Assembly (NCBI GenBank): GCA_002731275.1
Contig: PCBK01000067.1
Coordinates: 1 to 43,190 of the forward strand
DNA from: Deltaproteobacteria bacterium
GTDB taxonomy: Bacteria; Myxococcota_C; UBA6777
Direction: 5' to 3'
Length of the DNA: 43,190 nucleotides
The notes under the pieces are model-generated. The model ran no database searches and was not told where the DNA came from. It saw nothing but the letters and a program-made list of their open reading frames with translations. The translations under genes and the position numbers were made by a program. Below are positions 1-43,190 of this stretch, piece by piece; the first letter of the stretch is position 1; each line of letters opens with the position of its first letter.

Positions 1-615
1 GACTTGGACGATGTGTTCATTTTTGAGCTGCGCGATCGCGATCGCTTCCGCTTGCAATTGTTTGAGATAATCGATCGAGGTGTGAGCGTCGCTGCGCACA
101 AACTTTACGGCAACTCGACGGTTGAGCATCGGCTGATACCCCATGTACACCGTCCCCATCCCACCTCGTCCTATCTCATGCTCTAGCTCTGTCGAGCCAA
201 ATGTCTGTCCGGAGAGTTGTTCATCGGCTTTTGCAGGTGGTTCTGCTTCCGTCGAGCTGCTCACCTTTTTGATCGTTTCGAGGAGGACTTTCTTTTGGAA
301 GGGTTTTTCCAAAAAGACATGCTCCCGTCCTGCCCATCCGTGAACAACTGCTGAAGAGTTTGGTTCAATGATGTAAATACGAGGAACGTGGGCTAAAGCA
401 GGCACTTCCTGCAGCCATCCTTGGAACTCAACAAAAGGTCCGTGGGTGTGTTCTACGGCAAAGATGAAGACAGACCACTCTTCACCGCGCATCAGCATGT
501 CTTTCGCGCTGCTTTGATCTTCGAGAGAGATTGCCGCACAGCGAAACAGCTTCAGCAATCTTTGTAATGTTTGTGTGACCTTACGATTCAGGCCAAATAC
601 TGCGATATTGCTCAT
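1..615 (-). CDS. Ser/Thr protein kinase with N-terminal pseudo-receiver domain (3' part outside window)
   Basis: The first 205 codons of a Ser/Thr protein kinase that runs off the left edge. Residues 1-115 resemble a response-regulator receiver: a hydrophobic first strand (IAVFGL), a third strand at 48-54 and the conserved Lys-Pro pair of receivers in FLEKPF (K104-P105). The phospho-acceptor Asp expected after strand 3 is missing (the strand reads VFIFAVE), so this is probably a pseudo-receiver. After a linker of about 25 residues the kinase N-lobe starts, with glycine loop IGRGGMGTVY (148-157) and ATP-anchoring lysine in VAVKF (K171). The HRD and DFG parts lie outside the window. The ATG at 615 is the first start consistent with the receiver fold. 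Receiver-like plus kinase calls are from motif reading; the kinase call is firm, the receiver call is less so. Confidence 0.85.
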   Translation of the reverse strand, partial: MSNIAVFGLNRKVTQTLQRLLKLFRCAAISLEDQSSAKDMLMRGEEWSVFIFAVEHTHGPFVEFQGWLQEVPALAHVPRIYIIEPNSSAVVHGWAGREHVFLEKPFQKKVLLETIKKVSSSTEAEPPAKADEQLSGQTFGSTELEHEIGRGGMGTVYMGYQPMLNRRVAVKFVRSDAHTSIDYLKQLQAEAIAIAQLKNEHIVQV

Positions 616-1203
616 CACGCCTGGTATCCAATGCTAGTAGTTGAATAGACATAATACGCCTTGTGAGTACGTGTTTCTCGGGCCAGAATTCGTATAAAAA
701 ACTTTGCGTGACGGCCACCATAGCACATGGAGAGCCTTCAACACAATACAGTTTATTTTTCATACAACACGTTCATCCTCTGTCCTATTCGTTTTGTAAA
801 CTACGCCGGAAACGATTTGGAACCACAAAAAAGAAAACGACAATCTTTCGATTATCTCCAATTTGTCTTTTTGGAAGCTACTCTTTGCAAATTCCAAACC
901 AACATATACGATAGAATATATACTACATAAACAACAAAATCAACCCCACAAAAAGAATATACAATACAGACCATAAAAACATGATTACTTTGCTTCACAA
1001 ACAGACAAGCAAGATTCACACAAGGGGGAGCAGGCGTGGCCTCCGTACACTCAGGAGAGTGAACACATAAGCCAAAAAACCTTTTTACTAAGGGGTCTTA
1101 TGTATCCATCAAGCGGGACATATAGTGAGGAGAGGATGCAACGTGGAAGCAGAAAAGGGAAGTAAACTACACACAACAGGATCAATGACGATCGATGGCG
1201 CGT
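616..1203. other. intergenic region, no gene seen
   Basis: AT-richer non-coding stretch of 588 bp between the start of the pseudo-receiver kinase and the end of the M16C peptidase gene. Only short open frames without ribosome binding sites or recognisable products occur. It must hold the kinase promoter near its left end, but no convincing -35/-10 pair was found by eye. No palindrome of note was seen. Confidence 0.6.
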
Positions 1204-4113
1204 TTACAAAACACGGGTAATATTCAAACGCTGACTAAGCGAACCATTCGCACTTTCAATAGCCTCTTTAGATCCCAGCACCACGACACGCCCTGTCTCT
1301 TTCACCTGATCGAGCATATCCGCAAAATCACGAAAATCTTGAATGGTTGTACCGAGAACCTGCTCACGGAAAGTCTGCCTTTGCTCATCAGTCTCACCAA
1401 GGAGATGACGATACAGCGAAGTGTACCCTTTTGCATCGGGCAGCTGATAATCATCCATGTCTCCGATGGCGCCGATAATATTCCGCGTCAATTCGAGTTC
1501 ATTGATCTCAACATCACGCAGAAATGTACCTGCGAGATCATAGTTTTCGATCGTTTTCAGCAGGTTCGGATCGCGATAGGATAGAAATGTAAACACCCCA
1601 GATCGAAGGTTAAAACCACACATTCCTCCATACGCCCCACCTTGAACCCGGACTTTTTCCCACAGCCACGTCGTCCGCAAAAATCGAGTCATGATCAGCG
1701 ATGAACCAGAGAGTTTGTAACCAAGATCAAAGAGATTGGCACCTTTTGCGACGTAATTGACCTGGGCGGGTAAAGTTAGCCCTTCTTCGATCGCTTTCAA
1801 CTCGATCTCCCAGGACAAAGGTGTGTGTTCTTTTGTGGGCATATCCCCAACAAAAGACGAGAGCTTCGAAGAGAAAACATCCATATTCTTTTGATCAAGT
1901 GTCACATTGCAGATCATCGCATTTCGATTCAGCAACAATTTGCGCATGTCCTCGAGTGTGTCACGTACAGATGACCAGTCATTTTCGACCTTCTCTGCAA
2001 GCTCTCGCAAAAAGAACAGGTAGGACACCCCACCAAGCTGCTCACCAAGCCACCCAGCTTCGTCAAATTGCCCGCGAAGTCTCGTGTTGACGATCCCATG
2101 ACCGGAAGGAATCAGCCCCGACTCCATCCCGGCTTTCGAGCGAAGCACCATCTGCTTGAAGCGCTCTTGGTTATCAAAATCAACAGTCAACAAAACATCC
2201 CGGAGGATGTCCAACATATCATCGGCTTGCGCCATGGTGGCTTTGCCGCGCAAAAAGAACCATGTTGCGGCTTCTTTTTGTTCACGCACTGAGGAGATCA
2301 TCGAGCTAGACCAGATCCCACCTGTCTTGCGACGGATTCTTTGTGCGAGTGTTGTGTAATCTTCGGTTTTGGTCCCCACTTCCAGAAGCGCGCGACCAAA
2401 AAGTTTAATGTAGGGGATATACTTAAGTGGGAGTGCACGTAGGTTAAAGCCCACATCGAGATAAATGATCCCGTTGGTGAAGAGATCATGTGTCAACAAC
2501 TCGGCACCATTCAGCTCTCCCTTTTCAACAGGGATCAGCTTGTTATTTTTGTCGAGATCGTCGAGCGTCAAGCTGGGTAACTTCGCAATCGCCTCGGGAG
2601 GATCAGGCGTCTCCTGCATCTTCTTGAGCTTCGCGGTGTTCTCGATGATGGACTGAATCTCGTCCTCACTGAGCTTCTCTTTGATCTCAGCGAGGCGCTT
2701 TTTCTCAGCCTCTTCGACCTTCTGACGTACCCCTTGCTCTGGCTTTAGGACGATCGTCACACGGTGCTGATTTTGAAGCAGGTGCGTTTCGATCAACTCC
2801 TCAAAGTAACGTTCCTTCTCGGCGTTCTTCTTGGCTGTCTCCAGATACTCCTCGTATCCCAAGCCTTCCATCGGATCACCATCGTGTAACCATGTATCCA
2901 AGCAGCTGATCATCAAGGCCAGACCACGAGGATAGGAGCCGGTGTTGTTCTCTCGCAATTGGAACTCAACGGTATTGAATGCCGCTTCGACCATCTCTGG
3001 TTCAAATCCAACCCGCGCGATATCTTGGAGACTGTCGAGGATCAATTGCTCGATCTTCTCGACATCCTCTACAGCGATACCTTTTAACCCAGCAGAGAAG
3101 GACATCTGCCGCAGCCCCGAGGAGAGTCCACCCCCCGTCAGATCTTCACCAAGTCCAGAGTCCAACAAGATCTTGCGCAAAGGTGAGGCAGGTGTGCTCA
3201 TGAGCATGTAGGACAGGAGTCCCAAGTCCATCGACAGTTGTGTTGTCTTCTCTGCTTCGAGCAGCCAAGAGAGACACATCATGCCTTTTTTATCCTCTCC
3301 TTCTCCAGCATCGAAGGACTGTTCAATCCGCCGGTGTTCAGGAACATGTGCGTGGATTGGCACAGCGGTACTGGAGACATCGACCTGCTCGAACTGTGAC
3401 AGGTACTCATCCAAGATCACAAAGCGCTTCTCAATGTCGTCATCCCCGTAGAAAAACAACCGCGCATTTGAAGGATGGTAGTGTTGTTCGTGAAATGTCT
3501 TGAATTGTTCATAAGTCAGATCTGGGATCACTTCGGGATCACCGCCAGAGTCTTGGTGATATGTACCCTCTTTGTAAAGGAAACGCCTCATCGCCCTGTA
3601 CAGGAGATTGTCTGGTGAGGAATACACACCTTTCATCTCGTTGAAAACAACACCTTTGTAAATCAACGGCTCTTGTGCATCTTCGAGCTCGTAGTGCCAG
3701 CCTTCCTGCTCGAAGATATCACGTGTGATACGTGGAAAAAACACCGCGTCGAGATACACGTCGACTAGGTTGTAAAAATCCTGCTCGTTTTGGCTCGCGA
3801 CAGGGTAGCAAGTCTTGTCCGGGTAAGTCATGGCGTTGAGGAAGGTGTTCAGCGAGCCCTTGACCAGCTCGATGAATGGCTCCTTTAAAGGATACTTTCG
3901 AGAACCACACAACACAGAGTGCTCCATGATATGGGGCACGCCCGTCGAATCATCAGGAGGTGTACGAAAGGTCACCCCAAAGACTTTGTTCTCATCATCA
4001 TTTTCTAAGGAGAGGAACTCAGCGCCTGTTTTCAGGTGTTTGTACAAACGCGCTCTTGTGTTCAACTCATCGATATGGCGGTCATCCACCAAGGCAAAGG
4101 CTTGTTGCGACAT
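1204..4113 (-). CDS. M16C family zinc metallopeptidase (PreP / presequence protease-like)
   Basis: A 969-residue peptidase of the PreP/Cym1 type (M16C), which degrades unfolded peptides inside a closed two-halved chamber. The inverted zinc motif HxxEH is at 61-65 (HIMEH), followed by the third ligand Glu at about 159 in VVFNEMKG, the spacing known for PreP. The length matches the family (about 970-1000). The start at 4113 (MSQQAF) is chosen because GAGGAAG lies just upstream; an in-frame ATG at 4197 would add 28 residues with no family match. No signal peptide is seen from 4113, so it is probably cytoplasmic. It stands alone: the neighbours on both sides are separated by non-coding DNA. The family call is firm; the physiological substrate is unknown. 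Confidence 0.95.
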   Translation of the reverse strand: MSQQAFALVDDRHIDELNTRARLYKHLKTGAEFLSLENDDENKVFGVTFRTPPDDSTGVPHIMEHSVLCGSRKYPLKEPFIELVKGSLNTFLNAMTYPDKTCYPVASQNEQDFYNLVDVYLDAVFFPRITRDIFEQEGWHYELEDAQEPLIYKGVVFNEMKGVYSSPDNLLYRAMRRFLYKEGTYHQDSGGDPEVIPDLTYEQFKTFHEQHYHPSNARLFFYGDDDIEKRFVILDEYLSQFEQVDVSSTAVPIHAHVPEHRRIEQSFDAGEGEDKKGMMCLSWLLEAEKTTQLSMDLGLLSYMLMSTPASPLRKILLDSGLGEDLTGGGLSSGLRQMSFSAGLKGIAVEDVEKIEQLILDSLQDIARVGFEPEMVEAAFNTVEFQLRENNTGSYPRGLALMISCLDTWLHDGDPMEGLGYEEYLETAKKNAEKERYFEELIETHLLQNQHRVTIVLKPEQGVRQKVEEAEKKRLAEIKEKLSEDEIQSIIENTAKLKKMQETPDPPEAIAKLPSLTLDDLDKNNKLIPVEKGELNGAELLTHDLFTNGIIYLDVGFNLRALPLKYIPYIKLFGRALLEVGTKTEDYTTLAQRIRRKTGGIWSSSMISSVREQKEAATWFFLRGKATMAQADDMLDILRDVLLTVDFDNQERFKQMVLRSKAGMESGLIPSGHGIVNTRLRGQFDEAGWLGEQLGGVSYLFFLRELAEKVENDWSSVRDTLEDMRKLLLNRNAMICNVTLDQKNMDVFSSKLSSFVGDMPTKEHTPLSWEIELKAIEEGLTLPAQVNYVAKGANLFDLGYKLSGSSLIMTRFLRTTWLWEKVRVQGGAYGGMCGFNLRSGVFTFLSYRDPNLLKTIENYDLAGTFLRDVEINELELTRNIIGAIGDMDDYQLPDAKGYTSLYRHLLGETDEQRQTFREQVLGTTIQDFRDFADMLDQVKETGRVVVLGSKEAIESANGSLSQRLNITRVL

Positions 4114-4382
4114 ACTTTGCTTCCTCGTGTGTATACGCCCAGCAGTCGGGCAAAAATGTAACGTAGATCTCAGTACGGGGAACATTCTCCCCACCACACA
4201 AAGCCAACGCGGTCATCCCATATAAATGATACAACAGGGCCAAGTGCGGAACCATAAGGTAATGCAAGAACACAACAACAGCAAGCTCGTCGACTTGCTC
4301 CGCTCATCAAGACGCTTGCATTGCCAACACAATCACACCACAATGCCTTTGAGTTGGTCTACCTTGAAATGCAGGAGTCAAG

Positions 4383-4976
4383 ATGTTTTCCCTTCGGAAA
4401 CCCACACGCGAAATCATCAATAACTATCTCGAAGAGCAATCCAAAAAACCCTTCTCTTATGCTGAGACTGGGGCCTTACAAACAGGATATCCAAAGGGCT
4501 ACGTACACGTCAATCGTAGCGTCTTGTTGGGGAAAGGAGAGCAAACATTTCTCAAAGGCAAAGAGGCCATCACACACTGGAAAATGAATGACTTAGGCTG
4601 GGTCTACCCATCGCCAGAGAGCAGCTTCCCGATCGAGGTGGGGCAGGTCTTTGCGACCCAAACATGGTCACTTGGTTTGTGGCTACTCAATCCTGGAAAA
4701 ATCCTTTATGTGATCGATGAATCAGACGAGCAACAAGCACGGTATGGTTTTGGATTTGGTACACTCCCAGGACACCCCATGTCTGGCGAAGAGTGCTTTT
4801 TGGTCACGTGGGACAAGCAAACTGATGAGGTACAATACTCCCTTCGTTCCTTCTCTTTTCCCAAGCACCTGCTCAGTTTCCTGGGATACCCTTATGTCTT
4901 CTTGATGCAAAAACGTTTTGGCCGTGACTCCCTCCGGAAAATGCAAGAATACTGCCGGTCGCTTGAAAAAAAATGA
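4383..4976 (+). CDS. DUF1990 (UPF0548) family protein
   Basis: A 197-residue protein matching the DUF1990 family: the core GFGFGTLPGHP followed by a Gly-Glu-Glu (SGEECFLV), and the C-terminal pattern LGYPYVFLMQKRFGRDS. The function of this family is not established; the fold is thought to be a lipid or small-ligand binding barrel. No signal peptide or membrane helix is visible. The gene is 68 bp ahead of the M3 peptidase on the same strand, so they may share a transcript, but there is no functional reason to link them. The start codon is the first in frame and only a weak Shine-Dalgarno-like stretch (CAGGAG, 12 bp upstream) is present. Confidence 0.85.
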   Translation: MFSLRKPTREIINNYLEEQSKKPFSYAETGALQTGYPKGYVHVNRSVLLGKGEQTFLKGKEAITHWKMNDLGWVYPSPESSFPIEVGQVFATQTWSLGLWLLNPGKILYVIDESDEQQARYGFGFGTLPGHPMSGEECFLVTWDKQTDEVQYSLRSFSFPKHLLSFLGYPYVFLMQKRFGRDSLRKMQEYCRSLEKK

Positions 4977-5044
4977 GAAATCGATAGTCTCCTTGTGTTC
5001 CAATCCCTCTGTTGGGAAAAGTAGCAGACGAAAGGAGTCTATTG

Positions 5045-7243
5045 ATGAGAATCCCCCACACACTTCGCATCCTTTGCGCGATGTCTTTGATCCTGGCTGT
5101 GCCAGGGCTCTCGCAAGCGGATACAACCAAAAAAGCTGCGAAGGTCGCAGCCAAAAAAACTGCGACCACAAAGCAAGCCAAAAAAACTGCGACCACAAAA
5201 CAAGTCAAAAAAGTCGTCGCAGTGAAGGCAGCCAAAAAGCCTGCGGCCAAACAAACAGCTGTCAAAAAGCCAGTCGTGGTCTACCCAAACGTAACTTTTG
5301 ACTATACCCCCAAAGAGATCACAACACTCTGCTCCGCCGCACTCGCACGCGCAAATCGCAGCCTCGAAGCATTGCTCGCGTACGGAAAAAAGACAAAGAC
5401 ACCAGGGTTTCACTACACTTTTGTGCCTTTTGAGACTGCCATCGCCGAGTTTGATGAAGCCATTGGTACCCCTTACCTCTTGCGCTACACCTCCCCAAAC
5501 AAAGCTGTACGTAAAGCGGGTGCGTTTTGCATCCGAAGCTACTTTGGCTTCTCCTCCAAACTCTTTGCACGTCGTGACATCTACGCGCTGCTCAAAAAAG
5601 CCGCAGCAAACAGTAAGGGACTCGACGCAATTGACCAACGCCTGATCACAGAGACGCTCAAAAAATTCGAAAAAAATGGCGCAGGTCTCTCCGAAAAATA
5701 CAGCAAAGAGGTCGCACAACTCAACGCTAAATTGTCCCAACTGGGCATGAAGTTCCGCGGTAATATTGGCGAAGACAAAACGGTCTTGACCTTTACAGCG
5801 AAGGAGCTCGAAGGGGTCCCAGCAGGAACACTCAAGACCCTCAAGAAGGACAAAAAAGGCAATTATCTCATGCGCCCCATCGTCGCAGGACAGTACATCT
5901 CCGTCTTGCGTAACGCTAAGAACCCTGAGACACGCAAAAAAATGCTCCTCGCACGACAGAGCATCAAAGGCAAAGAAAACACTGCGCTGTTGGAAAAAAT
6001 CATCGCGCTTCGACACCAACTCGCACAAAAGCTCGACTACCCAACTTACGCGCACTACGTCTTGACAGAACGCATGGCCAAAAATCCCAAGACTGTCAAA
6101 AACTTCCTCCAACAGCTCCGCGTCAAGCTCACATCCAAGCTCGACGCAGAAGCCAAGATCTTCCTCGCGCTCAAAAAGAAAGAGCACCCAAAAGCCACCG
6201 CACTCGACCCATGGGATTGGCGCTACTACAACAACATGATGAAGAAAACCATGTACGCTGTTGACGGCGAAAAGATCCGCGAGTACTTCCCCATGAACCA
6301 CGTCATCAAGACAGTCTTTGACATCTACCAAACACTGCTCGGCGTGACATTTAAAGAGATCAAACCTGCGAACGCATGGCACAAAGATGTTCGCCTCTTC
6401 TCGATCACAGATAACAAGAGCAAAAAGATCGTCTCTTACTTCTACCTCGATCTCTTCCCACGTCCCGGAAAATACTCACACTTCGCGGCTTTCGGCTTCC
6501 AAGGTGGACGTCGTCTGATGAACGGAACGTACCGTCAGCCCGTCTCTGCGGTCGTAGGTAACTGGCAAAAGCCCGCCAAAGGTAGCGATGCACTGCTCAG
6601 TCACTACGAAGTCCAAACATTCTTCCATGAATTTGGACACATCATGCACCAGACGCTGACAACAGCGCGTTACAGCAGCATGGCAGGAACCAGTGTCAAG
6701 CGCGACTTTGTCGAAGCACCTTCTCAGATGTTGGAAAACTGGGTCTGGAAACCCTCCATCCTCAAGAAGTTGACCAAGCACTACAAAACAGGCAAGAGTT
6801 TGCCAACGAAGATGCTCAACAGTCTGATCCGTGCGAAGTACGCAGACGCAGGTCACTTCTGGACGCGTCAGCTGTTCTTCGCGACAGTCGACATGACGTA
6901 CCACACATCCGGCCCAAAGGTTGACACTGTCAAAGTCTGGCAAGAGGTCGCCAAGAAGGTCATGCCCGTCACGCTGACAAAGGGAACATACCCCGCTGCG
7001 ACGTTTGGCCACCTCGTAGGGTATGCTGCGGGATACTATGGATACCTGTGGTCCAAAGTCTACGCACAAGACATGTTCACCTTGTTCGAAAAAGAAGGAC
7101 TGCTCAGCCCCAAAGCAGGTATGCAATACCGCAACTGGATCCTTGAGCGTGGTAGCACACTCGCCCCAAGCGCGCTGCTCAAAGGTTTCTTGGGACGCAA
7201 ACCCAACATGAAAGCGTTCTACAAAGAACTCGGACTCAAATAG
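5045..7243 (+). CDS. secreted M3 family metallopeptidase (thimet oligopeptidase / oligopeptidase A-like)
   Basis: A 732-residue zinc oligopeptidase. A signal peptide occupies about 1-25 (MRIPHTLRILCAMSLILAVP, cleavage near SQA). Residues 27-78 form a Lys/Ala/Thr-rich, histone-H1-like tail. The M3 motif HEFGH is at 528-532, with the third zinc ligand Glu557 in DFVEAPSQML, 25 residues after the second His exactly as in neurolysin. The start at 5045 is preferred over an in-frame ATG at 5012 because AAGGAG sits 8 bp upstream and it exposes the signal peptide. Its stop is 5 bp from the stop of the convergent ATP-grasp gene. The enzyme probably works in the periplasm or outside the cell on short peptides. 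The basic tail is unusual for the family. Confidence 0.95.
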   Translation: MRIPHTLRILCAMSLILAVPGLSQADTTKKAAKVAAKKTATTKQAKKTATTKQVKKVVAVKAAKKPAAKQTAVKKPVVVYPNVTFDYTPKEITTLCSAALARANRSLEALLAYGKKTKTPGFHYTFVPFETAIAEFDEAIGTPYLLRYTSPNKAVRKAGAFCIRSYFGFSSKLFARRDIYALLKKAAANSKGLDAIDQRLITETLKKFEKNGAGLSEKYSKEVAQLNAKLSQLGMKFRGNIGEDKTVLTFTAKELEGVPAGTLKTLKKDKKGNYLMRPIVAGQYISVLRNAKNPETRKKMLLARQSIKGKENTALLEKIIALRHQLAQKLDYPTYAHYVLTERMAKNPKTVKNFLQQLRVKLTSKLDAEAKIFLALKKKEHPKATALDPWDWRYYNNMMKKTMYAVDGEKIREYFPMNHVIKTVFDIYQTLLGVTFKEIKPANAWHKDVRLFSITDNKSKKIVSYFYLDLFPRPGKYSHFAAFGFQGGRRLMNGTYRQPVSAVVGNWQKPAKGSDALLSHYEVQTFFHEFGHIMHQTLTTARYSSMAGTSVKRDFVEAPSQMLENWVWKPSILKKLTKHYKTGKSLPTKMLNSLIRAKYADAGHFWTRQLFFATVDMTYHTSGPKVDTVKVWQEVAKKVMPVTLTKGTYPAATFGHLVGYAAGYYGYLWSKVYAQDMFTLFEKEGLLSPKAGMQYRNWILERGSTLAPSALLKGFLGRKPNMKAFYKELGLK
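5150..5203 (+). repeat. two tandem 27-bp repeats in the basic tail of the M3 peptidase
   Basis: Two consecutive 27-bp units (5150-5176 and 5177-5203) that differ at one base encode AKKTATTKQ twice. They sit in the Lys/Ala-rich segment after the signal peptide and continue into related, more diverged KK-containing units. Confidence 0.9.
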
Positions 7244-7248
7244 CCCCC

Positions 7249-8361
7249 CTACACTCCCCCTTCAGAGACCATCCGAAGCAAATACGCCTCATTTAACTCT
7301 GCAACATCCTCGCTCACCAACACAAACGTACCTGAACGCTGTTCTGGATCGATAGAGGGCGGCAAGACGTACAACCCAGGAACATTTGTCCCCGGAAGGA
7401 AAGGCCGAAGAGGGCCATGTTCTGCGGTCATCTGTGTGCAGATTTTTTGCGTCGGATGCCACCAAAAAAGCCCCCAATCCTCAGGAATCCAGCTCTGCAA
7501 TGCCAATGTCAATCGACCAAATGAACACCGAGCGTTGATCTCCACGATCGGTCTCAAGACAGGCTGCCCCTCCAATACACCTGAAAACACATCAAACCCG
7601 ACATCTCCCCAATAGCCAAGCTTTTTTAACACTTCAGCCGCCTGAAGGCCGACAGAGAGCACTTGTTCCGGTGGATGATGCGAAGGAAATACCCCATTTC
7701 CTCGGTGTGTCCCACTACCATCTGTGATCAACTCACAATACCCAAGCTGAAGAATGTCTCCAGAAGACGTGATCGTGAGATGCAATGAGGCATCTTTCTT
7801 CTCCTGCACCCAAGGCTCAAACAACAACGTCCAGCCTCTTTTCAACTGCCGAGCCGCCCAGCCTTCAGCTTGTTTGGTGAGCGTTTGGGATTTCCCCAAC
7901 ACACGCTCACGTCCACTCACTCCAAAAGGATGCTTGAGGATCCAATCCGTTGGACACTTGGCGATCGCATCTTTTAATGCACCGAGGTCTTCGACGATAC
8001 AACTGTAGGGGAGCGCAACCCCAAACTCTTTCTCCAGTCGATGTGAGAAGCGTTTGTCATTGACTTCTCTTACCACCTCAGGATCTGGAAAGGCCTGTGT
8101 GCAGCCCATTTTCTGGGCCAACCGAACCGCCCCAGGGGTCACCCCCCAAACAAACAGACGCTCGACCTCTTCGCATTCGAACGAAAAACTCGGTGCCATC
8201 GCATCAAGCGCATAACACTCAGCGTCTTCTGCTCCAGGTAAGAGTCGAAGAATGGACTGCCATTTCTGCGAGACTTTTCGCATAATGGGGACAGACTGAT
8301 AACGTTGTCCGGCAGCCAGTTCGTATTCAAAATCAAGATTGGAGAGAGTACACACAGTCAT
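7249..8361 (-). CDS. ATP-grasp domain protein of unknown substrate
   Basis: A 370-residue protein with the ATP-grasp fold: WILKHPFGVSGRERV at 140-154 (nucleotide-binding Lys143 and the flexible loop), acidic metal site VGFDVF (Asp257) and PIVEINARCSFGR (Glu274, Asn276). Enzymes of this fold join a carboxylate to an amine or thiol using ATP; the substrate cannot be read from the sequence. AGGAAAAAAAG just upstream supports the start at 8361. The gene is the last of a minus-strand operon, 33 bp after the DUF455 ferritin-like gene and two genes after a metal-binding cupin. That context suggests an uncharacterised ligation plus metal-dependent step in one pathway (inference). The ATP-grasp call is firm. 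Confidence 0.85.
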   Translation of the reverse strand: MTVCTLSNLDFEYELAAGQRYQSVPIMRKVSQKWQSILRLLPGAEDAECYALDAMAPSFSFECEEVERLFVWGVTPGAVRLAQKMGCTQAFPDPEVVREVNDKRFSHRLEKEFGVALPYSCIVEDLGALKDAIAKCPTDWILKHPFGVSGRERVLGKSQTLTKQAEGWAARQLKRGWTLLFEPWVQEKKDASLHLTITSSGDILQLGYCELITDGSGTHRGNGVFPSHHPPEQVLSVGLQAAEVLKKLGYWGDVGFDVFSGVLEGQPVLRPIVEINARCSFGRLTLALQSWIPEDWGLFWWHPTQKICTQMTAEHGPLRPFLPGTNVPGLYVLPPSIDPEQRSGTFVLVSEDVAELNEAYLLRMVSEGGV

Positions 8362-8394
8362 CTTTTTTTCCTGTGTGTTCGTATGGAAGCAGCC

Positions 8395-9204
8395 TTAGGC
8401 TTTCTGATCATGAGGCGTCCAATGTTGGAGGGAGTGGATAAATGCATCGCTGAGACCGGCTCTACGACGGGCTTCGGTTTGAAACTCCGGCCCACGAGCT
8501 CGGTGAGGAGGGTTAAATCGCGTTGTACAGGACTCAAAAGTTTCAAACTCCGACAACTCTGGAGGCTGGTAATGAGTGAGCCATCGACTGCCAAATCTGA
8601 CGTGTAAGATCTCATCTTCAAAAATACGCTGCATCAGCATAGCTGAAGCCTCATCCTCAAAACGACGAAAACATTGAGAATAAAATGGAGCATGATCGAG
8701 GTTCGATTGTTCAAAAGTCAGATGCATCGTACACACCCAATCGAGAGGGGTGTGGATATCCGCAGCAGCTCGCCAAAAATTGTCGTTCACAGGAAGCTCT
8801 CCAAAGGTCACTCCCATCTCTTCAAGGCGCTCGCAGTAAAGTCGGAAATGCTCCTGTTCATCCATCAAGATCTTCGCGAGTCCCAAACGAAAGACACGAT
8901 CTGCTTCGGGGAATGCGAGCAACGCCCACGCCATCAATTCGAGCGCCATCAACTCGTGATTGGCGAATGTATGCAAACACCGAATACGCATCTCTGGCTT
9001 GATCAGCGCGTTGGGGCGAGGAAATTTTGTTTGTTTGTCGCGTGAAGCGATCTGCAAATGTGCGGGACGAGGAGGTCTGGACCAAGGAATCGCCACTCCA
9101 GGCTCATGATCGGTTACATTCTTCAACCCACCCTCGACACCAAGTAGCTTCTCTTCCAGGCAATCCGCCGTAAAAATGCGCATCGCCCACTCTCTCAACT
9201 CCAT
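8395..9204 (-). CDS. DUF455 ferritin-like protein
   Basis: A 269-residue four-helix-bundle protein of the DUF455 family, related to ferritin-like diiron enzymes such as MiaE. Likely metal ligands are Glu84 (ANHELMALE), the DEQEHF group (115-120), Glu165/Asp170 (FEQSNLD) and EDEILH (196-201). The start at 9204 is kept over a Met at 9183 because the opening ELREWAMRIF matches how family members begin. It lies 34 bp after the cupin gene and 33 bp before the ATP-grasp gene, all on the same strand, so the three are almost surely cotranscribed. The reaction is unknown; oxidation or hydroxylation of a product made by the neighbour is a reasonable guess. Confidence 0.88.
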   Translation of the reverse strand: MELREWAMRIFTADCLEEKLLGVEGGLKNVTDHEPGVAIPWSRPPRPAHLQIASRDKQTKFPRPNALIKPEMRIRCLHTFANHELMALELMAWALLAFPEADRVFRLGLAKILMDEQEHFRLYCERLEEMGVTFGELPVNDNFWRAAADIHTPLDWVCTMHLTFEQSNLDHAPFYSQCFRRFEDEASAMLMQRIFEDEILHVRFGSRWLTHYQPPELSEFETFESCTTRFNPPHRARGPEFQTEARRRAGLSDAFIHSLQHWTPHDQKA

Positions 9205-9238
9205 CTACCTGACACCCTCTTCGTTCGACAAAAATACG

Positions 9239-9871
9239 CTACTCACCAAAACCTGGAAACTCCATACCTTCGCGAATCACAAACGCCGCGATACAAGGGA
9301 TCTGACTCACACATGTGATCGTATGCTCTGTCTCTGGATCGCAAAAATCATCATCTCCAGGCCAGTATATATTCCCGTTCATATCGTTTCTGTAGCCACC
9401 AGACAGGACGAGTAGATGCTCTTGACCAAGGTGACGATGGTATGGGAATGTCACGCCGGGCTGCATCCGCACAAAGCCCATCAACCCACCTTCCATCACG
9501 GGCTCACCGTGGTGTAACCACAACGCGAGTCCTTCAGTGGGGCCAGGATCCCATGACGATTCGTCGTCAAGCCCCGCAAAAAAGCCCCGAATCTCATCGA
9601 CAGAGAAGGCAAACATCGACGAAACACGATCGAGAAATGTTGCAAACCGCCCACCATTTGCAAAGTGCGCAAAGAGTTGCTCCTTACATCGATCTGATGG
9701 TTCCTGCTCTGGTGCAAGAAGGGACAAATGAAGCATCAACTTCTGCGCCTCTGCCAATTTCGCAGCATACGCAGTGTCAGCTGACGCTTCCACCTCAACC
9801 CGTCTCGTATCTTCCTCATCGAGAAAACCGAAGACATAATCGTATATCAGATCTTCTGTGTGTGTTTGCAT
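9239..9871 (-). CDS. ChrR-like cupin protein (anti-sigma-factor-like N-terminus)
   Basis: A 210-residue protein with a short helical N-terminal region like that of the ChrR anti-sigma factors and a C-terminal cupin. The cupin metal ligands are visible: His145 and His147 (YHRH), Glu151 (GQEHLLVLSGGY) and His183 (EHTI). The Cys/His zinc site of classical ZAS-type anti-sigma factors is not seen in the N-terminal half. No sigma-factor gene is adjacent, so a regulatory role is uncertain. It is the first gene of an operon with the DUF455 and ATP-grasp genes. AAAAGG 7 bp upstream supports the start. It could instead be a metal-dependent enzyme or sensor for the same pathway. Confidence 0.85.
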   Translation of the reverse strand: MQTHTEDLIYDYVFGFLDEEDTRRVEVEASADTAYAAKLAEAQKLMLHLSLLAPEQEPSDRCKEQLFAHFANGGRFATFLDRVSSMFAFSVDEIRGFFAGLDDESSWDPGPTEGLALWLHHGEPVMEGGLMGFVRMQPGVTFPYHRHLGQEHLLVLSGGYRNDMNGNIYWPGDDDFCDPETEHTITCVSQIPCIAAFVIREGMEFPGFGE

Positions 9872-10198
9872 TGGACAACCTTTTCAAGAGAGCGCCCACA
9901 AGTGTGGCACAAAGTACGTCGAAGACTATACCACCTCGATATGGACTTTTCAATTCGCTCAGTATCCCCCACATCATGCTCGAAGAAACAACCAACATGG
10001 AAGATCTTTGTTTCACACAGCACACTACGAACCCGAAAACAAAATGGATGTCATTTTTCTGCAGACAACCTTCCCAGCCAATGTGAGTCAGTCCAAGAAA
10101 AAAGTGAAGATGAACGTATACAAACGTGACCAGATTGGGTATACAATGCCCCGCGCAAGCTACAACGATTGAGTGGACGAAAGGAAAGAAGCGACGAC
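9872..10198. other. divergent intergenic region between cupin operon and nrtR
   Basis: A 327-bp region that must carry promoters for both the leftward cupin-DUF455-ATP-grasp operon and the rightward nrtR gene. Several short overlapping frames exist on both strands but none has a convincing start or known product. No clear palindromic operator was recognised. Confidence 0.55.
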
Positions 10199-11218
10199 AT
10201 GAGCACCCAAGTGGAGATCGGACTCAACGCGGTCATTATCGCTGTGACAGACAAAGAACCCCGTCTCTTGACGGTGAATTGGGACCGCCAATTCTCACTA
10301 GAGGCTTACGACCAATTGCGTCCACCACCTTCTACGCTTAACGCCATTCCATTTGGGCCACTCGATCCAAGCGCTGACCGTACACTCGAGCTCGCCTTGC
10401 GCGGCTGGGTCAAAAAACAAACTGGACTCGAACTCGATTACGTCGAACAGCTCTATACATTTGGAGATAGAAACCGCGACCCAAGAGAACGATACGGAGG
10501 TAAACGCTCCATCTCCGTCGCGTACTTGGCGCTTGTTCAAGAAAATGAGACGTTCGACATCGCACAAGCACGCTGGCGCAACATCTACGACTTCTTCCCT
10601 TGGGAAGACTGGCGCACAGGCGCACCTGAAATCATCCAAGCAGTGATCGCTCCCGCACTCGAAGCATGGGTTGAACAAGGTGTATCCCAAAAAGTACGAC
10701 GACAACGCAGAGAACGCATCGACATGACCTTCGGACTCGGTGACGCAGGTTGGGACAACTACCGCGTCCTCGATCGATACGAACTACTCTACGAAATCGA
10801 AGTCGCCTTCGAGGCACAGTGGGATCGCGCCTGCCAGCAAAAAACACTCCCCCCCCCACATCAACACAATCACTTCGGCTGCCCCATGATCCTCGATCAT
10901 CGCAGAATCCTCGCTGCAGCGCTCGGACGTATTCGTGGGAAGCTCAAATACAGACCCCTTGTCTTTGACCTGCTCCCCTCGCTCTTTACGCTCTCACAAC
11001 TCCAACACGTCGTCGAAGCACTCGCAGGACTCCCGCTGCACAAACAAAATTTCCGCCGCTTTGTCGAAAAAGCAGGCCTCGTCGAATCGACAGGACAAAT
11101 GGATACACAAACAGGTGGACGTCCCGCCGCGCTCTTCCGATTCCGACGCGATGTACTCACCGAACACCAATCACCAGGCGTGGGACTCCCTGTCACCATT
11201 CCACAAAAAAATACTTGA
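10199..11218 (+). CDS. nrtR: NrtR-type transcriptional regulator (Nudix-like domain plus winged helix)
   Basis: A 339-residue protein built like NrtR, the Nudix-related regulator of NAD metabolism. The N-terminal two thirds show a Nudix-like fold with a degenerate Nudix box (LALRGWVKKQTGLEL), lacking the catalytic glutamates, as expected for a sensor rather than a hydrolase. The C-terminal part has the NrtR winged-helix pattern (FTLSQLQHVVEALAG, then NFRRFVEKAG, then GGRPAALFRF). It is longer than typical NrtR proteins. AAGGAAAG 11 bp upstream of 10199 fixes the start; a TTG at 10169 in the same frame is less likely. nadA follows 136 bp downstream, which strongly supports a role in controlling NAD synthesis. 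The effector (ADP-ribose in known members) is inferred. Confidence 0.88.
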   Translation: MSTQVEIGLNAVIIAVTDKEPRLLTVNWDRQFSLEAYDQLRPPPSTLNAIPFGPLDPSADRTLELALRGWVKKQTGLELDYVEQLYTFGDRNRDPRERYGGKRSISVAYLALVQENETFDIAQARWRNIYDFFPWEDWRTGAPEIIQAVIAPALEAWVEQGVSQKVRRQRRERIDMTFGLGDAGWDNYRVLDRYELLYEIEVAFEAQWDRACQQKTLPPPHQHNHFGCPMILDHRRILAAALGRIRGKLKYRPLVFDLLPSLFTLSQLQHVVEALAGLPLHKQNFRRFVEKAGLVESTGQMDTQTGGRPAALFRFRRDVLTEHQSPGVGLPVTIPQKNT

Positions 11219-11243
11219 CATACCTTATGCTCATTCCTAGTAT
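11215..11243 (+). promoter_or_regulatory. candidate sigma-70 promoter for nadA
   Basis: A perfect -35 box TTGACA at 11215-11220, overlapping the nrtR stop codon, is followed after 17 bp by TAGTAT at 11238-11243 as a -10 box. Transcription would start near 11250, leaving a leader of about 100 nt before nadA. This gives nadA its own promoter next to the regulator gene. Confidence 0.6.
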
Positions 11244-11294
11244 AACTACCACTGAGGATGTTCTTACGATCCCAGTTTTTTTTCACAACACTTT

Positions 11295-11332
11295 TACTCA
11301 AAATGAGTACATAAAAAGAATGGCTCATTTTG
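11295..11332 (+). promoter_or_regulatory. candidate NrtR operator / leader inverted repeats
   Basis: Two overlapping symmetric elements lie between the nadA promoter and its start codon. TACTC-AAAAT-GAGTA (11295-11309) is an exact dyad. CAAAATGAG (11299-11307) recurs as the exact inverse CTCATTTTG (11324-11332), with 16 nt between. The arrangement suits binding of two repressor dimers, or an mRNA hairpin just ahead of the ribosome binding site. Assignment to NrtR is by neighbourhood only. Confidence 0.55.
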
Positions 11333-11354
11333 CCCCCTTGCAAAGGAGAACCCA

Positions 11355-12356
11355 ATGAGCGTTCAACATTTGCCATATACACAAGAAGTCGAGCAGGCTA
11401 CAGCGGATGTGTATGCACGCATCAAACACATCATCCCCAAGATTGAATGGCCCATTCATGCCCCATACATCGCCAAAATCAACGAGTTGAAGAAGGAACG
11501 CAACGCGGTCATTTTGGCACACAACTACCAAACCCCTGAGATCTTCCATGGTGTCGCTGATTTAATCGGTGACTCATTGGGCCTTGCGCGCATGGCAGCA
11601 GAGACAGATGCCGACGTGATCGTGATGTGTGGCGTTCACTTTATGGCAGAGACAGCCAAGTTGTTGTGTCCTGAGAAGACCGTCTTGATCCCTGACGTCA
11701 CTGCTGGATGTTCACTCGCAGAGTCGATCACAGCGGAAGACATCCGCAAACTGAAACAACAATATCCAGGCGTTCCTGTCGTCACGTACGTCAACACGTC
11801 AGCAGCCGTCAAAGCGGAGACAGACGTGTGCTGTACGTCATCCAATGCGGTCAAGGTTGTCGAATCACTCGGCACAGACAAAGTGATCTGCCTTCCAGAT
11901 CGCTTCCTTGCACACTACATCTCGACACAAACAGATGTTCAGATCATCGATTGGCAGGGACAATGTGAGGTTCATGAGCGATTCACAGGTGCGGAGCTGA
12001 GGGAGTACAGAAAAACATATCCAGGGATCGACGTCATCGCTCACCCAGAGTGTCCTCCTGATGTCATTGAAGAAGCTGACTTTGTTGGTTCAACGGCGGG
12101 TATGATCCAGTACGTCGCGGACAATAAACCAGAACAGGTCGTGATGGTCACAGAGTGTTCGATGAGTGATAACGTCGCGGTCCAACACCCCGACGTCAAC
12201 TTCATCAGACCTTGCAACATGTGCCCACACATGAAGCGCATTACACTTCCCAAGATCTACGAATCACTCCTCACATTGACCCCACAGGTCGATGTCGATC
12301 CAGCGATCGCTGAGAAAGCCAAACTCTCTGTTCAGAGAATGTTGGAGATTGGTTAA
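11355..12356 (+). CDS. nadA: quinolinate synthase
   Basis: A 333-residue quinolinate synthase, the [4Fe-4S] enzyme that condenses iminoaspartate with dihydroxyacetone phosphate in de novo NAD synthesis. Diagnostic stretches are [13 protein letters not shown] (51-63), [28 protein letters not shown] and CNMCPHMK. Probable cluster ligands are Cys119 (AGCSLAES), Cys204 (GQCEVHERF) and Cys290 in CNMC. AAGGAGA stands 7 bp upstream of the start. The nrtR gene directly upstream and the inverted repeats in the leader point to repression by NAD status. No nadB or nadC is in the window. Its stop overlaps by 4 bp the end of the convergent gene at 12353-12796. Confidence 0.97.
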
Positions 12357-12796
12357 CAGGCAGGCAAGGATTTAAGCTGTATCGGGGTGGGGGGACCGCT
12401 GTTTTTGACCTTCACAAAAAAGCTGGGAGAGCGTCCGTTGGTCAGCTTGCTCAATTGAATGGCTGAGCCATCGAGCGCGGCTTTCGTCGCAACAGTACAC
12501 GCAGCCCCCTGCGCAGAGACGGCCCTCTTTTTCTCCTTGGCGTTTTGCCGCTTGAGCGTCGTGACCTTCTCTTGCTGGACCTTTTGTCCTTGTTTGATGG
12601 AGCGGACCTTACTCGATGCGAGCTTCTTCTTGTCCTCTCCCTCTTCCAAAAAGCCAGCAAACGCCATCAAAGGGATCAGCATCAAGGCATACCAGGACCA
12701 TGTCGAGGTCAACTCTGGCGGGAGCAACAAATTGTCTTGTTCTTTGAGGAGTACTTCAGCGGAGAGGGGTTGTGTTTCTTTGTTCATCCAAGTCAT
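12353..12796 (-). CDS. hypothetical single-span membrane protein
   Basis: A 147-residue protein not recognised. A single membrane helix lies at about 34-50 ([16 protein letters not shown]). It is followed by a strongly charged, probably helical segment rich in Lys, Gln and Glu (about 55-92) and a C-terminal part of about 50 residues ending in Cys. The N-terminal 30 residues are acidic and hydrophilic. GAAAGGA 9 bp upstream supports the start at 12796. It could be an envelope-anchored protein with most of its mass on one side of the membrane. Its last codons overlap the end of nadA on the other strand. Confidence 0.7.
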
Positions 12797-12944
12797 CTCA
12801 TTCTATCCTTTCTCCGGCATAATCACATATACCGTCGCTTTTCAAGTTCTGAACACTCGCGGATACATACCAACGAGTTGCAATATCAATCGATCTATAG
12901 ACACACCAAAGTGTCTATTTTACTTACGGAAATAGATGTTGCGT

Positions 12945-13292
12945 TCAGGAAAGGACAGGGGGACCTCTTGCAGAGCGTCCATCACCCACACACTGCGTGC
13001 GAAGGATATCCACACTTTGCAGGTAAACATGTAGGGTGTTTGTATGTGTTGGTGTTGGGACAACAGGGGATGATGCCACAGGGGGTGAAGTCGAGTGTGC
13101 GACATCAGGTGTGTATTCGAAAAACGAAACAGAGCAGTGATACACAGCACCGCACTTTTCAATGTTGACCTCAACACCGATCCCCTCTTCGAGGCATACG
13201 CGAATGGATTGTGTATCCACCGAGCCTGAAGCGCACAAGATCCCTGGTACTGAGACCACAAATCCTATACTGAGAATCCATCGAAGTAACAT
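12945..13292 (-). CDS. small hypothetical exported protein
   Basis: A 115-residue protein with an N-terminal signal peptide (MLLRWILSIGFVVSVPGILC, cleavage near CASG). The mature part has a few cysteines and a Pro/Ser/Thr-rich stretch, and is not recognised. The start at 13292 is chosen because GGAGG lies 5 bp upstream; a Met five codons earlier has no binding site. It could be a periplasmic or surface protein. Coding status rests on the signal peptide and the Shine-Dalgarno sequence only. Confidence 0.6.
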   Translation of the reverse strand: MLLRWILSIGFVVSVPGILCASGSVDTQSIRVCLEEGIGVEVNIEKCGAVYHCSVSFFEYTPDVAHSTSPPVASSPVVPTPTHTNTLHVYLQSVDILRTQCVGDGRSARGPPVLS

Positions 13293-13614
13293 CAAAACCT
13301 CCATCACCCCACTCTCAATGTGGGGGAACGTCTTTCATACCGAAAAAGCTAATCACGAACCTTTGCCTGTCAAATCCAAAAGACACAACTTTATCCTAAA
13401 TCGCCACAAATATGTTGATAAAACAAAGAAATAACCCTTGAAAACAAGTTCTCCATTGCTGACCATTTGACATGATCATCGTATCTTTTCTGCTCTTGAC
13501 TGTTGAGAAAGTCGCTGCTATCTTTGGCCGGATTTTCAGGAGATTGAATCTCGATTCATTTCCTCGGTACAACGATAAATATTTGGTGCAAACCAACCGA
13601 ATGTAGAGGTAAAG
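13293..13614. other. intergenic region upstream of acyl-CoA dehydrogenase
   Basis: A 322-bp AT-rich, non-coding region between two divergently oriented genes. It must hold the promoter of the acyl-CoA dehydrogenase operon. Only short open frames without binding sites are present and no obvious palindrome was noted. Confidence 0.55.
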
Positions 13615-14775
13615 ATGTCCACACACACTCCATTGACAGTCCTTTCTGAAGAAGAACTCATGTTTCAGGATGCCATCCGCAACTTCGCTCGTAACGACGT
13701 CGCACCAAGAGTGATGAAGATGGATGAGGCCGCCAAGATCGACCAAGACTTGATCAAGTCCTGCTTTGAGATGAGCTTAATGGGACTCGAAGTCCCCGAA
13801 GAATACGGTGGTGCAGAAGGTTCATTTATGATGGCGGTGATCGCGATCGAGGAGCTCGCGGCGATCGACCCCAGCCTCTCCGTTTGTGTCGACGTGCAAA
13901 ACACCCTCGTCAACAACGCGATCATCCGATGGGCAAATGATGATCTCAAGAAAAAATACCTCCCCAAAATGTGTTCAGAATGGGTCGGTAGCTACGCATT
14001 GAGCGAGCCAGGAAGTGGCTCCGACGCATTTGCCCTCGCAACTCGCGCAGAAGACTGTGGTGATCACTGGAAACTCAACGGAACCAAATTGTGGATCACC
14101 AACGGTGGTGAAGCGAGCATGTACCTCGTCTTCGCAAACATCGATCCCTCAAAAGGATACAGAGGGATCACCGCGTTTATGGTAGAGCGAGACTTCCCCG
14201 GATTTAGTGTCGGCAAAAAAGAAGACAAGCTCGGTATTCGCGCGTCCTCAACTGTAGAGTTGATCTTTGAAGATTGCATCGTCCCCAAAGAGAACGTCCT
14301 CGGTGAAGTTGGCAAAGGTTACAAAGTCGCGATTGAAACACTCAACGAAGGACGTATCGGGATTGGTGCCCAAATGATCGGTCTCGCGAGAGGTGCATTT
14401 GATGGCGCTCTCGAACACATGATGCAACGCGAACAATTTGGTAAGCCCATCGCACACTTTCAGGGACTCCAATTCCAATACGCACAGCTCGCAACAGAAC
14501 TCGAAGCTGCACGCTTGATGGTTTACAACGCCGCGCGCCTCAAAGACGCAGGGAAAAACTTCATCAAAGAAGCTGCGATGGCCAAACTCTTCGCGAGCCA
14601 AGTCGCAGAGAAGGTTGCCTCAAAATGCGTCGAATTCTTCGGAGGTGTTGGATTCACCAAAGAATATCCAGCTGAAAAGTTTTACCGCGACGCCAAAATC
14701 GGCTCGATCTACGAAGGTACAACCAACATGCAGCTGCAAACCATCGCCAAGCTGCTCCTCGCAGAGCGCTCATAA
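13615..14775 (+). CDS. acyl-CoA dehydrogenase (short/branched-chain type)
   Basis: A 386-residue flavoprotein that introduces the alpha-beta double bond into acyl-CoA, passing electrons to ETF. The family pattern YALSEPGSGSDA followed by NGTKLWITNGG covers the flavin and substrate site in the middle domain. Near the C-terminus EFFGGVGFTKEYPAEKFYRD precedes the catalytic base region IYEGTTNMQLQTIA, whose Glu is the expected general base. The length fits the family exactly. GAGG sits 5 bp upstream of the start. A DUF2071 gene follows 10 bp downstream in the same operon. The chain-length preference cannot be read from sequence with certainty. Confidence 0.95.
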   Translation: MSTHTPLTVLSEEELMFQDAIRNFARNDVAPRVMKMDEAAKIDQDLIKSCFEMSLMGLEVPEEYGGAEGSFMMAVIAIEELAAIDPSLSVCVDVQNTLVNNAIIRWANDDLKKKYLPKMCSEWVGSYALSEPGSGSDAFALATRAEDCGDHWKLNGTKLWITNGGEASMYLVFANIDPSKGYRGITAFMVERDFPGFSVGKKEDKLGIRASSTVELIFEDCIVPKENVLGEVGKGYKVAIETLNEGRIGIGAQMIGLARGAFDGALEHMMQREQFGKPIAHFQGLQFQYAQLATELEAARLMVYNAARLKDAGKNFIKEAAMAKLFASQVAEKVASKCVEFFGGVGFTKEYPAEKFYRDAKIGSIYEGTTNMQLQTIAKLLLAERS

Positions 14776-14785
14776 GGAAAAGAAT

Positions 14786-15511
14786 ATGTCAAACATCGAC
14801 CGTATCGGACCGACAAAGCGACCCGACAAAAAAGCTGACGGCTGGCAAAAGTGGCGAGACTTGCTCTTTGTCCACTGGACCATCCCAGTCGAGGCGCTCA
14901 GACCCCTGATCCCCGCCCGGCTTGAGATCGATACTTACGAAGGCAACGCGTATATTGGACTCGTCCCCTTCATGATGAACGATGTGCAACCGAGTTGGCT
15001 GCCGTCGATGTTTGCGTTCAACTTTCTAGAGACCAACCTCCGCACGTACGTACACATCGATGGAAAACCTGGTGTGTACTTCTTCTCGTTGGAAGCCGCT
15101 TCTATCCTCGCCGTTTGGACCGCGAGAAAGACCTTCAGCCTTCCCTACTTCCATGCGGATATGGAGATGAGCAAGAACGGTCAACTCGTCGAATACAGGA
15201 CGACACGAACGACAGGGAACCACCCCACGCTCACGACCAAGTACACCATCGGTGAGCTGCTCGGTGCGTCAGCACCAGACACCCTCGAACATTTTTTGTT
15301 TGAACGGTATTTGCTCTTCACAGAACATGAAAAGCAGATCTACATGGGGCAGGTCTACCACACACCTTATCAGGTCCAACGTGCGGTCGTGCACGAGTTG
15401 GAAGAGCAACTGATTGTGGCAGCAGGGCTGCCACAACCTGAGGGTCCCCCACTCCTGTCGCACTATTCGGCGGGTGTGGACGTCGAAGTGTTCAATCTGC
15501 TCAAGGTCTGA
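14786..15511 (+). CDS. DUF2071 (YqjF/COG3361-like) family protein
   Basis: A 241-residue protein of the DUF2071 family. Typical features are LLFVHWTIPVEALRPLIPARLE near the N-terminus (16-38), GLVPFMMNDVQP, the TNLRTYV strand and YHTPYQVQRA near the end. The family is thought to have an acetoacetate-decarboxylase-like barrel, but its reaction is not known. The start at 14786 is set by AAGGAAAAG just upstream and by the end of the dehydrogenase gene 10 bp before; the frame stays open further upstream but inside that gene. Its TGA directly abuts the stop of the convergent Thg1-like gene. It probably belongs to the same operon as the acyl-CoA dehydrogenase. Confidence 0.88.
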   Translation: MSNIDRIGPTKRPDKKADGWQKWRDLLFVHWTIPVEALRPLIPARLEIDTYEGNAYIGLVPFMMNDVQPSWLPSMFAFNFLETNLRTYVHIDGKPGVYFFSLEAASILAVWTARKTFSLPYFHADMEMSKNGQLVEYRTTRTTGNHPTLTTKYTIGELLGASAPDTLEHFLFERYLLFTEHEKQIYMGQVYHTPYQVQRAVVHELEEQLIVAAGLPQPEGPPLLSHYSAGVDVEVFNLLKV

Positions 15512-16321
15512 TCAATCCTCCTCATACCTCTCCGGTGCCGCACCAAAGAACAACACATCCACCCGATTTTTGACTTTCCGCAATGGAGGCAACTCCAACG
15601 GCAAGATCTCTGTACGTTCCACGACCTGCCCTGGCTCAGGACGGTGTGATGATGGGATACGTTCGATCTCTTCAGCGGTCAGGGTGCGCTGCACTTTCCG
15701 CCGCTGAAAGTACGAACCACGCTTGAACTTCGCCGGGTAATCGTTCCAGTTGATGCCCTTTTGGAACAACAGCTCCTGCATCTCCGAGGTGTTTTTTTTG
15801 TGGAGTTGTTTGTGGCTGTAGTACGCGCCTGCAGCAGATTGAATGCTATTTCGTGTCGCGTCAAGTTCGCGCCAAACGAGAACATTTGCGGCCTCTTCGA
15901 GAGAGGGAACGCTCCACACACGCGCATCGAACATCACGGTCTTGTCGGCTTTCTCGGGGAGGTGCTCCATGAGCAAGCGACAGAACTTCATCGTTGCGGC
16001 GCTCGCGAGAACAGAGACGAGTTTTTGCACACGTCCGTCGAACAAGGGTTGTGATTTCAGATCATCAGAGAACAACACGAGATTGATCTCATCAGATTGT
16101 GTGTAACCGACGCTCGCGTTGGCTTCTTTGACCAGGAACCGTGTGGTCTCAAGCATACAGTGCATGAGACGCTCATCATAAGGACGCTTGAGTCCTTTTG
16201 TAAAAGTGTGAAACGCACGCCCATCGATACGAACACAGATGGGCAAGCGCGGGATCAGCCGACGCGCGGCTTCGATCCCTTCGTACATTTTCATTCGGTT
16301 TCCGAGATCATCTTTCTTCAT
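15512..16321 (-). CDS. tRNA-His guanylyltransferase (Thg1)-like 3'-5' nucleotidyltransferase
   Basis: A 269-residue member of the Thg1/TLP family, which adds nucleotides to RNA 5' ends in the 3'-to-5' direction. The N-terminal core matches: RIDGRAFHTFTKGL (31-44, metal ligand Asp33) and VGYTQSDEINLVL (71-83, metal ligands Asp77 and Glu78), the pair that aligns with Asp76/Glu77 of human Thg1. YFQRRK and other C-terminal residues also fit. The start at 16321 has GGAG 6 bp upstream; the frame stays open for another 115 codons but that part has no family match. Bacterial members are often tRNA 5' repair enzymes rather than G-1 adders. The start codon overlaps a tRNA-like sequence on the other strand. 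Confidence 0.93.
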   Translation of the reverse strand: MKKDDLGNRMKMYEGIEAARRLIPRLPICVRIDGRAFHTFTKGLKRPYDERLMHCMLETTRFLVKEANASVGYTQSDEINLVLFSDDLKSQPLFDGRVQKLVSVLASAATMKFCRLLMEHLPEKADKTVMFDARVWSVPSLEEAANVLVWRELDATRNSIQSAAGAYYSHKQLHKKNTSEMQELLFQKGINWNDYPAKFKRGSYFQRRKVQRTLTAEEIERIPSSHRPEPGQVVERTEILPLELPPLRKVKNRVDVLFFGAAPERYEED

Positions 16322-16391
16322 TGGGTACTCCAGTATGTAGAATGGGGCTGTCACTCCCAGCGTCTCGGATTCGAATCTATCCATCCCGCCT
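16320..16391 (+). other. tRNA-Asp-like relic (anticodon GUC)
   Basis: An exact 5-bp stem TGGGG/TCCCA (16343-16347, 16355-16359) encloses the seven-base loop CTGTCAC, identical to the usual tRNA-Asp anticodon loop. After a 5-nt variable region (GCGTC) and five more bases comes TTCGAAT (16370-16376), exactly where the T loop should be. However the T stem and acceptor stem do not pair and the D loop lacks GG. It is therefore either a decayed tRNA gene or a chance likeness. Confidence 0.25.
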
Positions 16392-16623
16392 ATGTGTGTA
16401 CTAGACGGTGCCACAAGCAATGGGTTCAAAAAAACCTTCGACGTGTGATGGTCCCTCTTCGTCTCTGTGGCTGTTGACCCCGACAATGGCAAGTGATATG
16501 TTTCTGCAGTTCGATATTGTTGTCCCAAAGAACAGCATTGATCGGACACATACCTATACAACATTTTACCGAAAGCTTCCGGCGTATAGGAAGCAAGGTA
16601 AACATACACGACGGGGTTTTCCT

Positions 16624-17322
16624 TTGCGTAAATCGTATATTGCTTGTTTATTGGCACTCGCAACACTCAGCTCTGGCTGTGACGAAGTGAAGCTCAAGAG
16701 AGAGCGTATTCCAGTCCCTGCAAATTTCCAGGAGGCGATGAAGTTGCCTCCAACCAGAATGTCATCGTCAGGCACACCGAAAGCTTCGACGACATTGAAA
16801 AAGATGGCTTCTCCTTGTGTACCCGCCCTGGCTCCATTCAAAAAATCGCTCACTGCACAACAGAGCGTCGCGGGTCTCTCTTGGCGTTACCCAAAAGACT
16901 GGAAAAGTCCAAGACGTTCGAGCTTTCGTGCCGCGACCTACAAGATCCCTGGAGGCAATGGAGCGGGCGCAGGCGAATGTGCGGTTTTCTACTTTGGTCC
17001 TCGCCAGGGTGGCGATGTCAGTCGCAACCTGATCCGCTGGAAAAAACAATTTACACCTGAAAGTCAAAAGACAACGCAGATGGGAACATTCTCAGTCAAC
17101 AACTTGCAAGTCGCGAGCGTCACAGTTGAAGGAACCTTTTTGTCCTCCGTCCGCCCAATGTCACCGACAAAGGTCAAAAAAGCCGATTATTCGATGTGGG
17201 GACTTGTGTTCCAAGGACCGAAGGGGAAAGTGTTTTTCAAGTGTGTGGGTCCCAAGGCCAGCATGAAGAAAATGAGCCCTGTCATCGAGTCTATGATATG
17301 CTCCGTAAAAAAAGCATCCTGA
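16624..17322 (+). CDS. hypothetical lipoprotein, first gene of a kinase cluster
   Basis: A 232-residue exported protein. The signal peptide LRKSYIACLLALATLSSGC ends in a good lipobox (LSSGC), so it is probably lipid-anchored. The mature protein has a Ser/Pro/Lys-rich stretch, then a globular part of about 150 residues with strand-like segments (ECAVFYFGP, FSVNNLQVASVTVEG, MWGLVFQGPKGKVFFKCVG). It is not recognised. No ATG stands at a sensible place; TTG at 16624 gives a normal signal peptide, with GGGG a few bases upstream, so the start is tentative. The stop is 20 bp before the kinase-FGE gene, so the lipoprotein and kinase are likely made together and the lipoprotein may feed it a signal (inference). 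Confidence 0.75.
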   Translation: MRKSYIACLLALATLSSGCDEVKLKRERIPVPANFQEAMKLPPTRMSSSGTPKASTTLKKMASPCVPALAPFKKSLTAQQSVAGLSWRYPKDWKSPRRSSFRAATYKIPGGNGAGAGECAVFYFGPRQGGDVSRNLIRWKKQFTPESQKTTQMGTFSVNNLQVASVTVEGTFLSSVRPMSPTKVKKADYSMWGLVFQGPKGKVFFKCVGPKASMKKMSPVIESMICSVKKAS

Positions 17323-17342
17323 GCGTTTGAGAAGGAAGCCCG

Positions 17343-19433
17343 ATGACAAAGCCGATAGAGAACCCCTGGCTCGGCCAAACATTGAGGAAGGACTACCGTA
17401 TCGACTCCATCCTTGGAGAAGGTGGACAGGCGGTGATCTACCGTGGGACAGACCTGCAGATGGAGCTTCCCATTGCCATCAAGCACTTCAAAAAAACCTC
17501 CAAAGGTGTCCAAAACGATCCAGAGCGGTTTAAGCGCGAGGCCCGCAACCAGGCCAAACTCGTCCACCAAAATATCGTCACGATCCGCGCAGTCCTTGAA
17601 GAAGAAGATGAACTCTTCATCGTCATGGAATACGTCAATGGCCCAACACTCGAAGAGCTTATCGCTTCTTCTCAGGAGCTGCCTCGGTTGCCTCTCGCGT
17701 TGATCGGGCACATCTTCCTTCAGGTGTTACGTGGGCTTGCATATGCCCACAAGGTCGGCGTTATCCACCGAGACATCAAACCCTCGAACATCCTGATCAC
17801 CAAAGAAAACAAGGTCAAACTTGCGGACTTTGGACTCGCCCGCGCCGCACAAGACAAGCGATTGACACAAGCAGGACTCGTGATCGGTACCCCCGCATAC
17901 CTCGCCCCCGAGCAAATGCAAGGCACTGAGCACCTCGATCCACGCTGTGACATCTACAGTGTAGGCGTCACACTCTACGAATCGCTTTGCGGCAACACCC
18001 CATTCCAACGGCCTGATGAAAAAGATGTCCCGCCCTTTGAGCTGATGGGACGACATCTGTTTATGGAGCCGACCCCTCTTCGGGAGCTTGGTGTCCCGAT
18101 CAGTCAAGAATTTGAACAGGTCGTCCTCAAAAGTATTGCCAAGGACCCAGATGATCGCTTTGCCGATTGCAAGGAGTTCATCACAGCCCTTCGTCCTGTC
18201 CTTGCCTCGATGAGCGATACGCTTGAGACAGAAGTTCAAGACTTCTTACTCCACCAAGTCTCAAGCCAGTCAGCCGAACACCATACGTTCTCCGAAGCTT
18301 ACGCAACAACAACTGAGTTTCAGCCACCTTCAGATCAGCATTTACTCCAAGCCATCCACGAGACCCCATCACATGATGAGCTTGAGGCGTACCATTCTGC
18401 GGAAACGAGTGACAAGACTGAGGAGATGAGTATTCCTCCGACTCTTCGGGTAGATCTCTCCTCAGAACAACCTCACACCCGCCCCCCCAAAGCCGAGAAC
18501 CCCCCTTGGGCCAAAATCGCCGTCATACTCGCGATCCTGTTGATCTTCATGGGAGGCTTTATCCTCCGAGAGACCCAAAAAAACCCATCAAACAAACAAA
18601 CAAACAACAAGAAAACAAACAACAAACAAACGACCCAAAAGAACACGGAGATCCCCTACCCTCAGCCGATCGCTGGCGTCAAAATGGTCAAGGTCCCTGC
18701 AGGTCCGTTTTTTATGGGGAGAGGGCGCAAGAGAACAAAGCGCACGTACACACCACAATCGGAGATCTACCTCTCGACTTACTGGATCGACATGACAGAA
18801 GTCACTGTCGAACAGTACAATCTGTGTGTGCAGGCTGGAAAATGCCGACAACACGCCAAAATGCCCACTTTGAAAACCAAAACCAAAGATCTCCCAATCA
18901 CGTGGGTCAATTGGTTCGACGCCCGGACATTTTGTAAGTGGTCCAAAAAGACCTTGCCTACAGAAGCCCAGTGGGAAAAGGCCGCAAGAGGGATCAAAGC
19001 CGCCGATTATCCATGGGGTAACCAAAACCCACAGTGCAAATACGCCAACTTTGATGGCTGCCCACCAGGAGGTGTACTCCCCGTCGGCCCTCCACATCGC
19101 ATCGCAGGTCGTAGCCCCTACGGAGCACTCGACATGGCTGGAAATGTCTGGGAGTGGGTGGATGATTGCTACGACAGAGAAGCCTACCTCTATCTCGATG
19201 GCAAAAATCCAACTCTTCGAAGTAACCACGCCATTTTTGATAAAAATCCACACAAGGTGGAGTGGAAAAAGAAAAACACAACCCCATGGAAGTGTCTTCA
19301 ACACGTACTGCGCGGTGGCTCCTGGTTTAAACTCAAGTGGGGACTGCGCGCCTTCGCAAGACGAGGTGGCTTTCATCGCATGAAGCGCAAAGATGTAGGT
19401 TTTCGCTGTGCCTGGAATCCTCCACGTCCGTAA
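17343..19433 (+). CDS. transmembrane Ser/Thr kinase with formylglycine-generating-enzyme-like sensor domain
   Basis: A 696-residue receptor-like kinase. The cytoplasmic kinase has glycine loop LGEGGQAVIY (24-33), Lys47, HRDIKPSN (142-149), DFG (162-164) and APE (188-190). A low-complexity linker (about 290-388) leads to a membrane helix at 391-408 (KIAVILAILLIFMGGFIL), then an Asn/Lys/Thr-rich spacer. Residues 440-696 form a SUMF1/FGE-type domain outside the inner membrane: VKVPAGPFFMG, LPTEAQWEKAARG, MAGNVWEWVDD, VLRGGSW, and GFRCAW. The two catalytic cysteines of true FGEs, expected just after RGGSW, are absent (FKLKWGLRAFARRGG), so it is probably a binding domain. AAGGAAG lies upstream of the ATG. 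It sits between a lipoprotein and another kinase on the same strand. Confidence 0.95.
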   Translation: MTKPIENPWLGQTLRKDYRIDSILGEGGQAVIYRGTDLQMELPIAIKHFKKTSKGVQNDPERFKREARNQAKLVHQNIVTIRAVLEEEDELFIVMEYVNGPTLEELIASSQELPRLPLALIGHIFLQVLRGLAYAHKVGVIHRDIKPSNILITKENKVKLADFGLARAAQDKRLTQAGLVIGTPAYLAPEQMQGTEHLDPRCDIYSVGVTLYESLCGNTPFQRPDEKDVPPFELMGRHLFMEPTPLRELGVPISQEFEQVVLKSIAKDPDDRFADCKEFITALRPVLASMSDTLETEVQDFLLHQVSSQSAEHHTFSEAYATTTEFQPPSDQHLLQAIHETPSHDELEAYHSAETSDKTEEMSIPPTLRVDLSSEQPHTRPPKAENPPWAKIAVILAILLIFMGGFILRETQKNPSNKQTNNKKTNNKQTTQKNTEIPYPQPIAGVKMVKVPAGPFFMGRGRKRTKRTYTPQSEIYLSTYWIDMTEVTVEQYNLCVQAGKCRQHAKMPTLKTKTKDLPITWVNWFDARTFCKWSKKTLPTEAQWEKAARGIKAADYPWGNQNPQCKYANFDGCPPGGVLPVGPPHRIAGRSPYGALDMAGNVWEWVDDCYDREAYLYLDGKNPTLRSNHAIFDKNPHKVEWKKKNTTPWKCLQHVLRGGSWFKLKWGLRAFARRGGFHRMKRKDVGFRCAWNPPRP

Positions 19434-19504
19434 CCCATCCCCCTACACCCTCAACATCCCATTTGACTTCTCTGATTTCTTCCGCATGAGGAGATGGCTT
19501 TCTC

Positions 19505-19533
19505 TTGACATCACACCAGAGCGTTGGTACCCT
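19505..19533 (+). promoter_or_regulatory. possible promoter upstream of second kinase
   Basis: TTGACA at 19505-19510 is a perfect -35 hexamer, followed after 17 bp by TACCCT, a poor -10 box. It lies in the 189-bp gap before the second kinase gene and could give that gene its own transcript. Weak evidence. Confidence 0.3.
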
Positions 19534-19622
19534 TCGGACATACGAAAATACAGGCGGATACTGGTGTTTGCGTGGTGACCGCCACAACTTCAATGCAAAC
19601 ACAATGGAAGCAAGGCCCTCCG

Positions 19623-20531
19623 ATGAACTTCACAGGTCGCATCCTCAATCAAAAATACCTTCTGCTCGAACCCCTCGCAGAAGGCGGAATGGCGCTTATC
19701 TACAAAGCTCAACACCTGATGCTCAACGATATCTGCGCCGTCAAAGTCATCAAAGATAGCAACTCCTCCAAAGAGAAAATGTTACAGCGCTTTAAGCGAG
19801 AAGCTCAAACAACCCGCCTCCTCGCCCAACGAAGCCCTAACATCATCAACATTTACGACTTTGGTGTCGAAGAAGGTATAGGCTTCTTCTACGTGATGGA
19901 GCTGCTGCATGGGCATCCCCTCAGTGCGTTGCTCAAGACGCCGGCAACACCTCCAGCGCTCTATCGCTCCTGTCGGATCATCATGCAAGCCTGCGAAGCG
20001 TTGCACGTCGTCCACCAACACAACCTCGTCCACAGGGACATCAAGGCCGATAACGTCTTTTTGCACCACGTCCCCAACACCAACGAAGAGCAAGTCAAGC
20101 TGCTCGACTTTGGTATCGTACGACCCATCTACACAGAAGGCTCGGCTCTTACGACGTATGGACGTGTGATGGGGACGCCTGAGTACATGTCACCAGAGCA
20201 GTGCAAAGGCCCAACCCAAGCACAATACCAACGTGGTGTCAGCCACCTTGATGGACGCTCCGATATCTACTCGCTTGGTGTCTTGTTCTATCAATGTCTG
20301 ACAGGGCGCGTCCCCTTCCCCATGCAAAGCGGGCAAAACTCCGTCCCGCAGGTCATGGCAGGACACGTCCTCCATACTCCCCCCTCCCCCTCAGAGAAGC
20401 GGCCAGATCTCCAAATCCCCAAAGGGATCTCGGATGTCAATATGCACGCCCTCGCGAAAAAACCCGAAGCTCGCTACCAAACCATGCTCGAATTCAGAGA
20501 TGCAATCCTCGCCAACATCCCTCGTTACTAA
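19623..20531 (+). CDS. soluble Ser/Thr protein kinase
   Basis: A 302-residue kinase with almost nothing outside the catalytic domain. Seen: glycine loop LAEGGMALIY (18-27), AVKVIK with Lys41, HRDIKADN (137-144), DFG (162-164), GTPEYMSPEQ (184-193) and DGRSDIYSLGV in the C-lobe. All catalytic residues are intact. No membrane helix or sensor domain is present, so it probably acts in the cytoplasm, perhaps downstream of the membrane kinase encoded 189 bp upstream on the same strand. The start at 19623 has AAGG 7 bp upstream; in-frame starts at 19593 and 19524 cannot be excluded. Confidence 0.92.
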   Translation: MNFTGRILNQKYLLLEPLAEGGMALIYKAQHLMLNDICAVKVIKDSNSSKEKMLQRFKREAQTTRLLAQRSPNIINIYDFGVEEGIGFFYVMELLHGHPLSALLKTPATPPALYRSCRIIMQACEALHVVHQHNLVHRDIKADNVFLHHVPNTNEEQVKLLDFGIVRPIYTEGSALTTYGRVMGTPEYMSPEQCKGPTQAQYQRGVSHLDGRSDIYSLGVLFYQCLTGRVPFPMQSGQNSVPQVMAGHVLHTPPSPSEKRPDLQIPKGISDVNMHALAKKPEARYQTMLEFRDAILANIPRY

Positions 20532-20566
20532 CAGCTCCTCTCATTACGTACACGTACGACCGCTCT

Positions 20567-20863
20567 CTATCTCTTCTTTCGCCGACTTGTCCGATGACGC
20601 GTTGTAAACTCAGGATCTTTTTTCTGCACCCACTTGATGAACTTCCTCATCTGTTCATGCTCGCGAATACGTTCGGGGGTGTGGTAGGTATGAAGTAGCT
20701 CTCGCTCCGTGAAGGTCGCGTGGATCTTGCTGTGGCAGACTGTGTGTATCCAGATCACCTCTCTGCCGCCAAATGTCTTGGGGATCAGGTGATGTTTGTT
20801 GACGCTCCGTCCCTCGATCATCTCCCGAAAACAAACCGGGCAGGCTCCTAACTGCTGACTCAT
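20567..20863 (-). CDS. HNH endonuclease-like small protein
   Basis: A 98-residue protein with an HNH-type zinc/metal pattern: CPVC near the N-terminus (8-11), the HHLIPK core with the catalytic-type His pair, and VCHSKIH. The C-terminal third is basic (TSRRKKR). Such proteins nick or cut nucleic acid, but stand-alone small ones are rarely characterised. GGAGGAG 5 bp upstream of 20863 fixes the start. It follows the secA-like gene by 92 bp on the same strand. No restriction methylase or phage gene is nearby, so its target is unknown. Confidence 0.82.
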   Translation of the reverse strand: MSQQLGACPVCFREMIEGRSVNKHHLIPKTFGGREVIWIHTVCHSKIHATFTERELLHTYHTPERIREHEQMRKFIKWVQKKDPEFTTRHRTSRRKKR

Positions 20864-20955
20864 TCCGACTCCTCCACACAAACTCGACAAAAAGAACGAG
20901 GGCGCTCTGGAGGGTGATGTCGTGAACATGGCTTGTAGACAACGCACAGAGACAC

Positions 20956-23517
20956 CTACCCCTTGCGTTTTCTACGTCCACCCTTCCAAACACTGCGCCG
21001 ATCGCGCTTTTTGCCTGTGACTTTGATCGCAAACCAAACTTCCACGGCCTGGTGACGGATCGTCTGCAAGAGCTCTTTGTACATCATCCCCACTTTCTTG
21101 CGGAAGATGACGAGCGGATCTTGCTGCGCGTACCCAACCAGGTCCAGACCTTCTTCTAAACGTTCAATCGCAGTAAGATGTTCGATCCAAAGTGTATCGA
21201 TGGTCTCTAACAAGATCTCACGTTCAAGCGCAAAGAGGTCCTCAATGTCACTTTTGTCCTCTCTTTTTTTGCGCAAATCGAGGACCTGTGTCAGCACGTG
21301 CTCGGCGACCTTCTCACTCACATCCCCGATCAACTCTATATCAGGGACTTCGATGCTCTCAGAGCGAAACACAGAGCAGTAAGTCTCTTCGAGCTCATCG
21401 AGATCATCATCCGTAGGTGAATATTCGGGATCATTGAGATAGATATCGGCGAGCTCGAAGACGACCTTCTCGATCATAGAGTGTACGTTTTCACGGTGTA
21501 AATCGAGGTCTTCAGCGTCTTTGAGCAGCGCAGCACGCCGCTCGTAAATATGATTACGCTGCTCGTTAACGATGAGGTCGTACTTCAACGTCTCTGTCCG
21601 CTCTGTCGCATACTCCACCTGGACTTTTTTGCGCAGGGACTTGAGATGACGAAGCAGTGAAGGTTCAGTGATCTCCGTGTACCGTTCAACATCATCATAG
21701 CGCGCCATCAACTCGTCGACTTCACGCTCACCAAACTTCAAGAAGATCTCATCTTCGAGGCAAAGGATAAATTGCGAGGAGCCCGGATCACCTTGTCGTC
21801 CGGCGCGTCCACGGAGCTGATCATCGAGACGACTGGCTTCGTGGTAACTTGTCCCGATCACATGGAGCCCACCAGCTTCGATCACTTCGTGGCGATTTGT
21901 CTCACATTCTTCAGTGTAACGAGCGAGCGCTTTTTCGTACTTGGGTGTACCAGGTGTGAGTTTCTTCGAGACGAGTTTATCCGGATTGCCACCAAGCAGA
22001 ATGTCCGTCCCACGTCCAGCCATGTTGGTCGAAATGGTGACAGCGCCTTTTCGTCCGGCTTGCGCGACAATATCAGCCTCACGTTCGTGATGCTTGGCGT
22101 TGAGCACCTGGCAGGGGATGCGTTTCTTTTTCAAACGTCTCGCGAGCTGTTCGGACTCCCGCACAGACTCGGTCCCGATCAACACAGGGCGACCTTGTTT
22201 GTGGAATGTCTTCACCTCCGAGACAATCGCCTCCATCTTTTCCTCAGTGCTAACAAAGACAGCGTCTTCGTAATCCACACGTGCGATGGGTTTGTTTGTC
22301 GGGATGGGCAGAACTTTCATCCCATATGTCCCCTGGAACTCGCGTTTCTCGGACTGTCCGGTCCCTGTCATACCGCTGATCTTGTCGTACAGGCGGAAGT
22401 AGCTTTGGTAGCTCATCCGGGCATACGTTTTATCTTCAGGTTGGACCGTGAGCTTTTCTTTCGCTTCGAGCGCTTGGTGGAGTCCGTTGGAGAAGCGTTT
22501 GTCAGGAGAGACGCGGCCTGTATGTTCATCGATCAGCTGGACTTGACCGCTCTTGACGATGTAGTCAACGTCATTTTTGTAAGCACCGTGGGCAAGTACA
22601 GACTGGTACACGGCATGATACCAACCCAAGTTGTTGGGATCACTGAGCGCGCCCACACCAAGCTCGGCTTCGACTTTTTCGAGTCCGACCTCAGTCAATG
22701 ATGCAGTCTTGCTCTTTAATTCGACTTTATAGTGTAATTTGGGATTGAGTCGCCGGACCACCTTGTCGACTTGCTTGAACAGTTGGTTACTTTGCTCTGA
22801 GGGGCCGCTGATGATCAACGGTGTGCGGACCTCATCGATCAAGAGCATGTCAACCTCATCAACGATCGCAAAGTGTTGTCCCCTGTGGACAAGCTCACTT
22901 GCATCTGTTGCGAGATTGTCGCGCAAGAAATCGAAGACCAGTTCGTGGTTGGTGACATACGTGATGTCTGCGGCATAGGCGTCTCGTCGCATCTTTCGAT
23001 CGACCTCCTCCTTTTTGCTCATCTGCTCAAGGACGACCCCCACATCAAGACCAAGAAAGCGGTGGATACGACCCATCCAGTCAGCATCACGGGAGGCGAG
23101 ATAGTCGTTTACAGTGACGACGTGTACCCCTTTTCCGGTCAGGGCATTCAGGTAGGAGGGCAAAGTCGCGACGAGGGTCTTTCCTTCCCCAGTCTTCATC
23201 TCCACAACGCTACCTTGATGCAACCCCATCCCACCGATCAACTGGACGTCATAATGACGCATCCCGAGCTCGCGCTTGGAGGCTTCTCTGACCACCGCAA
23301 AGCTCTCAGGAAGGAGCGCATCAAGCGCCTCCCCTCTCTGGAGACGTTCTTTAAATTCGCCTGTTTTTGCCTTCAGTTGGTGATCATCGAGCGCGCTGAT
23401 CTTCGACTCGAAATCGTTGATCTGTTGGACCAGAGGCCGCAACTCGGAGAGCTGGTCAGAAGAAACGAGGCCGCCAACCCATCGGGCTGCACGTTGAAAG
23501 ACAGAACCAATACTCAT
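20956..23517 (-). CDS. secA: SecA protein translocase ATPase, divergent and without C-terminal zinc tail
   Basis: An 853-residue SecA. It has Walker A KTGEGKT (108-114 region), VNDYLASRDADWMG, Walker B VDEVD (219-223), the pre-protein crosslinking region, MSYQSYFRLYDKISGMTGT, NMAGRGTDI and QLRGRAGRQGDPG. It couples ATP hydrolysis to export through SecYEG. It differs from housekeeping SecA at usually constant places: LLIDEVRTPL instead of the typical DEARTPL, DEHTGRVSPDKRFSNG instead of DEFTGR...RRYSDG, and the protein ends in a basic KGGRRKRKG tail with no Cys-rich SecB-binding zinc motif. It may be a second SecA or simply this lineage's only one. GAGGAG 8 bp upstream supports the start. Confidence 0.95.
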   Translation of the reverse strand: MSIGSVFQRAARWVGGLVSSDQLSELRPLVQQINDFESKISALDDHQLKAKTGEFKERLQRGEALDALLPESFAVVREASKRELGMRHYDVQLIGGMGLHQGSVVEMKTGEGKTLVATLPSYLNALTGKGVHVVTVNDYLASRDADWMGRIHRFLGLDVGVVLEQMSKKEEVDRKMRRDAYAADITYVTNHELVFDFLRDNLATDASELVHRGQHFAIVDEVDMLLIDEVRTPLIISGPSEQSNQLFKQVDKVVRRLNPKLHYKVELKSKTASLTEVGLEKVEAELGVGALSDPNNLGWYHAVYQSVLAHGAYKNDVDYIVKSGQVQLIDEHTGRVSPDKRFSNGLHQALEAKEKLTVQPEDKTYARMSYQSYFRLYDKISGMTGTGQSEKREFQGTYGMKVLPIPTNKPIARVDYEDAVFVSTEEKMEAIVSEVKTFHKQGRPVLIGTESVRESEQLARRLKKKRIPCQVLNAKHHEREADIVAQAGRKGAVTISTNMAGRGTDILLGGNPDKLVSKKLTPGTPKYEKALARYTEECETNRHEVIEAGGLHVIGTSYHEASRLDDQLRGRAGRQGDPGSSQFILCLEDEIFLKFGEREVDELMARYDDVERYTEITEPSLLRHLKSLRKKVQVEYATERTETLKYDLIVNEQRNHIYERRAALLKDAEDLDLHRENVHSMIEKVVFELADIYLNDPEYSPTDDDLDELEETYCSVFRSESIEVPDIELIGDVSEKVAEHVLTQVLDLRKKREDKSDIEDLFALEREILLETIDTLWIEHLTAIERLEEGLDLVGYAQQDPLVIFRKKVGMMYKELLQTIRHQAVEVWFAIKVTGKKRDRRSVWKGGRRKRKG

Positions 23518-23882
23518 GATCTATTCTCCTCATCTTGCGATGATATCTTCGTGGTAGTGACTGTTTCGGTATGAAGCAGCCTGTATACAAAAGGAGCATC
23601 CAAACCACACCACTTCGTACGCTGTGTAGGGCTCAACTTTTGCGAACGTTATTCTAGGTGGCAATATACGCGAGGAGCAGCACATCGACAAACAGAATTT
23701 GCTGAAACTGTGTTGGCGTACATTACCACATAGAGCAACAACAGCACTTCTGGACTTCATTCCATCTTTATCGTGAAAGACGATACTATTTCCGAAAACA
23801 CAGTTTTCTGCTATGTTGCCACGAGCATCAAATCACGAACGCACAGGTTGACAAGACCGGGCAAGGATAGAGGAGCGTTTCC
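23518..23882. other. divergent intergenic region, no gene seen
   Basis: A 365-bp non-coding region between the secA start and the hydrolase start, which point away from each other, so both promoters should lie here. No reliable -35/-10 pair, operator or small gene was recognised. Confidence 0.55.
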
Positions 23883-24722
23883 ATGCAATCGATCGATCAC
23901 CATGAGCACTGGATGAAAAGTGATGATGGACTTTCATTATTCACACAACAGTGGTGTGTCGAATCCCCCAAAGCAGCTGTCGTCATCGTACATGGTGTCG
24001 CAGAATACAGTCGACGATATCTACACGTCGCCAATTTTTTGAACGAGCACGGCTTCAACGCATACGCCATTGACCACAGAGGACACGGTCGCTCCGAGGG
24101 GAAAAGGGTGTATGTTGAGAACTTCAGAGAGTACCTGCGTGATCTGGATAAATATCTCAACTACGTCCGCAGTCAGGAAGGACAACGACCGTTATTTTTG
24201 CTCGGACACAGTATGGGTGGCGCGATCAGCACACTCTACTCGATCCGCAATCACCCTCGTATCGATGGCCTCATCCTCAGTGGTCCGGCGCTCATGCTAG
24301 GCGAGGATATCTCTCCTCTGCTGATCAAACTCTCTGGACTTCTAGGGCGCTTTTTACCTTACCTTCCAGTACAAAAGCTCGATCACAGACTGATCTCAAG
24401 AGATCCGGGCGTTGTCGCCAACTACGCAGCCGACCCTCTCGTCTACCATAAGATGTACAAAGCCCGCTTTGGCGATGCCTTCGTCCGCGCAGTACAAGAA
24501 ATCCAAGAGCACATGGAGGACCTCTCCCTGCCCCTCCTCCTCATGCACGGCACAGACGATAAACTCGCGGACCCATCCGGAAGCCAAGAGCTTTATACGC
24601 GTGCCCATTCCTCAGATAAGACCCTCAAACTTTACGATGACTTGTATCACGAAATCTTCAATGAACCTGAAAAAGAGAGAGTGCTGCACGATATGCTCTC
24701 ATGGCTCAACGCACATATCTAG
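23883..24722 (+). CDS. alpha/beta hydrolase, monoacylglycerol lipase-like
   Basis: A 279-residue serine hydrolase close to the lysophospholipase/monoglyceride lipase group. The nucleophile elbow is GHSMGG (Ser110), preceded by the oxyanion stretch VIVHGVAEYSRRY (34-46) and DHRGHGRSEGKR. The acid is Asp226 in HGTDDKLAD and the catalytic His is His256 in LYHEIFNEP, matching the human enzyme's layout. No signal peptide is seen, so it is likely cytoplasmic. GAGGAG 7 bp upstream supports the start. It appears to be a single-gene unit. Action on monoglycerides or lysophospholipids is expected from the family but not proven by sequence. Confidence 0.94.
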   Translation: MQSIDHHEHWMKSDDGLSLFTQQWCVESPKAAVVIVHGVAEYSRRYLHVANFLNEHGFNAYAIDHRGHGRSEGKRVYVENFREYLRDLDKYLNYVRSQEGQRPLFLLGHSMGGAISTLYSIRNHPRIDGLILSGPALMLGEDISPLLIKLSGLLGRFLPYLPVQKLDHRLISRDPGVVANYAADPLVYHKMYKARFGDAFVRAVQEIQEHMEDLSLPLLLMHGTDDKLADPSGSQELYTRAHSSDKTLKLYDDLYHEIFNEPEKERVLHDMLSWLNAHI

Positions 24723-24885
24723 GGCGAAGTGGGTCAACCTCCATTGTTGGTTTTTCTCCCCAAGGCGGGGCTGAAATCTCCCAAGTCTATCTGTAACAAC
24801 TGAATGGACTTTGGAGACCATAAGAGAGTATATTTGAAATGCTTGTTCAAATGCAGTCAACAAACGACATTCAAGAAAGGTATGT

Positions 24886-25821
24886 GTGGCAGGTATGAAA
24901 AAAGGACTGATGTGTATGTGTGTTCGCTCTTTATGGTTCGCAGTATGTTTATTGGCGCTGCTCTCTCCACGTGTGAGTGAAGCCGGCCCCTGGAGTCGTT
25001 CCCCTGGTAAATTCTACGCCAAGCTCAACCAGGGCTTTTTATTTTCATCGGATAAACGCAAAGAAGGCGACCCTGCCAACCCGTACTTTGCAGCCTCTAC
25101 GACCTTCTATGGCGAGCTTGGGCTTATCTACGGATTGCAGCTGCACCTCAGCGCTCCCTATATGTTCGCGACGATGAGCCGAGAAGATCCGGCCAAACAA
25201 CACATTCGTTACAGCCTCAACAGCTTTGGTGACGGGATGGTGGGCCTTCAGTGGACGCCTCCGTTTTTACAAAAACGTTTGGGGTTCCCAATGGCGCTCA
25301 AAATTAACGCCAAAATCCCTCTGTACAACACACCGACCACCAACGACCCCGAAAATGAGCCGGGTATCCCCAAAGATCTCGATGGCTCTTTCCCCTACCA
25401 GGGAGACGGACAGATCGACATCACGATCTGGTACTCTGTCGGTGGAAGTATCCCCAACACACCGCTGTACGCATTTGCAGAGCTTGGATATCGTATCCGC
25501 ACCGAGACATTTTTGGACAGCCGTGTTGGGCTTTACTCACTCAACTTTGCAGACACACTGACTTTCTCAGGTCAATTGGGCTGGAGCTTTTACAGAAACA
25601 TGATCGCGATGCTCAACCTCACAGCGTTATACCCACTCATCGATGAGAACGCGACCTTCAAAGATGTTTACTCTCGCGGAAATGTCGGTGTAGGTGTGGG
25701 GCTCTACATCCCCGTCTGGAAAGGCCTCGCACTGGAAGGAAACTTCAACTATCTGATCCCCATCGTCAACACCGACAGCGTCGTCAGCTTCAGCGTCGGT
25801 CTCTCCTACAACAAGCGATAA
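24886..25821 (+). CDS. hypothetical outer-membrane beta-barrel-like protein
   Basis: An exported protein of about 311 residues. The signal peptide covers about 4-33 (basic MKKGL, hydrophobic core SLWFAVCLLALLS, cleavage near SEA). The mature chain opens with WSRSPGKFYAKLNQGFLF and alternates polar and aromatic residues in strands such as GELGLIYGLQLHLSAPY and ALEGNFNYLIPIV, ending VVSFSVGLSYNKR, a pattern typical of small outer-membrane barrels of the phenol-degradation/transporter type. The GTG at 24886 has AAAGG 5 bp upstream; the ATG at 24895 is the alternative. Its stop is 5 bp from that of the convergent gene. Function is unknown. Confidence 0.8.
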   Translation: MAGMKKGLMCMCVRSLWFAVCLLALLSPRVSEAGPWSRSPGKFYAKLNQGFLFSSDKRKEGDPANPYFAASTTFYGELGLIYGLQLHLSAPYMFATMSREDPAKQHIRYSLNSFGDGMVGLQWTPPFLQKRLGFPMALKINAKIPLYNTPTTNDPENEPGIPKDLDGSFPYQGDGQIDITIWYSVGGSIPNTPLYAFAELGYRIRTETFLDSRVGLYSLNFADTLTFSGQLGWSFYRNMIAMLNLTALYPLIDENATFKDVYSRGNVGVGVGLYIPVWKGLALEGNFNYLIPIVNTDSVVSFSVGLSYNKR

Positions 25822-25826
25822 CGATC

Positions 25827-26126
25827 TCAGCAACCATCATCAACCTGACCATTGCAGTCATCGTCCTTGCTGTTGCCACACACTTCGCTCTCTTCTGCGG
25901 TCACACGTCCCTGACATTCTCCCCACACACCAGCTTCTGTACAGCTCTGCTTGCCAGGGGTACAAATACCAACAGCGGCAGGACCAGGACAGGCGCGCTC
26001 TTCGCCCTCTTTGCACTCGACGTATTCATAACCACCGAGACAACCTGCGCTACCACCACGTGCAGCCGTCAACCAAATGAACGCGCACACACACATTACC
26101 AACCACAACACACGAGATAATTTCAT
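25827..26126 (-). CDS. small secreted cysteine-rich protein with MopE-like motif
   Basis: A 99-residue exported protein. The signal peptide is about 1-25 (MKLSRVLWLVMCVCAFIWL). The mature part has two cysteine modules: GICTPGKQSCTEAGVWGECQG, split around a Trp as in many myxobacterial surface proteins, and the end SEVCGNSKDDDCNGQVDDGC-type motif, which is the repeated motif of the copper-binding protein MopE and related proteins; its Asp-rich loop may bind metal. It has just one copy where other proteins have many. GGGAGG 4 bp upstream supports the start at 26126. It could be a small adhesin or metal-binding surface protein. Confidence 0.8.
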   Translation of the reverse strand: MKLSRVLWLVMCVCAFIWLTAARGGSAGCLGGYEYVECKEGEERACPGPAAVGICTPGKQSCTEAGVWGECQGRVTAEESEVCGNSKDDDCNGQVDDGC

Positions 26127-26225
26127 CAAGCCTCCCTTTTGGGCGAACACCAAACACACAAGCTCGCCTTTTCTTACAACATCTTACACTCATCGTAACC
26201 GGGCACTGACACGACGTCAACACGC

Positions 26226-26600
26226 TCACACAGAAGCAATATCCCAGGGAGGTGGAGTCTCTAGAATGCTCCTCTTCTCTTCCTCACTGATCATCGTCGC
26301 AACAATCGTAAAGGCAGGACATTGAAGCGCATCACCGATCTCGTAACACAACTGCTCCAACATCCCAGGATCAGAGTTATAGTCGACAAGCAGCGCGACG
26401 GCTTCGATCCCATCGTCAGTTGCCGTCTTGGTCACATTGAGCGGCTTGGCCCACAACATCATACGACCAAGAAAAGGTCTCCAAAATTCCGGGTCCGCCA
26501 AGAATCGATCTTGCATCACCTGTTGTTGGGCCTGGTTTGCTGGCAATTGAAATAACAACACCGCGAATGGTTCACCTTGTAAATATTCTTCGTTTTGCAT
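26226..26600 (-). CDS. hypothetical protein
   Basis: A 124-residue protein, not recognised. It is acidic, has no signal peptide or membrane helix and contains LLFQLPANQAQQQVMQDRF followed by a WRPFLGRMMLW stretch, then a second alpha/beta half with VALLVDYNSDPGMLEQL. It reads like a compact soluble domain. AAAGG 5 bp upstream sets the start at 26600. It lies 99 bp downstream of the MopE-like gene's start region on the same strand but precedes it in transcription order, so the two could share a transcript. Confidence 0.7.
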   Translation of the reverse strand: MQNEEYLQGEPFAVLLFQLPANQAQQQVMQDRFLADPEFWRPFLGRMMLWAKPLNVTKTATDDGIEAVALLVDYNSDPGMLEQLCYEIGDALQCPAFTIVATMISEEEKRSILETPPPWDIASV

Positions 26601-27044
26601 CTTTACCTTTCCATCAACATTCACACATTACGAATCATCTTCTGTACCCAAAAACAAGCGAGAAGACAACAACTCCCTTTCTTTTCCACACAACATAAGA
26701 CCTGGCCCGAGATTTGAAAAGAGACCCCACGTTCTCTTTGGAAAACAAAACTTATTCACCCATCTATGTGGTCAACCTTATGATAAAGAGATTCCCGTCC
26801 ATCCGCGCCGTGAATGTCTTTTTCAACACACCACAACAGTCCATACCAAAAGAGAACGAGATGACAAAAGGAGGTGTGGTCCATTTGCGACACTCGCAGG
26901 GCCCATTCACACAAACCAGCCAAAGACAAGGTTGTTGACCACCCTTCAGCAACCTCGACCTCCCAACATGTCCATCTACATCAGAGAAGCTCAGGCATGT
27001 AGCGCCTCGGACTTTCTCACGCTTACGTATCATAGGAGGAATCG
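26601..27044. other. intergenic region, no supported gene
   Basis: A 444-bp stretch between divergent genes. Short frames exist on both strands (for example 26714-26938 plus) but none has a good binding site or recognisable product. The right end holds AGGAGG serving the next gene. No repeat was found. Confidence 0.5.
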
Positions 27045-28313
27045 ATGATGAATCGTACACACGTATCTCAACTGTCACGGGTGGTTTTGTGTTTCTCACT
27101 CTATTTAGGTTCGACCGGCCTTTGCGTCGCAGAGACGCCAAGCACGTCCTTTGAGTTGTATCCATCACCTTCCAAGAAAACGCTCAAAAAACTCGCACAA
27201 CACGCCCCACCTGAGAAGGAATTCACTGCGCCACCGCCTCAAGCAGACATCAAACAACAACACAACGCACGGCGAGGAGGTACTTTCTCCATCGGCGCAG
27301 GTTTCTCAGGACAAGAAGGGTTTATCGCGAGTGCAAGGCTCGCTCACGACAGTTTGTTTGGCATTGAAGGGCTCAAACTCTCACTGGCCACACGTATGTC
27401 AGGAAGCCAACAGCTCGCCAGGGTGGCCTTTGGTATCGGGATGACACCTAGCAGCCGCTTCTTCGCCAAGATGACCCTTGACGGCGCCATGCGTGCCTTC
27501 TCCCCCGAAGAAGACGGTCTACAAAGTCGTTCGTTTGGTGGGATATTGACCGCCGGGATGCGCTTGGGAAGAGGATGGTCCCTCGCTCTCGGATACAAGC
27601 TCTCCAATGAATCACTCACGAACAGTGATCTCTTGGGGCAAACATCGTTACAGCTACCAAAAGGTACGTGGAACACCCCACTGTGGGATTCTGCGTTAAA
27701 ACTAACACTCAAACACACACCCGCTCGACCAAGAGACGAAGAGACCGGTATGCTCACAGGCCTTCACTTCACACTCACAGGGCAAACATCCAATCCACTG
27801 ACAGGCTCGGCGTTCAACTACACGAAGCTCGACACGTCGCTCAAATACGGTGTCTCATTGGGTCACGGATTCCATCTCGTGATGGAGGCAGGTGGTGGGG
27901 TGATGATGGGTGAGGATACAGCGATTCCCTTCGTCGAACGCTACCGATATGGTGGTATTCACGGGCTCCAATCAGGGCTCCCCTCGCTCGGTCCACAGAT
28001 GCAACACAATGGACAGACATTCGCGCTTGGTGGGACAGGTTTGTTGTACGCCCGCTCGGAGCTGCGCATCCCCATTATTCGCAAGTTTGGCCTGTATCTC
28101 TTTGCAGGTGTTGAAGCTGCTGCCGTTTTTAGCCAGTACAACGCACAAACAACGCCTCTCAAAGTCGCTGCATCTCCGACTCTTGCAGCCAACCTGGGGG
28201 TCCTATGGAAGTCACCTATCGGGCCACTGCGCTTCCAATTCTCGCTCCCCATCGTCCGCCCACCAGGGACATCCCCACTGCTCTTCAACTTCTCGACAGG
28301 TAGTAGCTTTTAG
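27045..28313 (+). CDS. Omp85/BamA-type surface antigen barrel without POTRA domains
   Basis: A 422-residue exported protein. After the signal peptide (about 1-29, ending VAE) and a Pro/Gln/Lys-rich linker (to about 75), the rest is a beta barrel. The last 130 residues follow the Omp85 surface-antigen pattern: FVERYRYGGIHGLQSG, FALGGTGLLYARSELRIP, GLYLFAGVEAAAVF, LGVLWKSPIGPLRFQFSLP, and a terminal FNFSTGSSF with C-terminal Phe as in barrel-assembly signals. No POTRA repeats fit before it, so it is a short, barrel-only relative of BamA/TamA. AGGAGG 5 bp upstream fixes the start. It could be a pore or a secretion channel; the substrate is unknown. Confidence 0.85.
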   Translation: MMNRTHVSQLSRVVLCFSLYLGSTGLCVAETPSTSFELYPSPSKKTLKKLAQHAPPEKEFTAPPPQADIKQQHNARRGGTFSIGAGFSGQEGFIASARLAHDSLFGIEGLKLSLATRMSGSQQLARVAFGIGMTPSSRFFAKMTLDGAMRAFSPEEDGLQSRSFGGILTAGMRLGRGWSLALGYKLSNESLTNSDLLGQTSLQLPKGTWNTPLWDSALKLTLKHTPARPRDEETGMLTGLHFTLTGQTSNPLTGSAFNYTKLDTSLKYGVSLGHGFHLVMEAGGGVMMGEDTAIPFVERYRYGGIHGLQSGLPSLGPQMQHNGQTFALGGTGLLYARSELRIPIIRKFGLYLFAGVEAAAVFSQYNAQTTPLKVAASPTLAANLGVLWKSPIGPLRFQFSLPIVRPPGTSPLLFNFSTGSSF

Positions 28314-28363
28314 AAGCATTGATGGCCCAAAAACATCACATCGCTCGGCTCGCACACGATCCC

Positions 28364-28774
28364 CTATCCGTAAATCGTCGCTACGATGGAGCGTCCGCTC
28401 GCGTGGTTGCGAAACTCGCACAAGTAGATTCCCTGCCATGTCCCCAGGTTTAAACGATGTTGGGTGACTGGGATCATCACAGACACCCCCACGAGTGTCG
28501 ATTTGATATGTGCAGGCATATCATCGCTTCCTTCGTAGGTATGTGTATAATAGGGCTCATCTTCAGGGACGAGATGGTTGAATGTAGCCTCAAAATCCAC
28601 ACGGACCGAGGGATCTGCGTTCTCATTTAACGTCAAACCAGCAGAGGTGTGCTTGAGAAAAAGGTGGCAGATGCCTGTCATCGGGAGCTTTGGCAACTCT
28701 TTCTCGATCAGCTCTGTGACGAGATGAGCGCCTCTTGAAAAGGCAGGTAGGCGAAATTCACACTGTGTGATCAT
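28364..28774 (-). CDS. yjbQ: YjbQ family protein (UPF0047, secondary thiamine-phosphate synthase type)
   Basis: A 136-residue protein of the UPF0047/YjbQ family. Typical are HLFLKHTSAGLTLNENADP (with the conserved His and Asn), VRVDFEATFNHLVPE and, near the end, LNLGTWQGIYLCEFRNH. The length is standard. E. coli YjbQ has weak thiamine-phosphate synthase activity, but the true role of the family is unclear. The start at 28774 has GGAGGAAC 4-5 bp upstream; the frame is open further upstream but runs into the divergent neighbour. Its end lies 50 bp from the end of the Omp85-like gene. Confidence 0.93.
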   Translation of the reverse strand: MITQCEFRLPAFSRGAHLVTELIEKELPKLPMTGICHLFLKHTSAGLTLNENADPSVRVDFEATFNHLVPEDEPYYTHTYEGSDDMPAHIKSTLVGVSVMIPVTQHRLNLGTWQGIYLCEFRNHASGRSIVATIYG

Positions 28775-28844
28775 ATTGTTCCTCCGAAAACAAAATACGA
28801 ATAGATAGACTGTACCAACGACCTGACAGGAAAGGAAACACTTC

Positions 28845-29564
28845 ATGGACAGACACATTCCCTTTAGAGCCGTGCTCTTTTTTGGATGCTGGATGTTGTG
28901 TGCGTTCACATCACCACAACACGCGACGGCAGGCTCCCAAAACGTCTACGCCGTCTACCTCCAAAAATATGGCGTGCTCGCAGGATACGAACTACAGCTC
29001 AAAGGAACTTTTCGTATGCACGCTGTCCTCACAGGGAAATCCAACCTCCGATGGTTCAAAGTCTTCCTGCCTCATGCGACGTTTCGACTGACCACCCAAG
29101 GGCAACTCTTTCTAGAAGAGTTACAAATCAAAAGCAACCTTCGTCTACAATACGATAACAACAATCGAATCGTCAAAATGGGGAAGATTTCATTTGCGTA
29201 TAGACAAGATGGTCGGCTCAAACGTATGGGGAATATGAAGATCAGCTATGACATCAGCGGACGCATGCGGAAACTCGGATCATTTGCGCTCACATACCAA
29301 AGGGACGGTTCTCTCAAGTCAATCAACACGCTCAACATTACGATCAATCACATCAGCCGATTGACCGCTATAGGACCGCACAAAGTCCTTTGGCAAACCA
29401 ACGGTCGCATCCAACAAATTGGCCCTGTCACGGTCTCTTACCACCCGATTCAAGGAACAGTGGTCGCCTCCAGCGTCCAAAGTGGGCGCCCGCCTTTCCG
29501 CTTCTCCGTCTTTTGGGACAACCGCTCTGTTTGTCAAACCCTCATGGGAAAAACAAGGAGATAA
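28845..29564 (+). CDS. exported protein built of six 16-residue repeats
   Basis: A 239-residue exported protein (signal peptide about 1-30, cleavage after ATAG). From 106 to 201 it has six consecutive repeats of exactly 16 residues: Gly/Asn-Arg followed by an aliphatic residue, then a Met/Ile/Leu-Gly pair and an alternating strand ending in Tyr. The anchoring Arg or its replacement recurs at 108, 124, 140, 156, 172 and 188. Examples are DGRLKRMGNMKISYDI and SGRMRKLGSFALTYQR. The pattern recalls YD/RHS repeats but with a shorter period, so a beta-hairpin stack or solenoid is likely. AGGAAAGG is upstream of the start. The N-terminal domain (31-100) is not recognised. It is probably periplasmic or on the surface. 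Confidence 0.8.
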   Translation: MDRHIPFRAVLFFGCWMLCAFTSPQHATAGSQNVYAVYLQKYGVLAGYELQLKGTFRMHAVLTGKSNLRWFKVFLPHATFRLTTQGQLFLEELQIKSNLRLQYDNNNRIVKMGKISFAYRQDGRLKRMGNMKISYDISGRMRKLGSFALTYQRDGSLKSINTLNITINHISRLTAIGPHKVLWQTNGRIQQIGPVTVSYHPIQGTVVASSVQSGRPPFRFSVFWDNRSVCQTLMGKTRR

Positions 29565-29575
29565 AGTTCCCCTCA

Positions 29576-32236
29576 TTAACGACACTGTTTGCCCACACAA
29601 GCGCTCGTGGAGGTGCAGTCTGCGTTGCGAACGCACTGGATCAAACACACACCATTTGAGCACTTAAAATTGCCAGGACACGACGCAAACACATTGCATT
29701 TGTGCTCTACAATGGGCTCACAGCGCCCTTCCTGACACCAGTATCCCTTTTTGCAATGGGTGTTGTCATCACAGCGAAAGTAACAACCAGAAGATGACAG
29801 ACATGCATATCCCGCCTCACAATCCCCATCAACCTGACAGCTTTTCCCTGTCAACGCGACACACTTTTGAACGCGAATGTCACAGTAAAAGTAAGGACCA
29901 CACTCCCTGTCCGACTGACACGACTTCGTACAGGTGCGCTTCTCGTAATCGCAGGCGTACCCTTTACACTCCTCGTCAACAAGACACTCAACGTTCCCAA
30001 ACGCTCCTGAAACATAACATCGACCTGTCAGCAAAGAACATTGAAACTGCCCGCGACACCCTCCCGTGCCATCACATCTTTCGGCGCATGTTCCATTCCT
30101 GCATGCATAGCCGTGCTTACATGGATTCGACGCAGAGCACGGATTGACAGGGACAAGGGCAACACATCGTCCTTGTTGGCATGAGAAACCAGGCTTGCAA
30201 TGATGCGGGTCAGAGCAGCTCCGCAAGCACTTGCGTGTGAGCAAATTACACAAGAAACCATGTCGACAATCGCTGTGCTGAAGGCACTCAGCCTCATTCC
30301 CACTTGCGGATGTCGGCACACAAGCGGACTGTGTACATTCAAATCCAGTCAGACAGTCGATGGTGTTGGTACACCTTTTGCCGCAGATACCTTTTGTCTT
30401 CGCACAGACACCGCCAGCAGGGCAATCACTGTCACTCCCACATTTAGGGAGACAAGACCCCTCCACACAGACCATCCCCGAAGAAGGACAGGCGTTACTA
30501 CCACCAGAACATGCTTTGCGACAGCTCGCATCGATGCACTTGTAACCATCTGGACAATTCTTTCCGTTAGAGCACAAGAGCGAAGGTCGACAAAGACCCC
30601 CTCGACACTCAAGATTGTCATCTTCACATGACCCCTGACACTGCAACAAACATGTGTTGGTGTCTATCTCACATCCATACCCCGTGGGACAGTTCTCATT
30701 TGATGAGCATGAAGGGATTTTTGAACACTGGCCATTCTGCAAACAGGTATATCCAGCCTGACAGTCCTCCGCCCTCAAACACCTGCTGATACAATCACTA
30801 CCGGAAGACTCACAAGCATATCCTCCCTTACATTCGTTCCTGGTATCACACGCCTCACCGAGTTTGAATGGCTGGCATATTCCAGCGCGACATTCTTCAC
30901 CATACTTACAATTGAAGTTGTACTGACATGTCACCACACAAGGAGGTTGCGGACATGACGGTTTTTGACATTGTCCGTTTCCACAGCTCTGACCACTGGC
31001 ACATCGATTTCCACACGCACCACAATGCAGTGGATCAGTCTGTTTATCGACACAGCCGCCATAACAAGTCTCTTTGCCGCCAGTACAACGCCCAACACAG
31101 TTTCCCCTATCACAAAGACCACTGGCGCAGGGACTCTCGCACCTTCCACAGTGAAGCGCGCTGCTCAACGTGTCGACACACCTTCCAAGACAGAGCGTGG
31201 TTCCTTCTGGACATCGACACTTACCAGCGTTGCAATCTTGACCGCTGGCACATCGATTTCCACACGCTCCACAGTGTTGAGGGTTTGTCTGCTTGTCGAC
31301 ACAACCACCATAACACGTATCGGGTGTCGGAGCGGGACAGGTCTGTGTGCACGCTCCACTCGCACAAACCTGTCCACTTTGACATGTCTTTCCACAACCA
31401 CCACAGTGCTTTTCAGAATACGAACTGGCGACACATATCCCCCCACAATCCTGGAATGTACCAGCACATTGACACTGACCTTCCTTGCAGATTTGATCCC
31501 CACGACAAGCCTTTCCACAATCACCACAGTGAAAACGGTTATAAGACGTATCGACGCAACCCCCATAACAGATCTTAGGTGTTGATGGAGGACAACTCGC
31601 AACACACTGACCATTTGCACATAATTGTCCTGTCGGACATACTTTCCCACAACGACCACAGTGCTGTTGTGTGTTTGCGAGCTCGACACACTCTCCATCG
31701 CAATCGCTCAGTCCCTCTGGACACGCACAACGTCCGGCAAGACAGGTCCGGCCTTTCTCACAGCTTTTGCCACACGCGCCACAGTGTGAAGAGTCCGTCT
31801 TTGTGTCCACACACTTCCCGCCACACTCCGTGGAGGTCGGCGCGTAACAGGTCTCACTTTTTGTGGAGCAAGTGCTGTTCTTACACGTCTCTCCTGCTTT
31901 GCAGGCTTGGTTACATCCCCCACAATGTTCGGAGTCAGCTGATGTCTCGATACATTTACCATCGCAACGAGTGAAACCATTTTGGCAGTAACATCCACCT
32001 TGTTGACACAACTGACCATTTAGACACTTGTTCCCACAACGACCGCAGTGTTGGTTATGGCTCGCGACGTTGACACAAACACTGTCGCACAAGACCTTCC
32101 CATCTGCACACAAACACTCTCCATCCACACAAGAGCGACCACTTGGACATCCCTGGTCACTCTCACACCCAGGCGGTGTACAAGACGGTAAAAGAGACAC
32201 CCACAACAAAAGCAGCAACAATAGCCAACGAAACAT
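29576..32236 (-). CDS. large cysteine-module lipoprotein
   Basis: An 886-residue putative surface lipoprotein. The signal peptide MFRWLLLLLLLWVSLLPSC ends in a lipobox (LPSC). The first half carries nine modules of about 35-45 residues of the type C-x-G-x-C-V-(13 residues)-HCG-x-CG-x-x-C, followed by a G-x-x-C-x-x-G-x-C tail; examples are DTCYGGCVDKQTNPQHCGAC and ETCYGGCVDKQTDPLHCGAC. The second half switches to shorter C-x(4)-DC-x-x-GY-x-C modules, like those of Dickkopf/EB-type eukaryotic proteins. Such modules are frequent in myxobacterial surface proteins. The start at 32236 has GGAG 6 bp upstream. It lies 133 bp downstream of a membrane kinase gene on the same strand, so the kinase may respond to it, or control it (inference). 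Confidence 0.92.
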   Translation of the reverse strand: MFRWLLLLLLLWVSLLPSCTPPGCESDQGCPSGRSCVDGECLCADGKVLCDSVCVNVASHNQHCGRCGNKCLNGQLCQQGGCYCQNGFTRCDGKCIETSADSEHCGGCNQACKAGETCKNSTCSTKSETCYAPTSTECGGKCVDTKTDSSHCGACGKSCEKGRTCLAGRCACPEGLSDCDGECVELANTQQHCGRCGKVCPTGQLCANGQCVASCPPSTPKICYGGCVDTSYNRFHCGDCGKACRGDQICKEGQCQCAGTFQDCGGICVASSYSEKHCGGCGKTCQSGQVCASGACTQTCPAPTPDTCYGGCVDKQTNPQHCGACGNRCASGQDCNAGKCRCPEGTTLCLGRCVDTLSSALHCGRCESPCASGLCDRGNCVGRCTGGKETCYGGCVDKQTDPLHCGACGNRCASGQSCGNGQCQKPSCPQPPCVVTCQYNFNCKYGEECRAGICQPFKLGEACDTRNECKGGYACESSGSDCISRCLRAEDCQAGYTCLQNGQCSKIPSCSSNENCPTGYGCEIDTNTCLLQCQGSCEDDNLECRGGLCRPSLLCSNGKNCPDGYKCIDASCRKACSGGSNACPSSGMVCVEGSCLPKCGSDSDCPAGGVCAKTKGICGKRCTNTIDCLTGFECTQSACVPTSASGNEAECLQHSDCRHGFLCNLLTRKCLRSCSDPHHCKPGFSCQQGRCVALVPVNPCSASNPCKHGYACRNGTCAERCDGTGGCRGQFQCSLLTGRCYVSGAFGNVECLVDEECKGYACDYEKRTCTKSCQSDRECGPYFYCDIRVQKCVALTGKSCQVDGDCEAGYACLSSSGCYFRCDDNTHCKKGYWCQEGRCEPIVEHKCNVFASCPGNFKCSNGVCLIQCVRNADCTSTSACVGKQCR

Positions 32237-32369
32237 CCAACACTCCAAAGACACAGAGGTCATCCGAAGAAGACTGCAAAAGAAAGACTGACTTTCTCTA
32301 CAATACGACAATACATCACTGAATTGAAGGGTTTTCTCAGAGCGGCCGCTAAATACGAAGAGCTACAGC

Positions 32370-34799
32370 CTAGAAAGAGGAGAGAGAGGAGGTCGCATTT
32401 TCTCTTTGTAAAAAGAGCCCCGCGAGTAACCAACAAATGGCAAAACTGATGGCCATAATCGCGTACACTTGTTGTGGAAAGAGACCTCCAAATAAGGCCC
32501 CTAAAAACAAGACCACCGAGAGCGAAGACAACCACCCACGAATCGTCACCCCCGCTGTCGCTGTAAGACAACCAAGGATCATAAGATCGTAAAAATAGAT
32601 GCTCTCAATAGGTTGCACGAGGATCGCACGAATCAACCGATTCACCGTCACACTCGTACAACACAGCACCGCAAAGAACGTAAATCTTCTGTTGATATCA
32701 TTGACCAAGAGGTAATCCCTCCCGATGATGATCGCGAGAAGTAATCCTCCTGTCGCGACACCCGCAAATGTAATCGCGCGTCGATATCCACTCGCCAGAT
32801 CTTGAGGTGGTCCCCAAACGAACCGCATCACGATAAACAAAGCCGCAAGAACAGCCATCCCCATCATCAGTTGGACGTGTTGTCTTCCACCGATGGAGAG
32901 GTCATTCTCATGCTTGATTTTCTTGTAATGAATGCGCTCTTCTCGCTCTTGTGAGAGATCAAACTTGAGTTGATTTAAGAGCACCTCAAAGCGTGGCTCC
33001 GGCACCTCCATCTCCATAAAGAGACCCCTCGCGGCTTTGTAATTACGACTGTCGATCTCATAAAGAAACATATACTCAAGTGCTTTCGCCAAACCAGCAC
33101 GAGCGTTCGGGTTTTCAGGCCACTCACGCAGCGCCTGCAAAAACCCATAGCGACATTCCATAAATGTTCTGTGCACCTCTCCAACAGCCCCAGGTGTCAA
33201 GTCCAGTTCTTCAGTGGACAGCTCGAATTGCTGTGCACTCTGTAACTCCGCGAGGCGTTTCATCGCGGTGTCACTCAACTGAATTGAAGAGAGGTGCTTG
33301 AGATAATCGACCAACGCTATCCGAAAGGCCTCTGCGCTCTGGGGACGATGCTCCTTCTTGGGATGAAGCGCACGTTGACACAGTGACGCCAACTCAGAGG
33401 GTACCGATGCTTCATAGGTAAACAGAGCCTCCTGGATGACGGAGTGAAAGACCCCTTCGATCGACGTCGCGTAGTGTGGAGGTTGCCCTGTCATGATCTC
33501 GTGAAGGACACCTCCGAGCAAATACACATCCGTCCGTTCATCGACGAATCCGTAATCATCAAACATCTCAGGAGCCATATACACAGGCGTCCCAAAGAAC
33601 CCTCTGATATCAGCAAAGATACGATCCAATCGTTCATACAAAGGACGCGGAACGACGCCTTCGATTGGTTTGGCGATCCCCCAATCGAGCAGATAGACCT
33701 CACCATATTCACCGATCATCACGTTACCGGGCTTGATGTCACGGTGGAGAATGCCCTTACTGTGGGCATATTCAACAGCCTTACAGATCGCAATAAGGAT
33801 CTCGATGTGTCGTATTAACGGATCTTCGACCCCCATCTTGGTCCGCTCCCAAAATGGATGTTTGTCGTCCTTCAGCAGCTCCGCCCATGAGACGCCCTCC
33901 ACGTACTTCATCACCAACACGGGCAATCCATCTTCGTCTTCGCGAAGTGTATGGAGTGGGATGATGTTGGAGTGAGAGAGGTATCCTGTGATAATCCCCT
34001 CATGGAGCAAAATTTTGTTCGGTGACTCAGCACTCGAAGCCGGGTTGACGTGCTTGATCGCGACCATCCTCGAAAGAGAGCGCTGGATCACCCTGTATAC
34101 ACAACCAACGCCACCTTTCCCTGCGAGCCCCATTAAGAACAACTCACCTGCTTGTTTGTTCTTTAACAGTTCTCTCATCGGCACAAGAGGTAGAGGCGCC
34201 TCGTCGGGATCATAGGTGTATTTTTTCGCGTGCGCAGTGGAGAAAGGGCTTTGCTCTCCTGTCTCCTCCGAGAGCTGCAAGCGACGTGTTGGACCACTGT
34301 CTTCGAAGGAGCGAGACGCAGCCTGATGAGGTAGAGTGATTCCTCTAGAGGTCGCAGAGAAAGGAAAGGGGTGGGCTTTTTGTAAGTCGGTCCCACTTGG
34401 AGAGCGCGTCGCCGGTGGATGCGCCTTCTGCAAGGCTGTTTTCGCCTCATCTTCTCCAAGGGTTAGATGTTTTTCCGTCGCACCAGAGTCCATGTCGAGT
34501 GGGTTGGTGTCCACCGAAAAATAGTCGGCCATCGTCGAATCAGGGTGACTCTCAAACGCCGCTTCAAGGGAGCTCTTTTGTGAGGATGAGGGAATGTAGC
34601 GAAAGGTGTCATCCCCTTCAACCATCACGCCACGAAAAAGCTCGAACTCGCCAAGCATCTCATCGACCGTTTCACCGTCGACACTTCCTGTCTCAACAGG
34701 CAAACGCACGGTCTCAAAGATCCCACGACGTTCTTGTTCCTTGTCATAAGAAAAATATTGTTTCAGTCGATCCAATTGGGCCGATGATTGTCCAGACAT
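32370..34799 (-). CDS. Ser/Thr protein kinase with six-helix membrane tail
   Basis: An 809-residue kinase. Residues 1-205 are a hydrophilic, Ser/Thr-rich region with a repeated LQKAHP motif (123-128 and 139-144). The kinase domain (about 220-505) has AGKGGVGCVY (226-235), AIKH with Lys249, HRDIKPGN (352-359), DWG (372-374) in place of DFG, and APE (409-411); substitution of Phe by Trp is tolerated in some active kinases. After a helical region (505-640) there are about six membrane helices between 643 and 797. No extracytoplasmic sensor domain is seen, so the helices themselves may sense the membrane state. AAAGGTGA 7 bp upstream supports the start. The giant cysteine-rich lipoprotein gene follows downstream. 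Confidence 0.94.
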   Translation of the reverse strand: MSGQSSAQLDRLKQYFSYDKEQERRGIFETVRLPVETGSVDGETVDEMLGEFELFRGVMVEGDDTFRYIPSSSQKSSLEAAFESHPDSTMADYFSVDTNPLDMDSGATEKHLTLGEDEAKTALQKAHPPATRSPSGTDLQKAHPFPFSATSRGITLPHQAASRSFEDSGPTRRLQLSEETGEQSPFSTAHAKKYTYDPDEAPLPLVPMRELLKNKQAGELFLMGLAGKGGVGCVYRVIQRSLSRMVAIKHVNPASSAESPNKILLHEGIITGYLSHSNIIPLHTLREDEDGLPVLVMKYVEGVSWAELLKDDKHPFWERTKMGVEDPLIRHIEILIAICKAVEYAHSKGILHRDIKPGNVMIGEYGEVYLLDWGIAKPIEGVVPRPLYERLDRIFADIRGFFGTPVYMAPEMFDDYGFVDERTDVYLLGGVLHEIMTGQPPHYATSIEGVFHSVIQEALFTYEASVPSELASLCQRALHPKKEHRPQSAEAFRIALVDYLKHLSSIQLSDTAMKRLAELQSAQQFELSTEELDLTPGAVGEVHRTFMECRYGFLQALREWPENPNARAGLAKALEYMFLYEIDSRNYKAARGLFMEMEVPEPRFEVLLNQLKFDLSQEREERIHYKKIKHENDLSIGGRQHVQLMMGMAVLAALFIVMRFVWGPPQDLASGYRRAITFAGVATGGLLLAIIIGRDYLLVNDINRRFTFFAVLCCTSVTVNRLIRAILVQPIESIYFYDLMILGCLTATAGVTIRGWLSSLSVVLFLGALFGGLFPQQVYAIMAISFAICWLLAGLFLQRENATSSLSSF

Positions 34800-34867
34800 C
34801 CTCTCGTCACCTTTTGCGGTGTAATTGCCAACGTTCTCTAGCGGACTGAATGATACGATACAACCGT

Positions 34868-35779
34868 TTAAGAGAGCCAGTTTTTCGGCTGCTTGAGGAC
34901 CGCAAGAAGCCGCGCCTCTTCACTGTCAGGTGCAGGATGATGATCATACTCCCAGCGCGCATTGAGCGGCAGCGACATCAAGATGCTCTCGATACGACCT
35001 CCCGTTTTCAAACCAAATACTGTCCCTCGATCATACACAAGGTTAAACTCGACATAGCGACCTCGCCGCATTAACTGCCATTCCTTTTGGCTTTGCGTGA
35101 AGTCCATGTCTTTGCGTCGCTCGACAATAGGGATGTAGGACGGCAAAAAGGCCCCCGCGACGTCCTTTGTAAAGGCAAATAAACGCTCAGGTTCACGGTC
35201 ATTCAGGTCATCAAAGAAGATCCCCCCAAGACCACGAGCCTCCTGACGGTGTTTGATGTGAAAGTAGTCATCACACCACTGCTTGAACTTCGGATAATAC
35301 GCTTCATCGTGAGCATCACATACATTTTTCATCGTCTGATGGAAGTGAATCGCATCCTCTTCAAAGAGATAGGAAGGGGTCAAGTCGATCCCGCCTCCAA
35401 ACCACCACGCAGCAGGTTGCCCTTCCTGACCGCGCTCAAAGTAACGTACGTTCATGTGGATAGTCGGCGCCATAGGATTCTTGGGATGCACGACGAGGCT
35501 GACGCCAGTCGCAAAGAAGTTCAGCTCCATCTCGTCATCGAGCTTGCGACCGCCCCCCATACTCTTGACCGCTTCAGGAGGTAAGACACCGTATACTTCG
35601 GAGACATTCACACCAGCCTTTTCGAAGACATGACTGTCTTGTAAGACGCGAGAGCGTCCACCGCCACCGCCCTCACGATCCCAGGTGTCCTCGTGAAATG
35701 TGCCCCCATCAACCGCAGACAACCCTTCACAGATCACATCTTGCGCCTCCTTCACCATCGCCACCATCTTCTGTCTCAT
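34868..35779 (-). CDS. hemF: oxygen-dependent coproporphyrinogen III oxidase
   Basis: A 303-residue HemF, which decarboxylates coproporphyrinogen III to protoporphyrinogen IX using O2 in heme synthesis. Seen: [11 protein letters not shown] near the N-terminus, [11 protein letters not shown] (substrate-binding His), [29 protein letters not shown] and a C-terminal [15 protein letters not shown]. Length and motif order fit the family fully. GGAGAAGAG directly upstream supports the start. The gene is the third of an operon, 12 bp after the YkgJ-type gene. Its presence implies aerobic heme synthesis in this organism. Confidence 0.98.
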
Positions 35780-35791
35780 CTCTTCTCCTGC

Positions 35792-36496
35792 TCAATCTAA
35801 ACGAAGCCAACGGGTGATCCCCATCTTATGAAGTTCTTCTTTGTAGACCTTCACGAGGACGAGATCACGGATCTTTTCAGTGTAAAAATTATGAAGGATT
35901 GCCTGTTCAAGCGCCCTCGCAGTAGGGTCTTGTGGCGCAGCCTGTACGGGCAACTCACAGCGGTCACTCCAGCCGATACGACGCCCCGGGATATCGAGCG
36001 TATAAGGAAAGGTTCGACACACCCAGGGACGATGAGGGTGAATCGTACAGGTTTGCTCCTCGGAGAGAAAGACACAGCGCCCCATCGCGTCCTGTTTGAG
36101 GACAGGAAAGATGCGCCAATGAAAGGAACGGAGCATATCCCGCAGCATAGGTCGACGTGACAGCACCTCTTCGGAAAAGTGTGGCTTCTCCCATGTCAAC
36201 ATGTCGGTCCAACCTCGATCCACAAACAACGCCACATCGACCAGTCTCAACAACACGGTGTTGTGCGGTCCACGGCAACAATTGTCAAGACACGCAAAGC
36301 AATCTGGGATGCGCCCTCTTTGAAATCCCCACGTCCACTCTTCTGCGGATGGTGGAGTCAAGTCAAACTCACGATGAAGTTGCCACAAACGCCATAGATG
36401 ACGCACATGCCGGATCGGCTTCGTCTGATATTCTCCCCACAATGAACGCACAGCGCGTTCAAGTGGGCCACTCTCCATCACACGACGAAACTCCAT
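35792..36496 (-). CDS. YkgJ family cysteine cluster protein
   Basis: A 234-residue protein of the YkgJ/COG0727 family, thought to bind an Fe-S cluster or zinc. The cysteine signature is FACLDNCCRGP in the first third, then RCVFLSEEQTCTIHPHRPWVCRTFP and later DRCELP. No membrane helix is seen. The start at 36496 has GAGGT 6 bp upstream. It sits between a small membrane protein gene (9 bp gap) and hemF (12 bp gap), so the three are surely cotranscribed. A link to heme or iron handling is suggested by context only. Confidence 0.88.
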   Translation of the reverse strand: MEFRRVMESGPLERAVRSLWGEYQTKPIRHVRHLWRLWQLHREFDLTPPSAEEWTWGFQRGRIPDCFACLDNCCRGPHNTVLLRLVDVALFVDRGWTDMLTWEKPHFSEEVLSRRPMLRDMLRSFHWRIFPVLKQDAMGRCVFLSEEQTCTIHPHRPWVCRTFPYTLDIPGRRIGWSDRCELPVQAAPQDPTARALEQAILHNFYTEKIRDLVLVKVYKEELHKMGITRWLRLD

Positions 36497-36505
36497 GCAG
36501 ACACC

Positions 36506-36820
36506 TCAGTGCATATACTCAACGCGAAAGTACAGACGAATCTTCTCATCACAATGCAAACACTCACAGCCGATCACTGTGATCGCAGGCTGATCGACCA
36601 ACGCTGCCTGTGAGCGCTTGACGATCTTGCCGCCGCAAAAACACCGGGTCGTGTCGACATACGGCTGCGTCTCCTTTAGACTCGAAACCACCCTCGCCGT
36701 CTCGGGCGCATGACCCTCTTTCCCCAAAAAATGTTGTTTTCTTTGATGTTTTTTTCGCCTTTTTTGTCCCCACACATACAACACCGCGAGAACCAACGGC
36801 ACCACAATCCAGGGTAACAT
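36506..36820 (-). CDS. small membrane protein with CXC...CXXC cysteine pairs
   Basis: A 104-residue protein with one membrane helix at the N-terminus (LPWIVVPLVLAVLYVWG), a basic stretch (KRRKKHQRKQ) that should face the cytoplasm, then a soluble domain with CFCGG and CECLHC. The two cysteine pairs could form a zinc ribbon. GGAGGAG lies a little far (about 10 bp) upstream of 36820; an earlier ATG at 36847 is possible. First gene of the operon with the YkgJ-type gene and hemF. Not recognised as a named family. Confidence 0.75.
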   Translation of the reverse strand: MLPWIVVPLVLAVLYVWGQKRRKKHQRKQHFLGKEGHAPETARVVSSLKETQPYVDTTRCFCGGKIVKRSQAALVDQPAITVIGCECLHCDEKIRLYFRVEYMH

Positions 36821-37069
36821 GTGCTCTTTTCTCCTCCCGAAAGACATAGGTTGCCACATCCGCCCCAACCAACATACCACAAAGAGCCACTCGCCTTCGA
36901 AACAAACTCGGACACAATGTCTCCACCTGCTCTCTTTTCAACCACCCCTTGCACCATTGACGAACAGTAGACACTGATAGACAATAGATGTGACAACAGG
37001 TTGAAATATCCAAAAAACAGGACCTTCGTCGTTGTACAAAAAAGACCACAGAGAAAAAGGAATCCATTG

Positions 37070-37915
37070 ATGTCGACAAAATCATCACTCGTCTTCAGTC
37101 TTGTGTTATGTGCTTTTTGGCTGAGCGACCCAAGCGCGAGCTTCGCACAAAAAGCAGGAGACAAAGGGAACTCACAACCACTCTTCTCCTCTATGCCACC
37201 GGCCCGTCCCAAAGCCAAAACATATACCCATGTCGAGTGGTCCTCCCTCAACTTTCAGCAAGCACTCGCGGCCGCCAAAACCAAACAACTCCCCATCCTC
37301 CTCGACATGTTCGCCACATGGTGTGGTCCATGTAAGCGATTTGAACGAGAGGTCTTCTCCAAATCCCACGTCGCGACATATATCCACAAGCACTTTATCC
37401 CCCTCAAGCGGGACGGTTACAAAGGCGAAGGCCGGATGCTCGCCAAAAAGTACAACTGCGTGACATACCCTTGTATCTTGGTCATCGACCAAAACGGAAA
37501 AGAGATCGAGCGCGTGACCAAGTTCACCAAACCCTCACCTTTTTTGCAAAAGCTCACCTCGATCAGACAAGGTCAAGGGACACTCAAATCCCTCCTCCCC
37601 CAACTCAAAAAGAACCCCAACGACGCGCTCCTGCGCTTTCGCGTCGGATATCGCCTCGCTTATAGAGGGGACGCACGCTGTATCGGGCACCTGCGCTATG
37701 TCTCACAACATCCCCCCAAAGGCTTCCCCTGGCTCGCGAGTCGCTCCCTGTATGTACTTGGACGCATTTACTACCGCAACACCATGCGTGATTGGCCCAA
37801 CGTCGTCAAAATCTTCAAAGAGTTCCTCAAGCGCTTCCCCAACCACAAGAAAGCCCGCCGTGTAGCGCGTATGCTCGCAAGAGCACAATACCGGATACAA
37901 CGCCAAAAACGCTAA
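37070..37915 (+). CDS. exported thioredoxin-fold protein with C-terminal helical repeat
   Basis: A 281-residue protein. A signal peptide covers about 1-27 (MSTKSSLVFSLVLCAFWLSD, cleavage near SFA). Residues about 50-165 are a thioredoxin fold of the DUF255/thioredoxin-7 kind: LPILLDMFATWCGPCKRFE with the redox motif CGPC, and the cis-Pro loop VTYPCILVIDQNG. The C-terminal 110 residues look like TPR-type helices (FRVGYRLAYRGD, WPNVVKIFKEFLKRFPNHKKA). AAGGA 8 bp upstream fixes the start at 37070. It probably acts on disulfides of periplasmic proteins; the many Cys-rich exported proteins nearby are possible clients (inference). Confidence 0.9.
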   Translation: MSTKSSLVFSLVLCAFWLSDPSASFAQKAGDKGNSQPLFSSMPPARPKAKTYTHVEWSSLNFQQALAAAKTKQLPILLDMFATWCGPCKRFEREVFSKSHVATYIHKHFIPLKRDGYKGEGRMLAKKYNCVTYPCILVIDQNGKEIERVTKFTKPSPFLQKLTSIRQGQGTLKSLLPQLKKNPNDALLRFRVGYRLAYRGDARCIGHLRYVSQHPPKGFPWLASRSLYVLGRIYYRNTMRDWPNVVKIFKEFLKRFPNHKKARRVARMLARAQYRIQRQKR

Positions 37916-37929
37916 GACGACTGCAAGGA

Positions 37930-38010
37930 AAAATGCAACATCAAGGTCGGACACAAGTCCTGACCCACCGAAAAATGAAAGCATCGAGGTCGGACACAAG
38001 GCCCGACCCC
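37930..38010 (+). repeat. two direct copies of a GGTCGGAC... palindromic element
   Basis: Copies at about 37930-37966 and 37972-38010 share AAAATG, then an ATC and AGGTCGGACACAAG, followed by inverse arms (CTGACC or CCCGACC). The second copy's core (37986-38007) is the exact reverse complement of 42388-42409 in the repeat island at the right end of the window. Confidence 0.8.
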
Positions 38011-38223
38011 TTTGTCCCTCCACTCCCCTCCCAACAACACACCCTCTCGTGACCCCACAAAAAAACTGAACGAATCCTCATTCTTTCTCCTGATGACCGA
38101 ATGCACAAACCGTTGACAACGAGATCAAGCGGTGTTACACATAATAGATATATTTCGCGAACATTTTGAGAGACAAATGCATGATCTCAAAAAGATTCTA
38201 AAGGAGGAACGGTTCCCCAATCC

Positions 38224-38247
38224 CTGAAGCTTCAGGCTGCAGCCTGA
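38224..38247. repeat. overlapping perfect palindromes
   Basis: CTGAAGCTTCAG (38224-38235) and TCAGGCTGCAGCCTGA (38232-38247) are perfect palindromes sharing four bases. They lie between the repeats and the next gene and have the same build as palindromes in the right-end island. Confidence 0.85.
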
Positions 38248-38365
38248 CCCATTTCATCGACACAGTGTGTGATGTGTTTGTCACTGTTGATCCAGCCCAA
38301 AGGCTGTCGATCCAGGACGAGAGGCATTCTCCAAACCATCCGACACACCAAAAGAGAATAGACAC

Positions 38366-39355
38366 ATGAACCAATCAAACTCATACCCTTCTTTGGAGGC
38401 CGTCCAAGAGCCCCAAGAAGGTCTGCTCGTAGAGACCACAAAGAACGCTCCTGTAGAGTCCACAGCGTCCACACAAGATATCCATGAGCAAGCTCCCGTC
38501 GCAGTCGAAGCAGACGAGCCCATTGGATTCCAGATCGATGTCATCCGCAAACAACTGCAACAAGAAGATGAGCTAGAGAGACCCGAGTTTGTCGGCGCAC
38601 TCGGTAGCGCGATCACGCTCATCGTCTCAGGTGGTCTGTGGAGCTTTCTCCTCTCTTCCAAGATCTGGTGGCTCTCGCTGCTTTATACACTCGGCAATGG
38701 TGTCTTGCCCTTCTTGTTGTGGTTTGGATTCAGTCGCTTCTTCTTTCAAGGGTTGCGCGCGAGCTGGTGGCTGAATTGTCTGATCGTGAGTGGGTTTGCC
38801 TGGTGGTTCTTCGCCACCCCATTTGCAGGGCTGTTGATGGCAGGTGTGAGTATCACGAGCTTCTCGCTCATCGACTTCTACTTTCGCCGCCAACAAGAAC
38901 AAAAGTGGGAGTACATTGGCCTTCCCGCCAACATCTGTAAACGCATCAAAAGCCTCCCAGAGTCGCTGCCTGAAGATGTCTGTGTCTTCCTCGATGAAGG
39001 TCTCAAAGACTACAATTACCTGCAAGAGATCTGTACAGAACCCCCAGAATCACTCCCTGTTGAGACGAGCACGCTCCGCCAAAACGCCGCAAGCGTCCTC
39101 GATGGATTGCTCACAAGAGCAGGCCGTATCGCCCGTCTCGTCAGAAGCCAGCAGATCAAACCCGCTGATAAGACGAAACAACATATCCAGGAAGAACGTA
39201 AACACGTCAACGAGGCACTCAAGAGCCTTCACCAGCTCACACAAGCTCTCCTCCTGCACGCAGAAGGACAACCCATCCCCTCAGAGAAAATCGCCGAACA
39301 GGCCAAACAACTCGAACTCCTCAGCCGCCAAAAATTTGGCCCCTCGCTCTTCTAA
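38366..39355 (+). CDS. hypothetical multi-span membrane protein
   Basis: A 329-residue protein, not recognised. Residues 1-75 are acidic and hydrophilic. Hydrophobic helices lie at about 78-97, 100-126 and 132-168 (WWLNCLIVSGFAWWFFATPF and what follows), giving three to four membrane spans. The last 150 residues are charged and helical with Gln/Glu/Lys-rich stretches typical of coiled coil (IQEERKHVNEALKSLHQL). The ribosome binding site is weak. It resembles the Asp/Gln-rich membrane proteins with a cytoplasmic 5-bromo-4-chloroindolyl-like XpaC helical tail only in general shape, so no family is assigned. Its stop is 8 bp from that of the convergent gene. Confidence 0.75.
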   Translation: MNQSNSYPSLEAVQEPQEGLLVETTKNAPVESTASTQDIHEQAPVAVEADEPIGFQIDVIRKQLQQEDELERPEFVGALGSAITLIVSGGLWSFLLSSKIWWLSLLYTLGNGVLPFLLWFGFSRFFFQGLRASWWLNCLIVSGFAWWFFATPFAGLLMAGVSITSFSLIDFYFRRQQEQKWEYIGLPANICKRIKSLPESLPEDVCVFLDEGLKDYNYLQEICTEPPESLPVETSTLRQNAASVLDGLLTRAGRIARLVRSQQIKPADKTKQHIQEERKHVNEALKSLHQLTQALLLHAEGQPIPSEKIAEQAKQLELLSRQKFGPSLF

Positions 39356-39363
39356 AGAAACCC

Positions 39364-39930
39364 CTACTCAACGCTCCTCATATCGTTCGACTCATCGACC
39401 TTCTTCGCTGATGACTCATCCCATTGCTTGCGCTTTTGTAATGAGATGCGCTTCAACAGATCTTTGATCGACGCGAACAAAACAGCCCCTCCCATCAACC
39501 ACAACGCCAAAACCAACACGATCTGTGACGCTTTAAACGGATGCTTGATCCCAATCGTCGCGATACGCGTCGGGACCTCTTCTCCTGTCAACCAACGCTT
39601 GCCCATCTCCGCGTTGACACGGAGCGCAAAGGGAGGTGTTTGATTCTTCTGGACATAGTCGAACACGGCGCTGTTCTCGATCGAGACTTTGTGTGTCTTG
39701 CCCCCTTCTTTCCAGGACATTGAGACAAAATAACGACTGCCCCGTGCCGCAGGGACGCGCTTGATGTCACTCAACTCCACACTGATCTCGTGACGCCCAC
39801 GCACCCACACCTTGTCAAGTTGATGATAAAGTGGCGATGAGACGTACCACATCAACGTCACACCGATCACACACCCAAGGCAGCTCGAAGTTACCCACCA
39901 CAACATCTTTCCATTCAAAAATTGCTTCAT
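39364..39930 (-). CDS. hypothetical two-span membrane protein
   Basis: A 188-residue protein with membrane helices at about 9-31 (MLWWVTSSCLGCVIGVTLMW) and 137-156 (IVLVLALWLMGGAVLF), enclosing an extracytoplasmic domain of about 100 residues with strand-rich sequence (YFVSMSWKEGGKTHKVSIEN). The C-terminal 30 residues are charged and cytoplasmic. The layout matches the DUF3592 type (a beta domain between two helices), but the match is not strong enough to name it. The binding site upstream of 39930 is weak. Confidence 0.72.
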   Translation of the reverse strand: MKQFLNGKMLWWVTSSCLGCVIGVTLMWYVSSPLYHQLDKVWVRGRHEISVELSDIKRVPAARGSRYFVSMSWKEGGKTHKVSIENSAVFDYVQKNQTPPFALRVNAEMGKRWLTGEEVPTRIATIGIKHPFKASQIVLVLALWLMGGAVLFASIKDLLKRISLQKRKQWDESSAKKVDESNDMRSVE

Positions 39931-40084
39931 TCTACATATCCAAGTTGTAATTTTACAGCAATCCCCTATAATCGGAGACTACACGAAAATGTAAGACCTA
40001 CACCATCCAGGTTCTCAAAAAGGATGGACACTATAACCACCAATGATTGAAGAGACAACACCTCACCGAATCGATGGAGCCAAC

Positions 40085-41590
40085 ATGGCGAATCAACGAG
40101 ACGCCCTACTCACATGGGAGCGTCAATTATCGAGTGTGTACAGAATCAATCCGTTCTCGGATCATACTTACAACCGTCTGCGTCGCAAGGCCGAGAGAGA
40201 ACTTCGCGCCCTTCAACCAGAACAACAACACACCACACTCGAAGATCGTTTACAGCTCGCCCAATTATGGCTCCACAGATACGCCTCCGCAGGTGAAGAA
40301 TACCCAGCCCTGTGGCAAAGTGCCTATCTCTGCCTCGCCCGCTTCGTCGTCGATTCATCCTTTGAGGCGCCGAAAGAGACCGGCGACGCGCTGCAACAAA
40401 CGTGGTTCCAGCTCGATCAGCTCGGGCAACAATACAAAGTCCCGGACAACAGAGAACTCCTCGGCATCGCAGCCCGCGCAAGACGCGCCAACATCTCGCT
40501 CTCACGCATTCGCGGTCACTCGCGTCGTCTACACGACCTCAAGCGCGAGATCTGGTCCGCGTGTTTTGGTGCCGATCTGCTACGTTTGCTCTTGTACGGG
40601 CGCATCTTCCAAGAGTTAAACGTCCTGATCATTGGCCCAACAGGGAGCGGTAAAGAGCTCGCCGCGCAGGTCCTCCTCTCCGCCGTCGAAGGTGAATGGA
40701 AACAGGAGAAAAACAAAAAGACCCTCACATGGCAACCCCATCGCACTGAAGCGATCAACCTCGCAGAATTCCCACGTCCATTGATGGCCGCACAGATCAC
40801 GGGCTACAAAAAAGGTGCCTTTACTGGTGCTGCGTCGGATTTTCAGGGGGTTTTGTCTCGGTGTGATGAAGGCGCGGTTCTGCTCGATGAGATTGGTGAG
40901 CTTCCAGAAGAAGGACAGGTCGTCCTGTTGCGCGCCCTTGAGACCAAGCGTGTCCGCCCCCTCGGCGCAGAATCCATTGAATCTGCGAATTGCCGGGTGA
41001 TCGCCGCGACACATAAACAACTCAACACACAAGACGCCGGACTCTTTCGTCGTGATCTGTTCTACCGATTGGCAGGTGCTGTCATCGAGGTCCCATCACT
41101 CGCCGAACGACCAGAAGATCTGCTGCCCATCGCCCTTGGATTCTTGCAAGAGTGGGGGATCCGCAAGAGCGCTCTGCGTCAGCTCGAAGACCCAAGACAC
41201 CACATCACTGAGTGGCTCAAGAAGCCAGAGATCCAATCGTATGCTTGGCCCGGTAACGCACGTGAATTGAAGCGCGCTGTCAGCCGGATTCTCGTAGGAT
41301 ATCAACAACAAGAATTTACACAGCGCTTGCCCTCACTCTTCCCACAAGAAGATGCCACCGTCACCAACACGCCGCCACGCGTCCCCATCGAGCTTGTAGA
41401 AGGAACTTGGAGTCTCGAAGAAGCCAAACAATGGTATATTCAGTATGTCCTGGAGCTACAGCAAGGCAACCAGAAATTGGCGGCAAGCCAACTTGGGATC
41501 CACCGGACAACGATCTACAATCTCAACAAACGCAAAAAGCAAAACGAAGCAAAAGACACACAGCCCAACGCAAAAGAGACAGACGCATGA
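40085..41590 (+). CDS. sigma-54-dependent transcriptional activator with unrecognised N-terminal domain
   Basis: A 501-residue AAA+ enhancer-binding protein that opens sigma-54 promoters. Numbering from 40085: Walker A GPTGSGKE at 184-191, the sigma-54 contact loop GAFTGA at 244-249, Walker B AVLLDEIGE near 264-272, arginine finger region FRRDLFYRL, WPGN at 388-391, and a Fis-type helix-turn-helix QKLAASQLGIHRTTIYNLNK at the C-terminus. The first 165 residues are helical and match no receiver, GAF, PAS or FHA domain that I recognise. GGAG 5 bp upstream favours 40085 over an ATG at 40043 (14 residues longer). The ATG of the next gene overlaps its stop (ATGA), so the two are coupled. Confidence 0.93.
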   Translation: MANQRDALLTWERQLSSVYRINPFSDHTYNRLRRKAERELRALQPEQQHTTLEDRLQLAQLWLHRYASAGEEYPALWQSAYLCLARFVVDSSFEAPKETGDALQQTWFQLDQLGQQYKVPDNRELLGIAARARRANISLSRIRGHSRRLHDLKREIWSACFGADLLRLLLYGRIFQELNVLIIGPTGSGKELAAQVLLSAVEGEWKQEKNKKTLTWQPHRTEAINLAEFPRPLMAAQITGYKKGAFTGAASDFQGVLSRCDEGAVLLDEIGELPEEGQVVLLRALETKRVRPLGAESIESANCRVIAATHKQLNTQDAGLFRRDLFYRLAGAVIEVPSLAERPEDLLPIALGFLQEWGIRKSALRQLEDPRHHITEWLKKPEIQSYAWPGNARELKRAVSRILVGYQQQEFTQRLPSLFPQEDATVTNTPPRVPIELVEGTWSLEEAKQWYIQYVLELQQGNQKLAASQLGIHRTTIYNLNKRKKQNEAKDTQPNAKETDA

Positions 41591-42087
41591 GTCAGGACAC
41601 AGAACGACCCACATCATTTTATACGGACTTCAATGTCTTCATCGGCATGTTGATCCAGGAAGTTATGAACGCCGCCAATCCCCCCTCCTCTCCCCAAATG
41701 TCTCCCGAACTTGCAGCCTTTTGGAAAGCCGCAGGTGATGTCTTTGGGCTTCACAAACTCACAGCGATCGTCCGCACGACACCCGAACTGCTCACACAGC
41801 TTGAGCAGTATACAGACCGTCCACTCGATGATATACGCAACGCGCACTCCAAAACAGCTTCCCACCTTGCCTTCACCACAGCCCTCAATGACTTCTCCAA
41901 AGTCATCCCACTCGGCGCGACAGGTGCAGACCTTCAAGTCCTCTACACCGCGATCCTCGAAAATGTCGAGCACCAATACCTCAGCCACACCAGCCGACAA
42001 CAAGCCGGCATCCTCTCCGAACAAGACCTCAAAGAAGAACTCGATGAGCTCTTCCTGATCACCTCCTATAAACTGACGCGTGTCTGA
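41587..42087 (+). CDS. hypothetical protein translationally coupled to the sigma-54 activator
   Basis: A 166-residue soluble protein, not recognised. It looks mostly helical, acidic, without signal peptide, membrane helix or cysteines; noticeable stretches are FYTDFNVFIGMLIQEVMNA near the N-terminus and SEQDLKEELDELFLI near the end. Its ATG overlaps the stop of the activator gene by four bases (ATGA at 41587-41590), the classic sign of translational coupling. It may be a partner or regulator of the activator, perhaps binding its unusual N-terminal domain (inference). The first copy of the repeat island begins right at its stop codon. Confidence 0.78.
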   Translation: MSQDTERPTSFYTDFNVFIGMLIQEVMNAANPPSSPQMSPELAAFWKAAGDVFGLHKLTAIVRTTPELLTQLEQYTDRPLDDIRNAHSKTASHLAFTTALNDFSKVIPLGATGADLQVLYTAILENVEHQYLSHTSRQQAGILSEQDLKEELDELFLITSYKLTRV

Positions 42088-42095
42088 ATCGAATG

Positions 42096-42137
42096 CTGCT
42101 CCAAGGGCGGTTGCATTTGTGTCTTCGCAAGCTCCCC
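42096..42137 (-). repeat. inverted repeat pair, copy 1 (42 bp)
   Basis: The reverse complement of this 42-bp stretch matches 42934-42975 at 33 of 42 positions, without gaps. Shared parts include GGGGAG, TTGCG, GAGACA-type, TGCAAC and GGAGCAG. Confidence 0.85.
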
Positions 42138-42325
42138 CCTGTAAGATCAACGCTTTGCTTCGCTCGACAATGGGAGCGATGCAAGACCCCCTCAGACGGG
42201 CTTCGCCCGCCAGCTCCCCCTGTACAACTTTGTTGACAAGGGGAGCGATGCAAGACCCCCTCAGCCTCCCTTGCGGTCGGCAGCTCCCCCTGCTATTCAA
42301 CTACGTTGGCAAGGGGAGCGATGCA
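42131..42325 (+). repeat. tandem array, period about 70 bp
   Basis: GGGAGCGATGCA recurs at 42172, 42241 and 42314. In the first two units it continues identically as AGACCCCCTCAG. CAGCTCCCCCTG-type segments alternate with it (42131, 42211, 42281). AGCTCCCC and GGGGAGC are inverse, so each unit can fold. The spacers vary and include small hairpins such as CGGGC-TTC-GCCCG (42197-42209). Confidence 0.85.
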
Positions 42326-42379
42326 CGTCAAAGGATATATCGCAATACAAACGAAAAATCCGTGTATGTCGGATGGATT

Positions 42380-42505
42380 TCAGTAAGGTCGGGCCTTGTG
42401 TCCGACCTCAATTTTCGTATATATCGGCAGAATAGCCCCTCCTCTCGAAAGGCTTGAGAGGAGGGAAGGAGCGACAGGGTGGTGAGTTTGTTGAGGTGGA
42501 TGATT
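42380..42505 (+). repeat. direct repeat pair, copy A
   Basis: Matches 43045-43175 over nearly its whole length. Contains a GGTCGG/CCGACC hairpin (42387-42407), the conserved CGTATATATCGG, and a perfect 10-bp stem CCCTCCTCTC/GAGAGGAGGG (42437-42446, 42456-42465) with a 9-nt loop. Confidence 0.9.
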
Positions 42506-42570
42506 CTAAAGCGCACGAAGCAAATCAGAATTCGGGTATCTTCCGTGCATATCGGATGGGCTGTTTTTGA

Positions 42571-42592
42571 GGGTGGGTCTTTAGACCTGCCC
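42571..42592. repeat. palindrome with GGTCT-TT-AGACC core
   Basis: GGTCT and AGACC flank TT; two G-T pairs and three more G-C pairs extend the stem to ten base pairs. Confidence 0.75.
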
Positions 42593-42604
42593 AATTCCAA
42601 TCGT

Positions 42605-42625
42605 CGCGAGGCCTTCGGCCTCGCG
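42605..42625. repeat. perfect 9-bp hairpin with C(TTCG)G loop
   Basis: CGCGAGGCC (42605-42613) and GGCCTCGCG (42617-42625) are exact inverses around TTC. As RNA the loop could form the very stable C(UUCG)G tetraloop. Confidence 0.9.
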
Positions 42626-42640
42626 TACCCTCTCCATAGG

Positions 42641-42658
42641 CCCAGGTTTTAACCTGGG
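42641..42658. repeat. palindrome CCCAGGTT-TT-AACCTGGG
   Basis: Exact 8-bp arms around TT. Confidence 0.9.
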
Positions 42659-42789
42659 TATACGGCCATTCGTATCCCTTATATCCGTCCGTGTGAGGAT
42701 ATTTGTTTCCATTGGATGCATCCGGTCCGAAGGTTGGTTGGAGGGATTCATTATGAATGTTTGGTTGGATGGATTCGTTTGTTTGGTGT

Positions 42790-42809
42790 CACCGGGTTGA
42801 AACCCGGTG
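42790..42809. repeat. palindrome CACCGGGTT-GA-AACCCGGTG
   Basis: Exact 9-bp arms around GA. Confidence 0.9.
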
Positions 42810-42862
42810 CTATAGAAAAGGTACGCTCGCCTTCAAGGCTTCGCATCGATCAGAATTGCGGC

Positions 42863-42877
42863 GGGACTCAAAGTCCC
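42863..42877. repeat. palindrome GGGACT-CAA-AGTCCC
   Basis: Exact 6-bp arms around CAA; a flanking GGC/ACC extends it imperfectly. Confidence 0.85.
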
Positions 42878-42933
42878 ACCTCAACGCAAAAACACAACCC
42901 ATCACAAGGAGATCTGATTTTCTCGTGGAATCA

Positions 42934-42975
42934 GGGGAGTTTGCGGAGACACGAGTGCAACGTCCGCCGGAGCAG
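42934..42975 (+). repeat. inverted repeat pair, copy 2 (42 bp)
   Basis: Partner of 42096-42137 in opposite orientation, 33 of 42 positions equal. It is followed by TTTTCGAGTCTCCCCC, whose TTCGA is also found next to copy 1. Confidence 0.85.
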
Positions 42976-43044
42976 TTTTCGAGTCTCCCCCATGTATAGG
43001 GTTTGCCCCTGATGTCGCCAAATCTTCGAATATATCGTTTGAAA

Positions 43045-43175
43045 TCAGTAGGGTCGGGCCTTGCGCCCGACCTCAACCCCCGTATATATCGGTTGGTTTG
43101 TCCCTCCTCTCGAAAGGCTTGAGAGGAGGGAAGAGCCGAAGGCTCAGGGTGGAGAGTTTGTTGAGGCGGATGATT
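43045..43175 (+). repeat. direct repeat pair, copy B
   Basis: Second copy of 42380-42505. Its GGTCGGGC/GCCCGACC stem (43052-43059, 43065-43072) is perfect over 8 bp. The CCCTCCTCTC/GAGAGGAGGG stem is identical to copy A. A 5-bp larger segment adds a small hairpin AGCC-GAA-GGCT (43134-43144) where copy A has a shorter, unpaired sequence. Confidence 0.9.
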
Positions 43176-43190
43176 GCAAGTGAAGACGCA

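Follow-up and report, generated by a model that had tools for sequence, protein, structure and literature searches.

The closest described counterpart of the structures considered here is the class II ITxF of E. coli, PIT/TM_ECO (Holder et al. 2015, PMC4666352), in which a C-rich stem, a loop, a G-rich stem, a second loop of 3 nt and a mirrored G-rich third strand follow one another. The motif is repeated and intergenic; it folds in vitro, and triplexes were not detected by in vivo footprinting. The published search for ITxFs admitted loops of 1–6 nt (PMC4666352), a limit that is a search setting and no physical requirement. Repeats of other builds also bear comparison, namely GTAG-tagged REPs (Di Nocera et al. 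2013, PMC3733652); BIMEs, which are mosaics of palindromes and spacers at gene 3′ ends with tandem modules; MITEs, which are short, non-coding and multicopy with terminal inverted repeats; and Rpn nucleases (TIGR01784/PF12784), which are reported to be hitchhiking anti-phage toxins and not transposases (PMC10327210).

The window, that is, the whole stretch of 43,190 nt that was analysed (contig C56), belongs to a 10.75-Mb draft genome of 200 contigs (94.65% complete, 5.5% contamination). Positions 42096–43190 are the truncated end of one mosaic repeat island, and this copy is incomplete as its right edge coincides with the contig end. The islands are non-coding and ~1 kb long, and many of the 200 contigs terminate inside one. 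An earlier note had proposed a search for dispersed copies, and many were found: within its own genome the 1.1-kb region is matched significantly at least 143 times, representing at least about 40 islands, a lower bound because scoring covered 40 of 327 candidates. In the same genome the exact pattern of module D occurs 170 times and the same pattern reversed not at all; the hairpin of module C has 155 copies at up to two mismatches. For the phylum, five genomes including the source were covered, all from one family; in the four besides the source the region, the D motif and the C hairpin have no match, nor does the D pattern match plasmid, phage or viral-contig collections; the H hairpin is absent from the viral contigs, and a first pattern derived from module E had no match in the genome contigs. 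The island family is species-specific, its case being built on one draft genome. The region is probably a member of a species-specific mosaic family of non-coding islands of non-autonomous structured DNA, comparable in build to enterobacterial BIMEs, in which intrastrand-triplex hairpins are the main building block.

The left end of the island (42096–42137, minus strand) lies 9 bp past the point where the upstream ORF stops, and the same end occurs near stop codons in other islands. It is an inverted, terminal-inverted-repeat-like copy of the 3′ end of modules E, F and G, identical at 33 of 42 positions to the reverse complement of 42934–42975, where the best of 30 shuffles of the region reached 26/42. 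There follow three minus-strand units of the ~70-bp A array, spaced by 69 and 73 bp: a partial unit 1 (42129–42183), unit 2 (42187–42246) and unit 3 (42256–42319), the last two sharing one design. The remaining modules are on the plus strand. Module B (42328–42362) is a palindrome of the GGATATATCGCGATATAAACG type, with 40 copies in the fetched loci; the first copy of module C (42383–42407) is a REP hairpin, GGTCGGGCCTTGTGTCCGACC, tagged GTAA here and GTAG in most copies; and the first module D (42416–42505) holds a triplex motif at 42437–42486 whose loop 2 is shortened to 11 nt. The MITE-like element H (42562–42895) has inverted arms at 42565–42667 and 42787–42888 that are 72% identical, with three hairpins each. 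Next come the 3′ part of module E (42925–42983) with its end motif GTGCAACGTCCGCCGGAGCAG, a second module C (43048–43072) with the GTAG tag and REP hairpin, and a second module D (43080–43179), truncated downstream at the contig end, whose triplex motif occupies 43102–43156. The tandem array, the 42-bp inverted pair and the direct pair (42380–42505 with 43045–43175, 82% identity) described in the earlier note were thus all recovered, as was its statement that the island holds no transposase or integrase gene. Its palindromes are also present; the single design that they were said to share is not, since A and D are polypurine/polypyrimidine hairpins accompanied by a third strand, C is a GTAG-tagged REP, H has three-hairpin arms, and E, F and G are long-stem spacers.

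Mapping with consensus modules as probes gives a common island order of A(1–3)-B-C-D-(E-D)n-(F-D)n-G with H optional, the E-D and F-D pairs having expanded in tandem. Modules A, B, C and D measure ~70, 37, 54 and 100 bp, and the fetched loci contain, partial matches counted, 82 A, 82 D, 51 C, 44 E, 40 B, 20 G and 17 F. E, F and G share one terminal motif, GTGCAACGTCCGCCGGATCAG, of which the left end in the window is the inverted copy. This anatomy is established. Orientation is mostly uniform, inverted D or E being confined to the left end in some of the islands. The islands resemble BIMEs as palindrome/spacer mosaics at gene 3′ ends with tandem modules; they differ from them in their triplex hairpins and long-stem spacers and in keeping one orientation and order, whereas BIMEs alternate their REPs, and REPs alternating in orientation with spacer motifs were not found in the islands. 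Element H occurs in or beside islands and also alone (L123:17235–17657); being short, non-coding and multicopy with terminal inverted repeats, it is MITE-like, and it shares with MITEs two inverted arms of ~100 bp, the lack of genes and solitary copies, but differs in carrying three hairpins per arm. Its insertion boundaries are indistinct, and its link to Rpn, a candidate parent, is not general. C hairpins are likewise found alone or in small arrays (L120; window 37944–38009). The stretch 37928–38009 of the window comprises two solitary C-type REP hairpins with a 43-bp tandem period, inverted relative to the island, and the ORF just upstream has a thioredoxin-like CGPC motif, read by eye.

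An additional repeated module with hairpins AACGCTTTGCGTT, AAAACCTGTCGGTTTT and AGAATGGCTGACGACAGCCATTCT borders several islands on their left and also precedes one Rpn gene (L103:18127–18318, L050, L054, L070, L075 and L245). A second island type, which combines triplex motifs that have a CCCCCTTCC stem with variants of the E unit, lies near contig starts (L058:1–1165, L084:1–340, L086 and L095). Elsewhere in the window, a 911-aa ORF (29576–32311) has six STIG1-like cysteine-rich stretches (Pfam PF04885), a family known chiefly from plants.

The islands are intergenic, and called islands contain no gene except overlapping weak ORFs and Rpn genes. The stop of an inward-reading gene faces 21 of the 29 terminal ends that were testable, often within 100 bp, and in a separate gene call the downstream neighbour was opposed in 17 of 21 cases. 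Integron-like cassettes were ruled out, as the modules lack ORFs; a CRISPR array, already denied by the earlier note, is rejected because the spacers are themselves recurring modules.

The most specific feature of the island, the third strand, was absent from the earlier note. Module D reads TCCCTCCTCTC-GAAAGGCTT-GAGAGGAGGGA-(AGAGCCGAAGGCTC)-AGGGTGGAGAG, in which the last block lacks complementarity to the other blocks and instead mirrors the purine strand of the stem, T being allowed for A. An antiparallel purine-motif triplex needs such a mirrored purine strand, and the block fits one with 11/11 triads under the rule G.GC, A.AT and T.AT; in the second D copy of the window the stem TCCCTCCTCTC/GAGAGGAGGGA, the loop-2 hairpin GAGCCGAAGGCTC and the third strand AGGGTGGAGAG likewise give 11/11 triads. 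D, and A on the minus strand, have the same plan of Y stem, R stem and mirrored third strand with a second loop that is itself a hairpin; in A these are GCTCCCC, a loop, GGGGGAGC, a hairpin and GAGGGGG. Among distinct polypurine hairpins of the genome, which were not chosen for having a third strand, a perfect one lies beside 85 of 94, where 0.71 were expected with shuffled flanks. These span 11 of 15 stem sequences, a better measure than the 85 since the copies are related and are not independent events. The mirror copies number 62 and same-direction copies, the control, 1; shuffled sequence gave no third-strand motif. Other stems have third strands of their own, such as AGAGGAAGGGGGA with AGGGGGATGGAGA, GGAGAAGGG with GGGATGAGG and, by reading of L055, GGAGAGAAAGGGG with GGGGATTGTGAGG. 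In a permutation test 6 of 380 cross pairs of third strands with foreign stems were perfect, which shows only that third strands misfit other stems, as the families were picked for being perfect. Some copies have a broken third strand, for example 9/10 in L048:4707. Conservation of the third strand is established, and we infer that the triplex forms in the cell.

The motif departs from TM_ECO in its stem of 10–13 bp, in its sequence and in being arrayed in islands with further modules. Its second loop also differs, usually being a hairpin of 12–16 nt; in D, loop 1 has 9 nt and loop 2 has 11–16 nt, usually hairpinned, and both fall outside the 1–6-nt setting. A hairpin-looped class would therefore have gone unlisted in a search limited to such loops. 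A pattern of the A design with 27 fixed bases matches at least 116 stretches in public genomes, the matches listed coming from Clostridia, Oscillospiraceae, Caulobacteraceae and other Alphaproteobacteria, Bifidobacterium, Muribaculaceae and Acidimicrobiia, and the hairpin-looped design occurs in at least four phyla. At these foreign loci a perfect third strand accompanies 59 of 104 polypurine hairpins (1.17 expected) and 20 of 33 stems; the former share is inflated because such a motif was the reason for retrieving the loci, an effect that does not extend to the variety of stems. Among second loops measuring 10 nt or longer, 90% contain a stem of 4 bp or more, a figure that drops to 23% on shuffling. 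The A-design pattern is also present in three viral contigs; in the viral contig L125 (2050–2450 and 6600–7000) paired A-type triplex motifs lie between genes, one having the variant stem CTCTCCC and the third strand CTCTCTC. A literature search on the A core sequence returned nothing relevant.

The stems were examined in 25 D-E units for compensatory change, the check that the earlier note had suggested, and the outcome favours conserved pairing: in the consensus structure pairing is kept in 98.8% of cells, and double-change cells number 43 against 12.6 in shuffles, none of 500 being as high, which is also far above slid controls. One E hairpin exists in three forms, GGATATGG-CTTG-CTATATCC, GGATGTCG-CCTG-CGACATCC and GGATGTTG-CCTG-CAACATCC, and the loop-2 hairpin of D has the alleles GAGCC/GGCTC, GTCGC/GCGAC and GTCAC/GTGAC. 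The fold as DNA, with a z of −3.65, speaks for the island family favoured here. The covariation, a strong fold and island ends mostly facing gene 3′ ends could also be read as marks of transcribed structured RNAs, long 3′-UTR or terminator modules of convergent genes whose stems are kept at the RNA level. With the D-E structure fitted to the opposite strand, however, G-U and A-C deviations number 67 and 58 cells and 16 and 14 column events, a balance that gives no sign of selection acting on a plus-strand RNA; for module A the picture is less clear, each fitted structure leaning its own way. As wobble changes have no consistent strand bias, folded DNA is favoured over RNA. Further against the RNA reading, no promoter was found, terminator-like sites are at chance (2 against 1.6), Rfam has no match for the region, and the geometry of antiparallel purine-motif triplexes is that of DNA. 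Maintenance as RNA is thus quite unlikely. Of the two options in the earlier note, cassette-like interspersed modules stand, given their fixed order and the solitary copies of H, and structured RNA is not favoured.

Balanced wobble changes have another potential source. Template-switch correction yields compensatory changes without strand bias, and the changes seen in the stems could therefore have arisen by quasi-palindrome correction, with selection absent. On that account the islands would be neutral debris, their palindromes perfected by such correction and spread by ectopic recombination, with neither function nor triplex. The account is compatible with the stem and wobble data; it fails to predict the matched third strands of 85 of the 94 hairpins, because correction perfects complements and not mirror repeats, and it is accordingly judged unlikely.

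As to how the modules may have moved, module C shares with GTAG-tagged REPs a GTAG beside a palindrome of ~21 bp, about 155 copies and an extragenic position; as GTAG precedes 29 of 32 copies, it can be classed among them. It is unlike them in its species-specific sequence, in its place inside a fixed larger array and in having no typical RAYT flanked by it. The islands might then be classical REP/BIME elements moved by a RAYT, a Y1 transposase cutting and pasting the single-stranded C (GTAG) and H (ATAG) hairpins, with the rest as inter-REP spacer. Besides the tag, the hundreds of extragenic copies speak for this, as does one RAYT-like gene (C107:24897–25412) with a palindrome array of its own. 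That gene reaches 55 bits against a cut-off of 80, is single-copy and stands beside a different REP family: at L116:14300–15415 (C107:24300–25415) it is preceded by many GGGCAAGTGGAAACTTGCCC palindromes. No Y1 or RAYT-like gene is flanked on both sides by C or H, and no cognate RAYT flanked by the C repeat was found in the 94.65% complete assembly; D, A, E and G, moreover, lack a known REP tag. Movement by a RAYT is on balance doubtful. A link to IS200 was also rejected, as the four Y1_Tnp matches, the remaining Y1 genes, are IS200/IS605 TnpA genes whose own ends are not island repeats.

Rpn genes were considered as a further candidate. Three of the five PDDEXK_2 (Rpn) genes lie inside islands (L103:16881–18197, L245:1–810 and L246:1240–1872, on contigs C27, C120 and C145), and the gene is absent from most islands; the Rpn of L103 lies between H arms, that of L245 runs into H and that of L246 into D, with stop codons abutting the module. 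The island protein matches TIGR01784 (TIGR01784/PF12784) at 180 bits; EGxQEG-type repeats were seen ahead of its C-terminal domain. Location and match would suit islands that are the relic of an Rpn (PD-(D/E)XK) transposon, with H and its neighbours as deletion derivatives mobilised by Rpn. Against such an origin, the Rpn loci of four relatives lack H and D, one of them (L254) having an unrelated short triplex motif; the junction varies, with H at two loci and D at one; and published work opposes a transposase role (PMC10327210). The relic origin is very unlikely, and Rpn as a general mover found no support when checked in relatives. Given the relatives' loci and the published role, Rpn is likely cargo of the islands.

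Signs of rearrangement at the folded structure itself were seen in module D. Seven of 170 copies carry the usual loop 1 in reverse-complemented form next to an unchanged third strand (AAGCCTTTC, AATCCTTTC and AACCCTTTC); as three loop alleles occur among the inverted copies, at least three separate stem-loop inversions took place. Cruciform resolution, template switching or recombination in the palindromic stem would each be able to yield such an inversion, and the inversions point to activity at the folded structure. For the BIME-like island family favoured here, a mechanism can be proposed in which the modules, during single-stranded phases of lagging-strand synthesis, transcription or repair, would fold into triplex and hairpin knots at which polymerases stall, favouring switches of template as well as recombination. 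These events could in turn produce tandem growth of E-D and F-D units, swaps of modules between islands and flipped stem-loops. New sites, as we infer, would most likely be reached by REP-type single-strand copying driven by some enzyme or by host replication, and landing sites would be tolerated positions behind stop codons. A benefit to the host, such as the separation of convergent transcripts or a role with gyrase or the nucleoid, would be secondary and is putative.

More tentatively, hairpin-looped intrastrand triplexes may constitute a distinct repeat class across phyla, selected for three-stranded folding in vivo and expanded in this organism into ordered structural or recombination islands at gene ends. 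The islands bear on the question of whether intrastrand triplexes arise in living bacteria and have any importance there: one genome supplies ~170 copies of one design together with several stem families with matched third strands. With these copies and stem families, the inversions and a design present in several phyla, it becomes directly testable whether the third strand is under selection and how this is linked to rearrangement.
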